From Anthracocystis setariae (taxonomy: Eukaryota; Basidiomycota; Ustilaginomycetes; Ustilaginales; Ustilaginaceae), in contig CAKMXJ010000008.1 of NCBI GenBank assembly GCA_928724745.1, positions 372,001 through 436,000 on the forward strand: a DNA stretch of 64,000 bases, read 5' to 3'. A program made the position numbers and the translations under genes. This document shows positions 1 through 64,000 of the stretch, piece after piece; the stretch's first letter is position 1, and the number at the start of each line of letters is the position of its first letter. Under the pieces are notes generated by a model, which saw only the letters and a list, made by a program, of their open reading frames with translations, made no database searches and was not told where the DNA came from.

Positions 1-1183
1 GAACCATCCAGTGCTCTGGCACACGCTCTCCTACGGCATAGAAGACCAACAAGGAGAGCGCGAAGTAAAACGACGTCCAGTTAGCGATGTCGTCGTGGGT
101 GGGGTCCACAGGAGCAGGCGGAATTGGTGGAGGAGTCGGGCAAGGAGGTGGTTCAGGAGTATACCTGGTGTCCGAGGGAGTGTCCAATCGCACTCGACCA
201 GGGACATCAGGCTCGGCAAAGGCAGGGGTGCCTTGCCGACTACCAGGGGGACCGCCGAGGAAGAGGCTACCTCCGTCGTCGCCAGCGGTGGGGACAAACA
301 AATCTCCCGCCAGTTCGTCGTAGGGGCTGAAGGAGCGGCGGAGCTCCGCTTCCCACTCAGCCTGGCGCTCCTCGGAGAATGCCCGAGAGACAGGAGTCAA
401 GGGCTGCTCCTCGTCCACAAGGGGGAATGAGTTGTCCTGCACACTGGCAGGAAGGAGAGGAGGAGTGGTGGGAGCAAGCGGCTCGACCACTGGCGCGGGC
501 CAACCTTCGGAGACCCGCAGTAGAAGATGCGCAGCCTCGTCGTCGAGGACTGCAGGGTCAATTGTTGGCTGCTCGGCAGGACGGCTCAAGCGTGCAGAAC
601 GGCGCTTTGGGGAAGCCGAACGCCGTAAGGGAGAAGCCGCACGGGGCTGGGCTTCGGTAGAAGAAGACGCTGGCGGCAGGGACCCAGCCAGGCGAGCAGA
701 ACGGCGGGTAGGCTCCGGGGTGTTCTTGATGGTCTTGCGAACAGCCTTAGCGGTAATGGCTACAACGTCGGAGGTGGACAGCTCTGCGGAGCGAGTTACG
801 GGTGGGACAGACTGGAGTCTCGGAGAAGCCGAATGCCGTGATGGCGAAGCTTCGGGGGGCTGTCCATCGGAGAAGGTAGTAGTTGCCGCCGGCGGTACGG
901 ATCCAGCCAGGCGAGCAGAACGGCGGGTAGGCTCCGGGGTGTTCTTGATGGTCTCGAGAACAGCCTTATCGGCAAGGACTGCAACGTCAGTGGAAGGCAG
1001 CTCTGCAGAGCGAGATACGGGAGGAACCAACTGGAGTCTTGGAGAGGCCGAACGCCGCGAGGGCGAAGCTTCGGGGGCCTGTCCATCGGAGAAGGAAGGA
1101 GTCGCAGCTGGCGGCACGGACCCAGACAGGCGAGTCGAACGACGAACGGTTTCTGAGATGTCTCTGACGATCTTGCGGGGCAT
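1..1183 (-). CDS. Repeat-rich protein of an LTR retrotransposon, partial (gag-like or antisense accessory ORF)
   Basis: Read on the minus strand, an ATG at 1183 opens a frame with no stop to the window edge (about 394 codons). Codon use is clearly coding on this strand (RNY-like, C-ending). The protein starts MPRKIVRDISETVRRSTRL and carries a repeated module of about 73 residues containing TIKNTPEPTRRSARLAGS and PEASPSRHSASPRLQ. Acidic and proline-rich stretches follow, then a hydrophobic segment (FYFALSLLVFYAV) near the edge. It begins 145 bp from the inner edge of an LTR-like repeat, the spacing expected of a gag ORF, but no zinc knuckle or capsid motif is visible. A polypurine tract on the plus strand next to the LTR suggests the opposite element orientation, in which case this is an antisense ORF. 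The frame is real with good confidence; its role is uncertain. Confidence 0.6.
   Translation of the reverse strand, partial: MPRKIVRDISETVRRSTRLSGSVPPAATPSFSDGQAPEASPSRRSASPRLQLVPPVSRSAELPSTDVAVLADKAVLETIKNTPEPTRRSARLAGSVPPAATTTFSDGQPPEASPSRHSASPRLQSVPPVTRSAELSTSDVVAITAKAVRKTIKNTPEPTRRSARLAGSLPPASSSTEAQPRAASPLRRSASPKRRSARLSRPAEQPTIDPAVLDDEAAHLLLRVSEGWPAPVVEPLAPTTPPLLPASVQDNSFPLVDEEQPLTPVSRAFSEERQAEWEAELRRSFSPYDELAGDLFVPTAGDDGGSLFLGGPPGSRQGTPAFAEPDVPGRVRLDTPSDTRYTPEPPPCPTPPPIPPAPVDPTHDDIANWTSFYFALSLLVFYAVGERVPEHWMV
465..1183. repeat. 219-bp tandem repeat inside the left-edge ORF
   Basis: Two full copies with a 219-bp period (684-902 and 903-1121) and degenerate partial copies on both sides. 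Matching anchors are the CCAGCCAGG word at 684 and 903 and its variant CCAGACAGG at 1122. The period is a multiple of three, so the repeat is maintained as 73-residue protein modules. Confidence 0.8.
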
Positions 1184-1327
1184 CTCGTCGGCGATACAGA
1201 GTTGATTGGTGTGGTGGAGGAGTTGGGGCCGAGGCCTGTCTCAACTGTGTCCAGACTCCGACAATCACCAGTAAACTCTATGTAGAGTTTAACCCTTGCA
1301 GGAGCTCGGGTCTTAGGAGGGGGGTAA

Positions 1328-2172
1328 TGTCACAGGACGATGTGGGGTCCACGTTAAGGTGGGGTTATAATTAACCTCACTGACATGCACGATAGCCTCG
1401 TGTTAACGTGGATGAGTATCGGGACCCATACTGACGTACGAGTGAGCAAGCGCGGGTGAGCTTGTACACACGGATAACGTACAGTGTGGACACAGGCATT
1501 ACGAGGAGCTAGCCTCCGATAGAGGAGGAGGACTGGATGCTCGCGGCCGGGTCGAGAGGTCAGTCTTATGTAAGTACGCGCGGGCCCTTGTACACACGCC
1601 GGTCGTTATAGTAGCGGGCTTGCTCATGACGGCAACAAGGGTTGAGCCCGTGCTGCCAGGAGGGTATATAGGATCACACTCGTTGACGGGTGGATGAGCT
1701 GGAGACTCATCCACTCTACCAAATCTCTTACAGTTAGTACGTTCTCCGTTCCGCACGTTCGTTGTCTCGGCAAGTAGCAATCACAGTACGGTTGCTACAT
1801 CTTAGTGTGATTCCGTTCGAGTCGGCGAGCACTACGTAACAGCAGACCCGCTAGTAACACAGGCAGCAAGCTGTGAGCACTAGCAACACCATCTCGGTTA
1901 GAGACTCCGACGAATACTAGCATTCGCGTCGACGTCTCCCACAACAATTCCCATAACTCGTCATCGACGCTACAACCACTTCAGCAGGTAGACTTGTTCG
2001 CCCTCTACCTACGGGAGGTGTCTTCACCGTTTGTTGTACCGCACGACCTCTGAGTGGGGCGACAACAGCGCTCTGTCGACACTCACGTTAGGAGCGACTA
2101 ACGTGGAACACCCTGAGATCTACGTTAACCGTGCATAAACGTGGATCTTGCTGTCTGGCGCCCGCGCTGACA
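1328..2172. repeat. Probable LTR of a retrotransposon inserted in a LINE
   Basis: The block starts TGTCA at 1328 and can be ended at TGACA (2168-2172), a 5-bp inverted terminus with TG...CA. A purine tract (GGAGGGGGGTAA) lies directly before 1328, as a plus-strand polypurine tract lies before a 3' LTR. A TATA-like GTATATAGG sits near 1665. LINE protein sequence resumes immediately after the block, so it interrupts that element. The right edge is inferred because the partner LTR and the target duplication lie outside the window. Confidence 0.5.
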
Positions 2173-3870
2173 TCCCTACTTGTGGCAGCCAAGCTTCCGG
2201 ACCTACGTCAACATGTCATAGCTGCGGTAGCCCCATCCCTGGCGTGGGCGGACTCCTGCGCGGCAACCTTTGACTCAGAGAAATCGGGTTACATGGTGTT
2301 CAGCCCACGCAGGGAACCAGCCTCCCTTGGAGACATCGACCTAAACGGCCTCCGGCTTACCAACTCACAAGAACTCAAGGTCCTAGGGGTCACCTTCACC
2401 CCCTCGCTTTCCTGGGCACGCCACGTCAACATCACTTGCGCCAAGGCAACTCGAGCGTTGGGTGCTATCCTATCATGGGGCAATCGGGCTTGGGGCTTTA
2501 ACTACAAGTGGCAACGAGCCCTCTACATTGCCGGAGTATGGTCCATTGTTTCGTACGCCTGCGCCATTTGGCATAGGCCCAAAGCCGCCCGACACCTCCT
2601 CCAGCCATTGATCCGACTCCAGCGCTCCGCTGGCACGCGCATCACCGGGTGCTTTTCCTCTACCTCTACGGACGCCCTCAATTTCGAAGCATCGCTACTC
2701 CCGGTCGACATCGCCCTCAACCGAGCCGCGGGGTTCAAACTCATCCGCTGGCTTGCCCTGCCATCATACCACCCCACCTACCGTGTCATCCAGCGTGCAC
2801 TTCGAGTGCGGCCTGCTAGAAAGCCGGGAGCTCTACAACTTTGGCTGGATCACTGGCCTCAACTAGTCCAGGCGCCGATGGAACCACGAGGGATCAAACC
2901 GGCACCGTTTGAACAGGTGCCTCGCACCGTCGTGTGTGCAACCAAAGAAGAGGCATTGGACTTACACTCGGGCCTGGTTGCCTCTCACCAGGGCACGGGT
3001 CGGCTGGTATACACGGATGGTTCCCTAAAAGACCGAATCGCCGCCTTCTCATACTTCTGCGTCTCCAGCTCCTCCCAGCATCAATTCGCCAAGGTCCTTG
3101 GCACCGGCTCTACTGTCTATTGGGCCGAACTCCTCGCCATCCAAGCCGCACTTGACCACGGGGTTGCAAACGCTGGAGCAACCGTATTTTGCGACAACCG
3201 CGCGGCAGTCACCAGCATCGGAGGCAAGCCCAGTGGCGATCGTGTAATAGCGGCCATCCAGAAGATGTGCGTGGCTCGCCAAATCTGCATCGTCTGGGTA
3301 CCAGGCCACCGTGGTATTGAAGGCAATGAGCGCGCCGACAAGCTTGCCCAAGGGGCAACCGAGGGAGCCCTAGCCATCCCGGCGGAGCACTTGGAAGAAG
3401 CAGCCTGCAGACTCGCCATTCACAAGGCTGCCCTCCAGGACTGGGATCGCGCGTGGAGAGCATCCAAAAAGGGCTCCGGCCTCAAAACCATCAACACCAT
3501 GAGGGTCGGACAGGCCTCCAAGCTGTACGCCCACCTCACAAGAGGCCAGGCCTCTATCCTCGCCCAGGTTAGGACAGGCCACATTGGCACCAACGCTTAC
3601 TTACAGACCCGCAAAGTGCCAGGCAAAACCGGTAAGTGCGACCGCTGCAATCATAGGGAAGACCGCTTCCACCTCCTGCTTTGCCCAGGCCTTACTCCAC
3701 ACAAGGCTGTTCTGGAGGCCTCTCTCCGCAGCTTGGGTATCCTGCGTGAAGGATCGCGCCTCACCTCCTTTCGTCGCATCCTGAACGAGCACAAGCTCGC
3801 AGGTGCGATCGCCAATTTCCTGATCGCCAGGTTCCCATCTTATCGGGCACCCGTAGTTTCGGCCGAGTAG
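2131..3870 (+). CDS. LINE ORF2 C-terminal part: RT thumb, RNase H, Cys/His tail (truncated)
   Basis: The frame is open from about 2131, but the true LINE sequence starts near 2172; upstream codons come from the LTR and there is no proper start. The first ~200 residues match the region after the RT catalytic box of LINEs (WADSCAATFDSEKSG, LKVLGVTFTPSLSWARHV, AGVWSIVSYACAIWH). An RNase H domain follows with YTDGSLKD, AELLAIQAAL, CDNRAAV and WVPGHRGIEGNERADKLA, which supply the D-E-D-H/D catalytic set. A C-terminal CDRCNHREDRFHLLLCP is the Cys/His motif common at the end of Tad1- and I-type LINE proteins. The catalytic FADD/YxDD box is absent, so this copy cannot make a complete RT. Clade (Tad1-like or I-like) is not resolved. 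Confidence 0.85.
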   Translation: MHKRGSCCLAPALTSLLVAAKLPDLRQHVIAAVAPSLAWADSCAATFDSEKSGYMVFSPRREPASLGDIDLNGLRLTNSQELKVLGVTFTPSLSWARHVNITCAKATRALGAILSWGNRAWGFNYKWQRALYIAGVWSIVSYACAIWHRPKAARHLLQPLIRLQRSAGTRITGCFSSTSTDALNFEASLLPVDIALNRAAGFKLIRWLALPSYHPTYRVIQRALRVRPARKPGALQLWLDHWPQLVQAPMEPRGIKPAPFEQVPRTVVCATKEEALDLHSGLVASHQGTGRLVYTDGSLKDRIAAFSYFCVSSSSQHQFAKVLGTGSTVYWAELLAIQAALDHGVANAGATVFCDNRAAVTSIGGKPSGDRVIAAIQKMCVARQICIVWVPGHRGIEGNERADKLAQGATEGALAIPAEHLEEAACRLAIHKAALQDWDRAWRASKKGSGLKTINTMRVGQASKLYAHLTRGQASILAQVRTGHIGTNAYLQTRKVPGKTGKCDRCNHREDRFHLLLCPGLTPHKAVLEASLRSLGILREGSRLTSFRRILNEHKLAGAIANFLIARFPSYRAPVVSAE

Positions 3871-4848
3871 TGGAAAATGTCTATTTCACCGCACACGCGT
3901 CCCTATAACCAACTCTACGACCACCACACATTCCTGCTTCCCTACCACCACCATCCTGGCTACGATCCACCATGTCCAACTCCCGCCTTGTTGCCGCCTC
4001 ACAAAGAAGGGATCGCTGTGCAGCCCGCATCGCAGCCGGCACCTTCACAACTCGGCCCCAGCCATCCTCCCCACTCACGCCCCCATCCTCACTGTGCGAA
4101 TGGTCGCCTGCTACGCACCACTTCAGCGCCGCGGGGAATCTCCAGCACACTACCCCGTCCCCTATCCCCAACGATCCGCTCCCATTGCTCCCCACACCTC
4201 CAACCACTCCGAAACGCACCGCGGTATCCGACACGCCCCCTCGCTACGGCCTGGTGCCTCTGGCCGCAAACGCGTTTGCAGACCCCGCTGAATTCCAGCC
4301 GGAGCTTGGGGGCCCGGGATACATGGGTCCACCCTTCTACAAGAGAGGTCCCCCGTCCCGGTCACGTCACAAAACTCGAGCTCGTGCTACTAAGTCCGGC
4401 CGTCCCAGCAGGCCCGCCACCCGCGAGCCTATGGCCCTATCTGCGGGGCCGGTCGCGCCAACCGCTTCTCCCCTTTCACCTGATCCCGATCCCGACCCTC
4501 CCTCTTCTCTAAACCCAAGGAGTCGCAACAGCAGCTCCTCCTCACGCGCCTAGCGCGCCTCGCCACCACTTTCGCCAGCACGGCCCCAGGCCGACACGTC
4601 GCGCAGGACCGTCACCTCGCCAGTCATCCAGCCCCCAGGCATGCCTCCAGCCCAAGCCCGCGCGTGCCAGTTATCTTGGCACTCCCAATAACAGTCACTC
4701 CTTCACACTTGACCAAGCTTCCCCGGCCCCCTGCACAGCCAAGCTGCCGTACCCACTTGTCCCCTCCTGTCATCATTAGTAAGCCGCCCGCATGGGCCTT
4801 TAGGCCTAGGTCGGAGTATGAAATTAAAAAAAAAAAAAAAAAAAAAAA
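2172..4848 (+). mobile_element. LINE-type (non-LTR) retrotransposon, 3' part
   Basis: 3' portion of a RNase H-bearing LINE. It holds a coding segment to 3870, a pyrimidine-rich 3' region of about 950 bp (3871-4825) and a run of 23 A at 4826-4848 that marks the 3' end. The upstream endonuclease and RT catalytic core are missing here. They are probably left of the inserted LTR element, outside the window. Confidence 0.8.
3871..4825 (+). other. LINE 3' untranslated region, CT-rich
   Basis: C- and CT-rich, unusually poor in stops, so long open frames appear (for example 3972-4553), but their composition is proline/serine-rich and shifts between frames. The stretch runs from the RNase H ORF stop to the poly(A) and is best read as 3' UTR. 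Confidence 0.6.
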
Positions 4849-5341
4849 GATATGTGGAGGCTTTCGGCTCGTTCCGTTGCAACCCAACACGCGACGCGGC
4901 TGCAAAGTGATTACAGACCAACACTTTGGCTCAGAGTTTTTGTTCATAGGAGCGGGCGAAAGGGTTCTTCAGTCAAAGCTTTGACCTTGCAATATACAGT
5001 ACAGTACATCACCTTGAGCGCTACAACCGCCGTCTATCACTGCCATAGCTTCATCTCGGGCCGCCACTCGGCATCTGATCTAGTGCGCTAAGTCTAGTCA
5101 CGCCGTGTGCGTCGCACATCACCTCTTTCGCTTCATTCCGCACTCGCTGCCTTATCAACGCCATAGACAGTGCACCCACGCTGCCTATAGAGAGTTCCAA
5201 CCTCTATCCGCCTTCAAACACTACCTCACCTTCCATTCCTCGCTGCTCTCTATCAGATCGGACTCTACATTTCCGTCACCTTGATTCGTTCCTCACGGCG
5301 GATGCGGAACGCCGGCTTTCAGGCCACCGCCGATCCTCATC
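4849..5341. other. Intergenic, upstream of RING gene
   Basis: Unique-looking sequence between the LINE tail and the RING gene. It contains a TACAGTACAGTAC run near 4995-5007, a motif that recurs in intergenic DNA of this window, and a pyrimidine-rich leader just before the start codon. No gene is seen. Confidence 0.5.
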
Positions 5342-7054
5342 ATGGGTTGCAGTATCTGTCTTGATGACTTCGACCAAGCAGACGGCGAAGAGAAAAGGGC
5401 AACCGCTTTGCCATGTGGTCACATCTTTCATGGCAATTGCCTCTACCAATGGTTCTATGGATCTGCTGCCGATACCACCAATAGATTCAACCATCAACGC
5501 AGATGCCCGCTCTGCTCCCAGCATGCCGATCCCCTATCCCAGATCCGCCTCTACCCCTCGGATGGCGATGACCTAAGTACATATATCTCCGGTCAACACC
5601 TCGGCGACTTTGTTCTCGTAAATCCAGATGGCACTATATCGGGCGGACACAACTCAAAATATACCAAGCTTCTCGATGACCTTCTCGACTTTAGCTCGGC
5701 AATCCAATCGTATGTTATGGCGACTCATTCAGTCCATACCGACACCATGCTCAAGGCTGGCGTCAAGGCTCGCAGGCTTGTCAAGAATCTCACTAAAGAC
5801 AGCGCGCAAGATCTCGAACCGATCCTGGGACAAGCCATGAACGCGCTTCACAGTGCAGGTCATCAGTTCTCAAACATGCGCGACCAGATTGAACGCAGAT
5901 CCGTTCAACTCGACTGCATCGAAGAAAGGCTACAAGCAGACAAGGAAGCGCTTGATCGGAGGCTAGCAGAAGCTGAGCAGCTCCTCAAAGAACGTGAGAA
6001 GGCGATGGCTGTGGCTGCCGAGCGCATCGCTCTGGCATCTGCCAAATGGGACGAGGCCACCAGGATCGAGAAACAGAACAACGTGCGCGACCAGGAGCTT
6101 CAAGAGAGGAAAAAGCAACTCGATGCCCACGAACGAACCTTTAAACATGCGAAGGGATTGGCAGACCGTGAGAATCGCCGACAGATCACCAACATGCAGG
6201 CCAAGCTCGACGAACAATTGCGCATCATCAAGTCCCAGATAGCGTGTGCCATCCAACAGCGAGACGAAGCAATTCAGGAACGCACCGTCACACACAACAA
6301 GAACTGTGCACTCGCACAACAGCTTCGCGAACTACAGGAAAAGTTGAAAGGAAAAGCATCCCATCCTAACAAGGGCAAACCAAACACAAACACGTCCGAT
6401 CTCGCCGCGAAAGAGCGCACCATCCAAGCCCTCCGAGCGCAGAATCAAGCGCTTGAGGCTCAGTTGGCTGCAAACGGAATCACCACACCCGCACGTCGCT
6501 TGCTACGGCCCACTTTCAACCAGCCACTCAGTCAGCACGAGCTTGTCGACCTTACACGATCTAGTCCCGTCGGCATGGACAACAGCCTTTTGGCCCTTTC
6601 GCCCCTGGACAACCTACCACTCGCTTCTCAAGCCTCAGCAGCCGCGCGTCCAAAATCACCATCCACGCCTAGCCGGAGGGGTAAAAAGCGTGCCCGTACC
6701 AGCCTCTTGATTGAACCCGAGGCACTGGAGCAAGAGAGCGACGAAGCTATGTTTCCGATGCCTGGCATGCCTGCCCTCCCTAGAGGAGGTTCGCTGGTTG
6801 CGCATCACAGTTCGCAGAGCCGGAGCGGCACGTCTAACGCTTTTGGGCACTCTTCGTCTTCACGCAAAGATCCGCGCACAACGCAGGACGCGCAAGCATC
6901 AGATTCCTCCCGAAAATGTACGCCACCTTCTCGCGGGTCACAGAAGAAGGGCAAGGCAAAGGGCTCGGTTGGTGGCAAGGAAGACAAGGCCTACAATTGG
7001 CTAGGTAAAGCAGCTGCAGTTCAGTTGGGCCCCAAGCGAAGGTCCAAAGCATGA
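5342..7054 (+). CDS. RING-H2 finger, coiled-coil protein (TRAIP-like E3 ligase architecture)
   Basis: 570 aa, ATG in a CATCATG context. An N-terminal RING lies at residues ~3-57: CSIC, then CGHIFHGNC, then CPLC, i.e. Cys-x2-Cys, Cys-x-His-x2-His-x2-Cys, Cys-x2-Cys (RING-H2). The second and third zinc ligand pairs are separated by a longer loop than usual (NRFNHQRR). Residues ~165-370 are strongly charged and heptad-like (long coiled coil). The C-terminal third is Ser/Pro-rich with a basic cluster (SRRGKKRAR near 444) that could be a nuclear signal. RING at the very N-terminus followed by a coiled coil is the layout of TRAIP/NOPO ubiquitin ligases of DNA replication stress. Ubiquitin-ligase activity is inferred from the RING; the TRAIP relation is suggested only by layout and the HxFHxxCLxQWF stretch. 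Confidence 0.75.
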   Translation: MGCSICLDDFDQADGEEKRATALPCGHIFHGNCLYQWFYGSAADTTNRFNHQRRCPLCSQHADPLSQIRLYPSDGDDLSTYISGQHLGDFVLVNPDGTISGGHNSKYTKLLDDLLDFSSAIQSYVMATHSVHTDTMLKAGVKARRLVKNLTKDSAQDLEPILGQAMNALHSAGHQFSNMRDQIERRSVQLDCIEERLQADKEALDRRLAEAEQLLKEREKAMAVAAERIALASAKWDEATRIEKQNNVRDQELQERKKQLDAHERTFKHAKGLADRENRRQITNMQAKLDEQLRIIKSQIACAIQQRDEAIQERTVTHNKNCALAQQLRELQEKLKGKASHPNKGKPNTNTSDLAAKERTIQALRAQNQALEAQLAANGITTPARRLLRPTFNQPLSQHELVDLTRSSPVGMDNSLLALSPLDNLPLASQASAAARPKSPSTPSRRGKKRARTSLLIEPEALEQESDEAMFPMPGMPALPRGGSLVAHHSSQSRSGTSNAFGHSSSSRKDPRTTQDAQASDSSRKCTPPSRGSQKKGKAKGSVGGKEDKAYNWLGKAAAVQLGPKRRSKA

Positions 7055-7606
7055 TATCACCACCATAGACCCTATCTATAGATTGCGCCATCACATCTCG
7101 GATTCCTTTGGATGCAGTCTTGACGCATGTGTGCTTCGTTTGATTGTTCTGCTGTCTTGAAGTACAGATCTCGTGCGAGCGGAAGCAGCGAAGGGAGGTA
7201 GTTTCAAGGAAGCGAGATAAGGTTCCACGTCGCTCGGTCAATGCAAAAGGTATAGGCGCTTCTGACAAAGGGGGCGCTGGGTAGTGCTATGAAAAGCTGA
7301 ACTGAACGCATAACTCGGTCAGATCACACGCGGGAGCAGGGGAGTTCGAGAATGAGCTGGCTTCTGTGAGCAAAGCAGTGAACCAGGTGAGGGGAACCGC
7401 ATCAAGTCCGAAACAGAAAGGCTGGACCCTGCTTAACCACCTCTGCGGCGTGCAAGGTCGAGCTGTGCCAACCGGATTGCTGCAGGATAAATACTGCATG
7501 GCTGCGTGCCATCACACTTTGCATGAACGTGATCGCTGACGAGATCAAGCAGTCTCACTTCTCGGTAGTAACCGTTTTTGAACCATATTGATGATTACTT
7601 ATATCG
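7055..7606. other. Intergenic between convergent genes
   Basis: Lies between the 3' ends of the RING gene and SYS1. Only short shadow frames are seen and no repeat. It presumably contains both 3' UTRs. Confidence 0.5.
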
Positions 7607-8539
7607 CTATAACGGCCGCATCTCGATCCTGTCGGCCCTCTCACCATCTGCATCGAACAGCACCTCCTTCTTCGCCGTCTCCCTAGCTTCCTCCACCTCT
7701 CCACTGCCTACCAGATTATACCCCACGGATCTGCCCATCTCTCGCTTGATCGCCAACTGTTCCGACCAAACGATCACCGCGGCCGCATGCACCAGCATTG
7801 TCAGCCACCACTTGAGCGCACTCGGCACTGCGCCCGAATACCAACTGCAAACCAACAGATTGACCAGATGCAACGTCAACGCATGGTCCAGCATGTGGGT
7901 TGGTCTGCGCACCAAATACACGAGCAGCAGAATGTCGAAGGGAGCGGTGAGCAGCCAGATCAGGATCAGCACGTACGATCTACGCGAATCGGCAGTGTGA
8001 GACCATTCCCAATGCTCCAGCGCCTCCTCCACACTTTTCGATCCGGTGGGCGACACTTCTGCCGAGCTCGAATTGGATGCAGGAGTGTCTGTGTTGTTGT
8101 TGCTGTGGTGTTTGAATCGGAGGATATGTTCGTGATCGAGGACCTTGTCTTTTGCAGTTTCGCCTTTGTCGAGCCAGACATTGTCGAGGTTCCAAGCAGC
8201 CAATATCTCTGGTTCTACCACTACCCCCTGCTTCTTTTCCGCTGTTGGATCTTGGGAGATGTCCAACCAACCTTGAGGATCTCGCAGGTGCGCACCGGCA
8301 CCGTGTGGTAGATGCCAATCGTACGTCGGTCTGCCTGCGACCTGTCTCCAATCGAACACCATCCCAACCTGAGTAGGCCCGCCTTCGAACATCAACGACG
8401 AAGTCTCTGCAAAGATCGCCAGGAAAGGCGGGATCAGCGTAGCCATAAGCAGATAGTGTAGAGTCTGCATTGAAGCGATCTGCGTTAGGATGCGCACCGC
8501 ATCCCACCCCTGAAGTGGCATGCTAAACGCCTCCTTCAT
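7607..8539 (-). CDS. SYS1: SYS1, Golgi integral membrane protein
   Basis: 310 aa from ATG 8539. Sys1 is a four-span Golgi membrane protein that recruits the Arf-like GTPase Arl3/ARFRP1 to the trans-Golgi. The sequence shows a first hydrophobic segment (MQTLHYLLMATLIPPFLAIF), then, after a hydrophilic insert with a poly-Asn/Ser stretch, three more (YVLILIWLLTAPFDILLLVYLV, HALTLHLVNLLVCSWYSG, WWLTMLVHAAAVIVW). The block HALTLHLVNLL-CSWY-----PSALKWWL is the Sys1 family signature. The loop between spans 1 and 2 is much longer (about 120 residues) than in yeast or human Sys1. The frame stays open to an ATG at 8701, but a GTGAGT donor (8711) and a CAG acceptor (8542-8541) directly before ATG 8539 suggest a 5' UTR intron, so the shorter start is chosen. 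Confidence 0.82.
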   Translation of the reverse strand: MKEAFSMPLQGWDAVRILTQIASMQTLHYLLMATLIPPFLAIFAETSSLMFEGGPTQVGMVFDWRQVAGRPTYDWHLPHGAGAHLRDPQGWLDISQDPTAEKKQGVVVEPEILAAWNLDNVWLDKGETAKDKVLDHEHILRFKHHSNNNTDTPASNSSSAEVSPTGSKSVEEALEHWEWSHTADSRRSYVLILIWLLTAPFDILLLVYLVRRPTHMLDHALTLHLVNLLVCSWYSGAVPSALKWWLTMLVHAAAVIVWSEQLAIKREMGRSVGYNLVGSGEVEEARETAKKEVLFDADGERADRIEMRPL

Positions 8540-8540
8540 C

Positions 8541-8711
8541 CTGACCTTCACTTGCGTCCCAACAATGACCCTAAATCCCAGCAGAAAAACGTCGCTCGCA
8601 GCAACGATGATAGTGGTGGTGAAATGTATGTCGAAAACAAATCTGTTCTTGCCAACACTCAGACAAATCACCCACAACCCCTGCGCGTCTTCTCTCCACA
8701 TCTCTACTCAC
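8541..8711 (-). other. Predicted 5' UTR intron of SYS1
   Basis: On the minus strand GTGAGT at 8711-8706 is a consensus donor and GGTCAG ending at 8541 a plausible acceptor. The SYS1 ATG follows one base later. Upstream ATGs before the donor (for example 8799) run into stops quickly. Confidence 0.45.
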
Positions 8712-8986
8712 CACAAAGGCTAGGCACGCGCGAATCCCGAGAAATCAATCAACCAACTTATCACGTTGCTCAACACGCTAGGAATCGGCCTTCCTCCATC
8801 TCTGGTTCCCTCGCCACCAAACGAAACACACCAACAACGACTCAAAGCTAAGCAAAACAAAGTCAGAAAAAGGCATGCATACCATTCTTTGATAGTGTTA
8901 CAAATAATACAAGAATAAAGCTTATTACGCCGATCCAACAGACAAACCCAACCAACCTCCTCTGACCGGTGATGCAACTAGTTGAT

Positions 8987-11272
8987 TCACTCTTCCAACT
9001 CAGGCGCTGATGGCCTCGACAAATCCTGCTGCTCGCCTTCCACCTCGTCTGCAGACGCTGCCGCGGTTGCGCTAGCTTGCGTCATACCTCGGTGAGCCGA
9101 AGACCGACGCCTCTGCTCGTATGCTGGCAAGCTCGCTCCGCCACCATCCATCTCGTCATCCTCCGCACCAGCCAAAGGTGGTGCCGAAGCGCCTCCCTGG
9201 ACTTGCTCATACACGGGCACGTCCACTTCGGGTCGAGACGCCACAAGCGACGCAAGGTGCTCTTGCTCCGCCTCCCTCTGCTTCTCGCTCTTGCGCGGTG
9301 ACGCGACTGCAGGAGGCGTACGAGGCAGAGCAGTGCCGGGTAGATGCAGCGAACGGTACGGTTGATCAAAGGGGGAAAACGCTGTCTCCACTGGTGTTGG
9401 AGGAGCAGGGAGGAGCGAAGACGTCTGCTTTGCTTTTCCCTTGCCGACCGACAACGATTGCTTCTCATCTGCGTAAGGAGCTGAAGCAGTGGACGTCGAA
9501 GCAATGGTGTCCGAGGAGACGATTTCGAAACCTTCACTATCGACTTGCAACGCAGGAGCTGAAGGGCCAGATGTGGCAGCTGGCACGGCGCTGCTAGACG
9601 ACGCGCCTGCCACGGGGTCTGCTGAATCGCCGTATGCAGGCGCGGACGCCTCTGCAGCAGGAGCAGAGGGCATGCTTGCTGCGGCAGAAAGGGCACCGAG
9701 AACGGCTTTGTCGTCCGTGGCGATATGTGCAGCAATCGGTCCTCTTGGCTCATGGCCATCTGTGTCGATGCTTGGTTCATTCGCCAGTGCGGCACCGATG
9801 ATCTCTGGGCCAACGGTCGAATCCCTCTCCTCAGGCGGCGGGATACCATGCTTTGCATCTCCTCTTGCGAGTGCCGATGCGAGCGCCGATCCACTGTAAG
9901 AGGAAGAAGACACTCCAGTTGGACCGGACGACGAAGGAATGTAGGCAGGCGGCATATGACGCATTTCATCGTTCTGCGTCTCGGCGGCATCTGCTGCCCG
10001 GAAATCGCTGTCGTCCAAAATGACGCGTCGAGGTGAACGAATGCTGACATCGGGGTGGCTGTCGCCCTGGCCATCGAGGTTGGTAGAGGTCCTTGGATCT
10101 GAAGAAGAACCATCACTATATCGCACTTGGCTGTCTGGATGTGGGGGTGGGGGGGAACGCGGTCGACCGAAGGAGGGGTTGCCGTCTTCGTTGATGATTG
10201 ACGAGGTAGGGGCGCTGGCCAGCAGCGCGGTCTCGCCAGACTCACCATTGGCGAGATAAGTGTGGGCACCTTCGGTATCGTAGGTGATTTCGACCGTCTC
10301 TTGTGCGTTGGGATGACCGAGAGCGGCGAGACGAGCGGATCTGCCTGAACGAATTGAAGCATTGTCACTGCTGCGGACCGTATCGTTGCTGCTGCGGTCG
10401 TTGGATCTCGTCCATCGTGAGACCAAATGACGTTTGCGTTTGATGGCGCTCGAAGAGCCAGTTGAAGGCTCTGGAGAGTCTTGATGCTTCTTGCTGCGTT
10501 TCTTGACGAATCTGAACCTCTTTTTCTTGCCATCACTGGGTCCCGAATCTTTCTCGGCTGCATCGCCCCCAAACCTGCCGATGTTCATTCTCTCCTCGAT
10601 CTTTGCCAGCGCCTCTTCGTCATCCAAGCCAGCGAGCTCGTCGTCGAGCTTTCTCTCGCGGAGAAAGACGGCGGCGCCGATGAAGAGAACGATGAAGATG
10701 GCAAGGAAGATGGAAGTGATGATGATGGCCTTTTGCTGGAACCACACGCTGCGTTCCGGCCGACTCCATGAGGATGCGATGCTGGATGGATAGGTGGAAG
10801 GCAGCGAGTAGTGATGCGCGCTCGCAGTGAAGCTAGGATCAATAGACACTGGCCTGGCATCATCCTGAAGTTGAATGGAATGCAAAGGCAAGGAAGAGGG
10901 GTCGCGTTCGCCAAAGAGGGCGGACTCATCGTCGTACTGTCGCCGATGCAGCGACAACGTTGGATGCAGGTCTGGTAATTGATGATCAATATCGTCGAAT
11001 GGTGTCGCCAGAGAGCTGCGAGAGTGTGACGCGGTGTTCAAAGTGGGAGAGGGTGTGATGGTGGCAGATTGTGCCGACTGGTTGGTGTCTGGATGGATGC
11101 CAAACACGTGCTGATAGGCCGAGGGCGAAGGATGGTTGTTTCGACGATACGATGGCTCTTGCGCACGAACTGGCGCTACCATAGCTGGGAAGCTGACAAG
11201 AACGGAAGAGACAAGGAGAGCAGCTTTTGCAGCGAGGGTAGAGACGGAGGTTGGTGAACTGCGTTTCGTCAT
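8987..11272 (-). CDS. Predicted secreted/single-pass membrane protein, function unknown
   Basis: 761 aa from ATG 11272, chosen because the hydrophobic stretch AAKAALLVSSVLVSFPAMV then forms a normal N-terminal signal peptide ending near PVRAQ; an in-frame ATG at 11371 would add 33 residues. The extracellular part (~40-175) is Ser/Pro-rich. A single membrane span follows (AIIITSIFLAIFIVLFIGAAVFL, ~179-202), then a basic juxtamembrane region (KKKRFRFVKKRSKK) and a long low-complexity cytoplasmic tail rich in Ser, Ala and Pro with several PPxY-like pieces (PPAY, LPAYEQ, APAYGD). That layout recalls fungal wall-sensor or adaptor-type membrane proteins, but I recognise no catalytic or named domain. 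The tail's proline-tyrosine motifs could recruit Rsp5-type ligases; that is inference. Confidence 0.7.
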   Translation of the reverse strand: MTKRSSPTSVSTLAAKAALLVSSVLVSFPAMVAPVRAQEPSYRRNNHPSPSAYQHVFGIHPDTNQSAQSATITPSPTLNTASHSRSSLATPFDDIDHQLPDLHPTLSLHRRQYDDESALFGERDPSSLPLHSIQLQDDARPVSIDPSFTASAHHYSLPSTYPSSIASSWSRPERSVWFQQKAIIITSIFLAIFIVLFIGAAVFLRERKLDDELAGLDDEEALAKIEERMNIGRFGGDAAEKDSGPSDGKKKRFRFVKKRSKKHQDSPEPSTGSSSAIKRKRHLVSRWTRSNDRSSNDTVRSSDNASIRSGRSARLAALGHPNAQETVEITYDTEGAHTYLANGESGETALLASAPTSSIINEDGNPSFGRPRSPPPPHPDSQVRYSDGSSSDPRTSTNLDGQGDSHPDVSIRSPRRVILDDSDFRAADAAETQNDEMRHMPPAYIPSSSGPTGVSSSSYSGSALASALARGDAKHGIPPPEERDSTVGPEIIGAALANEPSIDTDGHEPRGPIAAHIATDDKAVLGALSAAASMPSAPAAEASAPAYGDSADPVAGASSSSAVPAATSGPSAPALQVDSEGFEIVSSDTIASTSTASAPYADEKQSLSVGKGKAKQTSSLLPAPPTPVETAFSPFDQPYRSLHLPGTALPRTPPAVASPRKSEKQREAEQEHLASLVASRPEVDVPVYEQVQGGASAPPLAGAEDDEMDGGGASLPAYEQRRRSSAHRGMTQASATAAASADEVEGEQQDLSRPSAPELEE

Positions 11273-12671
11273 TTTGGAGCGCGCTGAGACTGATGCTGCA
11301 TGTTGACGCGATGATGCGATGCGATCGCACAGGTCCGGGCCGCGGCGGGGCCGGACGGATCGGCGACACATGGTGAAGCTGTATGTATAGGTCAACGGGC
11401 TGATGAAGTATTAGGAAGGCATATGGAAGTGGTTGTCGCAGGGGCGGCGAGCGATCTTGCTGGCTAAAAGGACTAGGCAGTGTTTGATGTGGGCAACAGC
11501 AGTTGGAGACCGAAGGGAGGCGGCGTCAAGATCTGCAGGTGCGAAAGAATGGTGTGCTGAATCGAGCCGACAGACGATAATGGGATTGCCAAGACTGCAG
11601 GCTGATGGATGGAAGGGACCGAGTGGGAAAGTGGTTGAGGTCAAATGACAGACTCGGTGGGTCGATGAGAGGGGAGAGTTGCTAGCGCTCGATATGATAT
11701 AGCCGAAGATAAATCACCGCCATGCACCGATGAGCTGTAATTGTAGATGAGTCGGTCCAGTCGCCAAGTGGATCTGCACCAAGCGCAAGGAACACAGAAT
11801 GCGTAGAAGCGGTGGTTTGACGAAGAGCCAGAACAGATGAAGAACAGGGACGAAAGACGGAACAAGTTGGCCGAATTGCGAGCGCTTGGCAGGCGGGTGC
11901 CAACGAGATGAAAGGCGCGAGGGCGAGATTGTGTGTGAGAAGCTTGGCGGAGTTGATGAAAGATGCCACTCGGAGTTACTGTGAACGACGATGAGACGAT
12001 GAAAGACCGAGAAGAACGAGGCGTGGAGAAAGCAGTGTAGTATTGGTGGCGTTGGTGTTGGGAATTGCTGCTTGGTGATGATGATGAGGAGGAGGAGGAG
12101 GAGGAGGAGGAGGAGGAGGAGGAGGAGGAGGAGGAGGAGGGTGGTGATAATGCGTGAGGTCAAGCTTGGACTCTGAGTGAAGAGAGCGTGTGACGGTTTC
12201 GGTCAGTCGATGCAAAGTGCGGCGCGGTGCGGTGCGGGATGAGCTGAGATCGCGGAATCAAAGTCTGGGCCGACAAGCGGCGGCTGCAACTACTCTGTGG
12301 CTTTCCTTTCAATTGGTACCGTAGCTGGTACCGTAGCCGCAACGGCAGCGGCACAGGCACAGGCACAGCCAACAGCCAACAGCCTCGCCGACCTCACACG
12401 CCCAACTGCAACTTTTCAAATTGCAAACTAATTCCAGCAGAGCAGAGCAGAGCAGTGCAGAGCAGAGCAAGAACTTGTGTGAGCAGTCCGCGGTTTCAAG
12501 TCAATTGATGTGAACTGTACACTGCCTTTGTCTGCCTCTTGCGGCCCTGACCCCTGCAACGATTCAAATTCAAATTTTAATAGGTCCGGTTTTCGGCTAA
12601 ATTGCGGGGCTTGACTGCAATTACTTCTACTGTGCTGCACTGTGCTGTACTATACCGGATTATGGTGAGAT
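11273..12671. other. Long 5' region with simple repeats, no gene seen
   Basis: Upstream of the membrane-protein gene. It contains a (GAG/GGA)n tract (about 12085-12139) next to GAT repeats, CACAGG/CCAACAG short tandem repeats near 12350-12385, an (AGAGC)n-like run near 12437-12470, and CTGTGCTG/TGTACT repeats near 12630-12650. The long frames here are poly-Leu or poly-Pro translations of these repeats. Confidence 0.55.
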
Positions 12672-13593
12672 TGTTAGTTTCTGCGTGCGTCTAATCACTA
12701 TTGCGTGGTGGGTAGACGTTCGAAGATGACTGCAAACACGCAAGGGCGCGTGTTTGCCACGTTCCTTGACTGACTTCAAGCTGCAATCTTGGAAGTGTGT
12801 TTGGAATCACTAAGTCAATTGTCAATCCTCTTCGGCAATAGAGCCAGCAAGAGCGAAGTGAGATTGACCGCACTTGTCCGAGTAGGCGCTGTAGGGTAGG
12901 AAGCTTGGTAGGTTACTACGTGAGAGACAGACACGCAAGCCTGCGTGTTGGTATGCTTGGTTGTACGTTAGGAACACACCTCGCTGGTTAATGATTCGAT
13001 GGATTTCCGATTACCGCACAGTGAAATGCAACCTCTATATATACATATGGCGTGAGCAGACGTATACGGCTAAGTGACGGCCATCGTCGCTATAGCCTTA
13101 CTCCAGAAGGTCCCATGACCGACGAGTGTTCGTTGCTAAACACGCAATCCTTGCGTGTCTTTCCTCCTCGTTGGGGACATCACCGCGTGTCTCGTTTGTT
13201 GCCCTTTTCTGATTGGTTCGGCCCGACGTGGTCCGCGAATGGGGTTCACCCTTGATTATGAGGGTTACCCATCATCGTCACGGAAGATGGCCTCCAGTGT
13301 GCCTCGAATCTGTGGTGATGGGTGAGATACCTAGGGGAGTGTTGCGGTCAAACACGCGAGCTCGCGTGTATGGTCACCAGCTTGCTCGACTGTTCGGCAG
13401 CGTTGTATTTCCAGGGTCTACCCCCTTGATATTTGGGAATTAATTAAGTTCGTTCCTTCTTAACGTGCGCGCGCGTACCTTGTGGGTTTTTCATCTTGAG
13501 TCGTTGAACCCAAACACGCAAGCTTGCGTATTTGGTGCTGTTGAGCGAGATACTCTGAGTGCGAGATGACTTTCGGAACACCGAGTTCCAACA
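12672..13593 (-). repeat. Copia 3' LTR (element sense)
   Basis: 922 bp. Holds five palindromes: 12732-12757, 12931-12948, 13140-13158, 13352-13369 and 13511-13534. A TATATATA stretch near 13034-13042 reads as a TATA box on the minus strand. Confidence 0.93.
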
Positions 13594-13658
13594 GCCCCCC
13601 TCATCGAGTACTCACTCACACAGCACAGGCAAATCACATAGGGAAAGAATTTGCAATA

Positions 13659-14912
13659 CTACAGGCGGGAACCAGAAGACGTACTTGATGTTTTCTTGGA
13701 GGAGCGCTTCTTTCGGCCTGACTTCTCGCGCTTCTCCAAGGTCTTACGGACCGTACCAGCGATGCGGATGATGTTGGTAGGGTCGTAACACTTCGGCACC
13801 GGCTTGTTGAGGGACTGAGCCGTAATCGCCTCCTTTGCCGCGTCCTCGAGCTCTTCCAGTTGCTCGAGGGCCTCGTCGAGTAAGACCATCTTCTTGGTCC
13901 TAACGCCCGTGTAACCGTTACCTCGGCATAGCTTGCCAGCCACAATGCAGTGGTCGCATTGGTGGGTGGCCGGCGTTCGGGGGCGGCCCTTGTGGTTCGT
14001 GCCAACGCCATACGTGCAATGGACGTTGGCCTGGACACAAGGAGTGCATCCTGGTGTCGAAGAGAGGAATCCTTCCTCTAGATGTTCCGAACGGGCGGGG
14101 AAGTCGGCCACCACGGCTCTGACAGACCCCGCCGGCACGACGAAGCGGTGTTGCTTGTCGAGCGACTTCTCCTCGTCCAAGGGCCCGGACCATGCTTGAT
14201 GAGAGGGGAGGGGCCACTTGATGCCGCCACCCGGGACTTGAGGGCTTGAGGCCGGACGGCGAGGGAAGAGGTGAGCGTCGGCTGCCGGACGGTCAGCTGA
14301 GCTCACTCGTGATGAGCGACGGCGAATGGGGACCGGCCCGTTGTCGTCGTCGTCGTCGTTGTTGTCGTCGTGGGGGATGACTGGAGCATAATCTTCCTCC
14401 GAGTCAAAGCCTCCCAATTGGTCAGATCCGTCGCTGATCCGTAGGAACAAAGGCCGAGGCCTAGCGACGTTGTTGGTGCTGGCCGTCGGTGGCGCAGCAG
14501 CTGTCTCGCTCGTTGGAGCGGAGACTCAAGTGACGGTACCCCTTCTTGGTACGTCCGGGGGCAGCAGATCGTGGATGGTCATGCTAGGTGTAGCAGAGGA
14601 CCCGATGTTGATGGAGGGCGCACCTTCGTTGGTGGCCGCGACGGAGAGATTGGTCATGTCTTCGGCGACAGAGGACCGCGGAGATGGTGGACGTGCCACG
14701 CCCTGGTCGGCGGGCACAGGGGAGTTGGAGGAATGAGCCATGCCGTCGTTGGCAGAGGGCTCGTCGATATCCATGGCTACGTCGCCAGAGGGATTGGATG
14801 TTTCGGTTGCTGGCGTTGGCACAGCGTCGGGGATGGTCATAGTGCGAAGGCGCTTGCGAGCCTCCGTTGCCTTCTTGATGGAAGCGCGTTGTTTGGCGCT
14901 GAGACGTGCCAT
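13659..14912 (-). pseudogene. Accessory ORF of the Copia element, Cys-rich, with one in-frame TGA
   Basis: ATG 14912 opens a frame that meets one TGA at 14528-14526 and then continues in the same frame to 13659 (418 codons in all). The first half starts MARLSAKQRASIKKATEARKR and is Ser/Pro-rich and acidic. The second half has a poly-Asp tract, then two Cys clusters, CTPCVQANVHC and CDHCIVAGKLC (Cys-x2-Cys-x5/6-Cys), then a predicted helix (LDEALEQLEELEDAAKEAI) and a basic C-terminus (GRKKRSSKKTS). The doubled CxxC pattern resembles Zn-binding modules frequent in basidiomycete DNA-binding-like proteins. It lies between pol and the 3' LTR in the sense direction, so it is cargo or an accessory gene. 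No GT-AG intron that keeps frame across the TGA was found. Function unknown. Confidence 0.6.
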
Positions 14913-15335
14913 GTCGATTCTTGGCGACGTTGTTGTTGGTGGTGGTGGTGGAGAGAGAAAAAGGTCGTGAGAGTTGAGTTAGCTACTTCGAGTGTGATGC
15001 AGCTCTCGTCTACAATCCCTTTGTGTGCGGCTGAGCGTGTATGATTGGGTTATCTTACAACACTCAACGTTGTGTGTTGCGGATTGCGCCTCCACGCTTT
15101 GTGAAGCGGATGTGCCGATATGAAGTCCGTGGCGGTGGCGCAGAACTTGGGGATTGCGTATAGTTAAATCCGGAAACACGCAAGGTTGTGTTTTTTGGTG
15201 CCGAGTTGTCGGCTTAGACCCTTTTTCGTATTTTTTGTTTCTTGGTTTTCTTGAAGTTTATATGTTCTGTCGGTTCTGTTAAGGTCGAGTCGGGTCGGGC
15301 GAGTATGTACAAGGTTAACACGCAACGCTTGCGTG
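14913..15335 (-). other. Copia spacer between pol and accessory ORF
   Basis: Non-coding 423 bp carrying three palindromes (15059-15078, 15174-15194, 15317-15337). The last overlaps the pol stop codon (15338-15336). Confidence 0.6.
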
Positions 15336-18300
15336 TTATTCCGCAGCGTCGTTTGCTGGAGATTTGACGTTTAGCGCTTGACGATTTGCTTGAGTCTTGT
15401 TCTTCTCCAAGGCTTTCGTTAGTATATCGGCTAGTTGGTCAGTAGTAGACACGGCTTTTACCGTCAGGACGTTGTTAGTTTGGTATTCGCGTGTGATGTG
15501 ATACTTAAGCCTGAAGTGTTTGGTTCGATTGTGAAATCTTGACTCCTTTGCGAGCTCGATCGCTGCTCTGTTATCGACCATGAGTTGTGTGGGTGTCTCT
15601 ACCTTGAGTCCTATCTCGGCTGCTACCCATCGTGTCCAGATGATCTCTTTGGTAGATTCGGCCATTGCTACGTACTCAGCATAAGTCGTTGAGTCTGTGA
15701 CGATGGACTGAAGTTTTGAGAGCCAGCTGTATGGCATACCCGCGACGGTGTTAACAATTCCCGAGGTTGATCGCGAAGTAGCAGTGTCCCCCGCGTGATC
15801 TGCATCGGTGAATGTTCGAAAATAACGTCCGAAGTCAACACGCAACGTTGCGGGGTTGAGATCAGCGATGCGGGTGTAGTGCAGACCGTGGGAGGCCGTG
15901 CCCTTGAGGTATCGGAGCAAATGCTTTGCTTGCACCATGGCATTATGGTGTGGTTGCGAAAGCTCACGACTGAGTTTCTGAACTGCATAGGCGATGTCGG
16001 GGCGTGTACAGGTTGCAATGTAAAGGACCTGGCCGACGAGACTTCTGTAGGTAGAGTGTTTGGTGGGCGAAAGGGGATCTCCTTCTTTGAGGTCGTGAGT
16101 TGGGTTGATGGGTGTATGCGTGATGTTTGCACACGCAAGGCCGTAGGTTTCCAGAAGTCGATGAATGTAACTCGTCTGTGTCAGATGAATGGTTTGTGCG
16201 GTTTGGACGACTTGGATGCCTAAGATGTAGTCCAGAAGTTCACCACCAGTCATCTTAAAATGTCTGCGAAGTTCCTCCATAACACTTCGGGCCGAGTCTT
16301 GTGTTTTAGCGAAGATTAAGATGTCGTCGACGTATAGTGTTAGGATGATGGGTTGCTCTTCAACACGCGACGTTGCATGTTTGAAGTAGAGGGCTGAGTC
16401 GTGCTTGCTACGTGTAAAGCCCATTTCATGTAGTGTGGAGTCGGCTTTGTGGTACCAGGTCCGACCAGCTTGCTTGAGTCCGTACAACGACTTGTTGAGT
16501 TTGCAGACCTGGCCTTGGGTGGTGCCCCGAGGGTCGTCGATTGTGGGTGGTGGCCTCATGTATAGGTCCACATCGATCTCGCCGTTCAAGTACGCGGTAG
16601 CCACGTCCATCTGATAGATGCTCCAACCCATTTGCAATGAGATGATCATGAGGAACCGCAAGGTGGATAGTTTGATAACTGGTGCAAAGGTTTCGTCGTA
16701 GTCGATCCCGTGTTTCTGGGCGAAGCCTTGTGCCACGAGGCGAGCCTTGTACTTGTCAATTGAGCCGTCGGATTTACGTTTCACCTTGAAGACCCACCTG
16801 CTCCCAATGATGTTGGCCCCGCTAGGGGGCTTTACCAGACGCCAAGTATCGTTTTCGCTGTGAGAGTTGAGTTCTTTGTCGATAGCTTCTTTCCATAGCG
16901 GCCAGTCTGGGCGTTGATGGGCTTGCTTGATTGTTCGAGGTTCGTCGTCGAGTAATCCAACGCTGTCTGGTTCGTCAACACGCAACGTCGCGTGTTCCAA
17001 CTCATCGTTGAATTCTTGAATCGCGAGGGCTTGTAGACGCGGCGACGTCGGCGGGGAACCTAGCGGGGTTGCCAGTCCTTGTTCTCTTTCTTGTTTGGTG
17101 AGGTACGGCCACCTGCTAAAGCTGCCATCGTTCCCTTCATCATTTCCTTGACTTGGAGCTTGCGTGAGCGGGGCAGGCTGCTGTTCCGAACTCCAGACGT
17201 CGCGTGTTGGCAAACCGAGTTGTTTTTCTGGAGATCCTTTATAGGGGAAAAACTCTTCGTCGAAAGTTGCGTGCACTTGTGTCAGGTACTTCCTTTCGAC
17301 GTGATCGTACAACTTATAAGCCTTAGTTCCTGCTGCGATCCCTAGGTAGACACATGGGACAGCTCGGTTGTCAAGTGCGGACCTCCTCTCCGTCGGTATG
17401 TGGGCATATGCTGCACAGCCGAAGGTTCGTACGAGGGAGAGATCTGGCGATTTGTCGTACAAGAGCTTGATCGGGATCTTGTCGCCGTTTCCCTTTGTTG
17501 GAAGTCTGTTGTTTAAGTAAGTCGCATGAAGTAAAGCGTCGCCCCATAGTGTGTCAGGAGCATGGGATTGTATCAACAAGCAACGTACTGTGTTGAACAA
17601 CGTTCTGTTCATTCTTTCCGCAACACCATTCTGTTCGGGTGCAAATGGGGAGGTGAACTCATGTAGGATTCCGTGAGAAGCGAGGAAGGTATCCATTTCC
17701 GTACTTGTGTACTCTCCTCCGTTGTCGGATCTGAGCTTCTTGAGTGGATATCCGGTTTGCTTCTCCATGGTCGTTTTATACTCCTGGAGGCAGCCAAACA
17801 CCTCACTTTTGCGGGCAATCAGGTACACCATCGTGTGTCGAGAGAAGTCGTCGATGAATGTGACTGCGTATCTGTATCCTTGAGGGGTTTCGGTGGGGAT
17901 CGGTCCTTTGACGTCTGTGTGGATTAAGCCAAGTGGGTGTTCAACACGCGACGTTGCGTGTTTGAACGACTGCTTGTGGGACTTGGCAATCTCGCAAGTC
18001 TCGCAAAGTTGATGTTTTTTTTTCGCACTCAACGTGATTGCTGGGACCTCTCTTGCAATTTCTTCTAGACGACGTTCTCCAGGGTGGCCGAGACGCCTGT
18101 GCCATCGATCAGGCCCTGCCTTGTGTTCTGCGGCTAGTCCTGCGAAGTCAACACCAGCTTGGTCAACGTAGGTGAGCGGTCCAATGTGTACACCCCTGCA
18201 GGTGATACGGCCACTCTTTGTCCTTGCTACGGTTTCTTTGTCGTTGGTGGTGATCTCTGCCTTCTTCCTCATCACTCCTGTGGATAGGAGGTTGACATTG

Positions 18301-19625
18301 AAGGACGGGATGTAAGCAACGTTCGTTAGCATGATCTTGTTGACGTCTCCTTGTCCGACGTTGACGTCTAGGTGCACTGTGCCGACGCCTTCGACTTGGA
18401 CGGGTACGTCATTGGCCACCCAGATAGGTTTCATTGACACGCCTGTACGGAGGTCTGTAAAAAGGGAACGATTGCAACAGATATGCCTGCTGGCTCCTGA
18501 ATCCATGAGCCACATGGTTGAGCGTGGATGGGTAAACTCGCTAACGGAGTAGGCGTTCTCGTTGTTGACGTTGCCATCCTTTACGCAATCTTGCGTGTTC
18601 TCTTGCTTCGTTTTCTTTGGGCATTTGTTCTGGTAATGTCCCTTTTCGTTGCAATTGAAGCAAGTTATTTCTTCGATGGGAGTTCTTTTCCTACGACGTT
18701 GCGTGTTTGGCCTCTTCGTTTTCTTTCCGTCGCTGGCAAAGTAGGCTGACTGGTTTTGCTTTGTTTGTTGGTCCAGACCGTGTGAGTGGAGTCCGAGGCG
18801 TAGTTCTTCGCTACGCAACCTTGTGACTATGGAGTCAAACTCCACTTTCTCATCAATGTGTGCTTTCGCCATCGTGAACCTCTCGTTTTCATCTCCTTCG
18901 CGGTGGATGATCATCTGAGTTTGCTCCCGGCGAGCTCTGTACGTTTCCATGATTTGCGACGCGATGTTCTCATACTCCTTTCGTAGTCCCTTCATGAGGA
19001 CGCTGTATTTCTTGTGATGGCTTATGTCGTAGCCTGCCAACGTCAGTTGTTCGGCGAGCTGCTTGATTCTGCCAACGAAGCCGTCGATGGTCCGTTTCTC
19101 TTGTCTGAGGCTGTTGAACTCGGTCTCCATTTCCTCGAGTTGCCATCGCATTGACTTGGCAAATCGGTCTTCGAGAGTGATCCAGATGGTCCTGGCATCC
19201 TCGAGATCGCTGATCGTGTGCTTTATGTCGATTGACATGCAGCTTCGAAGCATCCCGCATGCTGTGAGATTGGCGTTGAGCCATTCCATGTACGTGGGGT
19301 CGGACTCCGGAGGTTTGGGGAAGATCCCTTTGATGATTCCGTAGACGCGGATGCCCTTTTGCATGAGGACATCTATAGTTCTGTCCTTCCACGTGTAGTA
19401 ATCCTTCGCTTGCTCGAGTTTCGGCAAGCGGAGCTTCGTTTGGTCGATCTCCGTGCCCATCGTAAACGCGACGTTGCGTGTTAGTGCTTCAGGGGATGGG
19501 GTTAGAGATAGGGTAGATTCTTCGTCGTCTCCACTGGGTGTTCCAGTAATCGAATCGGAGCGACGGGTTCGCGATCGGGTTCCTTTGTAGCTACCTTCCG
19601 AGTTTCCCGTAGGCTTTGGGCTCAT
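15336..19625 (-). CDS. Copia Gag-Pol polyprotein
   Basis: 1429 aa, uninterrupted. Order of parts: Gag-like region; zinc knuckle CFNCNEKGHYQNKC (~322); aspartic protease DSGAS (~372); integrase zinc region (WHRRLGHP ... CETCEIAKS, from ~503); integrase catalytic core (HTDVKGP, FIDDFSR, LRSDNGGEY, PEQNGVAER); RT (FKVKRKSDGSIDKYKARLVAQG, QMDVATAYLNGEI, LYVDDILIFA near 1093); RNase H (TDADHAGD, STTYAEYVA, DNRAAIELA, LADILTKAL). The PR-IN-RT-RH order defines Ty1/Copia. No frameshift separates gag and pol. Peptides such as HATSRVE, HATLRVD, LTRNVAF and NTQRRR are encoded by copies of the DNA palindrome described elsewhere. The start codon lies within the primer-binding site. Confidence 0.95.
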   Translation of the reverse strand: MSPKPTGNSEGSYKGTRSRTRRSDSITGTPSGDDEESTLSLTPSPEALTRNVAFTMGTEIDQTKLRLPKLEQAKDYYTWKDRTIDVLMQKGIRVYGIIKGIFPKPPESDPTYMEWLNANLTACGMLRSCMSIDIKHTISDLEDARTIWITLEDRFAKSMRWQLEEMETEFNSLRQEKRTIDGFVGRIKQLAEQLTLAGYDISHHKKYSVLMKGLRKEYENIASQIMETYRARREQTQMIIHREGDENERFTMAKAHIDEKVEFDSIVTRLRSEELRLGLHSHGLDQQTKQNQSAYFASDGKKTKRPNTQRRRKRTPIEEITCFNCNEKGHYQNKCPKKTKQENTQDCVKDGNVNNENAYSVSEFTHPRSTMWLMDSGASRHICCNRSLFTDLRTGVSMKPIWVANDVPVQVEGVGTVHLDVNVGQGDVNKIMLTNVAYIPSFNVNLLSTGVMRKKAEITTNDKETVARTKSGRITCRGVHIGPLTYVDQAGVDFAGLAAEHKAGPDRWHRRLGHPGERRLEEIAREVPAITLSAKKKHQLCETCEIAKSHKQSFKHATSRVEHPLGLIHTDVKGPIPTETPQGYRYAVTFIDDFSRHTMVYLIARKSEVFGCLQEYKTTMEKQTGYPLKKLRSDNGGEYTSTEMDTFLASHGILHEFTSPFAPEQNGVAERMNRTLFNTVRCLLIQSHAPDTLWGDALLHATYLNNRLPTKGNGDKIPIKLLYDKSPDLSLVRTFGCAAYAHIPTERRSALDNRAVPCVYLGIAAGTKAYKLYDHVERKYLTQVHATFDEEFFPYKGSPEKQLGLPTRDVWSSEQQPAPLTQAPSQGNDEGNDGSFSRWPYLTKQEREQGLATPLGSPPTSPRLQALAIQEFNDELEHATLRVDEPDSVGLLDDEPRTIKQAHQRPDWPLWKEAIDKELNSHSENDTWRLVKPPSGANIIGSRWVFKVKRKSDGSIDKYKARLVAQGFAQKHGIDYDETFAPVIKLSTLRFLMIISLQMGWSIYQMDVATAYLNGEIDVDLYMRPPPTIDDPRGTTQGQVCKLNKSLYGLKQAGRTWYHKADSTLHEMGFTRSKHDSALYFKHATSRVEEQPIILTLYVDDILIFAKTQDSARSVMEELRRHFKMTGGELLDYILGIQVVQTAQTIHLTQTSYIHRLLETYGLACANITHTPINPTHDLKEGDPLSPTKHSTYRSLVGQVLYIATCTRPDIAYAVQKLSRELSQPHHNAMVQAKHLLRYLKGTASHGLHYTRIADLNPATLRVDFGRYFRTFTDADHAGDTATSRSTSGIVNTVAGMPYSWLSKLQSIVTDSTTYAEYVAMAESTKEIIWTRWVAAEIGLKVETPTQLMVDNRAAIELAKESRFHNRTKHFRLKYHITREYQTNNVLTVKAVSTTDQLADILTKALEKNKTQANRQALNVKSPANDAAE
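15837..19483. repeat. Palindrome copies within the Copia coding region
   Basis: Copies of the AACACGCAACGTTGCGTGTT family inside pol: 15837-15857, 16131-16137 (half), 16362-16381, 16977-16996, 17196-17208 (half), 17943-17962, 18583-18599, 18694-18707, 19464-19483. Most keep the central ACGT or AATCTT and GCGTGT arms. They encode HATSRV-type, TRNV-type or NTQR-type peptides depending on frame. Confidence 0.85.
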
Positions 19626-19629
19626 AACC
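19618..19629 (-). promoter_or_regulatory. Primer-binding site matching the initiator tRNA-Met anticodon arm
   Basis: On the minus strand the first bases after the 5' LTR are GGTTATGAGCCC. This is complementary to the anticodon stem-loop of fungal initiator tRNA-Met (GGGCUCAUAACC), the half-tRNA priming used by Copia and Ty5. The ATG inside this site (19625-19623) is the polyprotein start codon. Confidence 0.75.
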
Positions 19630-20551
19630 TGTTAGTTTCTGCGTGCGTCTAATCACTATTGCGTGGTGGGTAGACGTTCGAAGATGACTGCAAACACGCA
19701 AGGGCGCGTGTTTGCCACGTTCCTTGACTGACTTCAAGCTGCGATCTTGGAAGTGTGTTTGGAATCACTAAGTCAATTGTCAATCCTCTTCGGCAATAGA
19801 GCCAGCAAGAGCGAAGTGAGATTGACCGCACTTGTCCGAGTAGGCGCTGTAGGGTAGGAAGCTTGGTAGGTTACTACGTGAGAGACAGACACGCAAGCCT
19901 GCGTGTTGGTATGCTTGGTTGTACGTTAGGAACACACCTCGCTGGTTAATGATTCGATGGATTTCCGATTACCGCACAGTGAAATGCAACCTCTATATAT
20001 ACATATGGCGTGAGCAGACGTATACGGCTAAGTGACGGCCATCGTCGCTATAGCCTTACTCCAGAAGGTCCCATGACCGACGAGTGTTCGTTGCTAAACA
20101 CGCAATCCTTGCGTGTCTTTCCTCCTCGTTGGGGACATCACCGCGTGTCTCGTTTGTTGCCCTTTTCTGATTGGTTCGGCCCGACGTGGTCCGCGAATGG
20201 GGTTCACCCTTGATTATGAGGGTTACCCATCATCGTCACGGAAGATGGCCTCCAGTGTGCCTCGAATCTGTGGTGATGGGTGAGATACCTAGGGGAGTGT
20301 TGCGGTCAAACACGCGAGCTCGCGTGTATGGTCACCAGCTTGCTCGACTGTTCGGCAGCGTTGTATTTCCAGGGTCTACCCCCTTGATATTTGGGAATTA
20401 ATTAAGTTCGTTCCTTCTTAACGTGCGCGCGCGTACCTTGTGGGTTTTTCATCTTGAGTCGTTGAACCCAAACACGCAAGCTTGCGTATTTGGTGCTGTT
20501 GAGCGAGATACTCTGAGTGCGAGATGACTTTCGGAACACCGAGTTCCAACA
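19630..20551 (-). repeat. Copia 5' LTR (element sense)
   Basis: 922 bp, matching the other LTR throughout except one visible substitution (19743). Contains the same five palindromes at +6958 bp. Its left end lies 4 bp from the polyprotein start codon. Confidence 0.93.
19990..20005 (-). promoter_or_regulatory. Putative TATA box of the Copia element
   Basis: The CTCTATATATACATATG region in the 5' LTR reads as a TATA box on the minus strand about 360 bp before the LTR end. That is compatible with a transcript start inside the LTR. There is no direct evidence of the start site. Confidence 0.4.
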
Positions 20552-20608
20552 GAGATGTGTACAGTGCTCGGGTGGGCCGAGGAGCTTTTGAATTGCAACA
20601 CAGCGTAC

Positions 20609-21972
20609 AGTACTGTACAGTACCTGTCCAAAAGTTTCCGCACGATTTTTTTTAATTACATAACACACGTACGGTAACATGTTCTTGTGATCGTGTATAC
20701 TTCGCAATGGTATGACAATGCTGCATAGAACTTGGATTGATATGATGTTAGTGGCTTCTGCTAAGTACATTTGATCGTGAGGACAAGCTTAACTAATACT
20801 TGAGAGGTCCTCCGTTCTTGCGCAAAATCATCCTGACCCGTTCCGGCATTGAGGAGATAACAGCGTTGACGTGATCCATGGTGACGTCGTCTCTCCAAAC
20901 TTCTTGAGCGGCGATTGCAAGCTGTTGTCGGGTCCGTGGCATCGGTCTCCGCTTACTGAGCTTGTTCTTTAGTATCCACCAGATGTTCTCAATAGGATTA
21001 AGATCCGGTGACATGCTAGGATGGTGTTGTGTGACAATGTGATGGCGACGGCGAGCATTCTGCGCGATCCTGGATTTGTGTACTGGAGCGCCATCTTCAA
21101 CAACTGACATGTCTTTTCCTGCAACAGCATCCTTGAGCGGACCATCTACGATGAGCTCAGCGTACTTCCGGCCGGTTAGAGTTTCAGCTTTGGTCCATGC
21201 TCCATTAATATGATGTCTCGGCTGCAACGGGATGACGACGAGAGGTGTTTTAAAGTTCCGGGCAATGCCTGCCCAAACCATGATCGATTGCCGGCCACTG
21301 TGGAACGTCGGGACCAAATGCCGTAGCTCAGTTCGTTTGCCGAGCCGCCGGGAAACCCAAGATCGGCCTGGTCTCTCTCCAACTTCGATGTTACTCTCGT
21401 CCGTAAACAACACCTTCCTCCAGTTTGTATTACGATTGCTTCGAGCCCAGTGTACACGATCCTGCATGTGCTTACTTGACAACCATGGCTTCCTGAGAGC
21501 AATGCGACGGTTAATTCCATGCTTGTAAGCTATTCTGCGAAGCTGTGTAACAGATACACCTCCAATCGCCGAGGATAGCTGCTTCCAGGACGAGAACGGT
21601 GTTCTGAGCACCTCACGAATAGCAGTCCGCTCGTCGCGATCGTTATACTTCAGAGGCCGGCCTGACCTCATAGCAGTGTTGACATGTCCACGTGCTCTGA
21701 ACTTCCGGACGGTGTCAGAGACTGTGCTCTTTGGAATGCTTAAACTCTCACTGATTTTCCCAAGCGAATACCCCTCATTATGGAGTACTACCACCTGGGA
21801 TCTCTCAGTGATCGATAGTTCCTTGCTGCGGACCATGCTTGTTATGCTGTTCATTGTAATGTCATTACCATATCAGGCTAGACGCTATCATACATGACGA
21901 CGAGGAGGAGCGAAAATTTAATTAAATTATTGAACCGTGCGGAAACTTTTGGACAGGTACTGTACAGTACTG
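20609..21972 (-). mobile_element. Tc1-type DNA transposon
   Basis: 1,364 bp. Terminal inverted repeats start CAGTACTGTACAGTACC and continue through TGTCCAAAAGTTTCCGCACG at both ends. TA dinucleotides flank it (20607-20608 and 21973-21974), the Tc1/mariner target duplication. Encloses one intact transposase. It lies 52 bp from the GAGAT duplication of the Copia element. Confidence 0.93.
20793..21854 (-). CDS. Tc1-type transposase (DD34E), intact
   Basis: 353 aa. The N-terminal paired helix-turn-helix region is visible (LSITERSQVVVLHNEGYSLG, IPKSTVSDTVRKFRARG, then GRPLKYNDRDER as the GRPR-like linker). The catalytic domain has FTDESNIE (first Asp), VVEDGAPVHKS (second Asp) and DLNPIENIWW (Glu), with 34 residues between the second Asp and the Glu. 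The SPDLNPIEN motif is the Tc1 signature. No stop or frameshift interrupts it, so the element may be autonomous. It binds its inverted repeats and cuts and pastes at TA sites. Confidence 0.95.
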   Translation of the reverse strand: MNSITSMVRSKELSITERSQVVVLHNEGYSLGKISESLSIPKSTVSDTVRKFRARGHVNTAMRSGRPLKYNDRDERTAIREVLRTPFSSWKQLSSAIGGVSVTQLRRIAYKHGINRRIALRKPWLSSKHMQDRVHWARSNRNTNWRKVLFTDESNIEVGERPGRSWVSRRLGKRTELRHLVPTFHSGRQSIMVWAGIARNFKTPLVVIPLQPRHHINGAWTKAETLTGRKYAELIVDGPLKDAVAGKDMSVVEDGAPVHKSRIAQNARRRHHIVTQHHPSMSPDLNPIENIWWILKNKLSKRRPMPRTRQQLAIAAQEVWRDDVTMDHVNAVISSMPERVRMILRKNGGPLKY

Positions 21973-22274
21973 TATTCAAAACAAATCCGACTGATTGCGG
22001 TCGGAAGTGTTCCGCCGTCGTCGGCTTCTCCCACGCACTGCACTGTAGTGTATTGTACTGTAGTGTACTTTACCGAAACTGTACTGTAGAATCGCACACC
22101 TGTCTGCAATGCACGGATAGCAAGACAGCTCACAATTGGACCCTGGTGGTCATTTCGGGCTCAAGTCAGAGCACAGCTTCCTCGAGCTCACTCACCACTT
22201 GATATCTCATCTCTTCGGCTTTTCCGCTTGCCATTGCAGCGCTCTGGAGCACGAATTGGCCAGCACGAGTCATC

Positions 22275-24434
22275 ATGAAGCTCGCCATCATCGGTGCAGG
22301 GCCAAGCGCTCTTGTCACAGCAAAGACGTTGCTGGAAGCTGCTGACGCTGATCCCACCTTCAACGCCCAAATCACCATCTTCGAGGCCGAAGCTGACATC
22401 GGCGGCACCTTCCGATATCGCTCCTATTCCAATGCCACTCTCGTATCTTCCAAACAGCTCACCTCCTTTTCGGATTTCCGCCTTCCCCTCGAGCACAAGG
22501 ACCATCTGACGCTCGACGAATACGTTCAGTATCTCCAAGACTACACCACCCACTTCAAGCTACGACAAAGATGCCACTTTCGCATGAAAACAAAGGTCGT
22601 CAAGTCTGTCAAGGTCGATGGAGGCCATCTGCTACGTTACCGCTCTCTCGCTCTCGACGCCAATGATATCCAAGACCGATCCGAGCTCTTCACACATCTA
22701 TGTGTCTGCTCGGGGCTTCATGTCACGCCTGCTCTTCCTCAGATTCCCGGTCTGCCACCAACCATCGACGGCGACCAGATCGTCACACAGCCAATGCGTT
22801 CCGCCGAGACTGTAGCTTCACGCATCCCCGAGCCGATCCACCACGCAGCCAATGCTTCCGAGATCGTCACCCTCCACTCGTCCCAGTTCAAGGATCGTTC
22901 TCTATACCGCGGAAAGCGTGTCATGGTTCTCGGAACCGGAGAAACCGGTATGGACATGGCTTACGAAGCGGTCAAGGCCGGCGCCAAGGAAGTCATCCTA
23001 TGCACAAGATCGGGCTTCCTCCTCTTCCCAGCTGTGCTCGCCGACTTTGTCGTCTTTGGTAATGTCTTTGACGGCAACTTACCTATCGACGGTCTCATCA
23101 CCAACCTCTTCGAAACCGCATACGTCCATCCTTGGGTGGCAGCCGCACACTTGCGATGGTTCGTTTCAGATTTCGTCATCAAGCGTCTTCTCTGGTGCCT
23201 CACTGGAACTCAAGCCGGCTGTAACCAGTGGGTTGGCGAGCTTGAGCCTCACCGTCTTGGACGCGCCTACACTTTCTTGAACAAGAGCAGCAAAGCCATG
23301 CCCTACATCAATCGCGGATGGAAGCATCGTCACCCTTGGCTCGAACGCATCACTCGATACCTCGATCCACCTACAGTCAAGCCAGAAGAGGTTTCAGTCG
23401 ATCTGGCGCCCTTCCCAAAGCTCGTACGCCCCGATGGCACAGTCGAGTTTGTTCGTAACGGTCGCAAGGAGGACCTCCGTATGCGCAACCGAACCATAAA
23501 GCCCGATGTTGTCGTCTATGCTACAGGCTACACCCAACAATTCGACTTTTTCTCGAAAGAATATCCGGTGCCTGCCACTGTCCGTTGCCGAGACGTCTTT
23601 GATCCAGAAGATCCAACCGTGGCATTTATCGGTTTCGTCCGTCCCGGTGTCGGCGCCATCCCACCTATCGCTGAGATGCAGGCGCAGATGTGGGCGTTGG
23701 TCTTACGCAACAAGATCCCCATGCCTCTTTCGACGCCTCACTACTACCTCCTTGTCAAGGAAAATGCAAGGATCAAGTACGGCGTCGACTATTCTTCCTA
23801 CGTCTCCACCCTCGCCAGGGACATGGGCACCGCTCCTCCCCTCGGTCAGCTTCTGTGGACATACGGGTTCAAAGTCACGCTGATCTACTGCTTCGGCGCC
23901 GCATTCCCAACTTTCTACCGCTTGCTCGGTCCCTATCGCCATCCAGATGCCAAACGCATTGTCGAGACCGAGATCTACGACACAATCCGACGTCGTGGTC
24001 TCGTAGGCAACCTTATGATGGGCCTCATCCCCATGATGTTCTACGCTGTGATCAATCTCATGGCGCTGATTCTGGAGAAAGCTTGGAATCTGGTCAACGT
24101 CATCCTTCACCCCTTCTCATACCGCAAGCCATCGATCCAGGGTCACCATGAGCAACAAGGGTGGTCAAAGGCGAGGAGGTTTCAGTCCGATTTTGAGCCG
24201 CGCATGGCGACAACCACGACGGTCAAGCCCTCAGAAGGGAAGCAACAAGGACCAAAACAGCCGAAAGCAAGGGTGCTACGTCTCTTTGCACTCTTCACAG
24301 CCTTGCTGACAATGGCTGGAACCGGCGTGGAGGCGAATACCGAGATTCAAAACTTTGGGCCAGTGCTCTGTCGAGCCGATGAGTATGGACATCTGGCAGC
24401 TAAAGCTGCCGACCAGCTTTCGTCTACATGGTAA
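22275..24434 (+). CDS. Flavin-containing monooxygenase-like protein
   Basis: 719 aa if read to the first stop. Class B flavin monooxygenase: FAD-binding GAGPSA at residues 7-12, a second Rossmann motif for NADPH (LGTGETGMDMAYEA, ~218), and the FMO-type ATGY motif (VVYATGYTQQF, ~414). Such enzymes hydroxylate N or S atoms using NADPH and O2. The substrate cannot be inferred. A hydrophobic segment (GLIPMMFYAVINLMALIL, ~580-600) suggests membrane attachment. The family's usual end would fall near residue ~640. Beyond it the frame runs into the signal-peptide-like start of the next protein (ATG 24204), and the only stop, TAA 24432-24434, lies inside a consensus GTAAGT splice donor. The transcript may thus encode a fusion, or two overlapping genes. 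Confidence 0.72.
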   Translation: MKLAIIGAGPSALVTAKTLLEAADADPTFNAQITIFEAEADIGGTFRYRSYSNATLVSSKQLTSFSDFRLPLEHKDHLTLDEYVQYLQDYTTHFKLRQRCHFRMKTKVVKSVKVDGGHLLRYRSLALDANDIQDRSELFTHLCVCSGLHVTPALPQIPGLPPTIDGDQIVTQPMRSAETVASRIPEPIHHAANASEIVTLHSSQFKDRSLYRGKRVMVLGTGETGMDMAYEAVKAGAKEVILCTRSGFLLFPAVLADFVVFGNVFDGNLPIDGLITNLFETAYVHPWVAAAHLRWFVSDFVIKRLLWCLTGTQAGCNQWVGELEPHRLGRAYTFLNKSSKAMPYINRGWKHRHPWLERITRYLDPPTVKPEEVSVDLAPFPKLVRPDGTVEFVRNGRKEDLRMRNRTIKPDVVVYATGYTQQFDFFSKEYPVPATVRCRDVFDPEDPTVAFIGFVRPGVGAIPPIAEMQAQMWALVLRNKIPMPLSTPHYYLLVKENARIKYGVDYSSYVSTLARDMGTAPPLGQLLWTYGFKVTLIYCFGAAFPTFYRLLGPYRHPDAKRIVETEIYDTIRRRGLVGNLMMGLIPMMFYAVINLMALILEKAWNLVNVILHPFSYRKPSIQGHHEQQGWSKARRFQSDFEPRMATTTTVKPSEGKQQGPKQPKARVLRLFALFTALLTMAGTGVEANTEIQNFGPVLCRADEYGHLAAKAADQLSSTW

Positions 24435-25581
24435 GTGTGTGAAAATCCCTCTCTGCCCCTGTATCTGTAGTCCCCAGCTCAACTGGCTCCCTTGGTGGCC
24501 GAGGGACCGCAATTGTAGTATACTAAGAACGACGGTGCAATTTATGCGCTTGCCTCCGTCTCATGTGACTTGAAACAGCTCGATGTGAGCAGCTCGAGGA
24601 GAATCATTGATGCCACATCCCACAGCAGCTGACGATGGAATCTGCGTCCCACTTTGCAGGCCGATCATTCGCCCGAACACAACGCCCAGTCTCTTTAGCG
24701 TCCGTCCGGATGCTGGTGGCGCTTTCAACTTGAGCGACTCGAAAACCGGCGCATGGCTTGTGCTCGATCTATCGGACAACGGTTCGTTTACGCTGCCTGC
24801 GCCGCAGCATGCGGGGCTGTATGGCCAACTGAATCCGCGCGATCGATGGGTGCGGGAACAGATCGACGCGGTCGCCTGGGCGTTGACGAAACGGTTTACG
24901 GTGCGTTCGTCAATCTCGGCGCATCTGGCGGTTGAGGTGAGGATGGAGTTGTTGGCGCCTGAGCAGGTGTTACAGCGTGGAGGCGTCGAATGGAAGGCCG
25001 AGCTGATCGAGATGCAGAAGGTCACGAATGAAGGTCAAACAACAGGAAGTGGAGGGGGGAGTACACAGGCAGCAGGGATTCCCAACCATGCGGTGGTGAG
25101 CTCGATCGTGCCCAGGCAGACGGCAGCGGCGGCAGTCGAGGATGCCATCGTCTTCTCACAATCGGAAAATAAAGGGGTACCAGCAGAGATCTTGGCGAGT
25201 GAGACGATCAACTGGAACCAAGCCGCCGAGACGGCCCCCATGTTCCCGTGTCCGAAGCTGTACCTCCATCTGGGGACGTTCGAGGCTGGGCTGCACATTC
25301 CATCTACTGCTCAGGGGAGCGAGTCGAGGATGGCACTGCTCTTTGATATGGCGGAAAGGGTGTTCGGTCAGCTTAGCCCTCCAGCTACACGCGCAGGGGC
25401 GGACGTCGAGACAGCACCGATCCATCTAACGCTAGAGAGGCTCTATCTAGGCGTCATCCCGGCAACCGCATTGAGCACGACACTCCCGTTACTGTTCATG
25501 CTTCCACTCGGCTGGTTCGTCCTCCGACCAGCACTAAACAGCTTGATCCCGCAAGCGCGGAAGCACGGAAAGCACGAATGA
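24204..25581 (+). CDS. Predicted type I ER/secretory membrane protein (two exons), function unknown
   Basis: Joined as 24204-24430 and 24660-25581 (382 aa). Exon 1 gives MATTTTVKPSEGKQQG, then a hydrophobic signal-like stretch (LRLFALFTALLTMAGTGV). Splicing at GTAAGT (24431) and TTTGCAG (24653-24659) restores frame across TG|G (Trp) into PIIRPNTTPSLFSV. The luminal part has an acidic, beta-rich character (GAWLVLDLSDNGSFTLP). A C-terminal hydrophobic span (PATALSTTLPLLFMLPLGWFVL) is followed by a short basic tail. Start and stop hydrophobic segments around a luminal domain suggest an ER or Golgi type I protein. I do not recognise the family. The first exon is in the same frame as, and continuous with, the monooxygenase upstream, so this may be the C-terminus of one long product. 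Confidence 0.55.
24431..24659 (+). other. Intron (229 bp)
   Basis: Consensus donor GTAAGTGTGT at 24431 and acceptor CTTTGCAG ending at 24659. Removal joins two frames that are otherwise closed by the TAA inside the donor. Confidence 0.75.
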
Positions 25582-25709
25582 AATAAAAAAAAAAAAATCA
25601 AGCATCTCATTTCAAGCATTCCACCTCTTATTTTTTTTTTTTTTTTTGGACGTCTGGACTGAATCATAGAGATGGGATGCGTGTATCGAACCCAAAAGAG
25701 GGATCTGAT
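25582..25709. terminator. Convergent 3' ends with A- and T-runs
   Basis: AATAAAAAAAAAAAAATC at 25582-25600 and a run of T at 25630-25647, between the stop codons of two convergent genes. Probably the polyadenylation regions of both. Confidence 0.4.
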
Positions 25710-27437
25710 CTAACCTTTGAGAGCCTTTTTGGCGTTTTTGAAGCTGAGATGCGCGAGGGCGTTGTAGAGGTTGAAGAGTCTTGCGCACTCTTTGTCGTGT
25801 TCGAACGGGTATTTTGCGCCGATGGCGACGGCGGCGGCGTAGCCCGAGACGATGGCGATTTCTTGCATGTTGACGAGAGTCCAGCCACCGCAGTAGTTGG
25901 TGTGGTTGGCTCCGTTGATGAGCCAGAGCCAGGGGACTACGTAGGCGTAGTGCGTCCAGCGGTGCGATTGTTGCTTCCACCATTTCTCGAGGATGATCTT
26001 GTCTTTGGCGATTTCATCGCGGGTCCATTTGTCGGAGAGCTCCTTATTCAGAAAGATGGTTTGGAACACGTGGTCTTGCACGGGAGGGTCTTTGAGTTCG
26101 GAAGGGTTCGAGGAGGGGAGTGGGGAGAGGGAGGCTTCCTGGGAGGAGCCTTGTTTGCCATGGGGACCTTGACGTTCGCGGGGTGGGGCGGATTCGGGGG
26201 ATCGTGCACCCCGTTCCCTCGGCCCCGTCGGACCAGCTCCGCTGAATTGCGGTTGGTAGTTGGTCAGATCGAAACTCATCTCGATCAACGCCGGATCGTC
26301 TTGGTACATCTTGATCAGGTAGAGCGGCTTCCAGTTTTTGCGTGCAAACTCGAAACTCTGCTTGGTCTTGTCATCATGCCTGTTCTTGGCATTGTACTGT
26401 GCATCGTAGGTCATCTGGTAGTGCTTGCACATGTAGTCGTAGTCGTTATGTGTGGTGGTGATGTCCCATCTGTAGACGATGGAGCCGAGGATCTTACGCT
26501 CCTTCCACGTCGCCGCCTTGTTGAGGATCTTTAGACTCGTATCGGCGTCGCAGGCGAGGATGAGTTCGTCAAACACTTCGACCCTCTCCTCCTGATCGCC
26601 CGTCGTCAGCGGCTTGCCATGCTGATCCACGCGACGCGAAGTGACCAAAACATTGCCACCCCGCTTCTTGGCCTCCTTTGTATCGCGCTCGATATCGGTG
26701 ACCTCGCGCGAGGTCTCAATGCGGATGTTACCATTCTTAGTCACTTCATCCTCCCACGCCGCATACACCCTTGCCAACTCCGGGAACGCCATCATCGTGG
26801 GCACGCTCGCAAGCAAACTATCCTCCGAGAATTCGAACAGCCTCATGCTGGGATCCAAAAACACGCGCTCCAGAATCGCCGACGAGATATGCTTGGTATC
26901 ATTGCCCGTGCCAAAAAACAGCGCGACAAGCGGATACACCATGCGCTCTCCAAACTCGTCCGAGAAGCCAAACATCTTGAGCATCCTGTGCACGGGGATT
27001 ACGGCGAACAGCACTTCGAAGCGCTTGATGGTCTTGAGCGTTGTTCCGAACTTCTTGATATCCTTGGCATACTTTTCGACAAGCTCGGAAGGGAACACGT
27101 TGGACCAGAAAGTGTCCTTGCCCTTGCCGAACGAGATCTGCATACCAACTTGCTGCGCTTTGAAGCCGAGAACGTGCTCAAACACTTTAAACGTGTTGTA
27201 AAAGACGGGCGATGCACCTTGGACACCGTCGTTGATGTATTGCGAGCGGTATTTGGCTGGATCGGGCAGTTGATACGAGGTGGCTGAACCGCCGAGCGAG
27301 CATTGTTTGTCGTAGAGGGTGACGTCGAATTCGGCGGGAGAAAGCGAGAGTGCGTGGCAAGCTGACATGCCCGAGGCACCCGCACCGACGACAATGACTC
27401 GCTTCTTGGGTTTGGTGTGGCCGTTGGAGGTCGACAT
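25710..27437 (-). CDS. FAD-dependent oxidoreductase (amine-oxidase/NAD_binding_8 type)
   Basis: 575 aa, ATG in a GACATG context. N-terminal dinucleotide fold VIVVGAGASGMSACHALS (GxGxxG, residues ~15-30) with the acidic end of the second strand (VTLYDKQCSLGGSATS), typical of flavoproteins of the amine oxidase/desaturase-like superfamily. The C-terminal part has PWLWLINGANHTNYCGGWTLVNMQEIAIVSGYAAAVAIGA, which matches the second FAD-contacting motif seen near the end of such enzymes. Residues ~420-470 are a Pro/Ser/Gly low-complexity insertion. No secretion signal, so probably cytosolic or membrane-associated. The exact reaction is unknown. Convergent with the preceding gene and divergent from the SET gene. 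Confidence 0.75.
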   Translation of the reverse strand: MSTSNGHTKPKKRVIVVGAGASGMSACHALSLSPAEFDVTLYDKQCSLGGSATSYQLPDPAKYRSQYINDGVQGASPVFYNTFKVFEHVLGFKAQQVGMQISFGKGKDTFWSNVFPSELVEKYAKDIKKFGTTLKTIKRFEVLFAVIPVHRMLKMFGFSDEFGERMVYPLVALFFGTGNDTKHISSAILERVFLDPSMRLFEFSEDSLLASVPTMMAFPELARVYAAWEDEVTKNGNIRIETSREVTDIERDTKEAKKRGGNVLVTSRRVDQHGKPLTTGDQEERVEVFDELILACDADTSLKILNKAATWKERKILGSIVYRWDITTTHNDYDYMCKHYQMTYDAQYNAKNRHDDKTKQSFEFARKNWKPLYLIKMYQDDPALIEMSFDLTNYQPQFSGAGPTGPRERGARSPESAPPRERQGPHGKQGSSQEASLSPLPSSNPSELKDPPVQDHVFQTIFLNKELSDKWTRDEIAKDKIILEKWWKQQSHRWTHYAYVVPWLWLINGANHTNYCGGWTLVNMQEIAIVSGYAAAVAIGAKYPFEHDKECARLFNLYNALAHLSFKNAKKALKG

Positions 27438-28175
27438 GATGAGGTGTTGGGGTTGAGAAGGATGCCGGACCAGATTTTTTTTATTGTGCAGAGTGAGGTT
27501 GTTGTCGGTTGAAGCTGTGGATGGACAAGAAGAGGATGAGGGGTGGAAGGAAAGGATGAGAGAGTCTGGTTGGATTACGAATATGAGAGGGATAAGACAG
27601 CCACGTTAGTCACCTAAGAGGAGGAGGAGGAGGAGGAGGAGGAGGAGGAGGTCATTGCTTGTGATTGTTCGGCCACAAAGCATCACTCTGTGTGAATTGC
27701 GGACCCTTACAAAGGGACTGTGTCATGGAAAGCCACGCGAAGAAGGAGGATTAGCAAAGCGCTTCGACAGACGTCATTGGGTTGGCAGTGTTTGATTTGC
27801 TTGACAGCTGCACCTTATTATTATTAAAATATGCAACTTGTGCACTGCGCTCTGAAGCCGCATTTCGCCTCCACTTTGAGAACCCAACACACTACATCAT
27901 CGAGGCCATCGGCATAATGGAATCGGCGATGGGAGAAGAAACCGAAAAACGCGTGTGGAATTATTGAATAATATTGCGTTGCGTGTCAAAGCAACACTGT
28001 ACTGTACTCTACTTTCTTTGGTTGAATGAACCCTTCAACTTGTTTCGCCCACTTTTGCGCTCAGTCGCTTCAACTCCATCTTCGGCTTGTCTTGGCCCTC
28101 TTTGAGCCTGTCAACTCTCTACATTCACAATTCAATTCATCGGCGAGGCGTCATCCTAGCCGTACCATCTCCATC
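27438..28175. other. Divergent promoter region
   Basis: Between the FAD oxidoreductase (-) and the SET gene (+). Contains a (GAG)n microsatellite at 27617-27651 and a CTGTACTGTACTCTAC stretch near 27997-28012 about 170 bp before the SET start. The open frame continues upstream to an ATG at 28026. Confidence 0.5.
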
Positions 28176-30098
28176 ATGAGCGCACTCGCCTCGTCGAGTC
28201 GATACATCCTCTCCCCCAATGCCACACCTTCCTACTTGGCTGGCCCCAGCCGCGCTTCAGCAACACCTGTCAACGCCCACTCTTCCTCAGCAGCTCAAGA
28301 CCAAGATCAAAAACAAGACCAAGACCAAGAAGAGCATGTCACTTTTGCAAGCGCTGAGCTCAAGGCACTCTCCAAGATCCGTTCCCATCCTAAATGCGAC
28401 GAATTCGTGCGTCCCGCCGACATTGGTCAGGCGCTTCAACTTCGTCTCAAACACTCGCCGCCCAGCTATCATCCCGAGTATGAAGCACGTCGGCTGCTCG
28501 ACTTTTTCCTCACCTACGTCCAGATGTGGGAGCTCGGAGCTCAGGGTCTCGCCGTCAAGAACGCCTCGGCCACAGGCATCCACGACGTCATCCCTCCCTG
28601 GGACTTTGCCTGGACCGACCAGTACCTTCTCGACCCTTCCGTGCCGTCCATCGACCAAATCCCACAAAGACCTTTAATCAACGGCTTCAAACTGACCGAC
28701 GAGCTGTGTGTCAACTACGGCTGCGATTGCCAAGATGACAAGTGCGATCCCAAAACATGCGCTTGCTTGCGACGCGCTGCTGACTGCTATCCCTTCGAGG
28801 AAAGCCATTACCAGCGTATGTTTGCCAAGCCCAACCAAAATCACGCCAACACGCACGCCATACCTCAACCAGCCGTCGATTTCGTCTACGACCAAGAAGG
28901 TCGCTTGCATCCCGACATCCCCGAGGCGACGCCCATCTTCGAATGCAACAAGCTCTGCTCTTGTTCCGACAAGTGTCGCAATCGTGTGGTGCAGAAGGGC
29001 AAACAGGCTTCCCTTTCCTTCTACAAGACCGAGCTCAAAGGTTGGGGCATCAAGGCCAACCACTTTATCCCGCGCGGCACGTTTGTTGGTGCATACGGTG
29101 GCGAGTTGCTCGGCGAAGTCGAGGCGGAAAGAAGGGCTCAGTGGTACGACCGAAAGTTGGGCACCACCTACTTGCAGTCGATCGACAGTCACATTCTCAA
29201 GGTGCACCTCACCAAGCAGATCCTCGAGGAGGAAGCAGCCAAAAACGGCACGCTGGCTCAGTACAGAGGTAGTGAGGAAGCCCAAAGGAGTATGGTCAGG
29301 CTGATTTCCAAAACCGCGGACGAGTTGGAGCTGTACGACGAGTACTATCGGTGGGTCGAAGCTGAGGATGGTGATGCTGAGGGCGAGTTGTGGACGGCTG
29401 AGAACAAAAAGAGGTCGGGTGAGTGGTTGAGTCTCCAAGACGAAACTCGTATCTTTTCGCAAGCCAAAACCGAAGCTGGCGCCAGAGCTTACCAAGTTGC
29501 CAAGCAGAGGAGGGACAAGGAGTTGAAAACTCCCGGTTCGGCGTTTTTCCAAGTTCAAGATCGCGCTGCGATCGATCCTCAGACGGATTTTGACGATCCC
29601 GTGTGGAACTTTGTCACGCTTCCTGGCGAGCTGCGAGACCGCATTCGAACGCTCGCCATGATTCGATCGGATTTGGAAGACGAACACTTTCTCACCATCG
29701 ATGCTGCTCTGCTGGGCAACCACACTCGGTTCTTTAACCATTCTTGCGATCCTAACATCTACCACGTCCCCGTTTACACCGACAACGCCTCGCTCCTTCG
29801 TCCACTGCTAGCCTTTTTCACCTTTAGAGACATCCTTCAGGATGAGGAACTGTGCTTCAGCTACGCTGGCGACATGACCGGCGCAACCATCGATACAGCA
29901 AGACCAACCACCATCCACCCACCCACCACCAAACCCGGCCCTGACACCGTAGCCGCCATCAAAGCCCCAGCAGCAACCTCCTCCACCACCACCACCACCG
30001 AAGAACCGCCAAAGACAAAAAAAAATTCCAACAACTCAAGACTCGCCATCGTCTGCGCCTGCGGTTCGCCAAACTGTACAGGCAGAGTCTTTTCCTAA
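28176..30098 (+). CDS. SET-domain histone methyltransferase, SUV39/Clr4 type
   Basis: 640 aa from ATG 28176 (preceded by CCATC; an in-frame ATG at 28026 would add 50 residues). Pre-SET zinc cluster from ~179: CDCQDDKCDPKTCACL ... CYPF ... CNKLCSCSDKCRN, the nine-Cys triangular Zn3 arrangement of H3K9 methyltransferases. SET core: GWGIKANHFIPRGTFVGAYGGEL (~289), RFFNHSCDPNIY (~517), ELCFSYAG. Post-SET CACGSPNCTGRVF (~628) completes the fourth zinc site. Expected role: methylation of histone H3 lysine 9 and heterochromatin formation in the nucleus. Odd points: about 165 residues of charged sequence are inserted between YLQSIDSH and the NHSC block, where the family normally has about 20, and no chromodomain is visible at the N-terminus. 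A poly-Thr/Pro insert precedes the post-SET Cys. Confidence 0.88.
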   Translation: MSALASSSRYILSPNATPSYLAGPSRASATPVNAHSSSAAQDQDQKQDQDQEEHVTFASAELKALSKIRSHPKCDEFVRPADIGQALQLRLKHSPPSYHPEYEARRLLDFFLTYVQMWELGAQGLAVKNASATGIHDVIPPWDFAWTDQYLLDPSVPSIDQIPQRPLINGFKLTDELCVNYGCDCQDDKCDPKTCACLRRAADCYPFEESHYQRMFAKPNQNHANTHAIPQPAVDFVYDQEGRLHPDIPEATPIFECNKLCSCSDKCRNRVVQKGKQASLSFYKTELKGWGIKANHFIPRGTFVGAYGGELLGEVEAERRAQWYDRKLGTTYLQSIDSHILKVHLTKQILEEEAAKNGTLAQYRGSEEAQRSMVRLISKTADELELYDEYYRWVEAEDGDAEGELWTAENKKRSGEWLSLQDETRIFSQAKTEAGARAYQVAKQRRDKELKTPGSAFFQVQDRAAIDPQTDFDDPVWNFVTLPGELRDRIRTLAMIRSDLEDEHFLTIDAALLGNHTRFFNHSCDPNIYHVPVYTDNASLLRPLLAFFTFRDILQDEELCFSYAGDMTGATIDTARPTTIHPPTTKPGPDTVAAIKAPAATSSTTTTTEEPPKTKKNSNNSRLAIVCACGSPNCTGRVFS

Positions 30099-30110
30099 AA
30101 TACTGTAATA

Positions 30111-31733
30111 CACCTTTTTTGATTCAATTTCGGTATGCCGGCGAACGGAATTCGGAACAAGCGAGCTTGTTCGGACTGCTTGTTCGGTATTGTCCAAGTG
30201 TTTCGGTGTAGCGTGTGAGACAAAATCGCAAAAGCCGAGGATCGAGTTCGGAATCCGAACGGTGTCTGAGTGAGTTGTCCTTACCGTAGCTTCTTGAGAT
30301 CAGCTTCCAAGACACCGTTCTCCTCGCCATTGCTGCTAACCACTACCACCATACCACGTTCTTGTTCTGTACTGTATCATAGCTTCACATTGCAATGGTA
30401 CGACATAACAGAACTGTAAGCAACAAGTTCCGGACAAAGATCGTCGAAGCTCTCAGTCGAGGAGAGAGCTTCTCCAGCGTCACCAAGCGGTTTGAGTTTC
30501 CTTACTCCACAGTATGGTCGATCTGGGAGAAGTTTGAGACCGGTGGAGGCATCGAAGCTACTCCTCGAGGAGGAGCTCGACGAGAACGACGTCTGCAGGA
30601 AGAGCATATCGAACATCTCATTGCCTTCCTGCATCGGCAACCAGGAGCGACGCTTGAGGAGATGCAGGAGCAGCTCCTCCAGCACTTTCCAGCGCTTGGA
30701 TCGGTCTCTCTCTCAACGATCGGTAAAGCTATTGAAGATCGCGCTCACATGACGCTCAAGCGGATGAGTGTGGAGCACGCTAGGCACAACAGCACAACGA
30801 CAAAGCAAGCTCGACAACGTTATGCACGACAGTTCCATCTCGAAGGACGCTCATATTCAGACTGTATCTTCTTCGACAAAGCTGGCTTCAATCTACACAT
30901 GACAAGATCTCAAGGTTGAGCTCCAAGAGGACAGCGAGCTTGACAGCATGACCGACCAGCACAGCGTGGAACAAATGTATCGTTACTGGTCGCTGTTAAT
31001 CGTAATGGCATTGTTTCTCGTCGCTGTACACTTGGTGCCTGGAATGCTTCGAAGCTCCTTGAGTTCTTCGAGGAGGAGATCTTCCCAAAGCTTGACCAGC
31101 CAACTATCTTCGTTATGGATAATGTCAAGTTCCACCATAACCGAGAGTTTGTCGATGCCTGTACAGCTCGAGGCCATCAAATCGATTTCCTGCCACCATA
31201 CTCGCCGTGGCTGAACATCGCCGAGAACGTCTTCTCAAAGGTCAAGCCTGTTGTAACACGTCAAGAGCTCAGGACACACAACGGCATTGTAAACGTTATT
31301 CATTCCGTTCTCGACACTGTCTCGCCAGCTGACTGCATTGGTTGGATCCACGAAGCAACACGCTGGCTCGCTGTAGCTGAAGCTGGCCATCCTCTTGGTC
31401 AAGACCACGACGCTGCTACCGCCATACAACGTTTCGGTCTTTGATGTCTCTGTATTCTAGCGCTCATCGTCACACGTAATCGTAGCTGTCTTGTCAACAT
31501 CATTTGATTGCAAAACCATCATCTTAAAGTACAGTATGAACGCTATCAAAGGAACTACTTGGTTACCGAACATGCTTGTTATACCGAATTTGAAAAGAAG
31601 TGTTACCGAACTTGATGTGTATTATACCGAATAGCTTACATGATACCGAACAACTATACCAAAAAGCAGTGTAGCTACCGAACTTGTAAGCGAAGTTGAC
31701 AGCCCGGGTTCCGAACTTGATCGAGAAAAGGTG
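30111..31733 (+). mobile_element. IS630/Tc1-type DNA transposon, full-length copy with damaged transposase
   Basis: 1,623 bp bounded by CACCTTTT...AAAAGGTG imperfect inverted ends (about 25 bp, CACCTTTTNTCGATCAAGTTCGG) with flanking TA at 30109-30110 and 31734-31735. Subterminal zones are full of TACCGAA/TTCGGTA repeats. Sits between the convergent SET gene (stop 12 bp away) and the Sec7-like gene (stop 79 bp away). Confidence 0.88.
30395..31444 (+). pseudogene. IS630/Tc1-type transposase with two in-frame TGA codons
   Basis: A 350-codon frame from ATG 30395 to TGA 31442-31444. N-terminal helix-turn-helix region (NKFRTKIVEALSRGESFSSVTKRFEFPYSTVWSIW). Catalytic motifs: CIFFDKAGFN (first Asp), FVMDNVKFHHN (second Asp), PPYSPWLNIAENVFSKVK (Glu), with 34 residues between the last two. 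TGA codons at 30917-30919 and 30941-30943 interrupt it between the first and second Asp. Both lie in TTGA contexts where a C-to-T change at a CpG (CGA to TGA) would explain them. Reading frame is otherwise preserved, so inactivation looks recent. Confidence 0.88.
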
Positions 31734-31812
31734 TAAAATAATAATTCACTCCCCCGCTTGAGTGCCAAAAAAAATGTGAATTCACAATAATAATGCGCCC
31801 GCCCATGGAACT

Positions 31813-34800
31813 TTAGATCTGATTGGTCTGGTGATACGCAATCACGTCGGCGAGCAGCGAGTTGAGCCTCACCACCGTCACCACCTGATGTCCATGCACC
31901 ACCTTGTTATCCGAACGCAGCACCGCGGCCGAATGCTGCTGCTGCGACAATGACAACGATGACGAGGCCGATCGCGCCGAATGGCTACGCGCCACCATCC
32001 CCGAGTGATGATGGTGCGAATTGGCGACTTGCGGCGGCGGCGGCGGCGTCAGCAGAGAGGTCCAAGTTGGATAAGCCAACGACGTCGAAGCCGACTGCTT
32101 GGTATGCGTCAATAATGGTGCAGATGGACGCCGACATGATGATGATGGAGCTGCTTCTTCCGAGAGTGGATTGAGCGTTGGGTTGACGATGAGCAGGTCA
32201 CGTTCATGACGACCTACGCCCGTGTTTGCATAGTAGTGTCTTGAAGTGGAAGTATTCCTATCCAACAACGACGTTGAGACAGGTTGATGAGCTGTTCCAT
32301 CGCCGTTAACCACCCTCCCCAACCCAGACGCACTCGACCCCGAAACGTTCCCGCTCTCCAACTCGCCCGCCTGCTCCACCCTATCCCCACCATCCGCCCT
32401 AGTCCCCAACACCGTAACCGATCTACTCAACCCAACCACACCCGCCACCTCAACCTCATCCGGCGCCACCAACGTCTCCCTCAACACCTGCAACGCCACA
32501 GCATCCAAACCCCTCATCATCTCTCCCCCCCTCTTAGCCTTCACCTTGATCCTCTCCTCCACCCCCTCCCGAATCCACCTCGCCCACTTCTCCACCCTCT
32601 CCCCATCCTCAAACGAAAACATAAACCTCTTACTCCCCCGCACCCGAACCCCACTCTCCGCCACCCAAGTCAACGTAAACGAATGCTTCATAAACGCCCT
32701 CTCCACCGTAACATTGAAACTCCTCGGCAACGCCGAATCCTCGCTAGCCTCGCTCGCATCCACCTCAGTACCCGCATAGAACCGCGCATTTCGTCCGGCG
32801 CGCACAAACACCACCTGCTGCGCCCCGAGCCTCTTGGAACTCATCGTAAAACTCGCCTGGTTGGACGAGCCAAACGTCAAGATCGACGGCTCAAACCTCA
32901 TATCCTGCGCATACAGCCGGATCGCCAAATCCGGATCAGGCGCCGGGATCACCAACGTCACCGGCTCGGCCGATTGCGCATACGTCAACCGCGTCGGCAA
33001 CCTTCCACCTTTCACCCGAATCGTAAAGCGCGGCTCGTATCGATCGAGCGCTTGCACCAGCGGCTCCGACTTGATCGACAAATAGATGCGACTCAGCGTC
33101 CGATCCGACAGAACCTGGTGCGCATCATGCTGACGCAAGACACTGACGAACTCCGCCTTGGACAGCTCCCTACAAGGCGAAGAGAAGAGCCCCGGCGTCA
33201 CCACGGTGACCGGTCGAGGGAAGTTGGGCGACGTGATCGACGACGCCCCCGCCTGCGATCCGGTATGCAGCGCATCATTCAACGCCATGATCGCAAACAC
33301 CAAATCGCCCGCCAGCTGCGCTGTAAAGTCGGCCATCATCATCTTGGCATTGTGCTGCGTCCAGCACGTGGCAAAGTGCACCAGCAGAGCCTCAAACGCG
33401 TCGGCGTCCGTGGGGAAGCGCAGATCCAACAGCAAGCTCCGCAGCGCCGACTCGATCGACACTCCAGCATGCGCGTGCTGCGCAACATACGCTCGCAGAA
33501 CATCGCGCTTCGACGGCTGAGTCAGATACTGCGTCAGATCATCCCTGTCCAGCTCCGGAGTCTGGTAGAGCAGCTGCGCGATCGAAGTAGCATTTGCATC
33601 GAGGCCCGTCTTGGCAACCAGCGCACGCACCGCCGCATCGGGGTCTCTGCCAAAGTGCGAGACGAACCCCCACAGAACCGGATTCTGCGTCCGCGTCTTG
33701 GCCGAAGCGGTACGCGTATTCGTGGTGACGCTCACCTTGAGTCGATGCAGCTCGACGATATTCTTGACCGCAAACTTCCAACTGAGCGAAGGCAACACCG
33801 TCGCTTGCTTCATCTTGACCATTTGAGCCGCATCGGCTCCCGGCGCAGCGACCGGCTTGGCGATCACGAGGATGTCGCTAAACAGGAAAAGGTAGCGATC
33901 CTTGATGGTGGTCGACGAGATCACTTGGAACACCGGGTCGGTGGCGAGCAGCTTTCGAGGCGGATCCGCCATGTCTTCCTTGGTAGTTCCGGGAATCATC
34001 TGCGACGGAGAAGCGCTCGAAAGCATTCGACTGTATCGATGCACCATGGCGGCCGTACTGGGCGCCAAGCAGCTCGTTGCGAGCAAGTGGTGATCCGAAC
34101 TCGACGAATGCTCCGCATCGGCCGTACCGTCCTGCAGGTCGGTTCGGATGCGAGCGCTGACTACCGATGAAATCGATGCGTTTCGCTGCAAGTCGGCTCC
34201 TTTTCCATGCTCGTCGAACAATCGATGCTCGAACGTAACATCGCTCGCCTTGTCCGATGGTTGGTCACCCTTCACGATGGGCTGTGCAGGCATCGGTGCG
34301 GGTCCAGGCGTGCTTGCCGTCAAGATAGGTGCCGAAATCAATGTGGCATCCGTACCCATCTTGGGCGAATCCTCCTTCTTGCCCTTGCGCGCCCAGAAGG
34401 AGCCGCTCCCCTCTTTCGCCGACGAGTTGGTTCGGCGTAGACTGGAAGCTTTGCGTCGGAGCGAAGAGAAAAGGCCGATCTGCTTGCCATTGGTCTCCTG
34501 GTCGCCACTGCTTCGTGCGGACATCGGCTTCGAGTCGGACAGACCTCGCTGTGCAGCATCATCTTGATCGACGGAACCAGGCACTGGGGTTGCTCCAGCG
34601 ACCGTCATCGGGGTAAAGCTTTGCTGATTCTGCAACGGACTGGCTTTGGTAAGAGCAGGGAAGGGATGCAGCTTCTCGTTCGCAGCCAACGCCGAGAGAT
34701 CGACCGAAGAACTTTGAGAGTGGCCATACGACGACCTCGACATGTGCTCAACGAATCGACTCCCCGTCTGTGCATGCGTACTGGTGTACGCTTTGGCGTT

Positions 34801-37800
34801 GAAACTGGTGGCGACTGTCTCGGCAGTATCTCGTGTCAAAGATGCCGACCTTTGGTGCTCCGAGGATGTCGAGTTGGCCTCCTTGACCGTGTTGTTGCGT
34901 GCCAGTATGCCAAGCTTGTCTGCAATGCGATCGACCTCTTGCAAGTAATCGTCATCCACCGAACCATCCGCGTCGCTGATCTCATTGATTGAGAGGTTGC
35001 TCTGATTGTTTGAAAGTGCGGATCGGTTCCGAGTCTGACCGGGAACTTTCAAGCCATGCTTCTCGTTACCACCGTTGGGCGAATCGGATTGCGCATCTAG
35101 ATCCATGTCAGCGCCGTACTTTGCGACGAAACTCGAACCGAGCAAGGCTTGTACACGTTCAGAGGGCTGGAGGCGTGAGCTCTGTGCCGACAAGAGCTCG
35201 AATTCTGGGTCTGCAGGCGCACCTCTAGGCTGTCCGTTCTCCAATTTCGACTGCCTGAACGTTTCGTCCTCCGGAATCTCCTCAAGCGGCGAGCCAATTG
35301 CCAGTGCGGCATCTTCCGACGAATGAAGACGAGCTTCGGCCTCAGAGTGACTCTCAGGAGACCTTAGACTCGCCGGCGCAGTACCGCTGCTGCCTACTGA
35401 CGAGGGCCAGTCGCCTCGTAACTTGCGGGACGGACCCTTCATGACGGGGCTAAGACCAGGCGCCGGCGAGTCTGTTTGAATGGCTTGCGCTGTTGACATG
35501 AGCGAGTTGGAAAGACGGAGGGGCAAATTGAAGTCACTGGGACTCGAGCCCATCCACGGCGTTCTGACAAACTCGGTTTCGGTGCTTGGAGATGGATCAT
35601 AAGGCACAGCGGCGCTGCCTCGATGGATGGAACGTTGAGGCGGCGTGGTGGGATTCTCTGCGTCCTGCCACGAATGAGCAGTTTTGGCAGGGGTGCCCGG
35701 TGTAAGGCCAAGACCCTGAAGCGACGCGACATCTTGATCCGTCTCGAGGCTGTGTGAAGGAACAGATCGTCTTTGAGCTTCATTTTGGACCTTTCCAACC
35801 TGACCGGAAACGTGGCTAGGTGAATTATCAAGCGCCTCATCGTCCTCGTCGTCCTCGAGCTCAAAGGCGCCGGCTGCTGGCGAGTAGAGCTTGTAGTATT
35901 CGTCGTCCTCCAGTGCCTCCTCATCCGAGCCGGACCCGGGACTGGAAAGCATGTCTTGTGCAGTAGGTTCAGTAGAGAGCCGAGCCAAAGACTGTCTTGC
36001 ATTTGCGGCACGCTTGCCCGGACTGGCGTCGGCGTGGGGCATGCGTGTTGCAGACACCTCTGCGATATCTTGCTCGTGTGCATGATGTTGTCTTGGATCT
36101 TCAAGCACCGGCTCGGAAGAGGCAGGGTCCAAGCCAAGGCCCACCAAGCCAGCGCGACGACGTTGGCTGCGTGCATCGTCGAAATCGAGGTTGAGACCAT
36201 CGCTGTCAGATGCGTTGGCGTCGTGAGACGCAGATGCATGCAGAGTGGCTTCTGCACCTTGGCTGTTGCTCGGAGCAGCGTCCGCGGCAGATTCGCTTGC
36301 GGCTCTCGTGACGCGCGCGCGGCTGGTCACGCCATCAGAGGAGGTGTCATGAAGAGGGGACGACAGATCGAAAGCAAAGCTGTCCTCGTTGCTGAGCACG
36401 GCCATGGCGCTCTCGAGATTTCGTTGGTGATTGTGGAGAGCAGTAGCGTTCGTGCCAGTGCTGGGAGCGTAGTGGGAAGACAAGGAAGCAGCTGAAGATG
36501 AGGCTTGGAGTCGAGGCGAATACTCGGCGCTGCGCTGATCTTCATCTTGGTTTTCAGCAGCATTTACCTCGATGGCGGCTGCGCTGGCCGGACTGAGCGC
36601 CTGACGAAAGAGTGGTGCGGTTGCAGGCGCGAGAAACTCCAAGTGCGAGAGTTGTGGAGGGTTGGGTGACGATGGCGGTCTGATGATGACGCCCACAGGG
36701 CTGACGGTCTCGTCCACGGCGGGAGAGTTGGTGATGAAGTGAGGCAGTCTGGGGTGATGTATCGGCTCGGGCATTGCTTGTTCTGAATCCGGTGGCGGCT
36801 GGGGAGTTGGAGTTGCATTTCGGCCTCTGGTGCTGAGCTTGCGGATCATTTGGGTCCTTGCAATCTGACGCTGCGACAGCTGCCGTTCCAGAGGCGGTGC
36901 GGCGATTTCGACGATGGTAGCTAGCGGAGACGTGAGCTCTTGAGAAATCGTGCTCGTTGCCGCCGAGGTTTGCGGGCTGGACGGTGTGGCGAGCTTAAGC
37001 ATGCTCTGTCGCTCGACTCGGCGTTGATGGATGCGTGAGATGCGTTTGGCCGCGGGACCTGGCACGGCGATGAAAACGCCCTGGACGAATTCGGCCTTGT
37101 TGTGTGCCTCGGCCATAGCGGTGAGACCGTTGATGGTTCGACTTCTACGCAGGGAGGGACGGTTCTTGATGGATTGTCGCCTGAGCCGTGTCTCATGAGC
37201 AGACTCGTCATCGGAAGCCATGTCGATGGGATTATCATCTGGACGGGACATGCGCGTTGGCGATGGGGTAGCAGCGCCCCTTCCGATCAGAGTGCCGTCA
37301 GGCGTGTGGTCGTAAAACACGTCGGTTCCGCTGTTGCCAAGTAGCTTCTCTAAAGCGTAAGCTCGAGCGGCCTGACTAGCAGCACTGGTGCTGGAACTCT
37401 GCCGATTGGCCGCGGTTTCGCGCTCGAGTAGGATGCGTGCGCGCAACTGCTCGAGGGAAGGTAAAGGAGACTTGTTGAATGGCCTGGGATGAGCTTTCTC
37501 CGGGAACATGGGCAAGCGCGAGCGTGTCGAGTTGGTGTCGAGCGCCGCGTTCGAGGATGGCGCCGTCAAGATAGGATTCGGAATGGGTGCAAGGGATGCA
37601 GAAGCCATGCTCGCATCGGTGGAGTTTTGCATCGAGCCAAGGTTGCGATTTGAACGCGATGTGACAAGATGTGATGCGCCATTGCTGTGGTTGATGGCGT
37701 TGCTGCCAGAGACAGTCGGTGGGATTGAGTGGTTTGCTGGAGCGCAAGACTCGAGGGGTGGCGAGGTGTTGCTGAATTGGTGGGCAGGATGTGAAGCGTA

Positions 37801-37998
37801 GGTGTGTTTTTTGGCAGCCAACGTGGGTGGGTGAGGCTGCTGCGCTTCGGACAAGGGAGCGTTTGGAGGAGGGGCATCGCCCTTTGCTTTGATTTCTCTG
37901 TGAGAGGCTGCGCGCTTGAGCATGGCGATGGCATTGGTGCGGGCGATCGAGCCTTGCCTGGTCAGAGCCGAAGGAGCATCTGGCTGTACTACGGTCAT
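31813..37998 (-). CDS. Large PH and Sec7-like domain protein (putative Arf GEF-related)
   Basis: 2061 aa from ATG 37998; the frame extends further upstream without another ATG, so an upstream exon is possible. The first ~1300 residues are disordered, Ser/Ala/Pro-rich. A PH-like segment begins near 1364 (KDRYLFLFSDILVIAKP). A Sec7-like domain follows (~1442-1646): LYQTPELDRDDLTQYL, VLRAYVAQH, SIESALRSLLLDLRFP, VHFATCWTQHN, FAIMALNDALH, ELSKAEFVSVL, aligning with the Arf-exchange fold, where the consensus has IGEYLG and IMLNTDLH. A second PH-like block lies near 1740-1830 (FMFSFEDGERVEKWARWI). Yeast Syt1 is a comparable large Sec7/PH protein. Expected role: guanine-nucleotide exchange on Arf GTPases at Golgi or plasma membrane. 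The residue aligned with the catalytic glutamate finger is Gln here (near 1493), so activity is uncertain. Confidence 0.72.
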   Translation of the reverse strand: MTVVQPDAPSALTRQGSIARTNAIAMLKRAASHREIKAKGDAPPPNAPLSEAQQPHPPTLAAKKHTYASHPAHQFSNTSPPLESCAPANHSIPPTVSGSNAINHSNGASHLVTSRSNRNLGSMQNSTDASMASASLAPIPNPILTAPSSNAALDTNSTRSRLPMFPEKAHPRPFNKSPLPSLEQLRARILLERETAANRQSSSTSAASQAARAYALEKLLGNSGTDVFYDHTPDGTLIGRGAATPSPTRMSRPDDNPIDMASDDESAHETRLRRQSIKNRPSLRRSRTINGLTAMAEAHNKAEFVQGVFIAVPGPAAKRISRIHQRRVERQSMLKLATPSSPQTSAATSTISQELTSPLATIVEIAAPPLERQLSQRQIARTQMIRKLSTRGRNATPTPQPPPDSEQAMPEPIHHPRLPHFITNSPAVDETVSPVGVIIRPPSSPNPPQLSHLEFLAPATAPLFRQALSPASAAAIEVNAAENQDEDQRSAEYSPRLQASSSAASLSSHYAPSTGTNATALHNHQRNLESAMAVLSNEDSFAFDLSSPLHDTSSDGVTSRARVTRAASESAADAAPSNSQGAEATLHASASHDANASDSDGLNLDFDDARSQRRRAGLVGLGLDPASSEPVLEDPRQHHAHEQDIAEVSATRMPHADASPGKRAANARQSLARLSTEPTAQDMLSSPGSGSDEEALEDDEYYKLYSPAAGAFELEDDEDDEALDNSPSHVSGQVGKVQNEAQRRSVPSHSLETDQDVASLQGLGLTPGTPAKTAHSWQDAENPTTPPQRSIHRGSAAVPYDPSPSTETEFVRTPWMGSSPSDFNLPLRLSNSLMSTAQAIQTDSPAPGLSPVMKGPSRKLRGDWPSSVGSSGTAPASLRSPESHSEAEARLHSSEDAALAIGSPLEEIPEDETFRQSKLENGQPRGAPADPEFELLSAQSSRLQPSERVQALLGSSFVAKYGADMDLDAQSDSPNGGNEKHGLKVPGQTRNRSALSNNQSNLSINEISDADGSVDDDYLQEVDRIADKLGILARNNTVKEANSTSSEHQRSASLTRDTAETVATSFNAKAYTSTHAQTGSRFVEHMSRSSYGHSQSSSVDLSALAANEKLHPFPALTKASPLQNQQSFTPMTVAGATPVPGSVDQDDAAQRGLSDSKPMSARSSGDQETNGKQIGLFSSLRRKASSLRRTNSSAKEGSGSFWARKGKKEDSPKMGTDATLISAPILTASTPGPAPMPAQPIVKGDQPSDKASDVTFEHRLFDEHGKGADLQRNASISSVVSARIRTDLQDGTADAEHSSSSDHHLLATSCLAPSTAAMVHRYSRMLSSASPSQMIPGTTKEDMADPPRKLLATDPVFQVISSTTIKDRYLFLFSDILVIAKPVAAPGADAAQMVKMKQATVLPSLSWKFAVKNIVELHRLKVSVTTNTRTASAKTRTQNPVLWGFVSHFGRDPDAAVRALVAKTGLDANATSIAQLLYQTPELDRDDLTQYLTQPSKRDVLRAYVAQHAHAGVSIESALRSLLLDLRFPTDADAFEALLVHFATCWTQHNAKMMMADFTAQLAGDLVFAIMALNDALHTGSQAGASSITSPNFPRPVTVVTPGLFSSPCRELSKAEFVSVLRQHDAHQVLSDRTLSRIYLSIKSEPLVQALDRYEPRFTIRVKGGRLPTRLTYAQSAEPVTLVIPAPDPDLAIRLYAQDMRFEPSILTFGSSNQASFTMSSKRLGAQQVVFVRAGRNARFYAGTEVDASEASEDSALPRSFNVTVERAFMKHSFTLTWVAESGVRVRGSKRFMFSFEDGERVEKWARWIREGVEERIKVKAKRGGEMMRGLDAVALQVLRETLVAPDEVEVAGVVGLSRSVTVLGTRADGGDRVEQAGELESGNVSGSSASGLGRVVNGDGTAHQPVSTSLLDRNTSTSRHYYANTGVGRHERDLLIVNPTLNPLSEEAAPSSSCRRPSAPLLTHTKQSASTSLAYPTWTSLLTPPPPPQVANSHHHHSGMVARSHSARSASSSLSLSQQQHSAAVLRSDNKVVHGHQVVTVVRLNSLLADVIAYHQTNQI

Positions 37999-38127
37999 GT
38001 TTGATGGCGCGGCTGTTGTTGATGAGAAAAGTGAGGAAGAAGGTGTCTGTATCCTTGCGATAGCGGCGGCTTGGAAAAAGGTGGAGCCGAGGACGGTGCG
38101 CTCGCCGTTGCAACGTGGGTTGGACAC

Positions 38128-38411
38128 CTTGTGCGGATTCAGCCTAGGCGATCAAGAGCATGGTCTGCAAACGGGAGTCAGAGCTGAGGCGATTGCAGGA
38201 TCCATAGGGCTAGGCGAGGCTGAGGGCACGAGGGGAGAGTAAAGGTGCTGTATGTAAATGCTTCCTGGGGTATCGTGATGGTGGAGGTGCAAGACGACGA
38301 ACCGAGAGGGGGGTGGTATGGTGAGGCCGAACCAACGATAGGATGCGATGGACTGTGTGAGAAATAAACAAGAGCGTTGTTGTAGGCAGAGGTGTGTGTG
38401 CATTATGTTAC
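38128..38411. other. Upstream region of the Sec7-like gene
   Basis: Between the start region of the Sec7-like gene and the first repeat of the YR retrotransposon. Short shadow frames only. Confidence 0.4.
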
Positions 38412-38585
38412 TGCAGGACGCTTGGAACGAGCGTCAGCTTCATTGGAGCGCCCGAGCACGTGACTGCTCACGTAAGCAAGAACGCAAACTGAGCGACGTG
38501 GCAAGAGCTACTCCGGTAGCTTGATCCAAGTTCGCTCATCACCATCACCTCACTCGCTGTTTGCTCTAGCAAACAAGTTAGTTCA
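38412..38585 (+). repeat. YR retrotransposon repeat A1
   Basis: 174-bp direct repeat, partner at 43879-44052. Begins TGCAGGACGCTTGGAACGAG. Confidence 0.92.
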
Positions 38586-39310
38586 TTGCCTTCTATACTG
38601 CCGCCCATATCGCTCCATTGATCCGAGCGATCGACAGGCCTTCCAACCTTGGAGGTAACGTGGTCCACCTGTCTGGCGAACAGGGTCAGATACCACCGAC
38701 ACGCCCTGTTGGAGTTGTGCCCAACAGTCAACGTTCTCACCGCTGTGCCTTGCGGGTTGGTCGCCCTTGGCTGGACCACTGCCCACGTCCTCGACAACAG
38801 CGCACCACGACTGGCGTGGTAACGAAACCCGCCCAACAGGCCTTGCACAGAGAGGTATCGTGCCCCGGAGCCCGTGACTCTGGAACACCCCTGTGAGGTG
38901 GTTCTGCTGCCGGCGAGCAGCAGATCTCGTGCACTACAGCTAACGTGCCTGCGCTGCGGCCCAAGAGCGCTCAAGACGGGTTGTTTTCGACGGGCTCCCA
39001 GTGCTCAAACATTGGGATTCATCTACGGGATTGGTCTCCGGTAGCGACACCACTGTCACGGCAAGCCCAGTGAAGTGAAGCACCTTCGTTGCATAGCTCA
39101 GCAGCGTCAAGCATAGGTGACAACGAGCAAACGGTGCCCAAGCCACCGTTGATAGACTTGCGACCTCCCAACCGGATTGGCAACCCCTTGCGAGCTCTCC
39201 AAGTCTCTCTCCCAACTCGGTAACCTGTGTCGACGGCTTGGCTTGCCTCCTCACACACGCTTGCCTGAGTTCCCCTCCCCTCCGACGGCCAATCAAGCTC
39301 GATAGCACGA
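38586..39310 (+). other. YR retrotransposon leader
   Basis: 725 bp between A1 and the gag start, with only short conflicting frames. Contains the sequence expected to hold transcript start and packaging signals, none of which I can recognise. Confidence 0.4.
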
Positions 39311-40519
39311 ATGCTACAGACGTTGAATTGTCGCCGCTGTGCGCAAGCCTGGCCTCCCCATCACTACATCGGCGCCAACGGAAGGTCGGTTAAGACTTGC
39401 GCTGGTTGTCGCAAGAAGCCTCCAGCACCACCACCTCCACCCTCACCAGGCCCTCTCCCTCGGAGTATCGCTGCCTCACCATCCCTGTCCCCGCTCTCGC
39501 TGTCCAACTCACCCCTCCAGCGTCAGCAAGCATCACCGCGATACGGGCCTAACCCCAGCGCCTTCGCCTCCGAAGCATCCGTCTCCGCTCTCGAGCAGAG
39601 ACTTGGTAACTTGGAACGCCAGTTAGACAGCCGCTTTAGCGAGCTACTCAACACACTGCGCACGACCCAATCCGCGCCGCAAGCCCTACCCCCTCAGCAG
39701 CAAGTGGTAGCACCTGCACAACCAGCCGTTACGCAAGCTTTCCCCCCTACCGGTTCGCTCAACAATCCTGGTGAGTCTCAACCCCTCTCGGTTACTCGCT
39801 GCTTTGCTTGGGTTCCCCTCGACGTCGTCTCGCAGGTCGAACGCGACCAACTCAAGCCGGAACACCTGGTCAAGCTCCGCGATCCAGAGTCCCGAGTCTC
39901 CAAAGAACCAGTACGAGCTTCGACTTTCGTTGTCGAGTCTGGACAACTCACTCTGGCCGAAGATTCGGCCGACACTCGCACGGACACCTTCATCAAGGCC
40001 ATACCCAACCTCGCTGCCCTCACGCAAGTCTGGTTGGTGTACGTCGCCATCAGGGTCCGGACCACAGGCAACCTCTCACTTAACGAGGCTCTGCTTACCC
40101 ACCTCAAGATTCTCGTCGACTTTGACCACCTTTACACGTGGCGAGCCGTAGCCGACTACCATCTCGCCGTCTGCCGCATTCGCTTCGGCACAGGCGCAGT
40201 TTGTGAGTGGGCACAGGAGGATTTCGGGGCGGTACAACGAGTGTTAGCCCCCTTCCGTAAGAGCGTCACCAGCCCTACCGAACAGACAAACTCGTCCGGG
40301 AAACAATCCTCATCTTCTTCCAAGAAGCGGAATCACCAGGCTTCCACAGGATCCTCGTCCAACTGGGATCCTTGCCGCCGTTTCAACGCCAACCACCCGT
40401 GCTCCGGCTGCAATCGCCAACACGCTTGTATACATTGCCGGGGCCCACACGCCCTCCCAGCTTGCCCGACGCTCGGTAGCCTCTCAAAGAACTCCAGCTC
40501 GGCCAAGAAGTCTAACTAA
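39311..40519 (+). CDS. YR retrotransposon Gag-like protein
   Basis: 402 aa from ATG 39311. The N-terminus has a Cys cluster (CRRCAQAWPPHHYIGANGR ... CAGC) followed by a Pro/Ser-rich linker and a short coiled coil (SVSALEQRLGNLERQLDSRFSELL). The middle is globular and capsid-like (AIPNLAALTQVWLVYVAIR, LLTHLKILVDFDHLYTWRAVADYHLAVCRIRFG). The C-terminus carries a Cys/His array, CRRFN...CSGCNRQHACIHCRGPHALPAC, as in Gag proteins of the DIRS order. Its TAA stop (40517-40519) directly abuts the ATG of the RT ORF. Confidence 0.85.
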   Translation: MLQTLNCRRCAQAWPPHHYIGANGRSVKTCAGCRKKPPAPPPPPSPGPLPRSIAASPSLSPLSLSNSPLQRQQASPRYGPNPSAFASEASVSALEQRLGNLERQLDSRFSELLNTLRTTQSAPQALPPQQQVVAPAQPAVTQAFPPTGSLNNPGESQPLSVTRCFAWVPLDVVSQVERDQLKPEHLVKLRDPESRVSKEPVRASTFVVESGQLTLAEDSADTRTDTFIKAIPNLAALTQVWLVYVAIRVRTTGNLSLNEALLTHLKILVDFDHLYTWRAVADYHLAVCRIRFGTGAVCEWAQEDFGAVQRVLAPFRKSVTSPTEQTNSSGKQSSSSSKKRNHQASTGSSSNWDPCRRFNANHPCSGCNRQHACIHCRGPHALPACPTLGSLSKNSSSAKKSN

Positions 40520-43500
40520 ATGGTGAGTCAGTATGCTCACTCAGGCGGCTTCGCCCGTCTGCAGCCCAAGCAGGCTGCTGCCTCGTCCAAGCCGACTTCA
40601 ACGCCCAAGCCGGCTTCCTCGCCCAAGCTGGCCTCCCCGCCCTCCCCACCCAAGCAGGTTTCCTCGCCCAAGCTGGTTCCTCCATCCAAGCAGACCTTTG
40701 GTGACGGAGTAACCCGTTCTCTCCGCTCCTTTTCATGCGACGCTGCGCTCGGGCCCTCCTCACCGTCTCCGTCTTCAATCACGAAGACCACTGACACAGC
40801 CTCGCCACTGCCACCCCAAGCTGGGTCCGCCTTGCCCCACGCAGGGTTTCCTACCGCCCAAGCTGGCTCTTGTCCCTCGCTGGACTTACTCGCCCCCGCT
40901 GGCATCATCGACCTGCCGTCTGACTCCGCCGCCGACTTTCTTCTCGGCCTCTTTACAGGTCCTCCACCACCGCCAAGGCCCAATACCTTGTGCGAACAAC
41001 CCATCTTCACCACAACCGACGTGCCAGCCACCAAAGGCACACTCCAACCTCACCTCTGGTCCCGTTTTCTGGACCTATATCCTGACCGCGCCTTCGCAGC
41101 ACAGCTGCAAGGTGCCCTTCAGCATGGCGTCAAGCTTGGCTATGATGGTCCTCTCCGTACCTCAGCCAGACTTGACACCGCCAACCTACCTATGGACGCC
41201 GACGACGTCCAACACCTCCAACGCGAGATCAGAGCACGCCTAGCCGAAGGCCGGCTTCGCCGTGTTCACGATCCAGCAGCCATGCAGCTGGTCTGCTCAC
41301 CCGTGGGCGTGGTTCCAAAGCCACACAGTGATAAGAGACGCACGATCTATCACTTGTCGCATCCACGCCGACCCGGAACTCGCCTGCCATCCGTCAACGA
41401 TGGCATCTCCACATCCTTCGTCACCATCCACTACGAGAGCCTTGCAACGGTGATGGACTTCATACGAAACCACCCTAGCGCTTCTCTGTGGAAGGCAGAC
41501 CTGGAGGATGCCTTTAGGCACGTTATTGTGGCTCAGTCGGATGCAAGACTCATGGGCATCCACTATGATGGCCAGTACTATCAGGAGTGCGCGTTAGCGT
41601 TCGGGGGACGCTCTTCGCCGTTCCTGTTTAACCTGTTCGCCGAGTTCCTGCACTGGACCACTTCCTTTGCCCTGCAGTCCGTCTCAACCTCAGCAGGTCA
41701 ACATTCCGACATCTCGCACTACCTGGATGACTTCTTTGGCGCGTCCGACGCTGACGCCCCGCATGCCAGGCCCATCCAAGTACTTAGCCTAGCAGCGGCG
41801 GCTCTCGGGTTCAAGATCAGTAACAAGAAGACTGTCTGGGACACCACTCGACTCGAGATCCTTGGGATCGAGCTGGACTCCGTCGCCCAGACAGCCTCTA
41901 TTACGAAAGAACGCCGCCAACGCATCATCGACATGTGCTCAAGAATCGTTGACCGCGGCCGTGCTTCCCTACTCGAGCTCCAACAAGTGGCCGGGCACCT
42001 TCAGTTCGTCACACAGGTTGCTCCTCACGGCCGCGCTTTCCTGCGACGGTTATACGATGCTGTTCGGGCTCACTACAAGGCGCCCTTTGGCCGGAGAATC
42101 AGTCAAGCCACACGCGCAGAACTGGTTTGGTGGATCCAAACTTTGCATTCCTGGGACGGTGTGTCGTTACTTCAACCATCGCCGCTCATTATCGAGCATG
42201 TCTGGACCGATGCTTCGCCACGTGCTATCGGCGCACACCTCGGCAGCATCGACCGCCCTATCGCCGCCTTTTCCAAAGAGCTCTCTCGCCGTCATCGCCG
42301 CAAGAACATCCGTTTCCTGGAAGCCTTGGCTGTGCTCGAAGCTCTGCGACGTTTCTCCTCACTATGGTCCGGTCACCGCAAGGTCATCCTCCACGTGGAC
42401 AACGAGAACGTTGAGTATGGTCTCAAGAAAGGCTCGATTCGAGACCCGTCCACCCAGGCATTGTTCAGAGAGATCTTTACTCTCTGCCTCCAGCGACACA
42501 TCGACTTGGTCCCTGTCAGAGTTTCCTCCGAAGACAACGTGCTTGCTGACGCCCTCTCTCGCCGCCGCTTTGTTTTCCTCCAGCAGCACCACCCGTCAGC
42601 TTTCGCCCTCCTGTCATTCAACGTGGTCAAATTGCCCAACAACCGCCAGCCTCCTTCGACGCCATCGTCGGCCTCAGCCGCCCAGCTGCGCTCCTCCTCT
42701 GGAACGGACTTGCCAGCAGTACGCGATCCCGCTCTGCGGCAGTCTGTGAGGACTACCTCACCTCTTGCTCCGCCAGCCACGCCGCCGACCCCCCCTTCCC
42801 CGCCACGGACGCCACCCTCATCGAATGGTGCGCCCGCCATCACGCCAGAGGCAGCTCTTACGGCTCACTCAAGCGCAACCTCGCCGTGCTCAAGTCATGG
42901 CATATTGACCTCGGACTCAACACGTCCGCCTTCACCTCAGACCGCCTTGCCCGTGTCGTCAGAGGCTTCAAACGTGTCCACGGAGTCCCCAACCCCACCG
43001 CCAAGCTCCCAATCACACTGCCACTTCTCCGTCAGCTCGTCCGCGCCTTGCGCCACATCTGTCCGTCCCAGCATGACCGCAGAATGTTCCGCGCCGCGTT
43101 CTGTCTTGCCTTCGCCTGTCTCCTCCGCGCGGGTGAGTTTACTTGGGAAGCGCAAGACGACGATACCACACTCACGGTCGGATCCGTCTCATTTGCTGAG
43201 GACGGGACGTATGCTATCGTCCAGCTTCCTTCCAGTAAGACGGACCCCTTCCGGACGGGTACCACGCTCACCGCTCCGGCCGTACCCCTTTCCACGTGCG
43301 CAGTCACAGCCTTGGGAGCTATCTGCCGCGGCCGTCCCCCTTCCGCCCCCCTCTTCATCCTCGCCGACGGTCGACCCTTCACCCGAAGCGCGCTGGCAAC
43401 CATTCTTCGCCGATGCCTCGAACATTGCAACATCCAGCCTTCCGCGTACTCCGGCCATTCTTTCCGCCGCGGTGCTGCGACCTGGGCCGCTGCTAACGGC

Positions 43501-43840
43501 ATCGACGACGACACCATCCGAGCGCTTGGGAGATGGCGTAGCGACTGCTTCCGCCGGTACATCGACAAGTCCGCCGATGTTCGAGCCGCTACCGCAAAAT
43601 CCGCCTTATACGCCAACGCTAGCCGCCAGCTCGACCTTTCCGTTGCCGCGTGGCGCGACCTATGATCCGATCCAATTGCCTTCTCATTGGGAGTCGCCTC
43701 TCGATGCTCTCCAGCCGCCGTTTCGCAACCGGTACACCTATCGGTCCGCCGCTCACACACCAAGTGGCCACGGCTGGGAGCTCGCGAGCGACTCGCTCGA
43801 GTATGGCAATTTAACGGTCTCCTTATTCCCGCACGAGTGA
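40520..43840 (+). CDS. YR retrotransposon reverse transcriptase-RNase H
   Basis: 1106 aa. The N-terminal ~60 residues are a Pro/Lys/Ser repeat (KPASSPKLASPPSPPKQ). RT motifs: LRRVHDPAAMQLVCSPVGVVPKP, WKADLEDAFRHVIV, GGRSSPFLFN, HYLDDFFGA (YLDD catalytic box), LGIELDS. RNase H: VWTDASPRAIG, FLEALAVLEAL, LHVDNENVEYGL, ADALSRR. After about residue 680 the frame is Pro/Ser-rich and lacks domains, because the tyrosine recombinase is encoded over it in another frame. The frame happens to stay open to the stop inside repeat B1, so the natural protein may end by frameshifting instead. Confidence 0.9.
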   Translation: MVSQYAHSGGFARLQPKQAAASSKPTSTPKPASSPKLASPPSPPKQVSSPKLVPPSKQTFGDGVTRSLRSFSCDAALGPSSPSPSSITKTTDTASPLPPQAGSALPHAGFPTAQAGSCPSLDLLAPAGIIDLPSDSAADFLLGLFTGPPPPPRPNTLCEQPIFTTTDVPATKGTLQPHLWSRFLDLYPDRAFAAQLQGALQHGVKLGYDGPLRTSARLDTANLPMDADDVQHLQREIRARLAEGRLRRVHDPAAMQLVCSPVGVVPKPHSDKRRTIYHLSHPRRPGTRLPSVNDGISTSFVTIHYESLATVMDFIRNHPSASLWKADLEDAFRHVIVAQSDARLMGIHYDGQYYQECALAFGGRSSPFLFNLFAEFLHWTTSFALQSVSTSAGQHSDISHYLDDFFGASDADAPHARPIQVLSLAAAALGFKISNKKTVWDTTRLEILGIELDSVAQTASITKERRQRIIDMCSRIVDRGRASLLELQQVAGHLQFVTQVAPHGRAFLRRLYDAVRAHYKAPFGRRISQATRAELVWWIQTLHSWDGVSLLQPSPLIIEHVWTDASPRAIGAHLGSIDRPIAAFSKELSRRHRRKNIRFLEALAVLEALRRFSSLWSGHRKVILHVDNENVEYGLKKGSIRDPSTQALFREIFTLCLQRHIDLVPVRVSSEDNVLADALSRRRFVFLQQHHPSAFALLSFNVVKLPNNRQPPSTPSSASAAQLRSSSGTDLPAVRDPALRQSVRTTSPLAPPATPPTPPSPPRTPPSSNGAPAITPEAALTAHSSATSPCSSHGILTSDSTRPPSPQTALPVSSEASNVSTESPTPPPSSQSHCHFSVSSSAPCATSVRPSMTAECSAPRSVLPSPVSSARVSLLGKRKTTIPHSRSDPSHLLRTGRMLSSSFLPVRRTPSGRVPRSPLRPYPFPRAQSQPWELSAAAVPLPPPSSSSPTVDPSPEARWQPFFADASNIATSSLPRTPAILSAAVLRPGPLLTASTTTPSERLGDGVATASAGTSTSPPMFEPLPQNPPYTPTLAASSTFPLPRGATYDPIQLPSHWESPLDALQPPFRNRYTYRSAAHTPSGHGWELASDSLEYGNLTVSLFPHE
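42552..43665 (+). CDS. YR retrotransposon tyrosine recombinase (minus-1 frame to RT)
   Basis: Open from the TGA at 42547-42549 to 43665, with no convincing ATG before the conserved region. Recognisable from about 42690: LLLWNGLASSTRSRSAAVCEDYL and YGSLKRNLAVLKSWHIDLG form the SAM-like core-binding domain. The catalytic domain has LLRAGEFT (Arg I), HSFRRGAAT (His-x-x-Arg) and RWRSDCFRRYI (nucleophile Tyr). It joins the cDNA circle to the target, replacing integrase. Its frame is -1 relative to RT-RNase H and overlaps its tail by about 1.1 kb, so expression by -1 frameshift, splicing or internal initiation is implied. Confidence 0.88.
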
Positions 43841-43878
43841 TGTGATGGCGCGAGTAGTCATGTGCCCAGCGACGGTGA
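43766..43878 (+). repeat. YR retrotransposon repeat B1
   Basis: 113 bp, identical by eye to 44182-44294. Directly abuts A2. The RT-frame stop codon (43838-43840) lies inside it. Confidence 0.92.
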
Positions 43879-44052
43879 TGCAGGACACTTGGAACGAGCG
43901 TCAGCTTCATTGGAGCGCCCGAGCACGTGACTGCTCACGTAAGCAAGAACGCAAACTGAGCGACGTGGCAAGAGCTACTCCGGTAGCTTGATCCAAGTTC
44001 GCTCATCACCATCACCTCACTCGCTGTTTGCTCTAGCAAACAAGTTAGTTCA
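43879..44052 (+). repeat. YR retrotransposon repeat A2
   Basis: 174 bp, one visible difference from A1. Followed by a 129-bp spacer (44053-44181) with CCCGTCCCGTCCCG and a T-run. Confidence 0.92.
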
Positions 44053-44181
44053 CCCGCCCGTCCCGTCCCGTTACGTTAGTATGTTATCAGTCCTTTTTTT
44101 TTTATCTTTCTTATATCTTTCTCGGTCTCACGCACCCTCTGCTCCGCTCACACGCGACGCTCGACCGCCCGTGCCCTGTAC

Positions 44182-44294
44182 GGCCACGGCTGGGAGCTCG
44201 CGAGCGACTCGCTCGAGTATGGCAATTTAACGGTCTCCTTATTCCCGCACGAGTGATGTGATGGCGCGAGTAGTCATGTGCCCAGCGACGGTGA
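44182..44294 (+). repeat. YR retrotransposon repeat B2
   Basis: 113 bp copy of B1 that forms the right end of the element. Confidence 0.92.
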
Positions 44295-45126
44295 AAGTCA
44301 GGGTGCAGCTCTGACCTACAGTACTGTACACTCTTACGACTATCGCACAGATTACTCTGTCTCTGTCTAGACAGAATAGCAGGGCAAATCTATCATTTTT
44401 GACAATAATAATGTGGATAACGCTTTTTCGTACCTCCATTTCCTCACCGATTTTTTTTTACGCATGCTAATCATTCGATTGGCACAATTCACTCCCACAC
44501 CCACCACCTCCTCATCGTGCAAAAGACATGCTTGACAATTACACCTTCTTGGTACAAACCCAGTGAGCCAGACAGGGACAAGACTTGAATGATCAACAAT
44601 CGATTCGCATTAAACAAGAATAAACAATCATACTGCAAGCAGAGACAAGATAGAAAGCGACTTTGTTGAGGGGGCGAGAGAGCTAGACCAAGTTAGACAG
44701 CTTTTGGCCTCGTGACTAGAGGAGCAAAGCGCTGGCTGCACTTCGACTGCTTTCATCCATCCTTACAAAGCGACCACCTACCTCCCTTTCCTTGCGACAT
44801 ACAGTTGGCCTGACACAAAAAGAGCGTGATCTACGAACAGAGCCCGAGAAAGAGGGTATTTCACTTCCATGTGCCGTGAGCGCCGAACACGGTTTTATCC
44901 TATGCTTCAGTAGGAGTATCTCTTTGCTCCTTGAAGCTCGATCCACTCTACCACAAGTGATTCAAGCTCAGCAACAAAGAGGTATACTGCCCAAGGCACA
45001 GGTGCGATCGAGAGAGAGAGAGAAAGAGAGAAACAGATGAGGGCAAGCGGCCGGGAGCAAAGGGTATATACTAGCGCACATCGGTATCAAGCCAAAGGAA
45101 ATTCCAACGAATCAAGACGTTGGCAT
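44295..45126. other. Intergenic 3' of the HAM1-like gene
   Basis: 832 bp, AT-richer, with CTACAGTACTGTACAC near 44316-44331 and a GA-rich run at 45009-45035. Presumably the 3' UTR of the minus-strand gene. Nothing else recognised. Confidence 0.45.
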
Positions 45127-47913
45127 CTAGCCAATGCGGCCCTGCTCGTACGCCGGGTTCACGGGCTGAGCAGGCTCACTGGTGTGAGCAGCGCCGTTGA
45201 TCGCAGGGGCAGCCTTGGCAACCAACGCGTCATCGTGAGCATGACCATTGCCGTTGCTGTGTGGCAGGGCAGTGGCGCCAGTACCAGCAACGATGGCACC
45301 AGGTGCGTGCGTGCCGTTGGCAGTCGAGTAGGCCGAGATAGTCTCGCCGGGCTGACCTACACCCTTGGCAGCCGCAGCCGAGACGCCTCCAGCAGCAGCA
45401 GCAGCAGCAGCACCAACGCCGGCGGCGCCGGCGGCGGCTACACCACCGTTCGAAACGGCAGCAGATGTGTTGGCACGCTCACCCGGGTTGTTGGGCGAAG
45501 GGCCGAGGTTCTGGGTCTTGGAAGACGCAGTGTTACGAGGGTCCTTCTGGCCAGGGTCAACAATGGTGAAGGCAGGCGAGTACCACTCCTTGTCGCTACC
45601 GGCCTTGGCCCTGGCAGCTGCGTCCCGCTCCTCGACCTTCTGAACCCAGCCGTCGGGGTGACCAAGGTTGGGCAAGATCGAGCTTCGCTTCGACAGGGCA
45701 ATCTTGAAGGTACCGTCGCTCTTCTTGTCGTCATCCGACTCCTTGGCGAACGTCTCCTTGAAAGCATCGGCGATGCCCTTGCCCTCGATCTGCTTGTTGC
45801 GCTCGATACGGTCGCGCAGCTCAACAAGCTGGCGGTCGAGGTCCTCGAGACCGTCGCGGATGCCCTGCTCGGCAGCCTTGGCGATCTGCTTCTTGATGAT
45901 GCCGGTGGCAAGGGGACGAAGCACCTTGATGAGCGTGTCGTGCTTGCTGTTGCGAATGGCAAACTTGAGCTTGTCGACCTTGGCGTTGACCTGCTTGACA
46001 GTAAAAATGTGGCGGCTCTTCCTGCCCCTGGGAGCGTTCTCAGCCTCGAGGTGGACGGTGATGGTCAAGCCCTTGCCACCGAGGAAGACATCGGCGGTAC
46101 CGCGCTCGTTGAGCTTGGGGAAGCCGACCTTCTTCTTGAAGAAGAAGTGGACATCGCGCATGTCGGTCTGGATCTGGTGAAGCGTGAGCTTGAACGAGTG
46201 CTGGTGGTGGTCACCGAGCTTGTCAAACTGCGAGAGCTTAAAGTGGTTGCGGATGTCCATCTCGGTCTGCGAGGGCAAGATGTTGAGGAGGTCGATCGAG
46301 AGGTTCTCGATGACGAGGTCGACCTGCTTGTCGGTGTACTCGATACGGGGAAGAGGAACCAGGCCGACGTGGCTGAGCAGCTCGGGAAGGATGGGGTTGC
46401 GGATATCGCTCCAGAGGTGGGGCTTGAAGGTGAGGTTGCCATCCGAGTTGAGGAAGAGGTCCTTGGTGATCTGCGTCACGTTGTCGCCGAGCTTGCGGTT
46501 CAAGGGGTCCGAGTTCATCGACTTGGCAAAGTAGGCGATCTCCTGGAAGAGAGCATCCTTGTGGCCGACGTACTTGCCTTGGGTGCGACCATCGGCGGCA
46601 ACGAAGAACTTCTTGCCCGACTCGACGAGCTGCTTGGCCTGGGTGTTGGCCTCGTCCTTCATGATGAAACCAGGCTCCTGGAGACACTTGCGGATGTAGG
46701 TGTCGAGACGACGGAACCAGTCCTTGAGCTCGGGGTCGTTGTTGGCGTCAGTGTAAAGCTGGTCAACGGCATCGATCATGGGCTGAGTGGGTGCACCATT
46801 GGCGAAGCGCTCGATGAGACGGCGGAAGGTGGCCTCGGCGGTAGCGACGTTGCCCTCGGCGCGAACGTTCTTGGCGCTCTCAGCCGACTGGTTGGCGATG
46901 TGCGAGGCGTGGCCTTTGTACTGCTCAAAAAAGTTGAGGAAGTACTCCATGGCGTCCTGGTAGTCCTTGTGACGCTGGCACTCGACAATCACCTTCTTGA
47001 GGCGGTAGAAGAACTGGTCGCGGCGCTCCTCGGGGAACTTCTCCTTGAGGTAGTCGACGGCCTTGTCTTTGTGCTCCTTGGCGAGGTCCTTGTGCTCCTG
47101 AGGAATCTTGTCAGACAGAAGCTGGAGCTTCTGCTTGGCGACTTGGTTGAGAGCCTCCTTGTTCTTTTCCTTGCTGGCGTTGGGGTCGACAGCGTCCTGA
47201 ACATCCTGAGCGTGGGAGGAAGCCTCCTGCTTGGCCTGGTCGGCCTTGTCCTGAGCCTCAGCCTTGGCCTCGTCCTTCTTGCGGAGCATGTCGGGGATGT
47301 CGTCGTGGAACTCGTTGTCCGGAGCAGGCTTGTCAACGCTGGCGATCTTCTCCTCGTCGGGACGGGCGATCTCAGCAGCCTTGGCAGCACCGTCAGCGAA
47401 CATGTCGCGGCCAATGTAGCCGAAGTCCTGGATGATCTTGCGGAGCTCACCGTTGCGGAGGAAGAGGGTGAGGAGGGTGCGGAAGGCTTCACCGGCGGTC
47501 TCGCCGTCCTGCTTGGCGTCCTCACCAGAGATGGGAGCCTTGACGTTGAGGTTGCCAACGACGTCGGCCTTGCGAGTGGCGTGGAGGAAGTTTTGGAATT
47601 CCTCGCCGCCATTCTTGTTGACGACAACCTGGCGAGCAGTCTCGATCAGCTCGCGGATGTCCTGGATGAGCTTCTTGCCATCAGGCGAAAGCTTGTCGGT
47701 GTTGACAGGGGTGTTGGCAAGGGTGTACTTGAGGGTATCATCGATCTGCTGGTTGTCGGGGTATCGGCCCTCGCGGAAAGCCTGGATGATGCCGAAGAAG
47801 CGCATCTTGCGGTCAACGTCGGCGGCCTTGTCCTTGGACCCAACAGCCGAGACGACAGCGTTGGGCGCAGGGTTCTCAGAGATCTGAGACTTGGCGGCGG
47901 GAACGGTCGACAT
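45127..47913 (-). CDS. HAM1-like conserved fungal protein
   Basis: 928 aa from ATG 47913 (MSTVPAAKSQISENP). A basidiomycete/ascomycete conserved protein with the look of the HAM1 N- and C-terminal domain family (DUF4449-type): N-terminal helical region (RFFGIIQAFREGRYPDNQQIDDTLKY, IRELIETARQVV), Lys/Glu/Ala-rich helices around 200-320, then the long amphipathic beta region (DVHFFFKKKVGFPKLNERGTADVFL, GLTITVHLEA, KQVNAKVDKLKFAIRNSKHD) resembling lipid-transfer-like tubular folds. The last ~150 residues are Ala/Gly-rich and disordered. Codon use is strongly biased (GAG, CTC, AAG nearly exclusive), suggesting high expression. Function in these fungi is not established; the family assignment is from memory of its character. 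Confidence 0.65.
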   Translation of the reverse strand: MSTVPAAKSQISENPAPNAVVSAVGSKDKAADVDRKMRFFGIIQAFREGRYPDNQQIDDTLKYTLANTPVNTDKLSPDGKKLIQDIRELIETARQVVVNKNGGEEFQNFLHATRKADVVGNLNVKAPISGEDAKQDGETAGEAFRTLLTLFLRNGELRKIIQDFGYIGRDMFADGAAKAAEIARPDEEKIASVDKPAPDNEFHDDIPDMLRKKDEAKAEAQDKADQAKQEASSHAQDVQDAVDPNASKEKNKEALNQVAKQKLQLLSDKIPQEHKDLAKEHKDKAVDYLKEKFPEERRDQFFYRLKKVIVECQRHKDYQDAMEYFLNFFEQYKGHASHIANQSAESAKNVRAEGNVATAEATFRRLIERFANGAPTQPMIDAVDQLYTDANNDPELKDWFRRLDTYIRKCLQEPGFIMKDEANTQAKQLVESGKKFFVAADGRTQGKYVGHKDALFQEIAYFAKSMNSDPLNRKLGDNVTQITKDLFLNSDGNLTFKPHLWSDIRNPILPELLSHVGLVPLPRIEYTDKQVDLVIENLSIDLLNILPSQTEMDIRNHFKLSQFDKLGDHHQHSFKLTLHQIQTDMRDVHFFFKKKVGFPKLNERGTADVFLGGKGLTITVHLEAENAPRGRKSRHIFTVKQVNAKVDKLKFAIRNSKHDTLIKVLRPLATGIIKKQIAKAAEQGIRDGLEDLDRQLVELRDRIERNKQIEGKGIADAFKETFAKESDDDKKSDGTFKIALSKRSSILPNLGHPDGWVQKVEERDAAARAKAGSDKEWYSPAFTIVDPGQKDPRNTASSKTQNLGPSPNNPGERANTSAAVSNGGVAAAGAAGVGAAAAAAAGGVSAAAAKGVGQPGETISAYSTANGTHAPGAIVAGTGATALPHSNGNGHAHDDALVAKAAPAINGAAHTSEPAQPVNPAYEQGRIG

Positions 47914-49943
47914 GTTGGTGGGTGATGATGAGTTGAAAATGGAAATTGTTGTCGACAAATGAAGTTAGATTGTAGTGATGCAGCTGAGAAGCAAACTTAA
48001 TCGGACCAACAGACTATTGGATCGAGATTAGGCTAGAATTTGGTAGAAGCGTTGAAGAGCAAGTATCGCAGGGAACCAAGACAGGCGTGCGATTGATAGA
48101 TGAACAGGGTTTGGGTTGAACAGATAGTGGTAGGGGTATCTGTGTGTGGTATCAATGAAATCGTTCAATGGTGGTAGTTGGGAAAGAAAGAAGAAGAATG
48201 ACGGGCTCGAGCCACGGATGGTCCTATATACTTTGTGTCAAACGAGGCTGAAGTGAGTGAGCGTCACTTTCAGTCAGCTCAGATGGCCACGCCGAAACTG
48301 AAACACTGGCGATGCATGCCAGGCAGCGGAAGCCTAGATGCAAGTAGCCAGAGCGATGACGAGGCAGCGGCAGGCCCGACGAAACGGCACAGCGCAAGTG
48401 TGTGTGTGTGTGTGTGTGTGCGTGTGCTCAAATTCCGAGAGAGAGAGAGAGAGAGAGAAGCCAGAAATGACAACAAAGCGGGAGGTTTAGACAGGTACCA
48501 ATAAATACTGTAATTCTGCAGCATGTGCATCAGCTTGCAGCTATGAGAGAGTTCAAGGCGCAAGGACAGTGTCCAGCTTTGACAGATGCGGTGCGGCGGA
48601 CATCATCAGTTAGCTCCAAGTGGAAGAAGAGGCACGCGTCATTGATTGGTATTCAATAATATAATGAAAGTTTCTCGCCTGACCCTTTGGAGCTGATGAT
48701 GGATGGGTACAGACACCTCAGAGCGACGGCTTTTGGCTTCGAGCAACCAAGGACGCCCGACCACAGCTGCAGCAAAGCAATTAATTGATGAGAAAGCACG
48801 ATGCCACTACAGTAGACGTGAGAGGCGTCCGAGACTGCGACTTGCATGAACAGGCAAAATTGCAACTGCAGCTCAGTCTGCCCCCCAAAGCATGGGTGGG
48901 AGTTGTGGCAGCTGCAGCGACCCTCCAGAAAAAAAAAAAAAAAAGAAAAAAAAAGAAAAGTGGAGGTTTGACGTTGGTGGCCGTGAAGCGGTGCCCGAAA
49001 AAGTGTTGATTGATGTTGAAACCAGGCGATCTGCGGGTCAAAATAGAAACACGAGACGCCGAGGCACTTTAGCCCAGTCGATTTGTCTGGAAATTTGATT
49101 GAATAGTGGTAACTGTTTCTGTTTGGTGAATAAGGCTATGAGAACGGTTCCAACTAGCTGCACAACCGAACCAGACCACCTCACACCACACCACAGCTCC
49201 CTGGTCGGAACGATGCACCGATCCAACGTGGCTGGTTGGCTGGTTGGCTGGTTGGCTGGCAAATCAAGCCACTCGCTTCATTACACTTGAACGCCCTCTC
49301 GCTGTAGGATCGCCCTCTCAGTTCCGCAATCGGTCTCGGCCTGGCACCGAAGGCTGTGCTTGTGCGGTTGCATTTTGGGATACTTGCTCTGTGCGTGCGC
49401 CTCGTGACGATTCACCTTTGCGCCGCGATGGCATAGAAAGTGTGTGATGAAGGCTAGAGTTTGCAAATCGGTCTCTCTCCGCCGTCCGCCGCTCATTGAG
49501 ACCATCATTCGATTCACGCCATGTAGACAACACGATGCGATTTGCATGAACTGTATCATTGTCTTGAGCCATAACAGCGCAAAGAAGCTGCAGCTTTTCA
49601 TCATCCTTTACTTTACTTTACTTTACTGTACTGTACTTGTGCAGTACCGTACCGCACTACCGTTCAAGTATGCGTGCTATCAGGCTGGCGGGAAGGGAGT
49701 AACACGGACTTCGAAACTTATCATCGACCGGTGCGATAGAAAGATCAGCTTGGAAATGTTTGTTTGCTTCCCCGACCATTGACTCGCCGCTATGGTTTGG
49801 TTTTTTTTTTGCATGGCATGACGTTCCCTATGACGATGGCACCAACATCCGTCATTGGCACTCTTCCTACCCAGGCCTGTTTGTCAACTTTTGTTTCGTT
49901 GATGTGCATGTCAATTTACGCCCTGTTACCATTCTTGAAGGTG

Positions 49944-49979
<36 letters not shown>

Positions 49980-51916
49980 GCTCGCTCGCTCGCCCTCTTC
50001 CCTCTAATCCAGCGCTTCGTATGAGTCGCCGGTGTGTTCCATTCTGCCTGAGCCTAAGCCTCCAGCTGGGAGGTTGGCGCCTGCATTACGCAGGTAATTG
50101 AAGTGATTGACCGAGGGAACCATTTTGGACTGCTACAGAAGCGTGACCTTGGAGCGGTATTGTCAGTACTGTAGTAGTTACAGTTGCGTGCAGTACAGTA
50201 CTGCGCTGTACGCGAGCCCGCCCTCGGCCCACGCTCGCTGGTGATGATCGACGCATGACATCTGAATCGCAATCTCTTTGGTCAACTAATCGACGAGGAC
50301 CTCTTTCGCCCTCCCTAGCTTTGATTGGCCGCGTGACATGGGCAGCTAGGCTCACCTGGCAATACCAATTGAGCACCCCGACATAAACATAACGCCATTC
50401 TCAAGTGCATGTCCTTTGATTCAATATCACCGAGCAAGCTGCTGCTGAAAAGTTGAAACCTTTTCATCTAGAGATCTCGATCCGCAATGAAGCCGTTAAT
50501 TGGGAGTGAGTAGTTGACTGGCCGCTTATACCTTTGGAATTTGCCAAATGCCGCGATTCCAGCTATTGTATGGCATTGCTGCCAAGAGTACTGCACTGCA
50601 GCTGAATTTGCAAACAAGCTAGCAAGATGAACTGCACGGCGTTTCCGAGTGGGTTATCCCGAGCTCAGAAGCGCATCGACCCTTTGGTGCTTGAGCTCCC
50701 CCAGGGTTTGTACCGTCAGCGTCCTGATCGACCCTGTGCAGTCTCGCTTTGCTATGTCGGAGTAGCCGGTGTTTCGGGATCCAACTTACAGCATATAGTA
50801 TTTAGTAGCATAGAATATTCTGACCTTCTTGTCTTCTATATGATGTGCAATGAAGTCATCGTGCTTCCATGCCCCCGTTCCAGAATGCAATTAGTAGGTG
50901 TGCTATTTCGAGCGACACCACGTCTCGGATTCGCTGGAACATCTGCAAAGCCCTGTTCGCGGGTGAGCGCCAAGCGGAAGGTATTTTTAGCATCAGTGGC
51001 CAATATCAAACAGGAGAGCTCTCTCCTTTACGTGGCAAATGGCGTTTGTCTCGTTGGCCACACGTGGAAGGTCGGATCTTTGATGAATGCTGCATCACTC
51101 GGCAGTTAGACACTTTGTCTCTTTGGTAATCTGTTTGACGCTGTTAAGAGTTGCAAGTGATCACGACGAGACACCACCGGAAGTGTATCAACCCCCAACC
51201 TTGACCGAGCTGATGGCTTCCGTTTGGAAAGCTGTGCACCGAGAACACCTTCCGTCTGACTGTGACCATCAGGGTGGTTCGTTGCTGCGTGGTAAGTCAA
51301 TTTGTGTTATGCGTCCTTCCAACGCAGCAAGCTAGAGTGAGCCCTGTGGAGAGCATCCATGAGGAGAGCTATGCGGAGAGTCGACACAAATGAGGAATCT
51401 GGCGAAATCGGGAAATTGCATTTTCGATTTGGAAGATCGCCAAAGTGACAGCTGTTCTGAGCGCACGCGCCGCCGTTTTGACTCGCGTTGGGTTGCATTG
51501 AAAGTCGCTCAACCCTCTTGTCGTTGTAACTTATCACCACCACGTCACCACCTTTTGGTCCTTGCAACCATTCAACCGACCTGATCAGACCGCAAAATAG
51601 TCGATCGGACGGATCAACTCTCACCTTTGATCTGCATAGAGCTTTCAGCTCTCGGTCTCTGCTCTCAACGCTGGCTCTTGTCCGACGCCGGCGGGATTAC
51701 CAAAGCGGCGGCGTCTCTTGTCACTCTGCACTGTCCTTACGCCGCCTTTCCACTTTCTCAGTCCACTCGGTCCACAAGGAACTGCCTCCTTCAGCTCTCA
51801 ATCTCTACTATCCATCTCTATCAACTCTTCGAGCCGCAAACAGATCGTCAACTTGGATCCCTGCCACCGACTCAGTACTGAATAGCTTGCCGAATTGGAG
51901 CTGCACCCCGCCCACG
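47914..51916. other. 4-kb divergent intergenic region rich in microsatellites
   Basis: No supported gene. Holds (GT)n at 48398-48424, (GA)n at 48437-48459, an A-rich run at 48929-48958, GGTTGGCT repeats at 49228-49258, TTTAC/TGTAC repeats at 49609-49640, (CTTT)n at 49943-49979 followed by (CTCG)n, and inverted TACTGTA/GTACAGTACTG clusters at 50163-50205. The right-hand end is the pyrimidine-rich leader of VPS10. Confidence 0.55.
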
Positions 51917-54900
51917 ATGGCATCCGTCACCGGGCGCTCTAGCAGCGCGCGGCGTGGACTCCTTCTTGCTCTGGCTCTCATAGTCCTGCTCATTCCACTC
52001 CTTACATCTGCTGCCGATCCAAGCGTCAGTGTCACCCGCTTCCCCCACCTGCCTTCCAAAATCCACTACTTCCACGACTCCCCCATCGCGCTCTACCACG
52101 ATGCCACCTCTGGCACCGTCCACCGTTCCCAAGACGAAGGCAAATCTTGGTCACCTGTCTCTGGAACTCCTGCGGGTCAAGCCTCGCTGCTCGTCCCCCA
52201 CCCTTACGATCCCAACACCGCCTTCATCCTCTCGCGCGAACGCACCCACTGGCGTTCGGTCGATCGCGGCCAATCGTGGCAGCAGTTCGTAACTCCCGAA
52301 CCACCCGCCACCCGCGCCGGCGCACCCATGGAGTTCCACGCAGATCCCAAACATTGGGACTGGATCATCTTCACAGGCAAGAAATGCGGTATGTGGACCC
52401 CCTGGGGCGGACGCATCTGCCACGATGAAGCGTACTACACCCAAGATGCGTTCGCGACCAATCCGAATAAGCTCATCGAGTTTGTCATGCATTGCAGCTG
52501 GGCAAAGGCTACAGACGAGATCGACGTCAAGGACGAAGCGATCAAGAGGATTTTCTGCATTGCTTGGGAAGATGGTCAGGACAATGCCAAAAACAGGAGG
52601 GCGCAAGCCGTGCCGCAGAGTGGCGCCACCCGACTCTTCCAAAGCGACGACTTTTTCAAGACCAAAAAGATGGTCGAGCTCGATATGGGTAGAAATGCAA
52701 AGTATTTCGCCGGTTTGGGCTCGAGCAAGAGGTTCCTTGTCACCGCGCTCAAGGATTCACAGGGAGGATCTTCGAAAGCTGGCACAGAGATGGCCCTGTT
52801 CGTCACTAGGGATGGTGTCAAGTGGGACAAAGCTCAGTTCCCGCATGGCTCCGAGTTGCGCGAGAACGCATATACCGTGGTCGACAGCACTTCGCATTCC
52901 ATCATGATCGACGTGGTCGATTCCATCTTTGACAATACGGGGGTTCTGTTCACCTCTGACTCAACGGGCACGCAGTTCGTCGAATCGCTCCGAGGAACGC
53001 GCCGCACCGTCGACGGGCTGGTGGATTTCGAACACCTCGTCAAAATCGACGGGGTAGGGATCGCCAATGTGCAGCAGGACGACAATGTCCGATCTGTCAT
53101 CACCTTCGACGATGGAAGCAACTGGCATTCGCTCCAGCCGCCTACCGAGGACAGCGACGGTAACAAGATCGGATGTGATCCCAAAGACGCCAATGCTTGC
53201 GCTCTGCATCTTTGGAGTGTTTCCGGCAAGACCAACGTCGGCAAGCTGTTCTCGTCGATCGCACCTGGGTTTGTCATGGCGGTCGGCACGGTTGGCAGCG
53301 CGCTCAAGAACTACGACGAGTGCGATACCTTCCTCAGCACAGATGCGGGCAGGACCTGGAGGATGGTCAGTCGCGACGCACACAAGTACGAATTTGGCGA
53401 TCAGGGCAGTGTGCTTGTCATGGTCGATGATGAGGACGTCACCGACCATGTTTCTTACTCGACCAACTTCGGCAAGGACTGGCAGCGCCTGGATCTCGGG
53501 GTCAAGATGCGAGCCAAAGTGCTGACCACCATCCCGGACAGCACTTCGCTCAAATTCCTGCTCATCGGCAGCCAGACGCGTAGCCAGGCGGGCGGCAACG
53601 ATCGCAATGTGGCGCTCTTTTTGGACTTTGCAGAGATGAACAAGCGAAAGTGTGGCGAGGGCGATATGGAGAAATGGTACGTGCAGGCGAGGGAGGAGGG
53701 AAGTTGTCTGATGGGTCACAAGCAGTGGTATAAGCGCAGAAAGGCGGAGGCGGACTGCTTCGTCATGGACAAGTTCAACGATCCACAGGGCAAAGAAGAT
53801 GCGTGTCCCTGCACGGATGCGGACTACGAGTGCGATTTTGGGTTCGCAAGGGATACAAAGGGCGCATGTGTTGCGACAGGGACCGAGCCTATTCCCGCTG
53901 GAGCTTGTGCCAAGCCCACCGACACGTACATGGCTTCGTCGGGATATCGAAAGGTGCCTGGGAACACGTGCGATTCGAGCAAGGGCATCAAGAAGGACGA
54001 GAAAACGCAAAAGTCTTGCAGCGGCAGCAATGTGCCGCAAGAAGGTCAGGTGCTGCACAAGACGTTCACGTTCCCTTCGCTGGTTGTGGACAAGATGTAC
54101 TTCCCGGAATCGTCGAGTGTGCTTGTACAGCTTGCGGATGGGACGATTTTCCAGTCGCTCAACGATGGATATTCGTGGACGCAACTGTTCGGTAGTGGCG
54201 AGCCCAACTCGGCCGATGATCGATTCCTCACGATGGCGCTGCACGCCTACGACCAGAAGCGGGGCTACCTTGTCACGGCGGGTCAAAAGGTGTATGTGAC
54301 GACCGACCAGGGCGCCAGCTGGGACTGGTTCTCAGCACCTCTACCGGCCAATGGCCTCGGGATTGGGATTTTGGATTTCCACCCGGACAAATCCGACTGG
54401 TTGATCTGGACCGGCAGTCGCGACTGCACTTTCAGCACCGGAAAGGATTGCCACGCCGAGGCGTGGTCTACGCTGGACAATGGGCGGAATTGGGAAAAGA
54501 TCGAAACGTACGTACGCACCTGCTCGTGGGCCAGGGACAAGAAGCTCAAGATGGACGCGCGAACCATCTTGTGCGAGAGTTTTGAGGATAAGCGTGGCAA
54601 TCAACGTGACTTTACCACGCGCAATCGAATGCGCCTCGTGCGAGGTGACGAGTTCTACCGCAAACGCACCACGGTCTTCGACGCCATCGTCGGGTTCGCC
54701 GTGTTCGAACAGTATCTGGTGGTCGCCGAATACGTCTTGAGCGGGTCCAGTGCGAGTTTGCGACTGCAGGTCTCGTTGGATGGTCACAAGTTTGCTGAGA
54801 TCCACTTCCCGCCCGGGATGGAGTTGGGGACCAAGGCGTATACTGTGTTGGACTCGGTGACGGATGCGATCTTTTTGCACTTTACCACGCACCAGGAGAG

Positions 54901-56422
54901 TGGGTCCGAGTGGGGGACGTTGCTGAAGAGCAATTCCAACGGCACGTTCTACGCACAGTCGCTCGACTTTGTCAACCGCAACGACAAGGGGTTTGTGGAC
55001 TTTGAAAAGATGCTGGGCTTGGATGGGGTGGCGGTGGTGAATGTGGTGGCGAACCCGGACGATGCGACGGTGAGTCGGCAGAAGCAACTCGTCACGCGCA
55101 TCACGCATAACGACGGTGGCAGGTGGAAGGCGCTCGTGCCACCGAGGAGGGACGTGTATGGCGAGCCGTACGAGTGCAGTCAGTCTGGATGTGATTTGCA
55201 TTTGCATGGGTTTACGGAGCGTGACGATCCGAGGGCGACCTACAGTTCGCCGAGCGCTGTCGGTTTGATGATGGGCGTTGGCAATGTGGGCAAGAGGTTG
55301 GCAGCGTATCGGGATTCCGACACGTTCCTCACGCGCGATGGCGGGTTTACGTGGGAAGAGGTGCACAAGGACGCACACAAGTGGGAGTTTGGCGATCAAG
55401 GATCTATCATCATCCTAGTCAACGACGAAAAGGCCACCGATACAGTGCTGTACTCGCTCAACGAGGGGTTGAGTTGGGAGAGCTTCAAGTTTGGCCAAGC
55501 GTTGCGGGTGAGTCGGATCGTCAACGATCCCGAGGATCGACATCGACGATTTGTGCTGCTCGGCACGCCGACGGGGTCGGCGATCAAGAGTACGGCGGTG
55601 TATCTCGACTTTTCGGCGCTGGAGAAGCGCAAATGTGTGCTCGATGTAGCTCGACCGGAGATGGATGATTTCGAGTTGTGGTCTCCGTCCGAGAGGCGCG
55701 ATGAGGAGTGTCTGTTTGGACGACAGACGTACTACTACCGTCGCAAACGTAGGGCACAGTGTTATGTGGGCGAGAAGATTGTGCAGCCGCACTCGGTGGT
55801 CAAGACGTGTGCATGCACGGATGCGGATTTCGAATGCGAGTTTAACCACTACCGCGATTTGAACGGCGAGTGCGTTTTGTATCCCGGCGTGGCGGCGTTG
55901 CGTAACGACGGTGACGCTCAATGTCGTGCCGATGATAGCGATGGGTTTTGGTACGATCGGACGAATGTGCGCAAGATTGCGTATTCGACGTGTCAGGGTG
56001 GTAAGAGGCCCGATCGTGGCACTGCGCATGCGTGTCCTGGCAATCTGGCAGGACACGGTGTGGTTTGGTGGGCCACTGTGGTGCTTTGTCCCTTTGCGCT
56101 TGCTGGGTTGGTAGGGTATTGGTGGACCAAGAAACAAGGTCAACGTGGTGCAAGTTTGGGGATGGGCAGGATTCGATTGCCTGATAGTTCCAATCGGTTT
56201 GGTGGTGCCGATTCGGAATGGGCGCAAACCCTTCTGTCAACGCCAAGGTTTGTTCTGGGCGTTACAAGCGCCCTCATTGCTAGAGTTCGCGAAATCGCTT
56301 CGGATACGATCCCCGCCCTCCGAACAACCTCCTTCGGTGCTTACGGCGGTTACCGCCATCTCGAAACTGACCAAGACGCTGCAATCTTGGGCGATTACGA
56401 AGAAGACGGCATCGACCGTTAG
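51917..56422 (+). CDS. VPS10: VPS10, vacuolar protein sorting receptor (sortilin family)
   Basis: 1501 aa from ATG 51917 (CCCACGATGG context). Type I Golgi receptor that carries carboxypeptidase Y-like hydrolases from the trans-Golgi to endosomes. Signal peptide: GLLLALALIVLLIPLLTSAADP. Two VPS10 domains follow, each a ten-bladed propeller with BNR/Asp-box repeats (SQDEGKSWSP, SVDRGQSWQQF, STDAGRTWRM, TTDQGASWDWF, TRDGGFTWEEV) and a ten-Cys module: first at ~578-650 (CGEGDMEKWY ... CPCTDADYECDFGF), second at ~1238-1325 (CVLDVARPEMDDFELW ... CACTDADFECEF). Membrane span WWATVVLCPFALAGLVGYWW (~1380-1400), then a ~100-residue cytoplasmic tail containing YGGYRHLETD, a Yxx-hydrophobic sorting signal candidate, and an acidic end. 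Length and tandem VPS10 units match yeast Vps10. Confidence 0.95.
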   Translation: MASVTGRSSSARRGLLLALALIVLLIPLLTSAADPSVSVTRFPHLPSKIHYFHDSPIALYHDATSGTVHRSQDEGKSWSPVSGTPAGQASLLVPHPYDPNTAFILSRERTHWRSVDRGQSWQQFVTPEPPATRAGAPMEFHADPKHWDWIIFTGKKCGMWTPWGGRICHDEAYYTQDAFATNPNKLIEFVMHCSWAKATDEIDVKDEAIKRIFCIAWEDGQDNAKNRRAQAVPQSGATRLFQSDDFFKTKKMVELDMGRNAKYFAGLGSSKRFLVTALKDSQGGSSKAGTEMALFVTRDGVKWDKAQFPHGSELRENAYTVVDSTSHSIMIDVVDSIFDNTGVLFTSDSTGTQFVESLRGTRRTVDGLVDFEHLVKIDGVGIANVQQDDNVRSVITFDDGSNWHSLQPPTEDSDGNKIGCDPKDANACALHLWSVSGKTNVGKLFSSIAPGFVMAVGTVGSALKNYDECDTFLSTDAGRTWRMVSRDAHKYEFGDQGSVLVMVDDEDVTDHVSYSTNFGKDWQRLDLGVKMRAKVLTTIPDSTSLKFLLIGSQTRSQAGGNDRNVALFLDFAEMNKRKCGEGDMEKWYVQAREEGSCLMGHKQWYKRRKAEADCFVMDKFNDPQGKEDACPCTDADYECDFGFARDTKGACVATGTEPIPAGACAKPTDTYMASSGYRKVPGNTCDSSKGIKKDEKTQKSCSGSNVPQEGQVLHKTFTFPSLVVDKMYFPESSSVLVQLADGTIFQSLNDGYSWTQLFGSGEPNSADDRFLTMALHAYDQKRGYLVTAGQKVYVTTDQGASWDWFSAPLPANGLGIGILDFHPDKSDWLIWTGSRDCTFSTGKDCHAEAWSTLDNGRNWEKIETYVRTCSWARDKKLKMDARTILCESFEDKRGNQRDFTTRNRMRLVRGDEFYRKRTTVFDAIVGFAVFEQYLVVAEYVLSGSSASLRLQVSLDGHKFAEIHFPPGMELGTKAYTVLDSVTDAIFLHFTTHQESGSEWGTLLKSNSNGTFYAQSLDFVNRNDKGFVDFEKMLGLDGVAVVNVVANPDDATVSRQKQLVTRITHNDGGRWKALVPPRRDVYGEPYECSQSGCDLHLHGFTERDDPRATYSSPSAVGLMMGVGNVGKRLAAYRDSDTFLTRDGGFTWEEVHKDAHKWEFGDQGSIIILVNDEKATDTVLYSLNEGLSWESFKFGQALRVSRIVNDPEDRHRRFVLLGTPTGSAIKSTAVYLDFSALEKRKCVLDVARPEMDDFELWSPSERRDEECLFGRQTYYYRRKRRAQCYVGEKIVQPHSVVKTCACTDADFECEFNHYRDLNGECVLYPGVAALRNDGDAQCRADDSDGFWYDRTNVRKIAYSTCQGGKRPDRGTAHACPGNLAGHGVVWWATVVLCPFALAGLVGYWWTKKQGQRGASLGMGRIRLPDSSNRFGGADSEWAQTLLSTPRFVLGVTSALIARVREIASDTIPALRTTSFGAYGGYRHLETDQDAAILGDYEEDGIDR

Positions 56423-56982
56423 CCTTCCCCCCCCCTCACTTCCCTCTTTTCATCTCTTCCCCCCTCCCCCCCTCCACTGGAGTAATTCGAGCCGATTTCA
56501 TGCGCACACATGTCTATTATCTGCAAGCAGCAACACAAAGGGGGAAAACCACCCCAAAACCAAACCAAAAAAAAAAAAAGAAAAAAAGAATAATTAAATG
56601 TGTGTGTGTGTTTTATTCATGATGTGATGATTAAAGAGGACCGAAACCGCGATGATCGAGAAATTCCTACAAGCCTTAGCAGCCAAGTTTCCACTCTGGT
56701 TGCATTTTCAAGGCGGGGGAACCCAAGCTAAGAGGGCAAGCGTTCCAAAATCTAGACAACAGGGAGATGGGATGAATCCGGGGCAAGAGTGGACAAACGT
56801 TCACCTTATGTCACCGCGCGGGGAAAAGGGGGGACCAACACGGCAGCCCAAACGTAACGTGAATGGCGTTTGGCTGCCGTGCTCTTCTTGCCTTGCTAAG
56901 CCAAACCGAAAATCGAACGTGACGCGAATATGCCGTAGAAATACAGTGTAGTGTTGGTAGTATAGTTTAGTTGTTCGACAGT
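56423..56982. other. Intergenic between convergent VPS10 and MADS genes
   Basis: C-rich run right after the VPS10 stop, an A-rich stretch at 56567-56594 and TGTGTGTG at 56600-56610. Likely the two polyadenylation regions. Confidence 0.5.
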
Positions 56983-58803
56983 TTAGACGGGGTTGGTTGG
57001 GAAACTCAAATCGAATGGCAAGGCGCTGCTGGCATTGACCGCGACGGGCTGGACTAGCGTGTTTTGCGCTTGCTTCATGTCCATTCCTAGCCAAGGTCGC
57101 ATGCCTGCTGCAGTTGCGTCGAGCTTTCCTCCGTCGCGTGGCGGACTCTCCTCCTCGGAAGAGCTGGTTGCGCTTGCGCCGAGCGCGCAAGGTCGATTAC
57201 TTCTGCGCTGGATGAGGTCCGGTGTGGCGGAACTCGCTTGTGAACCAGAACGGATGGCGGATGACTTGCTGTCCGGCGAGGCAAAGCTGCCGGCTGCAAA
57301 CGCCGCGGGAAGAGGCGTTGTACCGTTGACGCCTACAGCTGGCACTGGGGAGGCAGAACTCATGTGCATGGACTGTGGACTGAGCGAGCCTGTGTAAGCA
57401 GCGACTGGCGGTGCCAGATGACCAGACGAACTGGGTGCATCGAGACTAGCAAACGCAGTCACAGGTCGAATGATGTTTGCTGGTGACGCATGGTTGTTGC
57501 CAGCAGGAACCGAAGGTGCCTGTGCAGAAGCGTAAGTCGCTTCATTGTACATAGGTGCTACTGGTCGCTGGATACCTGTTGAGGCTGGACGAGACACGAA
57601 ATCTGGATTTGGCGCAAAAGGCGAACCAGTTGCATTCAAAGCGAGACCTTGTTCGGGAGCACCCTTGGCAGCAAATGCGGCCGACATAGATGCCTCGTGT
57701 GGCGGTTGGGGCGAGTTACTCGGGGACAGGAAGGTTGCTTGCGACGGAGCCGACAACCCAAAAGCATCCTGCTGTTGCTCGAACATGGTGGGTGCCAAGA
57801 GCGAATTGGCGGTCACAGGCCGCTGAGTGGTCGAGCCCTTAGATCCACCGGGGAGAACATCCGAGAAACTGAATCGACGGCCGCCTGGTGTTGTAACTGT
57901 GCCTCCTGGAGTGATGCCAAATCCAGGCGTAGAGGGCGTAACAAAGATGCCTAGGCGATCATTGTTTGGCATGGGAATGGACATGCTGACGCGCTGCTGT
58001 TTTCTGGTCGAGTTCGTTACGGGAGCATTTGTTTGACCTGCAATGGTATCACCGAAGAAAGCGGGAGCGGCGGGCTGCGTGGCCATCGATGGTGCCAAGC
58101 CACTACCAACCATATGCTGGGGTAAAGGTGGATTGGAAAGGAAAGAATGGCTGAGCGATAGCGGTTCAGGGAATTGCTGGCCCGCAAATTGGCCGTTGCC
58201 GGCTGGAATGCTTGCCGATCGACCTTGGCTCTTTCGGCGAAGGGCTGCATTGACTGCTTGTTTTGCTGTTGGCGAGGCACCCGCGGCCGTGTTTGCCGAG
58301 CCAAACTGGATAGGAGAGGCACCGTGGGCCAAAGCCAGCCTGTTGTTTCGTGGTGGTGAGGAAGGCTCAGCTTTGCGTTTGATGCCGGTTACCCTGCCAT
58401 CGCTGGCCCCGTTCGGACCTGCACCGCCGTTGGCGCCGCTTGGACCCGTAAAGTCATCATCGCGGCCATCAGCATCGCCGCTGGCGTTGCCATTATCATC
58501 GTTGTCGTTGTCGTCTGCATCATTGTCGTCCGAGTCCTTGTCGAGGTTAAGGTAGTGCTGAGGTCCCTTTCGTTCTGCCGCACCTTCGTATTCAGTGTAG
58601 CGCAAGAGATGAAGGTCAATGTCGGTGGAGCAGAACTCGGCGAGCTTGCCATTGTGGCCGAATACAATTACGGCCACCTGTGAATCCGTCAGAACCGCGA
58701 GTTCATGCGCCTTTTTGAAGAGACCTGCTTTGCGCTTGAGGTACGTGACGGATCGGTTGCGATCTTCCTTGATGGGCTGAATCTTGATCTTTTTGCGACC
58801 CAT
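56983..58803 (-). CDS. MADS-box transcription factor, MEF2/RLM1 type
   Basis: 606 aa from ATG 58803 ([11 protein letters not shown]), the standard MADS start. MADS box residues 1-57: [54 protein letters not shown]. The [14 protein letters not shown] helix and the short following MEF2-type extension ([14 protein letters not shown]) place it with yeast Rlm1/Smp1 rather than with SRF-type Mcm1. Then a poly-Asp/Asn acidic tract (~93-115) and a long Ser/Pro/Ala-rich activation-type region to the C-terminus, with scattered Ser-Pro and Thr-Pro sites that a MAP kinase could use. In yeast, Rlm1 is the output of the cell-wall integrity MAPK; that role here is inference. Convergent with VPS10. Confidence 0.9.
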
Positions 58804-60016
58804 TTTGTGCAAAAGAAAAGTCGGTGAGATTACGTTTTATGTGCGGAATGGGTTGTGACGGCGGGCACTGCCAACACAGGCTACCGAAAGCAGTGGTTCG
58901 CTCGAGTATCAGAGCCTCTATCGAAGCGAAAAGGATGAGAAGTGATAAGTGCAAAACAAAAGCAAGTATCAATTGGCCAAGCTAGCTCGTTCACCCATCA
59001 AGTTGGCATGCAGCGGTTCATGTGTCGAACGGAGAGAGCGTAATTTGCTTTGGTGGCGAGATCTCGGATCTACCAGCGGATCTACGAGCGATGACCGTTT
59101 CGTGTATGGTCAAGTGTAGCGCTGGCTATGGGTGCGGGTGCGGGTGCGGGTCCGAGAAAGCTGTCGAAGTGATGGAAGTGTGTCGATGGTATCGGAGGTC
59201 AAGATGGAGCACGCAAGCTGGCCAGATGGGGGTTGCTTGGGAGAGTGAGTGGAATGGTGTTTGAGGAACGTCTGAAGAATGCAACCGGAGGCTCGGCTCT
59301 AGTGACGGTGATCGTAGGGAGCAGGATGGAGTAGAGAGACGAGCAGAAGTTGGGGTGGATATGAGGAGGCGTTGGTTGTGCGGATGTCGATGCGGCAAAT
59401 GATGTCAGGATATCCAAGGCGGCGTCGTCGGAGGAGGCGACGGGTGTCGGCAAACAGGAGGGGTTTGCTGATGAGCAGCCACACTCTCTCAAGCGGATAC
59501 AGTAAGTCAAGGCGGGTTGGGTGGTTGGTTGGTTGCTCGAGGGCGTCGTTTACAGGAATCCAACGCTGGGTTAAGCGGGCTTTTGGGCTTTTGGGCTCCA
59601 AGACTGCCAAGAAGCGCTCCGCTCGCTGCACATACGGCGATTCACTGCCCAATCCACCTCACCTTTTTTCTTGTTTCCGCAACTCAGCGGAGAGCCAAAG
59701 TCGAGTACAGTAAAGTTACAAAATAACAAAATACAAAGAATTTTAAACCAAGTCGTGATCTTGGCTTGCAAATCGGACAAGCCGGCTGTATCCACCTGCC
59801 ACCTCCACTTCGCTCTTTGTCGGCGTGGGCAGTGGCTACAAGCGAATCATACCAAGTTTGCGGCCTAGCCGACATGAGATTCGGCCATGCCGAACACTCG
59901 TCGCTTCAAGCAAGTGGCAGGGATGCAATGACAACCTCAACAGTCAAGCGGCTCAGAATGGGAGACGGACGGCACGATGGACGTTAGACAAGCAATCTTC
60001 TGTACCTGATTGCATC

Positions 60017-60048
<32 letters not shown>

Positions 60049-61018
60049 ATGCTGTTTCAGACTCCGTTGCAGTGGATGCGCTGGGATTTGGGGACATTGC
60101 GATCAAAAGCTGAGCGATTGTGGTCTCAAGATGAAAAGTGTACAAATTCCGAAGGCCAACCCGAAGCCGCTTTGTTGACCCCTAATCGTTGCATGAATGG
60201 GTCTGTTGACTTCCACCGATCTGTGAAGCTTGCGGCTTCTGAACCGCCTTCCCCGCCCTCAGCCCATCCAATCCACCTCCGACGACAAAAAAAAAGTACT
60301 GTAACAAGAAAATTGCCGACAGTCAGGTCGCTGTCAATTCACCGTAGGAATCCGAAGAGTGCATTTGATCCATTTCCCAGGCTTCACTGCATAGCGAGCC
60401 GCACCGCCAATGTGACCTGTTGATAGCTACCCTCGCTGTAGCATAGCGCTCGTCGCCCCCTTGCTACTGAATTAGCCGCGACCTGGTCGATGGTGTCAGG
60501 CTGGAAGAGGGCGTGGGTGGCCGCAAACCTCGCAATCAGGCACAGCAGAATGCCATGACAGCGCTTTGAATGCTGAGACCGAGCTAAAGTTGCCGACATG
60601 GTGTCAACAGCCGAGTTTGCCGCCTGGATGGAGGTGGTCATGTTCGAAACTGCCAAGTTGTAGCGCCACCAAGCAATCCGAAGGTGCCTTTGGTGCATCT
60701 TGTCGGGCCGCCGTGTGTAGCTTTACGTGGTTTCGGCCAACCATCTACACATTGGCACTATGGTTCAATGGGTCTTTGGTACAAATTAGTCCATCTGTCT
60801 CGCCCAGACACCAAAGGTGCGAGACAGACCGACATTTTCAGCGCCGTAATCTGAAGCCTAACGTGAAAACCTGCAAGTCGCTACAAGCATCGGCTAAGCT
60901 TACCATAAAGTGTATTTGTATTGGATTTCTGCTGCACTGCTCCATGTAGAGTGTCGCAAGGGAAGGAGAAATCCGGTTGTGGACAGGCGACTTGGACCAT
61001 GATTTGAACCATGCAATT
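58804..61018. other. Upstream region of MADS gene and intergenic DNA, no gene seen
   Basis: Contains GGGTGCGGGTGCGGGTGCGGG at 59127-59150, (GCTT)n at 60019-60047, A-rich tract near 60288, and several GTACTGTA-type motifs (59705, 60295). Only shadow frames. Confidence 0.5.
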
Positions 61019-61020
61019 TA

Positions 61021-61786
61021 CACCTTTTTTCGATCAAGTTCGGAATTCGGACTGTCAACTTCGATAACAAGTTCGGTAACTACACTGCTATTCGATACAG
61101 TTGTTCGGTAGCATGTATGCTTTTCGGTACAGTTGTTCGGTATCAAGTATGCTTTTCGGTAAGATACACATCAAGTTCGGTAATGCTTGCTTACAAGTTC
61201 GGTATGACAAGCGTGTTCGGTAACCAAGTAGTTCCTTGATCACTGTCTTTAGCGTTGTTACTGTACTTGAGATGATGGTTTGGCAATGGAAACGATGACA
61301 AGACAGCTACGATTGCGATTACGTGTGACGATGAGCGCTACAGTGCAATACAGTACAGTTCAGAGACCGAAACGCTGGATGGCGGTAGCGGCATCGTGAC
61401 GTGTGACTACAGGCTTGACCTTCGAGAAGACGTTCTTGGCGATGTTCAGCCACGGCGAGTATGGAGGCAGGAACTCGATGAGCGTTACACGTTGCTTACA
61501 GTTCTGTTATGACGTACCATTGCGATGTGAAGCTATGATACAGTACAAGAACGTGGTATGGTGGTAGTGGTTAGCAGCGATGGCGAGGAGGATGTGTCTT
61601 GGAAGCTACGGTGAGGACAACTCTCACTCAGACACCGTTCGGATACCGAATTCGATCCTCAGCTTTATCGATTTTGTCTGACACGCTACACCGAAACACT
61701 TGGACAATACCGAACAAGCAGTTCGAACAAGCTCGCTTATTCCGAACTCCGTACGCCGGCATACCGAACTTGATTGAAAAAAGGTG
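61021..61786 (-). mobile_element. Non-autonomous deletion derivative of the IS630/Tc1-type element (copy A)
   Basis: 766 bp, CACCTTTTTTCG...AAAAAAGGTG ends, flanked by TA (61019-61020 and 61787-61788). Reverse orientation relative to the full copy. Contains only the first ~10 codons of the transposase fused by deletion to the region around the catalytic Glu (LPPYSPWLNIA) and the last ~11 codons. Subterminal TTCGGTA repeats retained. Confidence 0.88.
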
Positions 61787-61788
61787 TA

Positions 61789-62209
61789 AAAGTGCAGTTG
61801 TAGTAGGTTGCGCTCGCTAATACGCCGACGATTTCCCAAGAATCGGCAAAAAAAAAAAAAAAATCATCTCACGATCGCCATCAATCGGTTCTTGTGATTC
61901 TGTAAAGCTCTAACATTTACAAAAAAAATGCCGGAATAATGCACGATGACATCGACAAAGAAATGCGACCAATACAGTACGGTATAATACACCTTTTTAA
62001 AGTGCAGTTGTAGTAGGTTGCGCTCGCTAATACGCCGACGATTTCCCAAGAATCGGCAAAAAAAAAAAAAAAAATCATCTCACGATCGCCATCAATCGGT
62101 TCTTGTGATTCTGTAAAGCTCTAACATTTACAAAAAAAATGCCGGAATAATGCACGATGACATCGACAAAGAAATGCGACCAATACAGTACGGTATAATA
62201 CACCTTTTT
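61789..62209. repeat. Tandem duplication of about 210 bp
   Basis: Copies 61789-61998 and 61999-62209 differ mainly by one A in an internal A16/A17 run. Copy 1 ends with TACACCTTTTT, the first bases of the element at 62201, so the duplication happened after that element had inserted. Confidence 0.88.
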
Positions 62210-62966
62210 TCAATCAAGTTCGGTATGCCGGCGTACGGAGTTTGGAATCAGCGAGCTTGTTCGAACTGCTTGTTCGGTATTGTCCAAGTGTTTCGGTGTA
62301 GCGTGTCAGACAAAATCGATAAAGCTGAGGATCGAATTCGGTATCCGAACGGTGTCTGAGTGAGAGTTGTCCTCACCGTAGCTTCCAAGACACATCCTCC
62401 TCGCCATCGCTGCTAACCACTACCACCATACCACGTTCTTGTACTGTATCATAGCTTCACATCGCAATGGTACGTCATAACAGAACTGTAAGCAACGTGT
62501 AACGCTCATCGAGTTCCTGCCTCCATACTCGCCGTGGCTGAACATCGCCAAGAACGTCTTCTCGAAGGTCAAGCCTGTAGTCACACGTCACGATGCCGCT
62601 ACCGCCATCCAGCGTTTCGGTCTCTGAACTGTACTGTATTGCACTGTAGCGCTCATCGTCACACGTAATCGCAATCGTAGCTGTCTTGTCATCGTTTCCA
62701 TTGCCAAACCATCATCTCAAGTACAGTAACAACGCTAAAGACAGTGATCAAGGAACTACTTGGTTACCGAACACGCTTGTCATACCGAACTTGTAAGCAA
62801 GCATTACCGAACTTGATGTGTATCTTACCGAAAAGCATACTTGATACCGAACAACTGTACCGAAAAGCATACATGCTACCGAACAACTGTATCGAATAGC
62901 AGTGTAGTTACCAAACTTGTTATCGAAGTTGACAGTCCGAATTCCGAACTTGATCGAAAAAAGGTG
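62201..62966 (+). mobile_element. Non-autonomous deletion derivative of the IS630/Tc1-type element (copy B)
   Basis: 766 bp with the same internal deletion and length as copy A but in the opposite orientation. TA flanks at 62199-62200 and 62967-62968. With copy A it makes a long inverted repeat spaced by 414 bp. Confidence 0.88.
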
Positions 62967-62968
62967 TA

Positions 62969-63772
62969 GTTGCTTGATCTGCAGACCTTCGCAGCGAGTT
63001 CGCTAGGCGCAGCAGCAAAGTCGCCGACAGAGCAAGTTGCCAGCAGTCATGAGATACAGCAGAGCAGTGGCGTCCACAAACACACCAAACGACGCCCACT
63101 GCAGCAGCAGCAGCAGCAGCAGCCTAAGAGCCAATCTTCAACTTTGACTTCGAAAGACACTCCTTCTATCCAGACAAGCGTCTTGCGGAATTTACCATGC
63201 CTCGCCATGCGGGCCTCTTCTTCCATGTATATGGGGGAAAGCGTGGGTGGCTGACCTGGTGGTGGCAAGCTCCTTTTGGGAAGGAGAAGGGACGGTCTGA
63301 TAGATTGGGCTATTATTATACACTGTGCCCTGTGCCAAGTCCGAGTGACAAGCGGAGGGTCCAACCCCTGAAACTTTTGTGGTTGCTTCCTGGATCATTC
63401 AGTCCATTACAGCCCAATGCAGTGCAGCAAAGAACAACCCACACATCACTCGCTTCTATGTCTCGCAAATCTGCAATGCGCTCTGTCCTTTCTTTGGCAG
63501 GTTTGAGGGGGTTCTTGGTCCAACCTCGCCTCTCCCTCGTCTTCAATGCTGCTTCCGGTCCGATCCGCAACAGAAGTCATATTATTATTAGAGTAGAGTA
63601 TCAGGAAAAGTCCAATTCAGTTCAGCATGGTTATTGCTGGATCGGTCGGAAGATGCCGCAAGTACTGTAACATACATGGTCAGGCTCGAAGCTCAATCAA
63701 GCCTGGAGAGACTGGAGCAAAACCTGTTCGTGTGACGCGGTCTGGCTGCTGTAGCTGTAGCTGTAGTGTAGG

Positions 63773-63812
<40 letters not shown>

Positions 63813-64000
63813 ATTAGTGTGTGTGAAATCGGCGACTAGCGCTTTAAAATTTTAAGCAAGCTTTTGAGTTGAACCTCGGGAAACGCTCAAATCACACACA
63901 TTATTACAGTATTTCCATGTGATCTTTCAGAGAACACAGCATCATCGCATAACTTTACAGCACACTCGAGCTCGGTGTTGTCCCTTGACGACCAGTCCCA
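62969..64000. other. Right-edge intergenic DNA
   Basis: Holds a (CAG)n tract at 63101-63122, TAGCTG repeats near 63751-63765 and a run of 37 T at 63775-63811 that could be the reverse-strand poly(A) of a retroposed copy extending to lower coordinates. No gene supported. Confidence 0.45.

Follow-up and report, generated by a model that had tools for sequence, protein, structure and literature searches.

Private DNA words along Copia retrotransposons of Anthracocystis setariae and a candidate element-encoded cysteine-cluster reader

The window analyzed here, a stretch of 64,000 nucleotides from Anthracocystis setariae, contains a Copia LTR retrotransposon in which one short palindrome recurs in the LTRs, in the spacer behind pol and within the coding region itself. 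This raises the question of what reads the word, and why it extends into protein-coding sequence. The element (family A) was assigned to Ty1/Copia on the basis of its LTRs, the TSD, and an integrase located before RVT_2 within one polyprotein. Its LTRs are 922 bp each, with one difference between the pair. A second open reading frame, ORF2, lies between pol and the 3' LTR; it is interrupted by a stop codon in the window copy, and open frames are present in other copies. The features of the element are collected in Table 1.

Table 1. Features of the family A element, with positions within the window
Feature	Position	Strand	Evidence
Copia LTR retrotransposon, family A	12672..20551	-	LTRs, TSD GAGAT on both sides, Pfam domains
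3' LTR, five palindromes centred near 12745, 12940, 13149, 13361, 13523	12672..13593	-	
LTR palindrome 5 (sense order)	12735..12754		consensus matching
LTR palindrome 4 (sense order)	12930..12949		consensus matching
LTR palindrome 3 (sense order)	13139..13159		consensus matching
LTR palindrome 2 (sense order)	13351..13370		consensus matching
LTR palindrome 1 (sense order)	13513..13532		consensus matching
ORF2, cysteine-cluster protein, split in the window copy by an in-frame stop at 14526-14528	13659..14912	-	
ORF2 cysteine cluster, CX2CX6C-X19-CX2CX6C	13884..14066	-	
Spacer palindrome, pol-ORF2 interval	15059..15078		
Spacer palindrome, pol-ORF2 interval	15175..15194		
Spacer palindrome extending into the pol stop codon	15317..15337		
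gag-pol ORF, 1429 aa: gag, zinc knuckle, integrase, RVT_2	15336..19625	-	Pfam domains
Pol palindrome aa1259, NPATLRV; B site homologous	15837..15856		codon alignment
Pol palindrome aa1084, KHATSRV; B and C sites homologous	16362..16381		codon alignment
Pol palindrome aa879, EHATLRV; B and C sites homologous	16977..16996		codon alignment
Pol half site aa808, TRDVW; position of a family C palindrome	17189..17208		
Pol palindrome aa557, KHATSRV; B and C sites homologous	17943..17962		codon alignment
Pol palindrome aa345, NTQDCVK; B site homologous	18580..18599		codon alignment
Pol half site NTQR, facing a B site in a gapped stretch	18694..18707		
Pol palindrome aa50, LTRNVAFT	19463..19482		codon alignment
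5' LTR, same five palindromes at +6958	19630..20551	-	

The initial annotation had described the palindromes as confined to this element. Indeed, when at least 15 positions of the 20-bp consensus had to agree, the window gave 18 places and all of them lie inside it, as do all 11 exact occurrences of ACACGC-N(2-10)-GCGTGT. The positions that it gave for sites in the LTRs, the spacer (15059, 15175, 15317) and pol were recovered, and codon alignments at aa50, aa345 and aa557 confirm that the word falls in all three codon phases of pol. Some details were amended: the pol copies at 16131, 17189 and 18694 are half sites; the peptide at 15837, previously read as a HAT peptide, is NPATLRV in the codon alignment; and the perfect palindrome is a consensus from which many single copies depart. 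With up to three mismatches allowed in 14 arm positions, family A has five sites in the LTR, eight in pol, three in the spacer and none in ORF2. Seven distinct dyads use the common ACACGC arm (at most one mismatch), against a maximum of three in 40 dinucleotide shuffles, and AACACGC occurs 10 times in pol, where 200 synonymous-codon shuffles averaged 1.6. The whole-genome count that had been proposed as a check gave 133 places for ACACGC-N(2-10)-GCGTGT in 21.5 Mb and nine for the reversed pattern; among 50 listed forward places, 42 are A-clade LTRs or pol and eight are elsewhere or uncertain. The palindromes are thus real, far above chance, and within the window limited to the family A element.

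The genome yielded 62 matches to the LTR, 71 to the RT and 59 to ORF2. According to RT identity to the window element, the relatives form group A (88-100%), groups B (76-78%), C (67-71%) and D (56-58%), and the more distant groups E (45-46%), F (43-44%) and G (43%); over pol, B is 71.5% and C 65.4% identical to A. One element was examined per family and two for A (A and A2), with the B counts excluding a second copy at locus L065 and the examined stretch of G (L066) excluding its LTRs. Six of the seven families proved to abound in a word of their own: ACACGC..GCGTGT in A, ACAYTC..GARTGT in B, AACCCG..CGGGTT in C, ACCGACA in D (tentative), CGAAGTC in E, and TGCGCA in F (64 times in 4.3 kb). Family G is the exception, and its stretch without LTRs resembles ordinary DNA in 7-mer content. 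In the matrix of words against families, the own-family counts are 19 and 16 for the two A elements, 19 for B, 25 for C, 22 for D, 18 for E and 64 for F, while every cell off the own family holds 0 to 5.

Since these words were chosen from the same elements in which they were counted, the weight rests on the null comparisons. In synonymous-codon shuffles of pol from A, A2 and B to F, the commonest 7-mer lay above the 95% point in every element but B; the best 7-mer of B did not exceed it (6 versus a 95% point of 7), and its 8-mer did (6 versus 4). The top 7-mer was found 6-9 times in each of eight ordinary window blocks and 8-25 times in the elements A to F, with the lowest value in B owing to the two forms of its word. 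Dyads with a common arm were more numerous than in any shuffle for A, A2, B, C and F, and the same comparison showed no excess in D, E and G. Genome-wide, the B and C words were counted 83 and 141 times, respectively, against 0 for either reversed pattern, and triple clusters of the F word 36 times against two. TGCGCA is present 65 times in the stretch around the F copy and 0 times in its flanks; the F polyprotein contains 13.6% alanine, compared with 5.5-7.6% in the six other families. The notion that the motif is equally dense in ordinary DNA is contradicted by these genome counts and by 14 control blocks of ordinary window DNA, which hold 0 dyads of the A, B or C type. The non-palindromic E word has 10 copies on one strand and 8 on the other. 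The D word is strand-biased (10 to 1), and since an amino-acid cause could produce such a bias, we regard it as tentative.

Families A, B and C place their different words at homologous codons of pol. At aa557 the peptides are KHATSRV in A, QHSVLSV in B and RNPTSGS in C; at aa879 they are EHATLRV, EHSVSDV and ENPTSGL; and at aa1084, KHATSRV, KHSVPNV and KNPTSGS, respectively. Five of the seven B pol sites lie no more than one codon from one of the eight A sites, whereas 200,000 uniform random placements, which disregard a possible confinement of sites to variable stretches, reached a maximum of three; four of the nine C pol sites (up to four mismatches) coincide with A sites. A similar correspondence is seen in the LTRs, where the site offsets are 72/234/445/655/850 in A and 76/212/447/663/859 in B, so that the offsets of four of the five sites differ by no more than 9 bp between the families and that of the remaining one by 22 bp, even though the A and B LTRs align poorly. 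The recurrent peptides are HAT.RV in A, HS(V/A)..V in B and NPT(S/T)G in C. The pol sites are located in variable stretches, some of them gapped in D to G, which suggests that the polyprotein tolerates them there. Relatives that lack the palindrome and keep the same amino acids by ordinary divergence were not what we found; B and C have other residues that encode their own palindromes. As judged from these codon alignments, the peptide at the sites is dictated by the DNA word. The occurrence of different palindromes at homologous LTR and pol positions argues for a sequence-reading factor specific to each family, and we consider it very probable that such a factor reads the sites on DNA.

The many near-identical copies might instead have arisen from a mini-palindrome spreading by insertion within the element, one of the options in the initial annotation, and the distant families are in fact gapped at aa1084 and aa1259. 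An insertion in an older ancestor could account for the gaps at aa1084. As a general explanation this is hardly credible: A and B are gapless at aa557, aa879 and aa1084, with different words using the same codons and no gap at the four clearest common pol sites, and at aa557 none of the families D to G is gapped relative to A. Family C has one additional codon beside aa557. The arms of A, B and C could also form short stems, and a role of the words in the genomic RNA, as hairpins or for packaging, was considered. Here the primary sequence, beyond complementarity, is much the same across the sites of a family, the non-palindromic E word occurs on both strands, and TGCGCA of F, a 6-bp palindrome, is unable to fold back, all of which makes an RNA role very improbable. 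Of the two modes of recognition originally suggested, hairpin or protein dimer, the latter is supported for A to C by the different palindromes at homologous positions, and a palindromic word fits a putative dimer on double-stranded DNA.

Conservation within the A clade is in line with selection on the sites. Across 26 distinct A-clade LTRs (a set including some pairs from one element, with L011 and pieces below 450 bp dropped), identity to the window LTR is 93.8% in the arms, 89.7% in the cores and 81.8% in the rest. CpG is retained in 266 of 300 cells within sites versus 750 of 1242 outside. Compensatory changes of the arms, proposed as a further check, amount to one symmetric change (in L017), equally explained by CpG decay on both strands. 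Between the A and A2 pol genes, differences affect 6 of 84 arm positions and 494 of 4206 positions elsewhere; restricted to third codon positions, the comparison is not significant (5/29 versus 379/1401, p 0.29).

The predicted reader of the words is, in our assessment probably, ORF2 itself. An ORF2 with a cysteine cluster is present in all seven families. Its core in A to F consists of six cysteines, CX2CX6C-X(10-19)-CX2CX6C, with 15-19 residues between the halves in A to E and 10 in F, whereas the first half is spaced differently in G. Basic residues follow the cluster, and a single-sequence structural model of low confidence (pLDDT 43.7) places a possible helix after it. The arrangement resembles that of fungal Zn2Cys6 regulators such as Gal4 and AlcR, which share the six cysteines, the two CX2CX6C halves and palindromic sites; the pattern of PF00172 is found in the ORF2 of A to F, with G deviating in the first half. 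ORF2 differs from Gal4 and AlcR in being borne by a retrotransposon, in scoring below the Pfam cut-off, and in its loop of 15-19 residues in A to E. In Zn2Cys6 proteins the loop is canonically 5-12 residues and 16 in AlcR. The best PF00172 scores are 16.5 bits for D and 14.7 for A with a cut-off of 21, and E, F and G have no match to it among the matches listed, so we do not class ORF2 as a Zn2Cys6 member. Profile matches to PDB entries were not significant (Lac9, Gal4 and AlcR with E values of 0.33 to 4.5, behind ribosomal L37e at 0.019), and PDB sequence searches with the ORF2 profiles and the F domain gave nothing significant. Of 7994 candidates scored in a search of 5.8 billion proteins with the ORF2 of locus L059, none matched at E 0.001. 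Both the subthreshold likeness to Zn2Cys6 and the non-significant PDB matches count against ORF2 as the reader.

ORF2 in A is under purifying selection, with dN/dS of 0.07-0.16 within the A clade (last 219 codons). The A and A2 copies are 68% identical in ORF2 and 92.6% in pol, and dS is also far higher in ORF2; part of this divergence may reflect exchange between lineages. ORF2 type and palindrome type go together, since seven of the eight A-type ORF2 loci have 5-6 A dyads and all 12 B-type loci have 4-9 B dyads. In cross-scoring, B-type loci give 0-1 as A, while those seven A-type loci give 2-5 as B because the A and B arms differ by one letter. Three observations count against ORF2 as the reader: the surroundings of a solitary ORF2 at L039, 72% like that of A, lack palindromes; G has an ORF2 and no detected word, its LTRs being outside the stretch; and the F copy used for counts (C5) has the word without an ORF2. 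We had considered F as a motif-bearing family without ORF2, which was ruled out by the ORF2 of the related C8 copy. The strand bias of the D word and the lack of dyad excess in D and E count against the general reading favored below.

Host proteins are commonly bound to retroelement LTRs. The words could accordingly be read by host transcription factors, silencers or chromatin proteins, to different ones of which the families have drifted; the cases of G and of the F C5 copy agree with this. For this to hold, three or more related families would have to depend on separate host factors, with sites changing together at homologous places, and the A, B and C dyads are missing from the 14 ordinary window blocks. 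We therefore regard host readers as improbable.

With a probability of roughly 0.6, we favor the reading that the zinc-cluster-like protein of each family, acting as a dimer in A to C, marks its own DNA along the length of the element. ORF2, encoded downstream of pol, would read the short private word of its family on double-stranded DNA, and since the word is spread over the LTRs, the spacer and pol, the protein could mark most of the element. Selection on the sites would be strong enough to set the residues where the polyprotein is tolerant, and a shift in protein specificity would cause the sites to shift together. The marking would keep the chromatin of the element open and transcribed despite host silencing. 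Domain matches in the host include four C5-methylase matches on three contigs and one Argonaute/Piwi match, so a silencing system to resist may exist. Marking of the whole element, coding sequence included, exceeds the needs of a promoter and suits a chromatin role; by analogy with VANC/VANDAL, discussed below, anti-silencing or activation is a tentative assignment of purpose. ORF2 might also bind the words for another purpose, such as repression and copy-number control, guidance of cDNA or integrase, or recognition of own copies. A, A2, B and C have two or three sites in the short spacer that directly precedes ORF2, as in self-regulation, and within the ORF2 gene itself A, A2 and B contain no sites (C has four weak ones with three mismatches, and F several). 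Promoter control would not need sites throughout pol, and we consider these other purposes unlikely.

The proposed marking has its closest parallels in plants. In maize, the En/Spm protein TnpA is encoded by the element, binds a short repeated motif in it and counters inactivation; its motifs, in contrast to those described here, are restricted to the end regions of a DNA transposon, and the protein is unrelated. VANDALs are Mutator-like DNA transposons. A study of Arabidopsis VANC/VANDAL (PMC5735166) describes short words that are abundant in a single transposon family and scarce in other transposable elements, different families having different words (YAGTATTAY for VANC21, AGTTGTCC for VANC6). 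There the element encodes its own reader, which in the authors' view changes together with the words, and the words occupy mainly tandem repeats of non-coding DNA, with a single orientation (PMC5735166). The word matrix, the 14 window blocks and the genome counts, the last with their first places listed, likewise indicate here a short word that is private to its family, abundant in the element and scarce outside it. Our elements differ from VANDALs in having Copia gag-pol domains and no Mutator-type transposase, in an ORF2 without a Pfam family match, and in words that are dispersed at conserved positions, many in pol, rather than in non-coding tandem repeats. They differ from the VANC system in an unrelated cysteine-cluster protein, in being LTR retrotransposons, and in the palindromes of A to C. 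The Copia system would thus resemble VANC/VANDAL anti-silencing without being a member of it.

That such a self-address code is general to fungal Copia elements, each family with a private word along its full length, its own cysteine-cluster reader and a polyprotein rewritten so as to preserve the word, as the alanine content of F would illustrate, and with words and readers diverging together, is a possibility that we advance tentatively. If true, families would be insulated from one another's control, and self-encoded, sequence-specific transposon control, described for DNA transposons of plants, would be extended to retrotransposons of fungi that use another protein. The system would provide a natural experiment in protein-DNA coevolution, with homologous sites and several words and readers in one genome, as well as a case of DNA-level sites overriding protein-level constraint in a polyprotein. 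How the elements of one genome keep their controls separate would become testable. In the literature, judged from titles and abstract openings, we recognized neither motif-saturated LTR elements nor a zinc-cluster ORF in Copia among the matches listed; the nearest fungal case among them is that of fungal DNA transposons with a TET/JBP gene (PMC12730594). ORF2 is comparable to the additional ORFs that LTR retrotransposons carry beside gag and pol, and a term search of a review on these (PMC7264820) gave no mention of DNA-binding, zinc or transcription factor. The copies of the A. setariae families are dispersed over many contigs, and the HobS/centromere idea was rejected for this reason. For a piece of the RT, the best named fungal relatives among the matches listed are from Ustilago esculenta, and many plant matches were found too.

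We compared pol and ORF2 (the cysteine-cluster reading frame between pol and the 3' LTR, a candidate reader of family-specific DNA words) between the Copia element of the window, A (13659-20551), and its clade member A2 (L059). Divergence in pol was small (dS 0.56), whereas that in ORF2 was saturated (dS 3.4), and thus the two elements look mosaic, as by exchange of pol or ORF2.

ORF2 was also found as a solitary open frame of 359 aa, 72% like that of A, accompanied by an LTR stretch of about 50 bp. No pol was found at this locus, and no palindromes surround the frame. It is flanked on each side by another reading frame, one of which appears by eye Atg6/Beclin-like. This ORF2 may be a truncated copy or a domesticated one.

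Coordinates of the ORF2 and word-bearing features
Feature	Position
Solitary ORF2 locus (L039)	C11:152263-155901
Family F element, word-bearing stretch	L064 868-5210
Family F copy (L067)	C8:351700-352900
Family G ORF2 region	L066 5065-6399

The ORF2 of family G differs in the spacing of its first half of the cysteine cluster. The stretch of G that was read (L066) lacks a saturating word. The word of family F, TGCGCA, recurs about every 70 bp and falls in all frames; it is absent from the flanks of the C5 copy. Within this family, ORF2 is carried by the C8 copy and missing from the C5 copy. In the genome, a tandem repeat containing TGCGCA occurs at C10:781257, C23:47423 and C32:692025, apparently outside family F.
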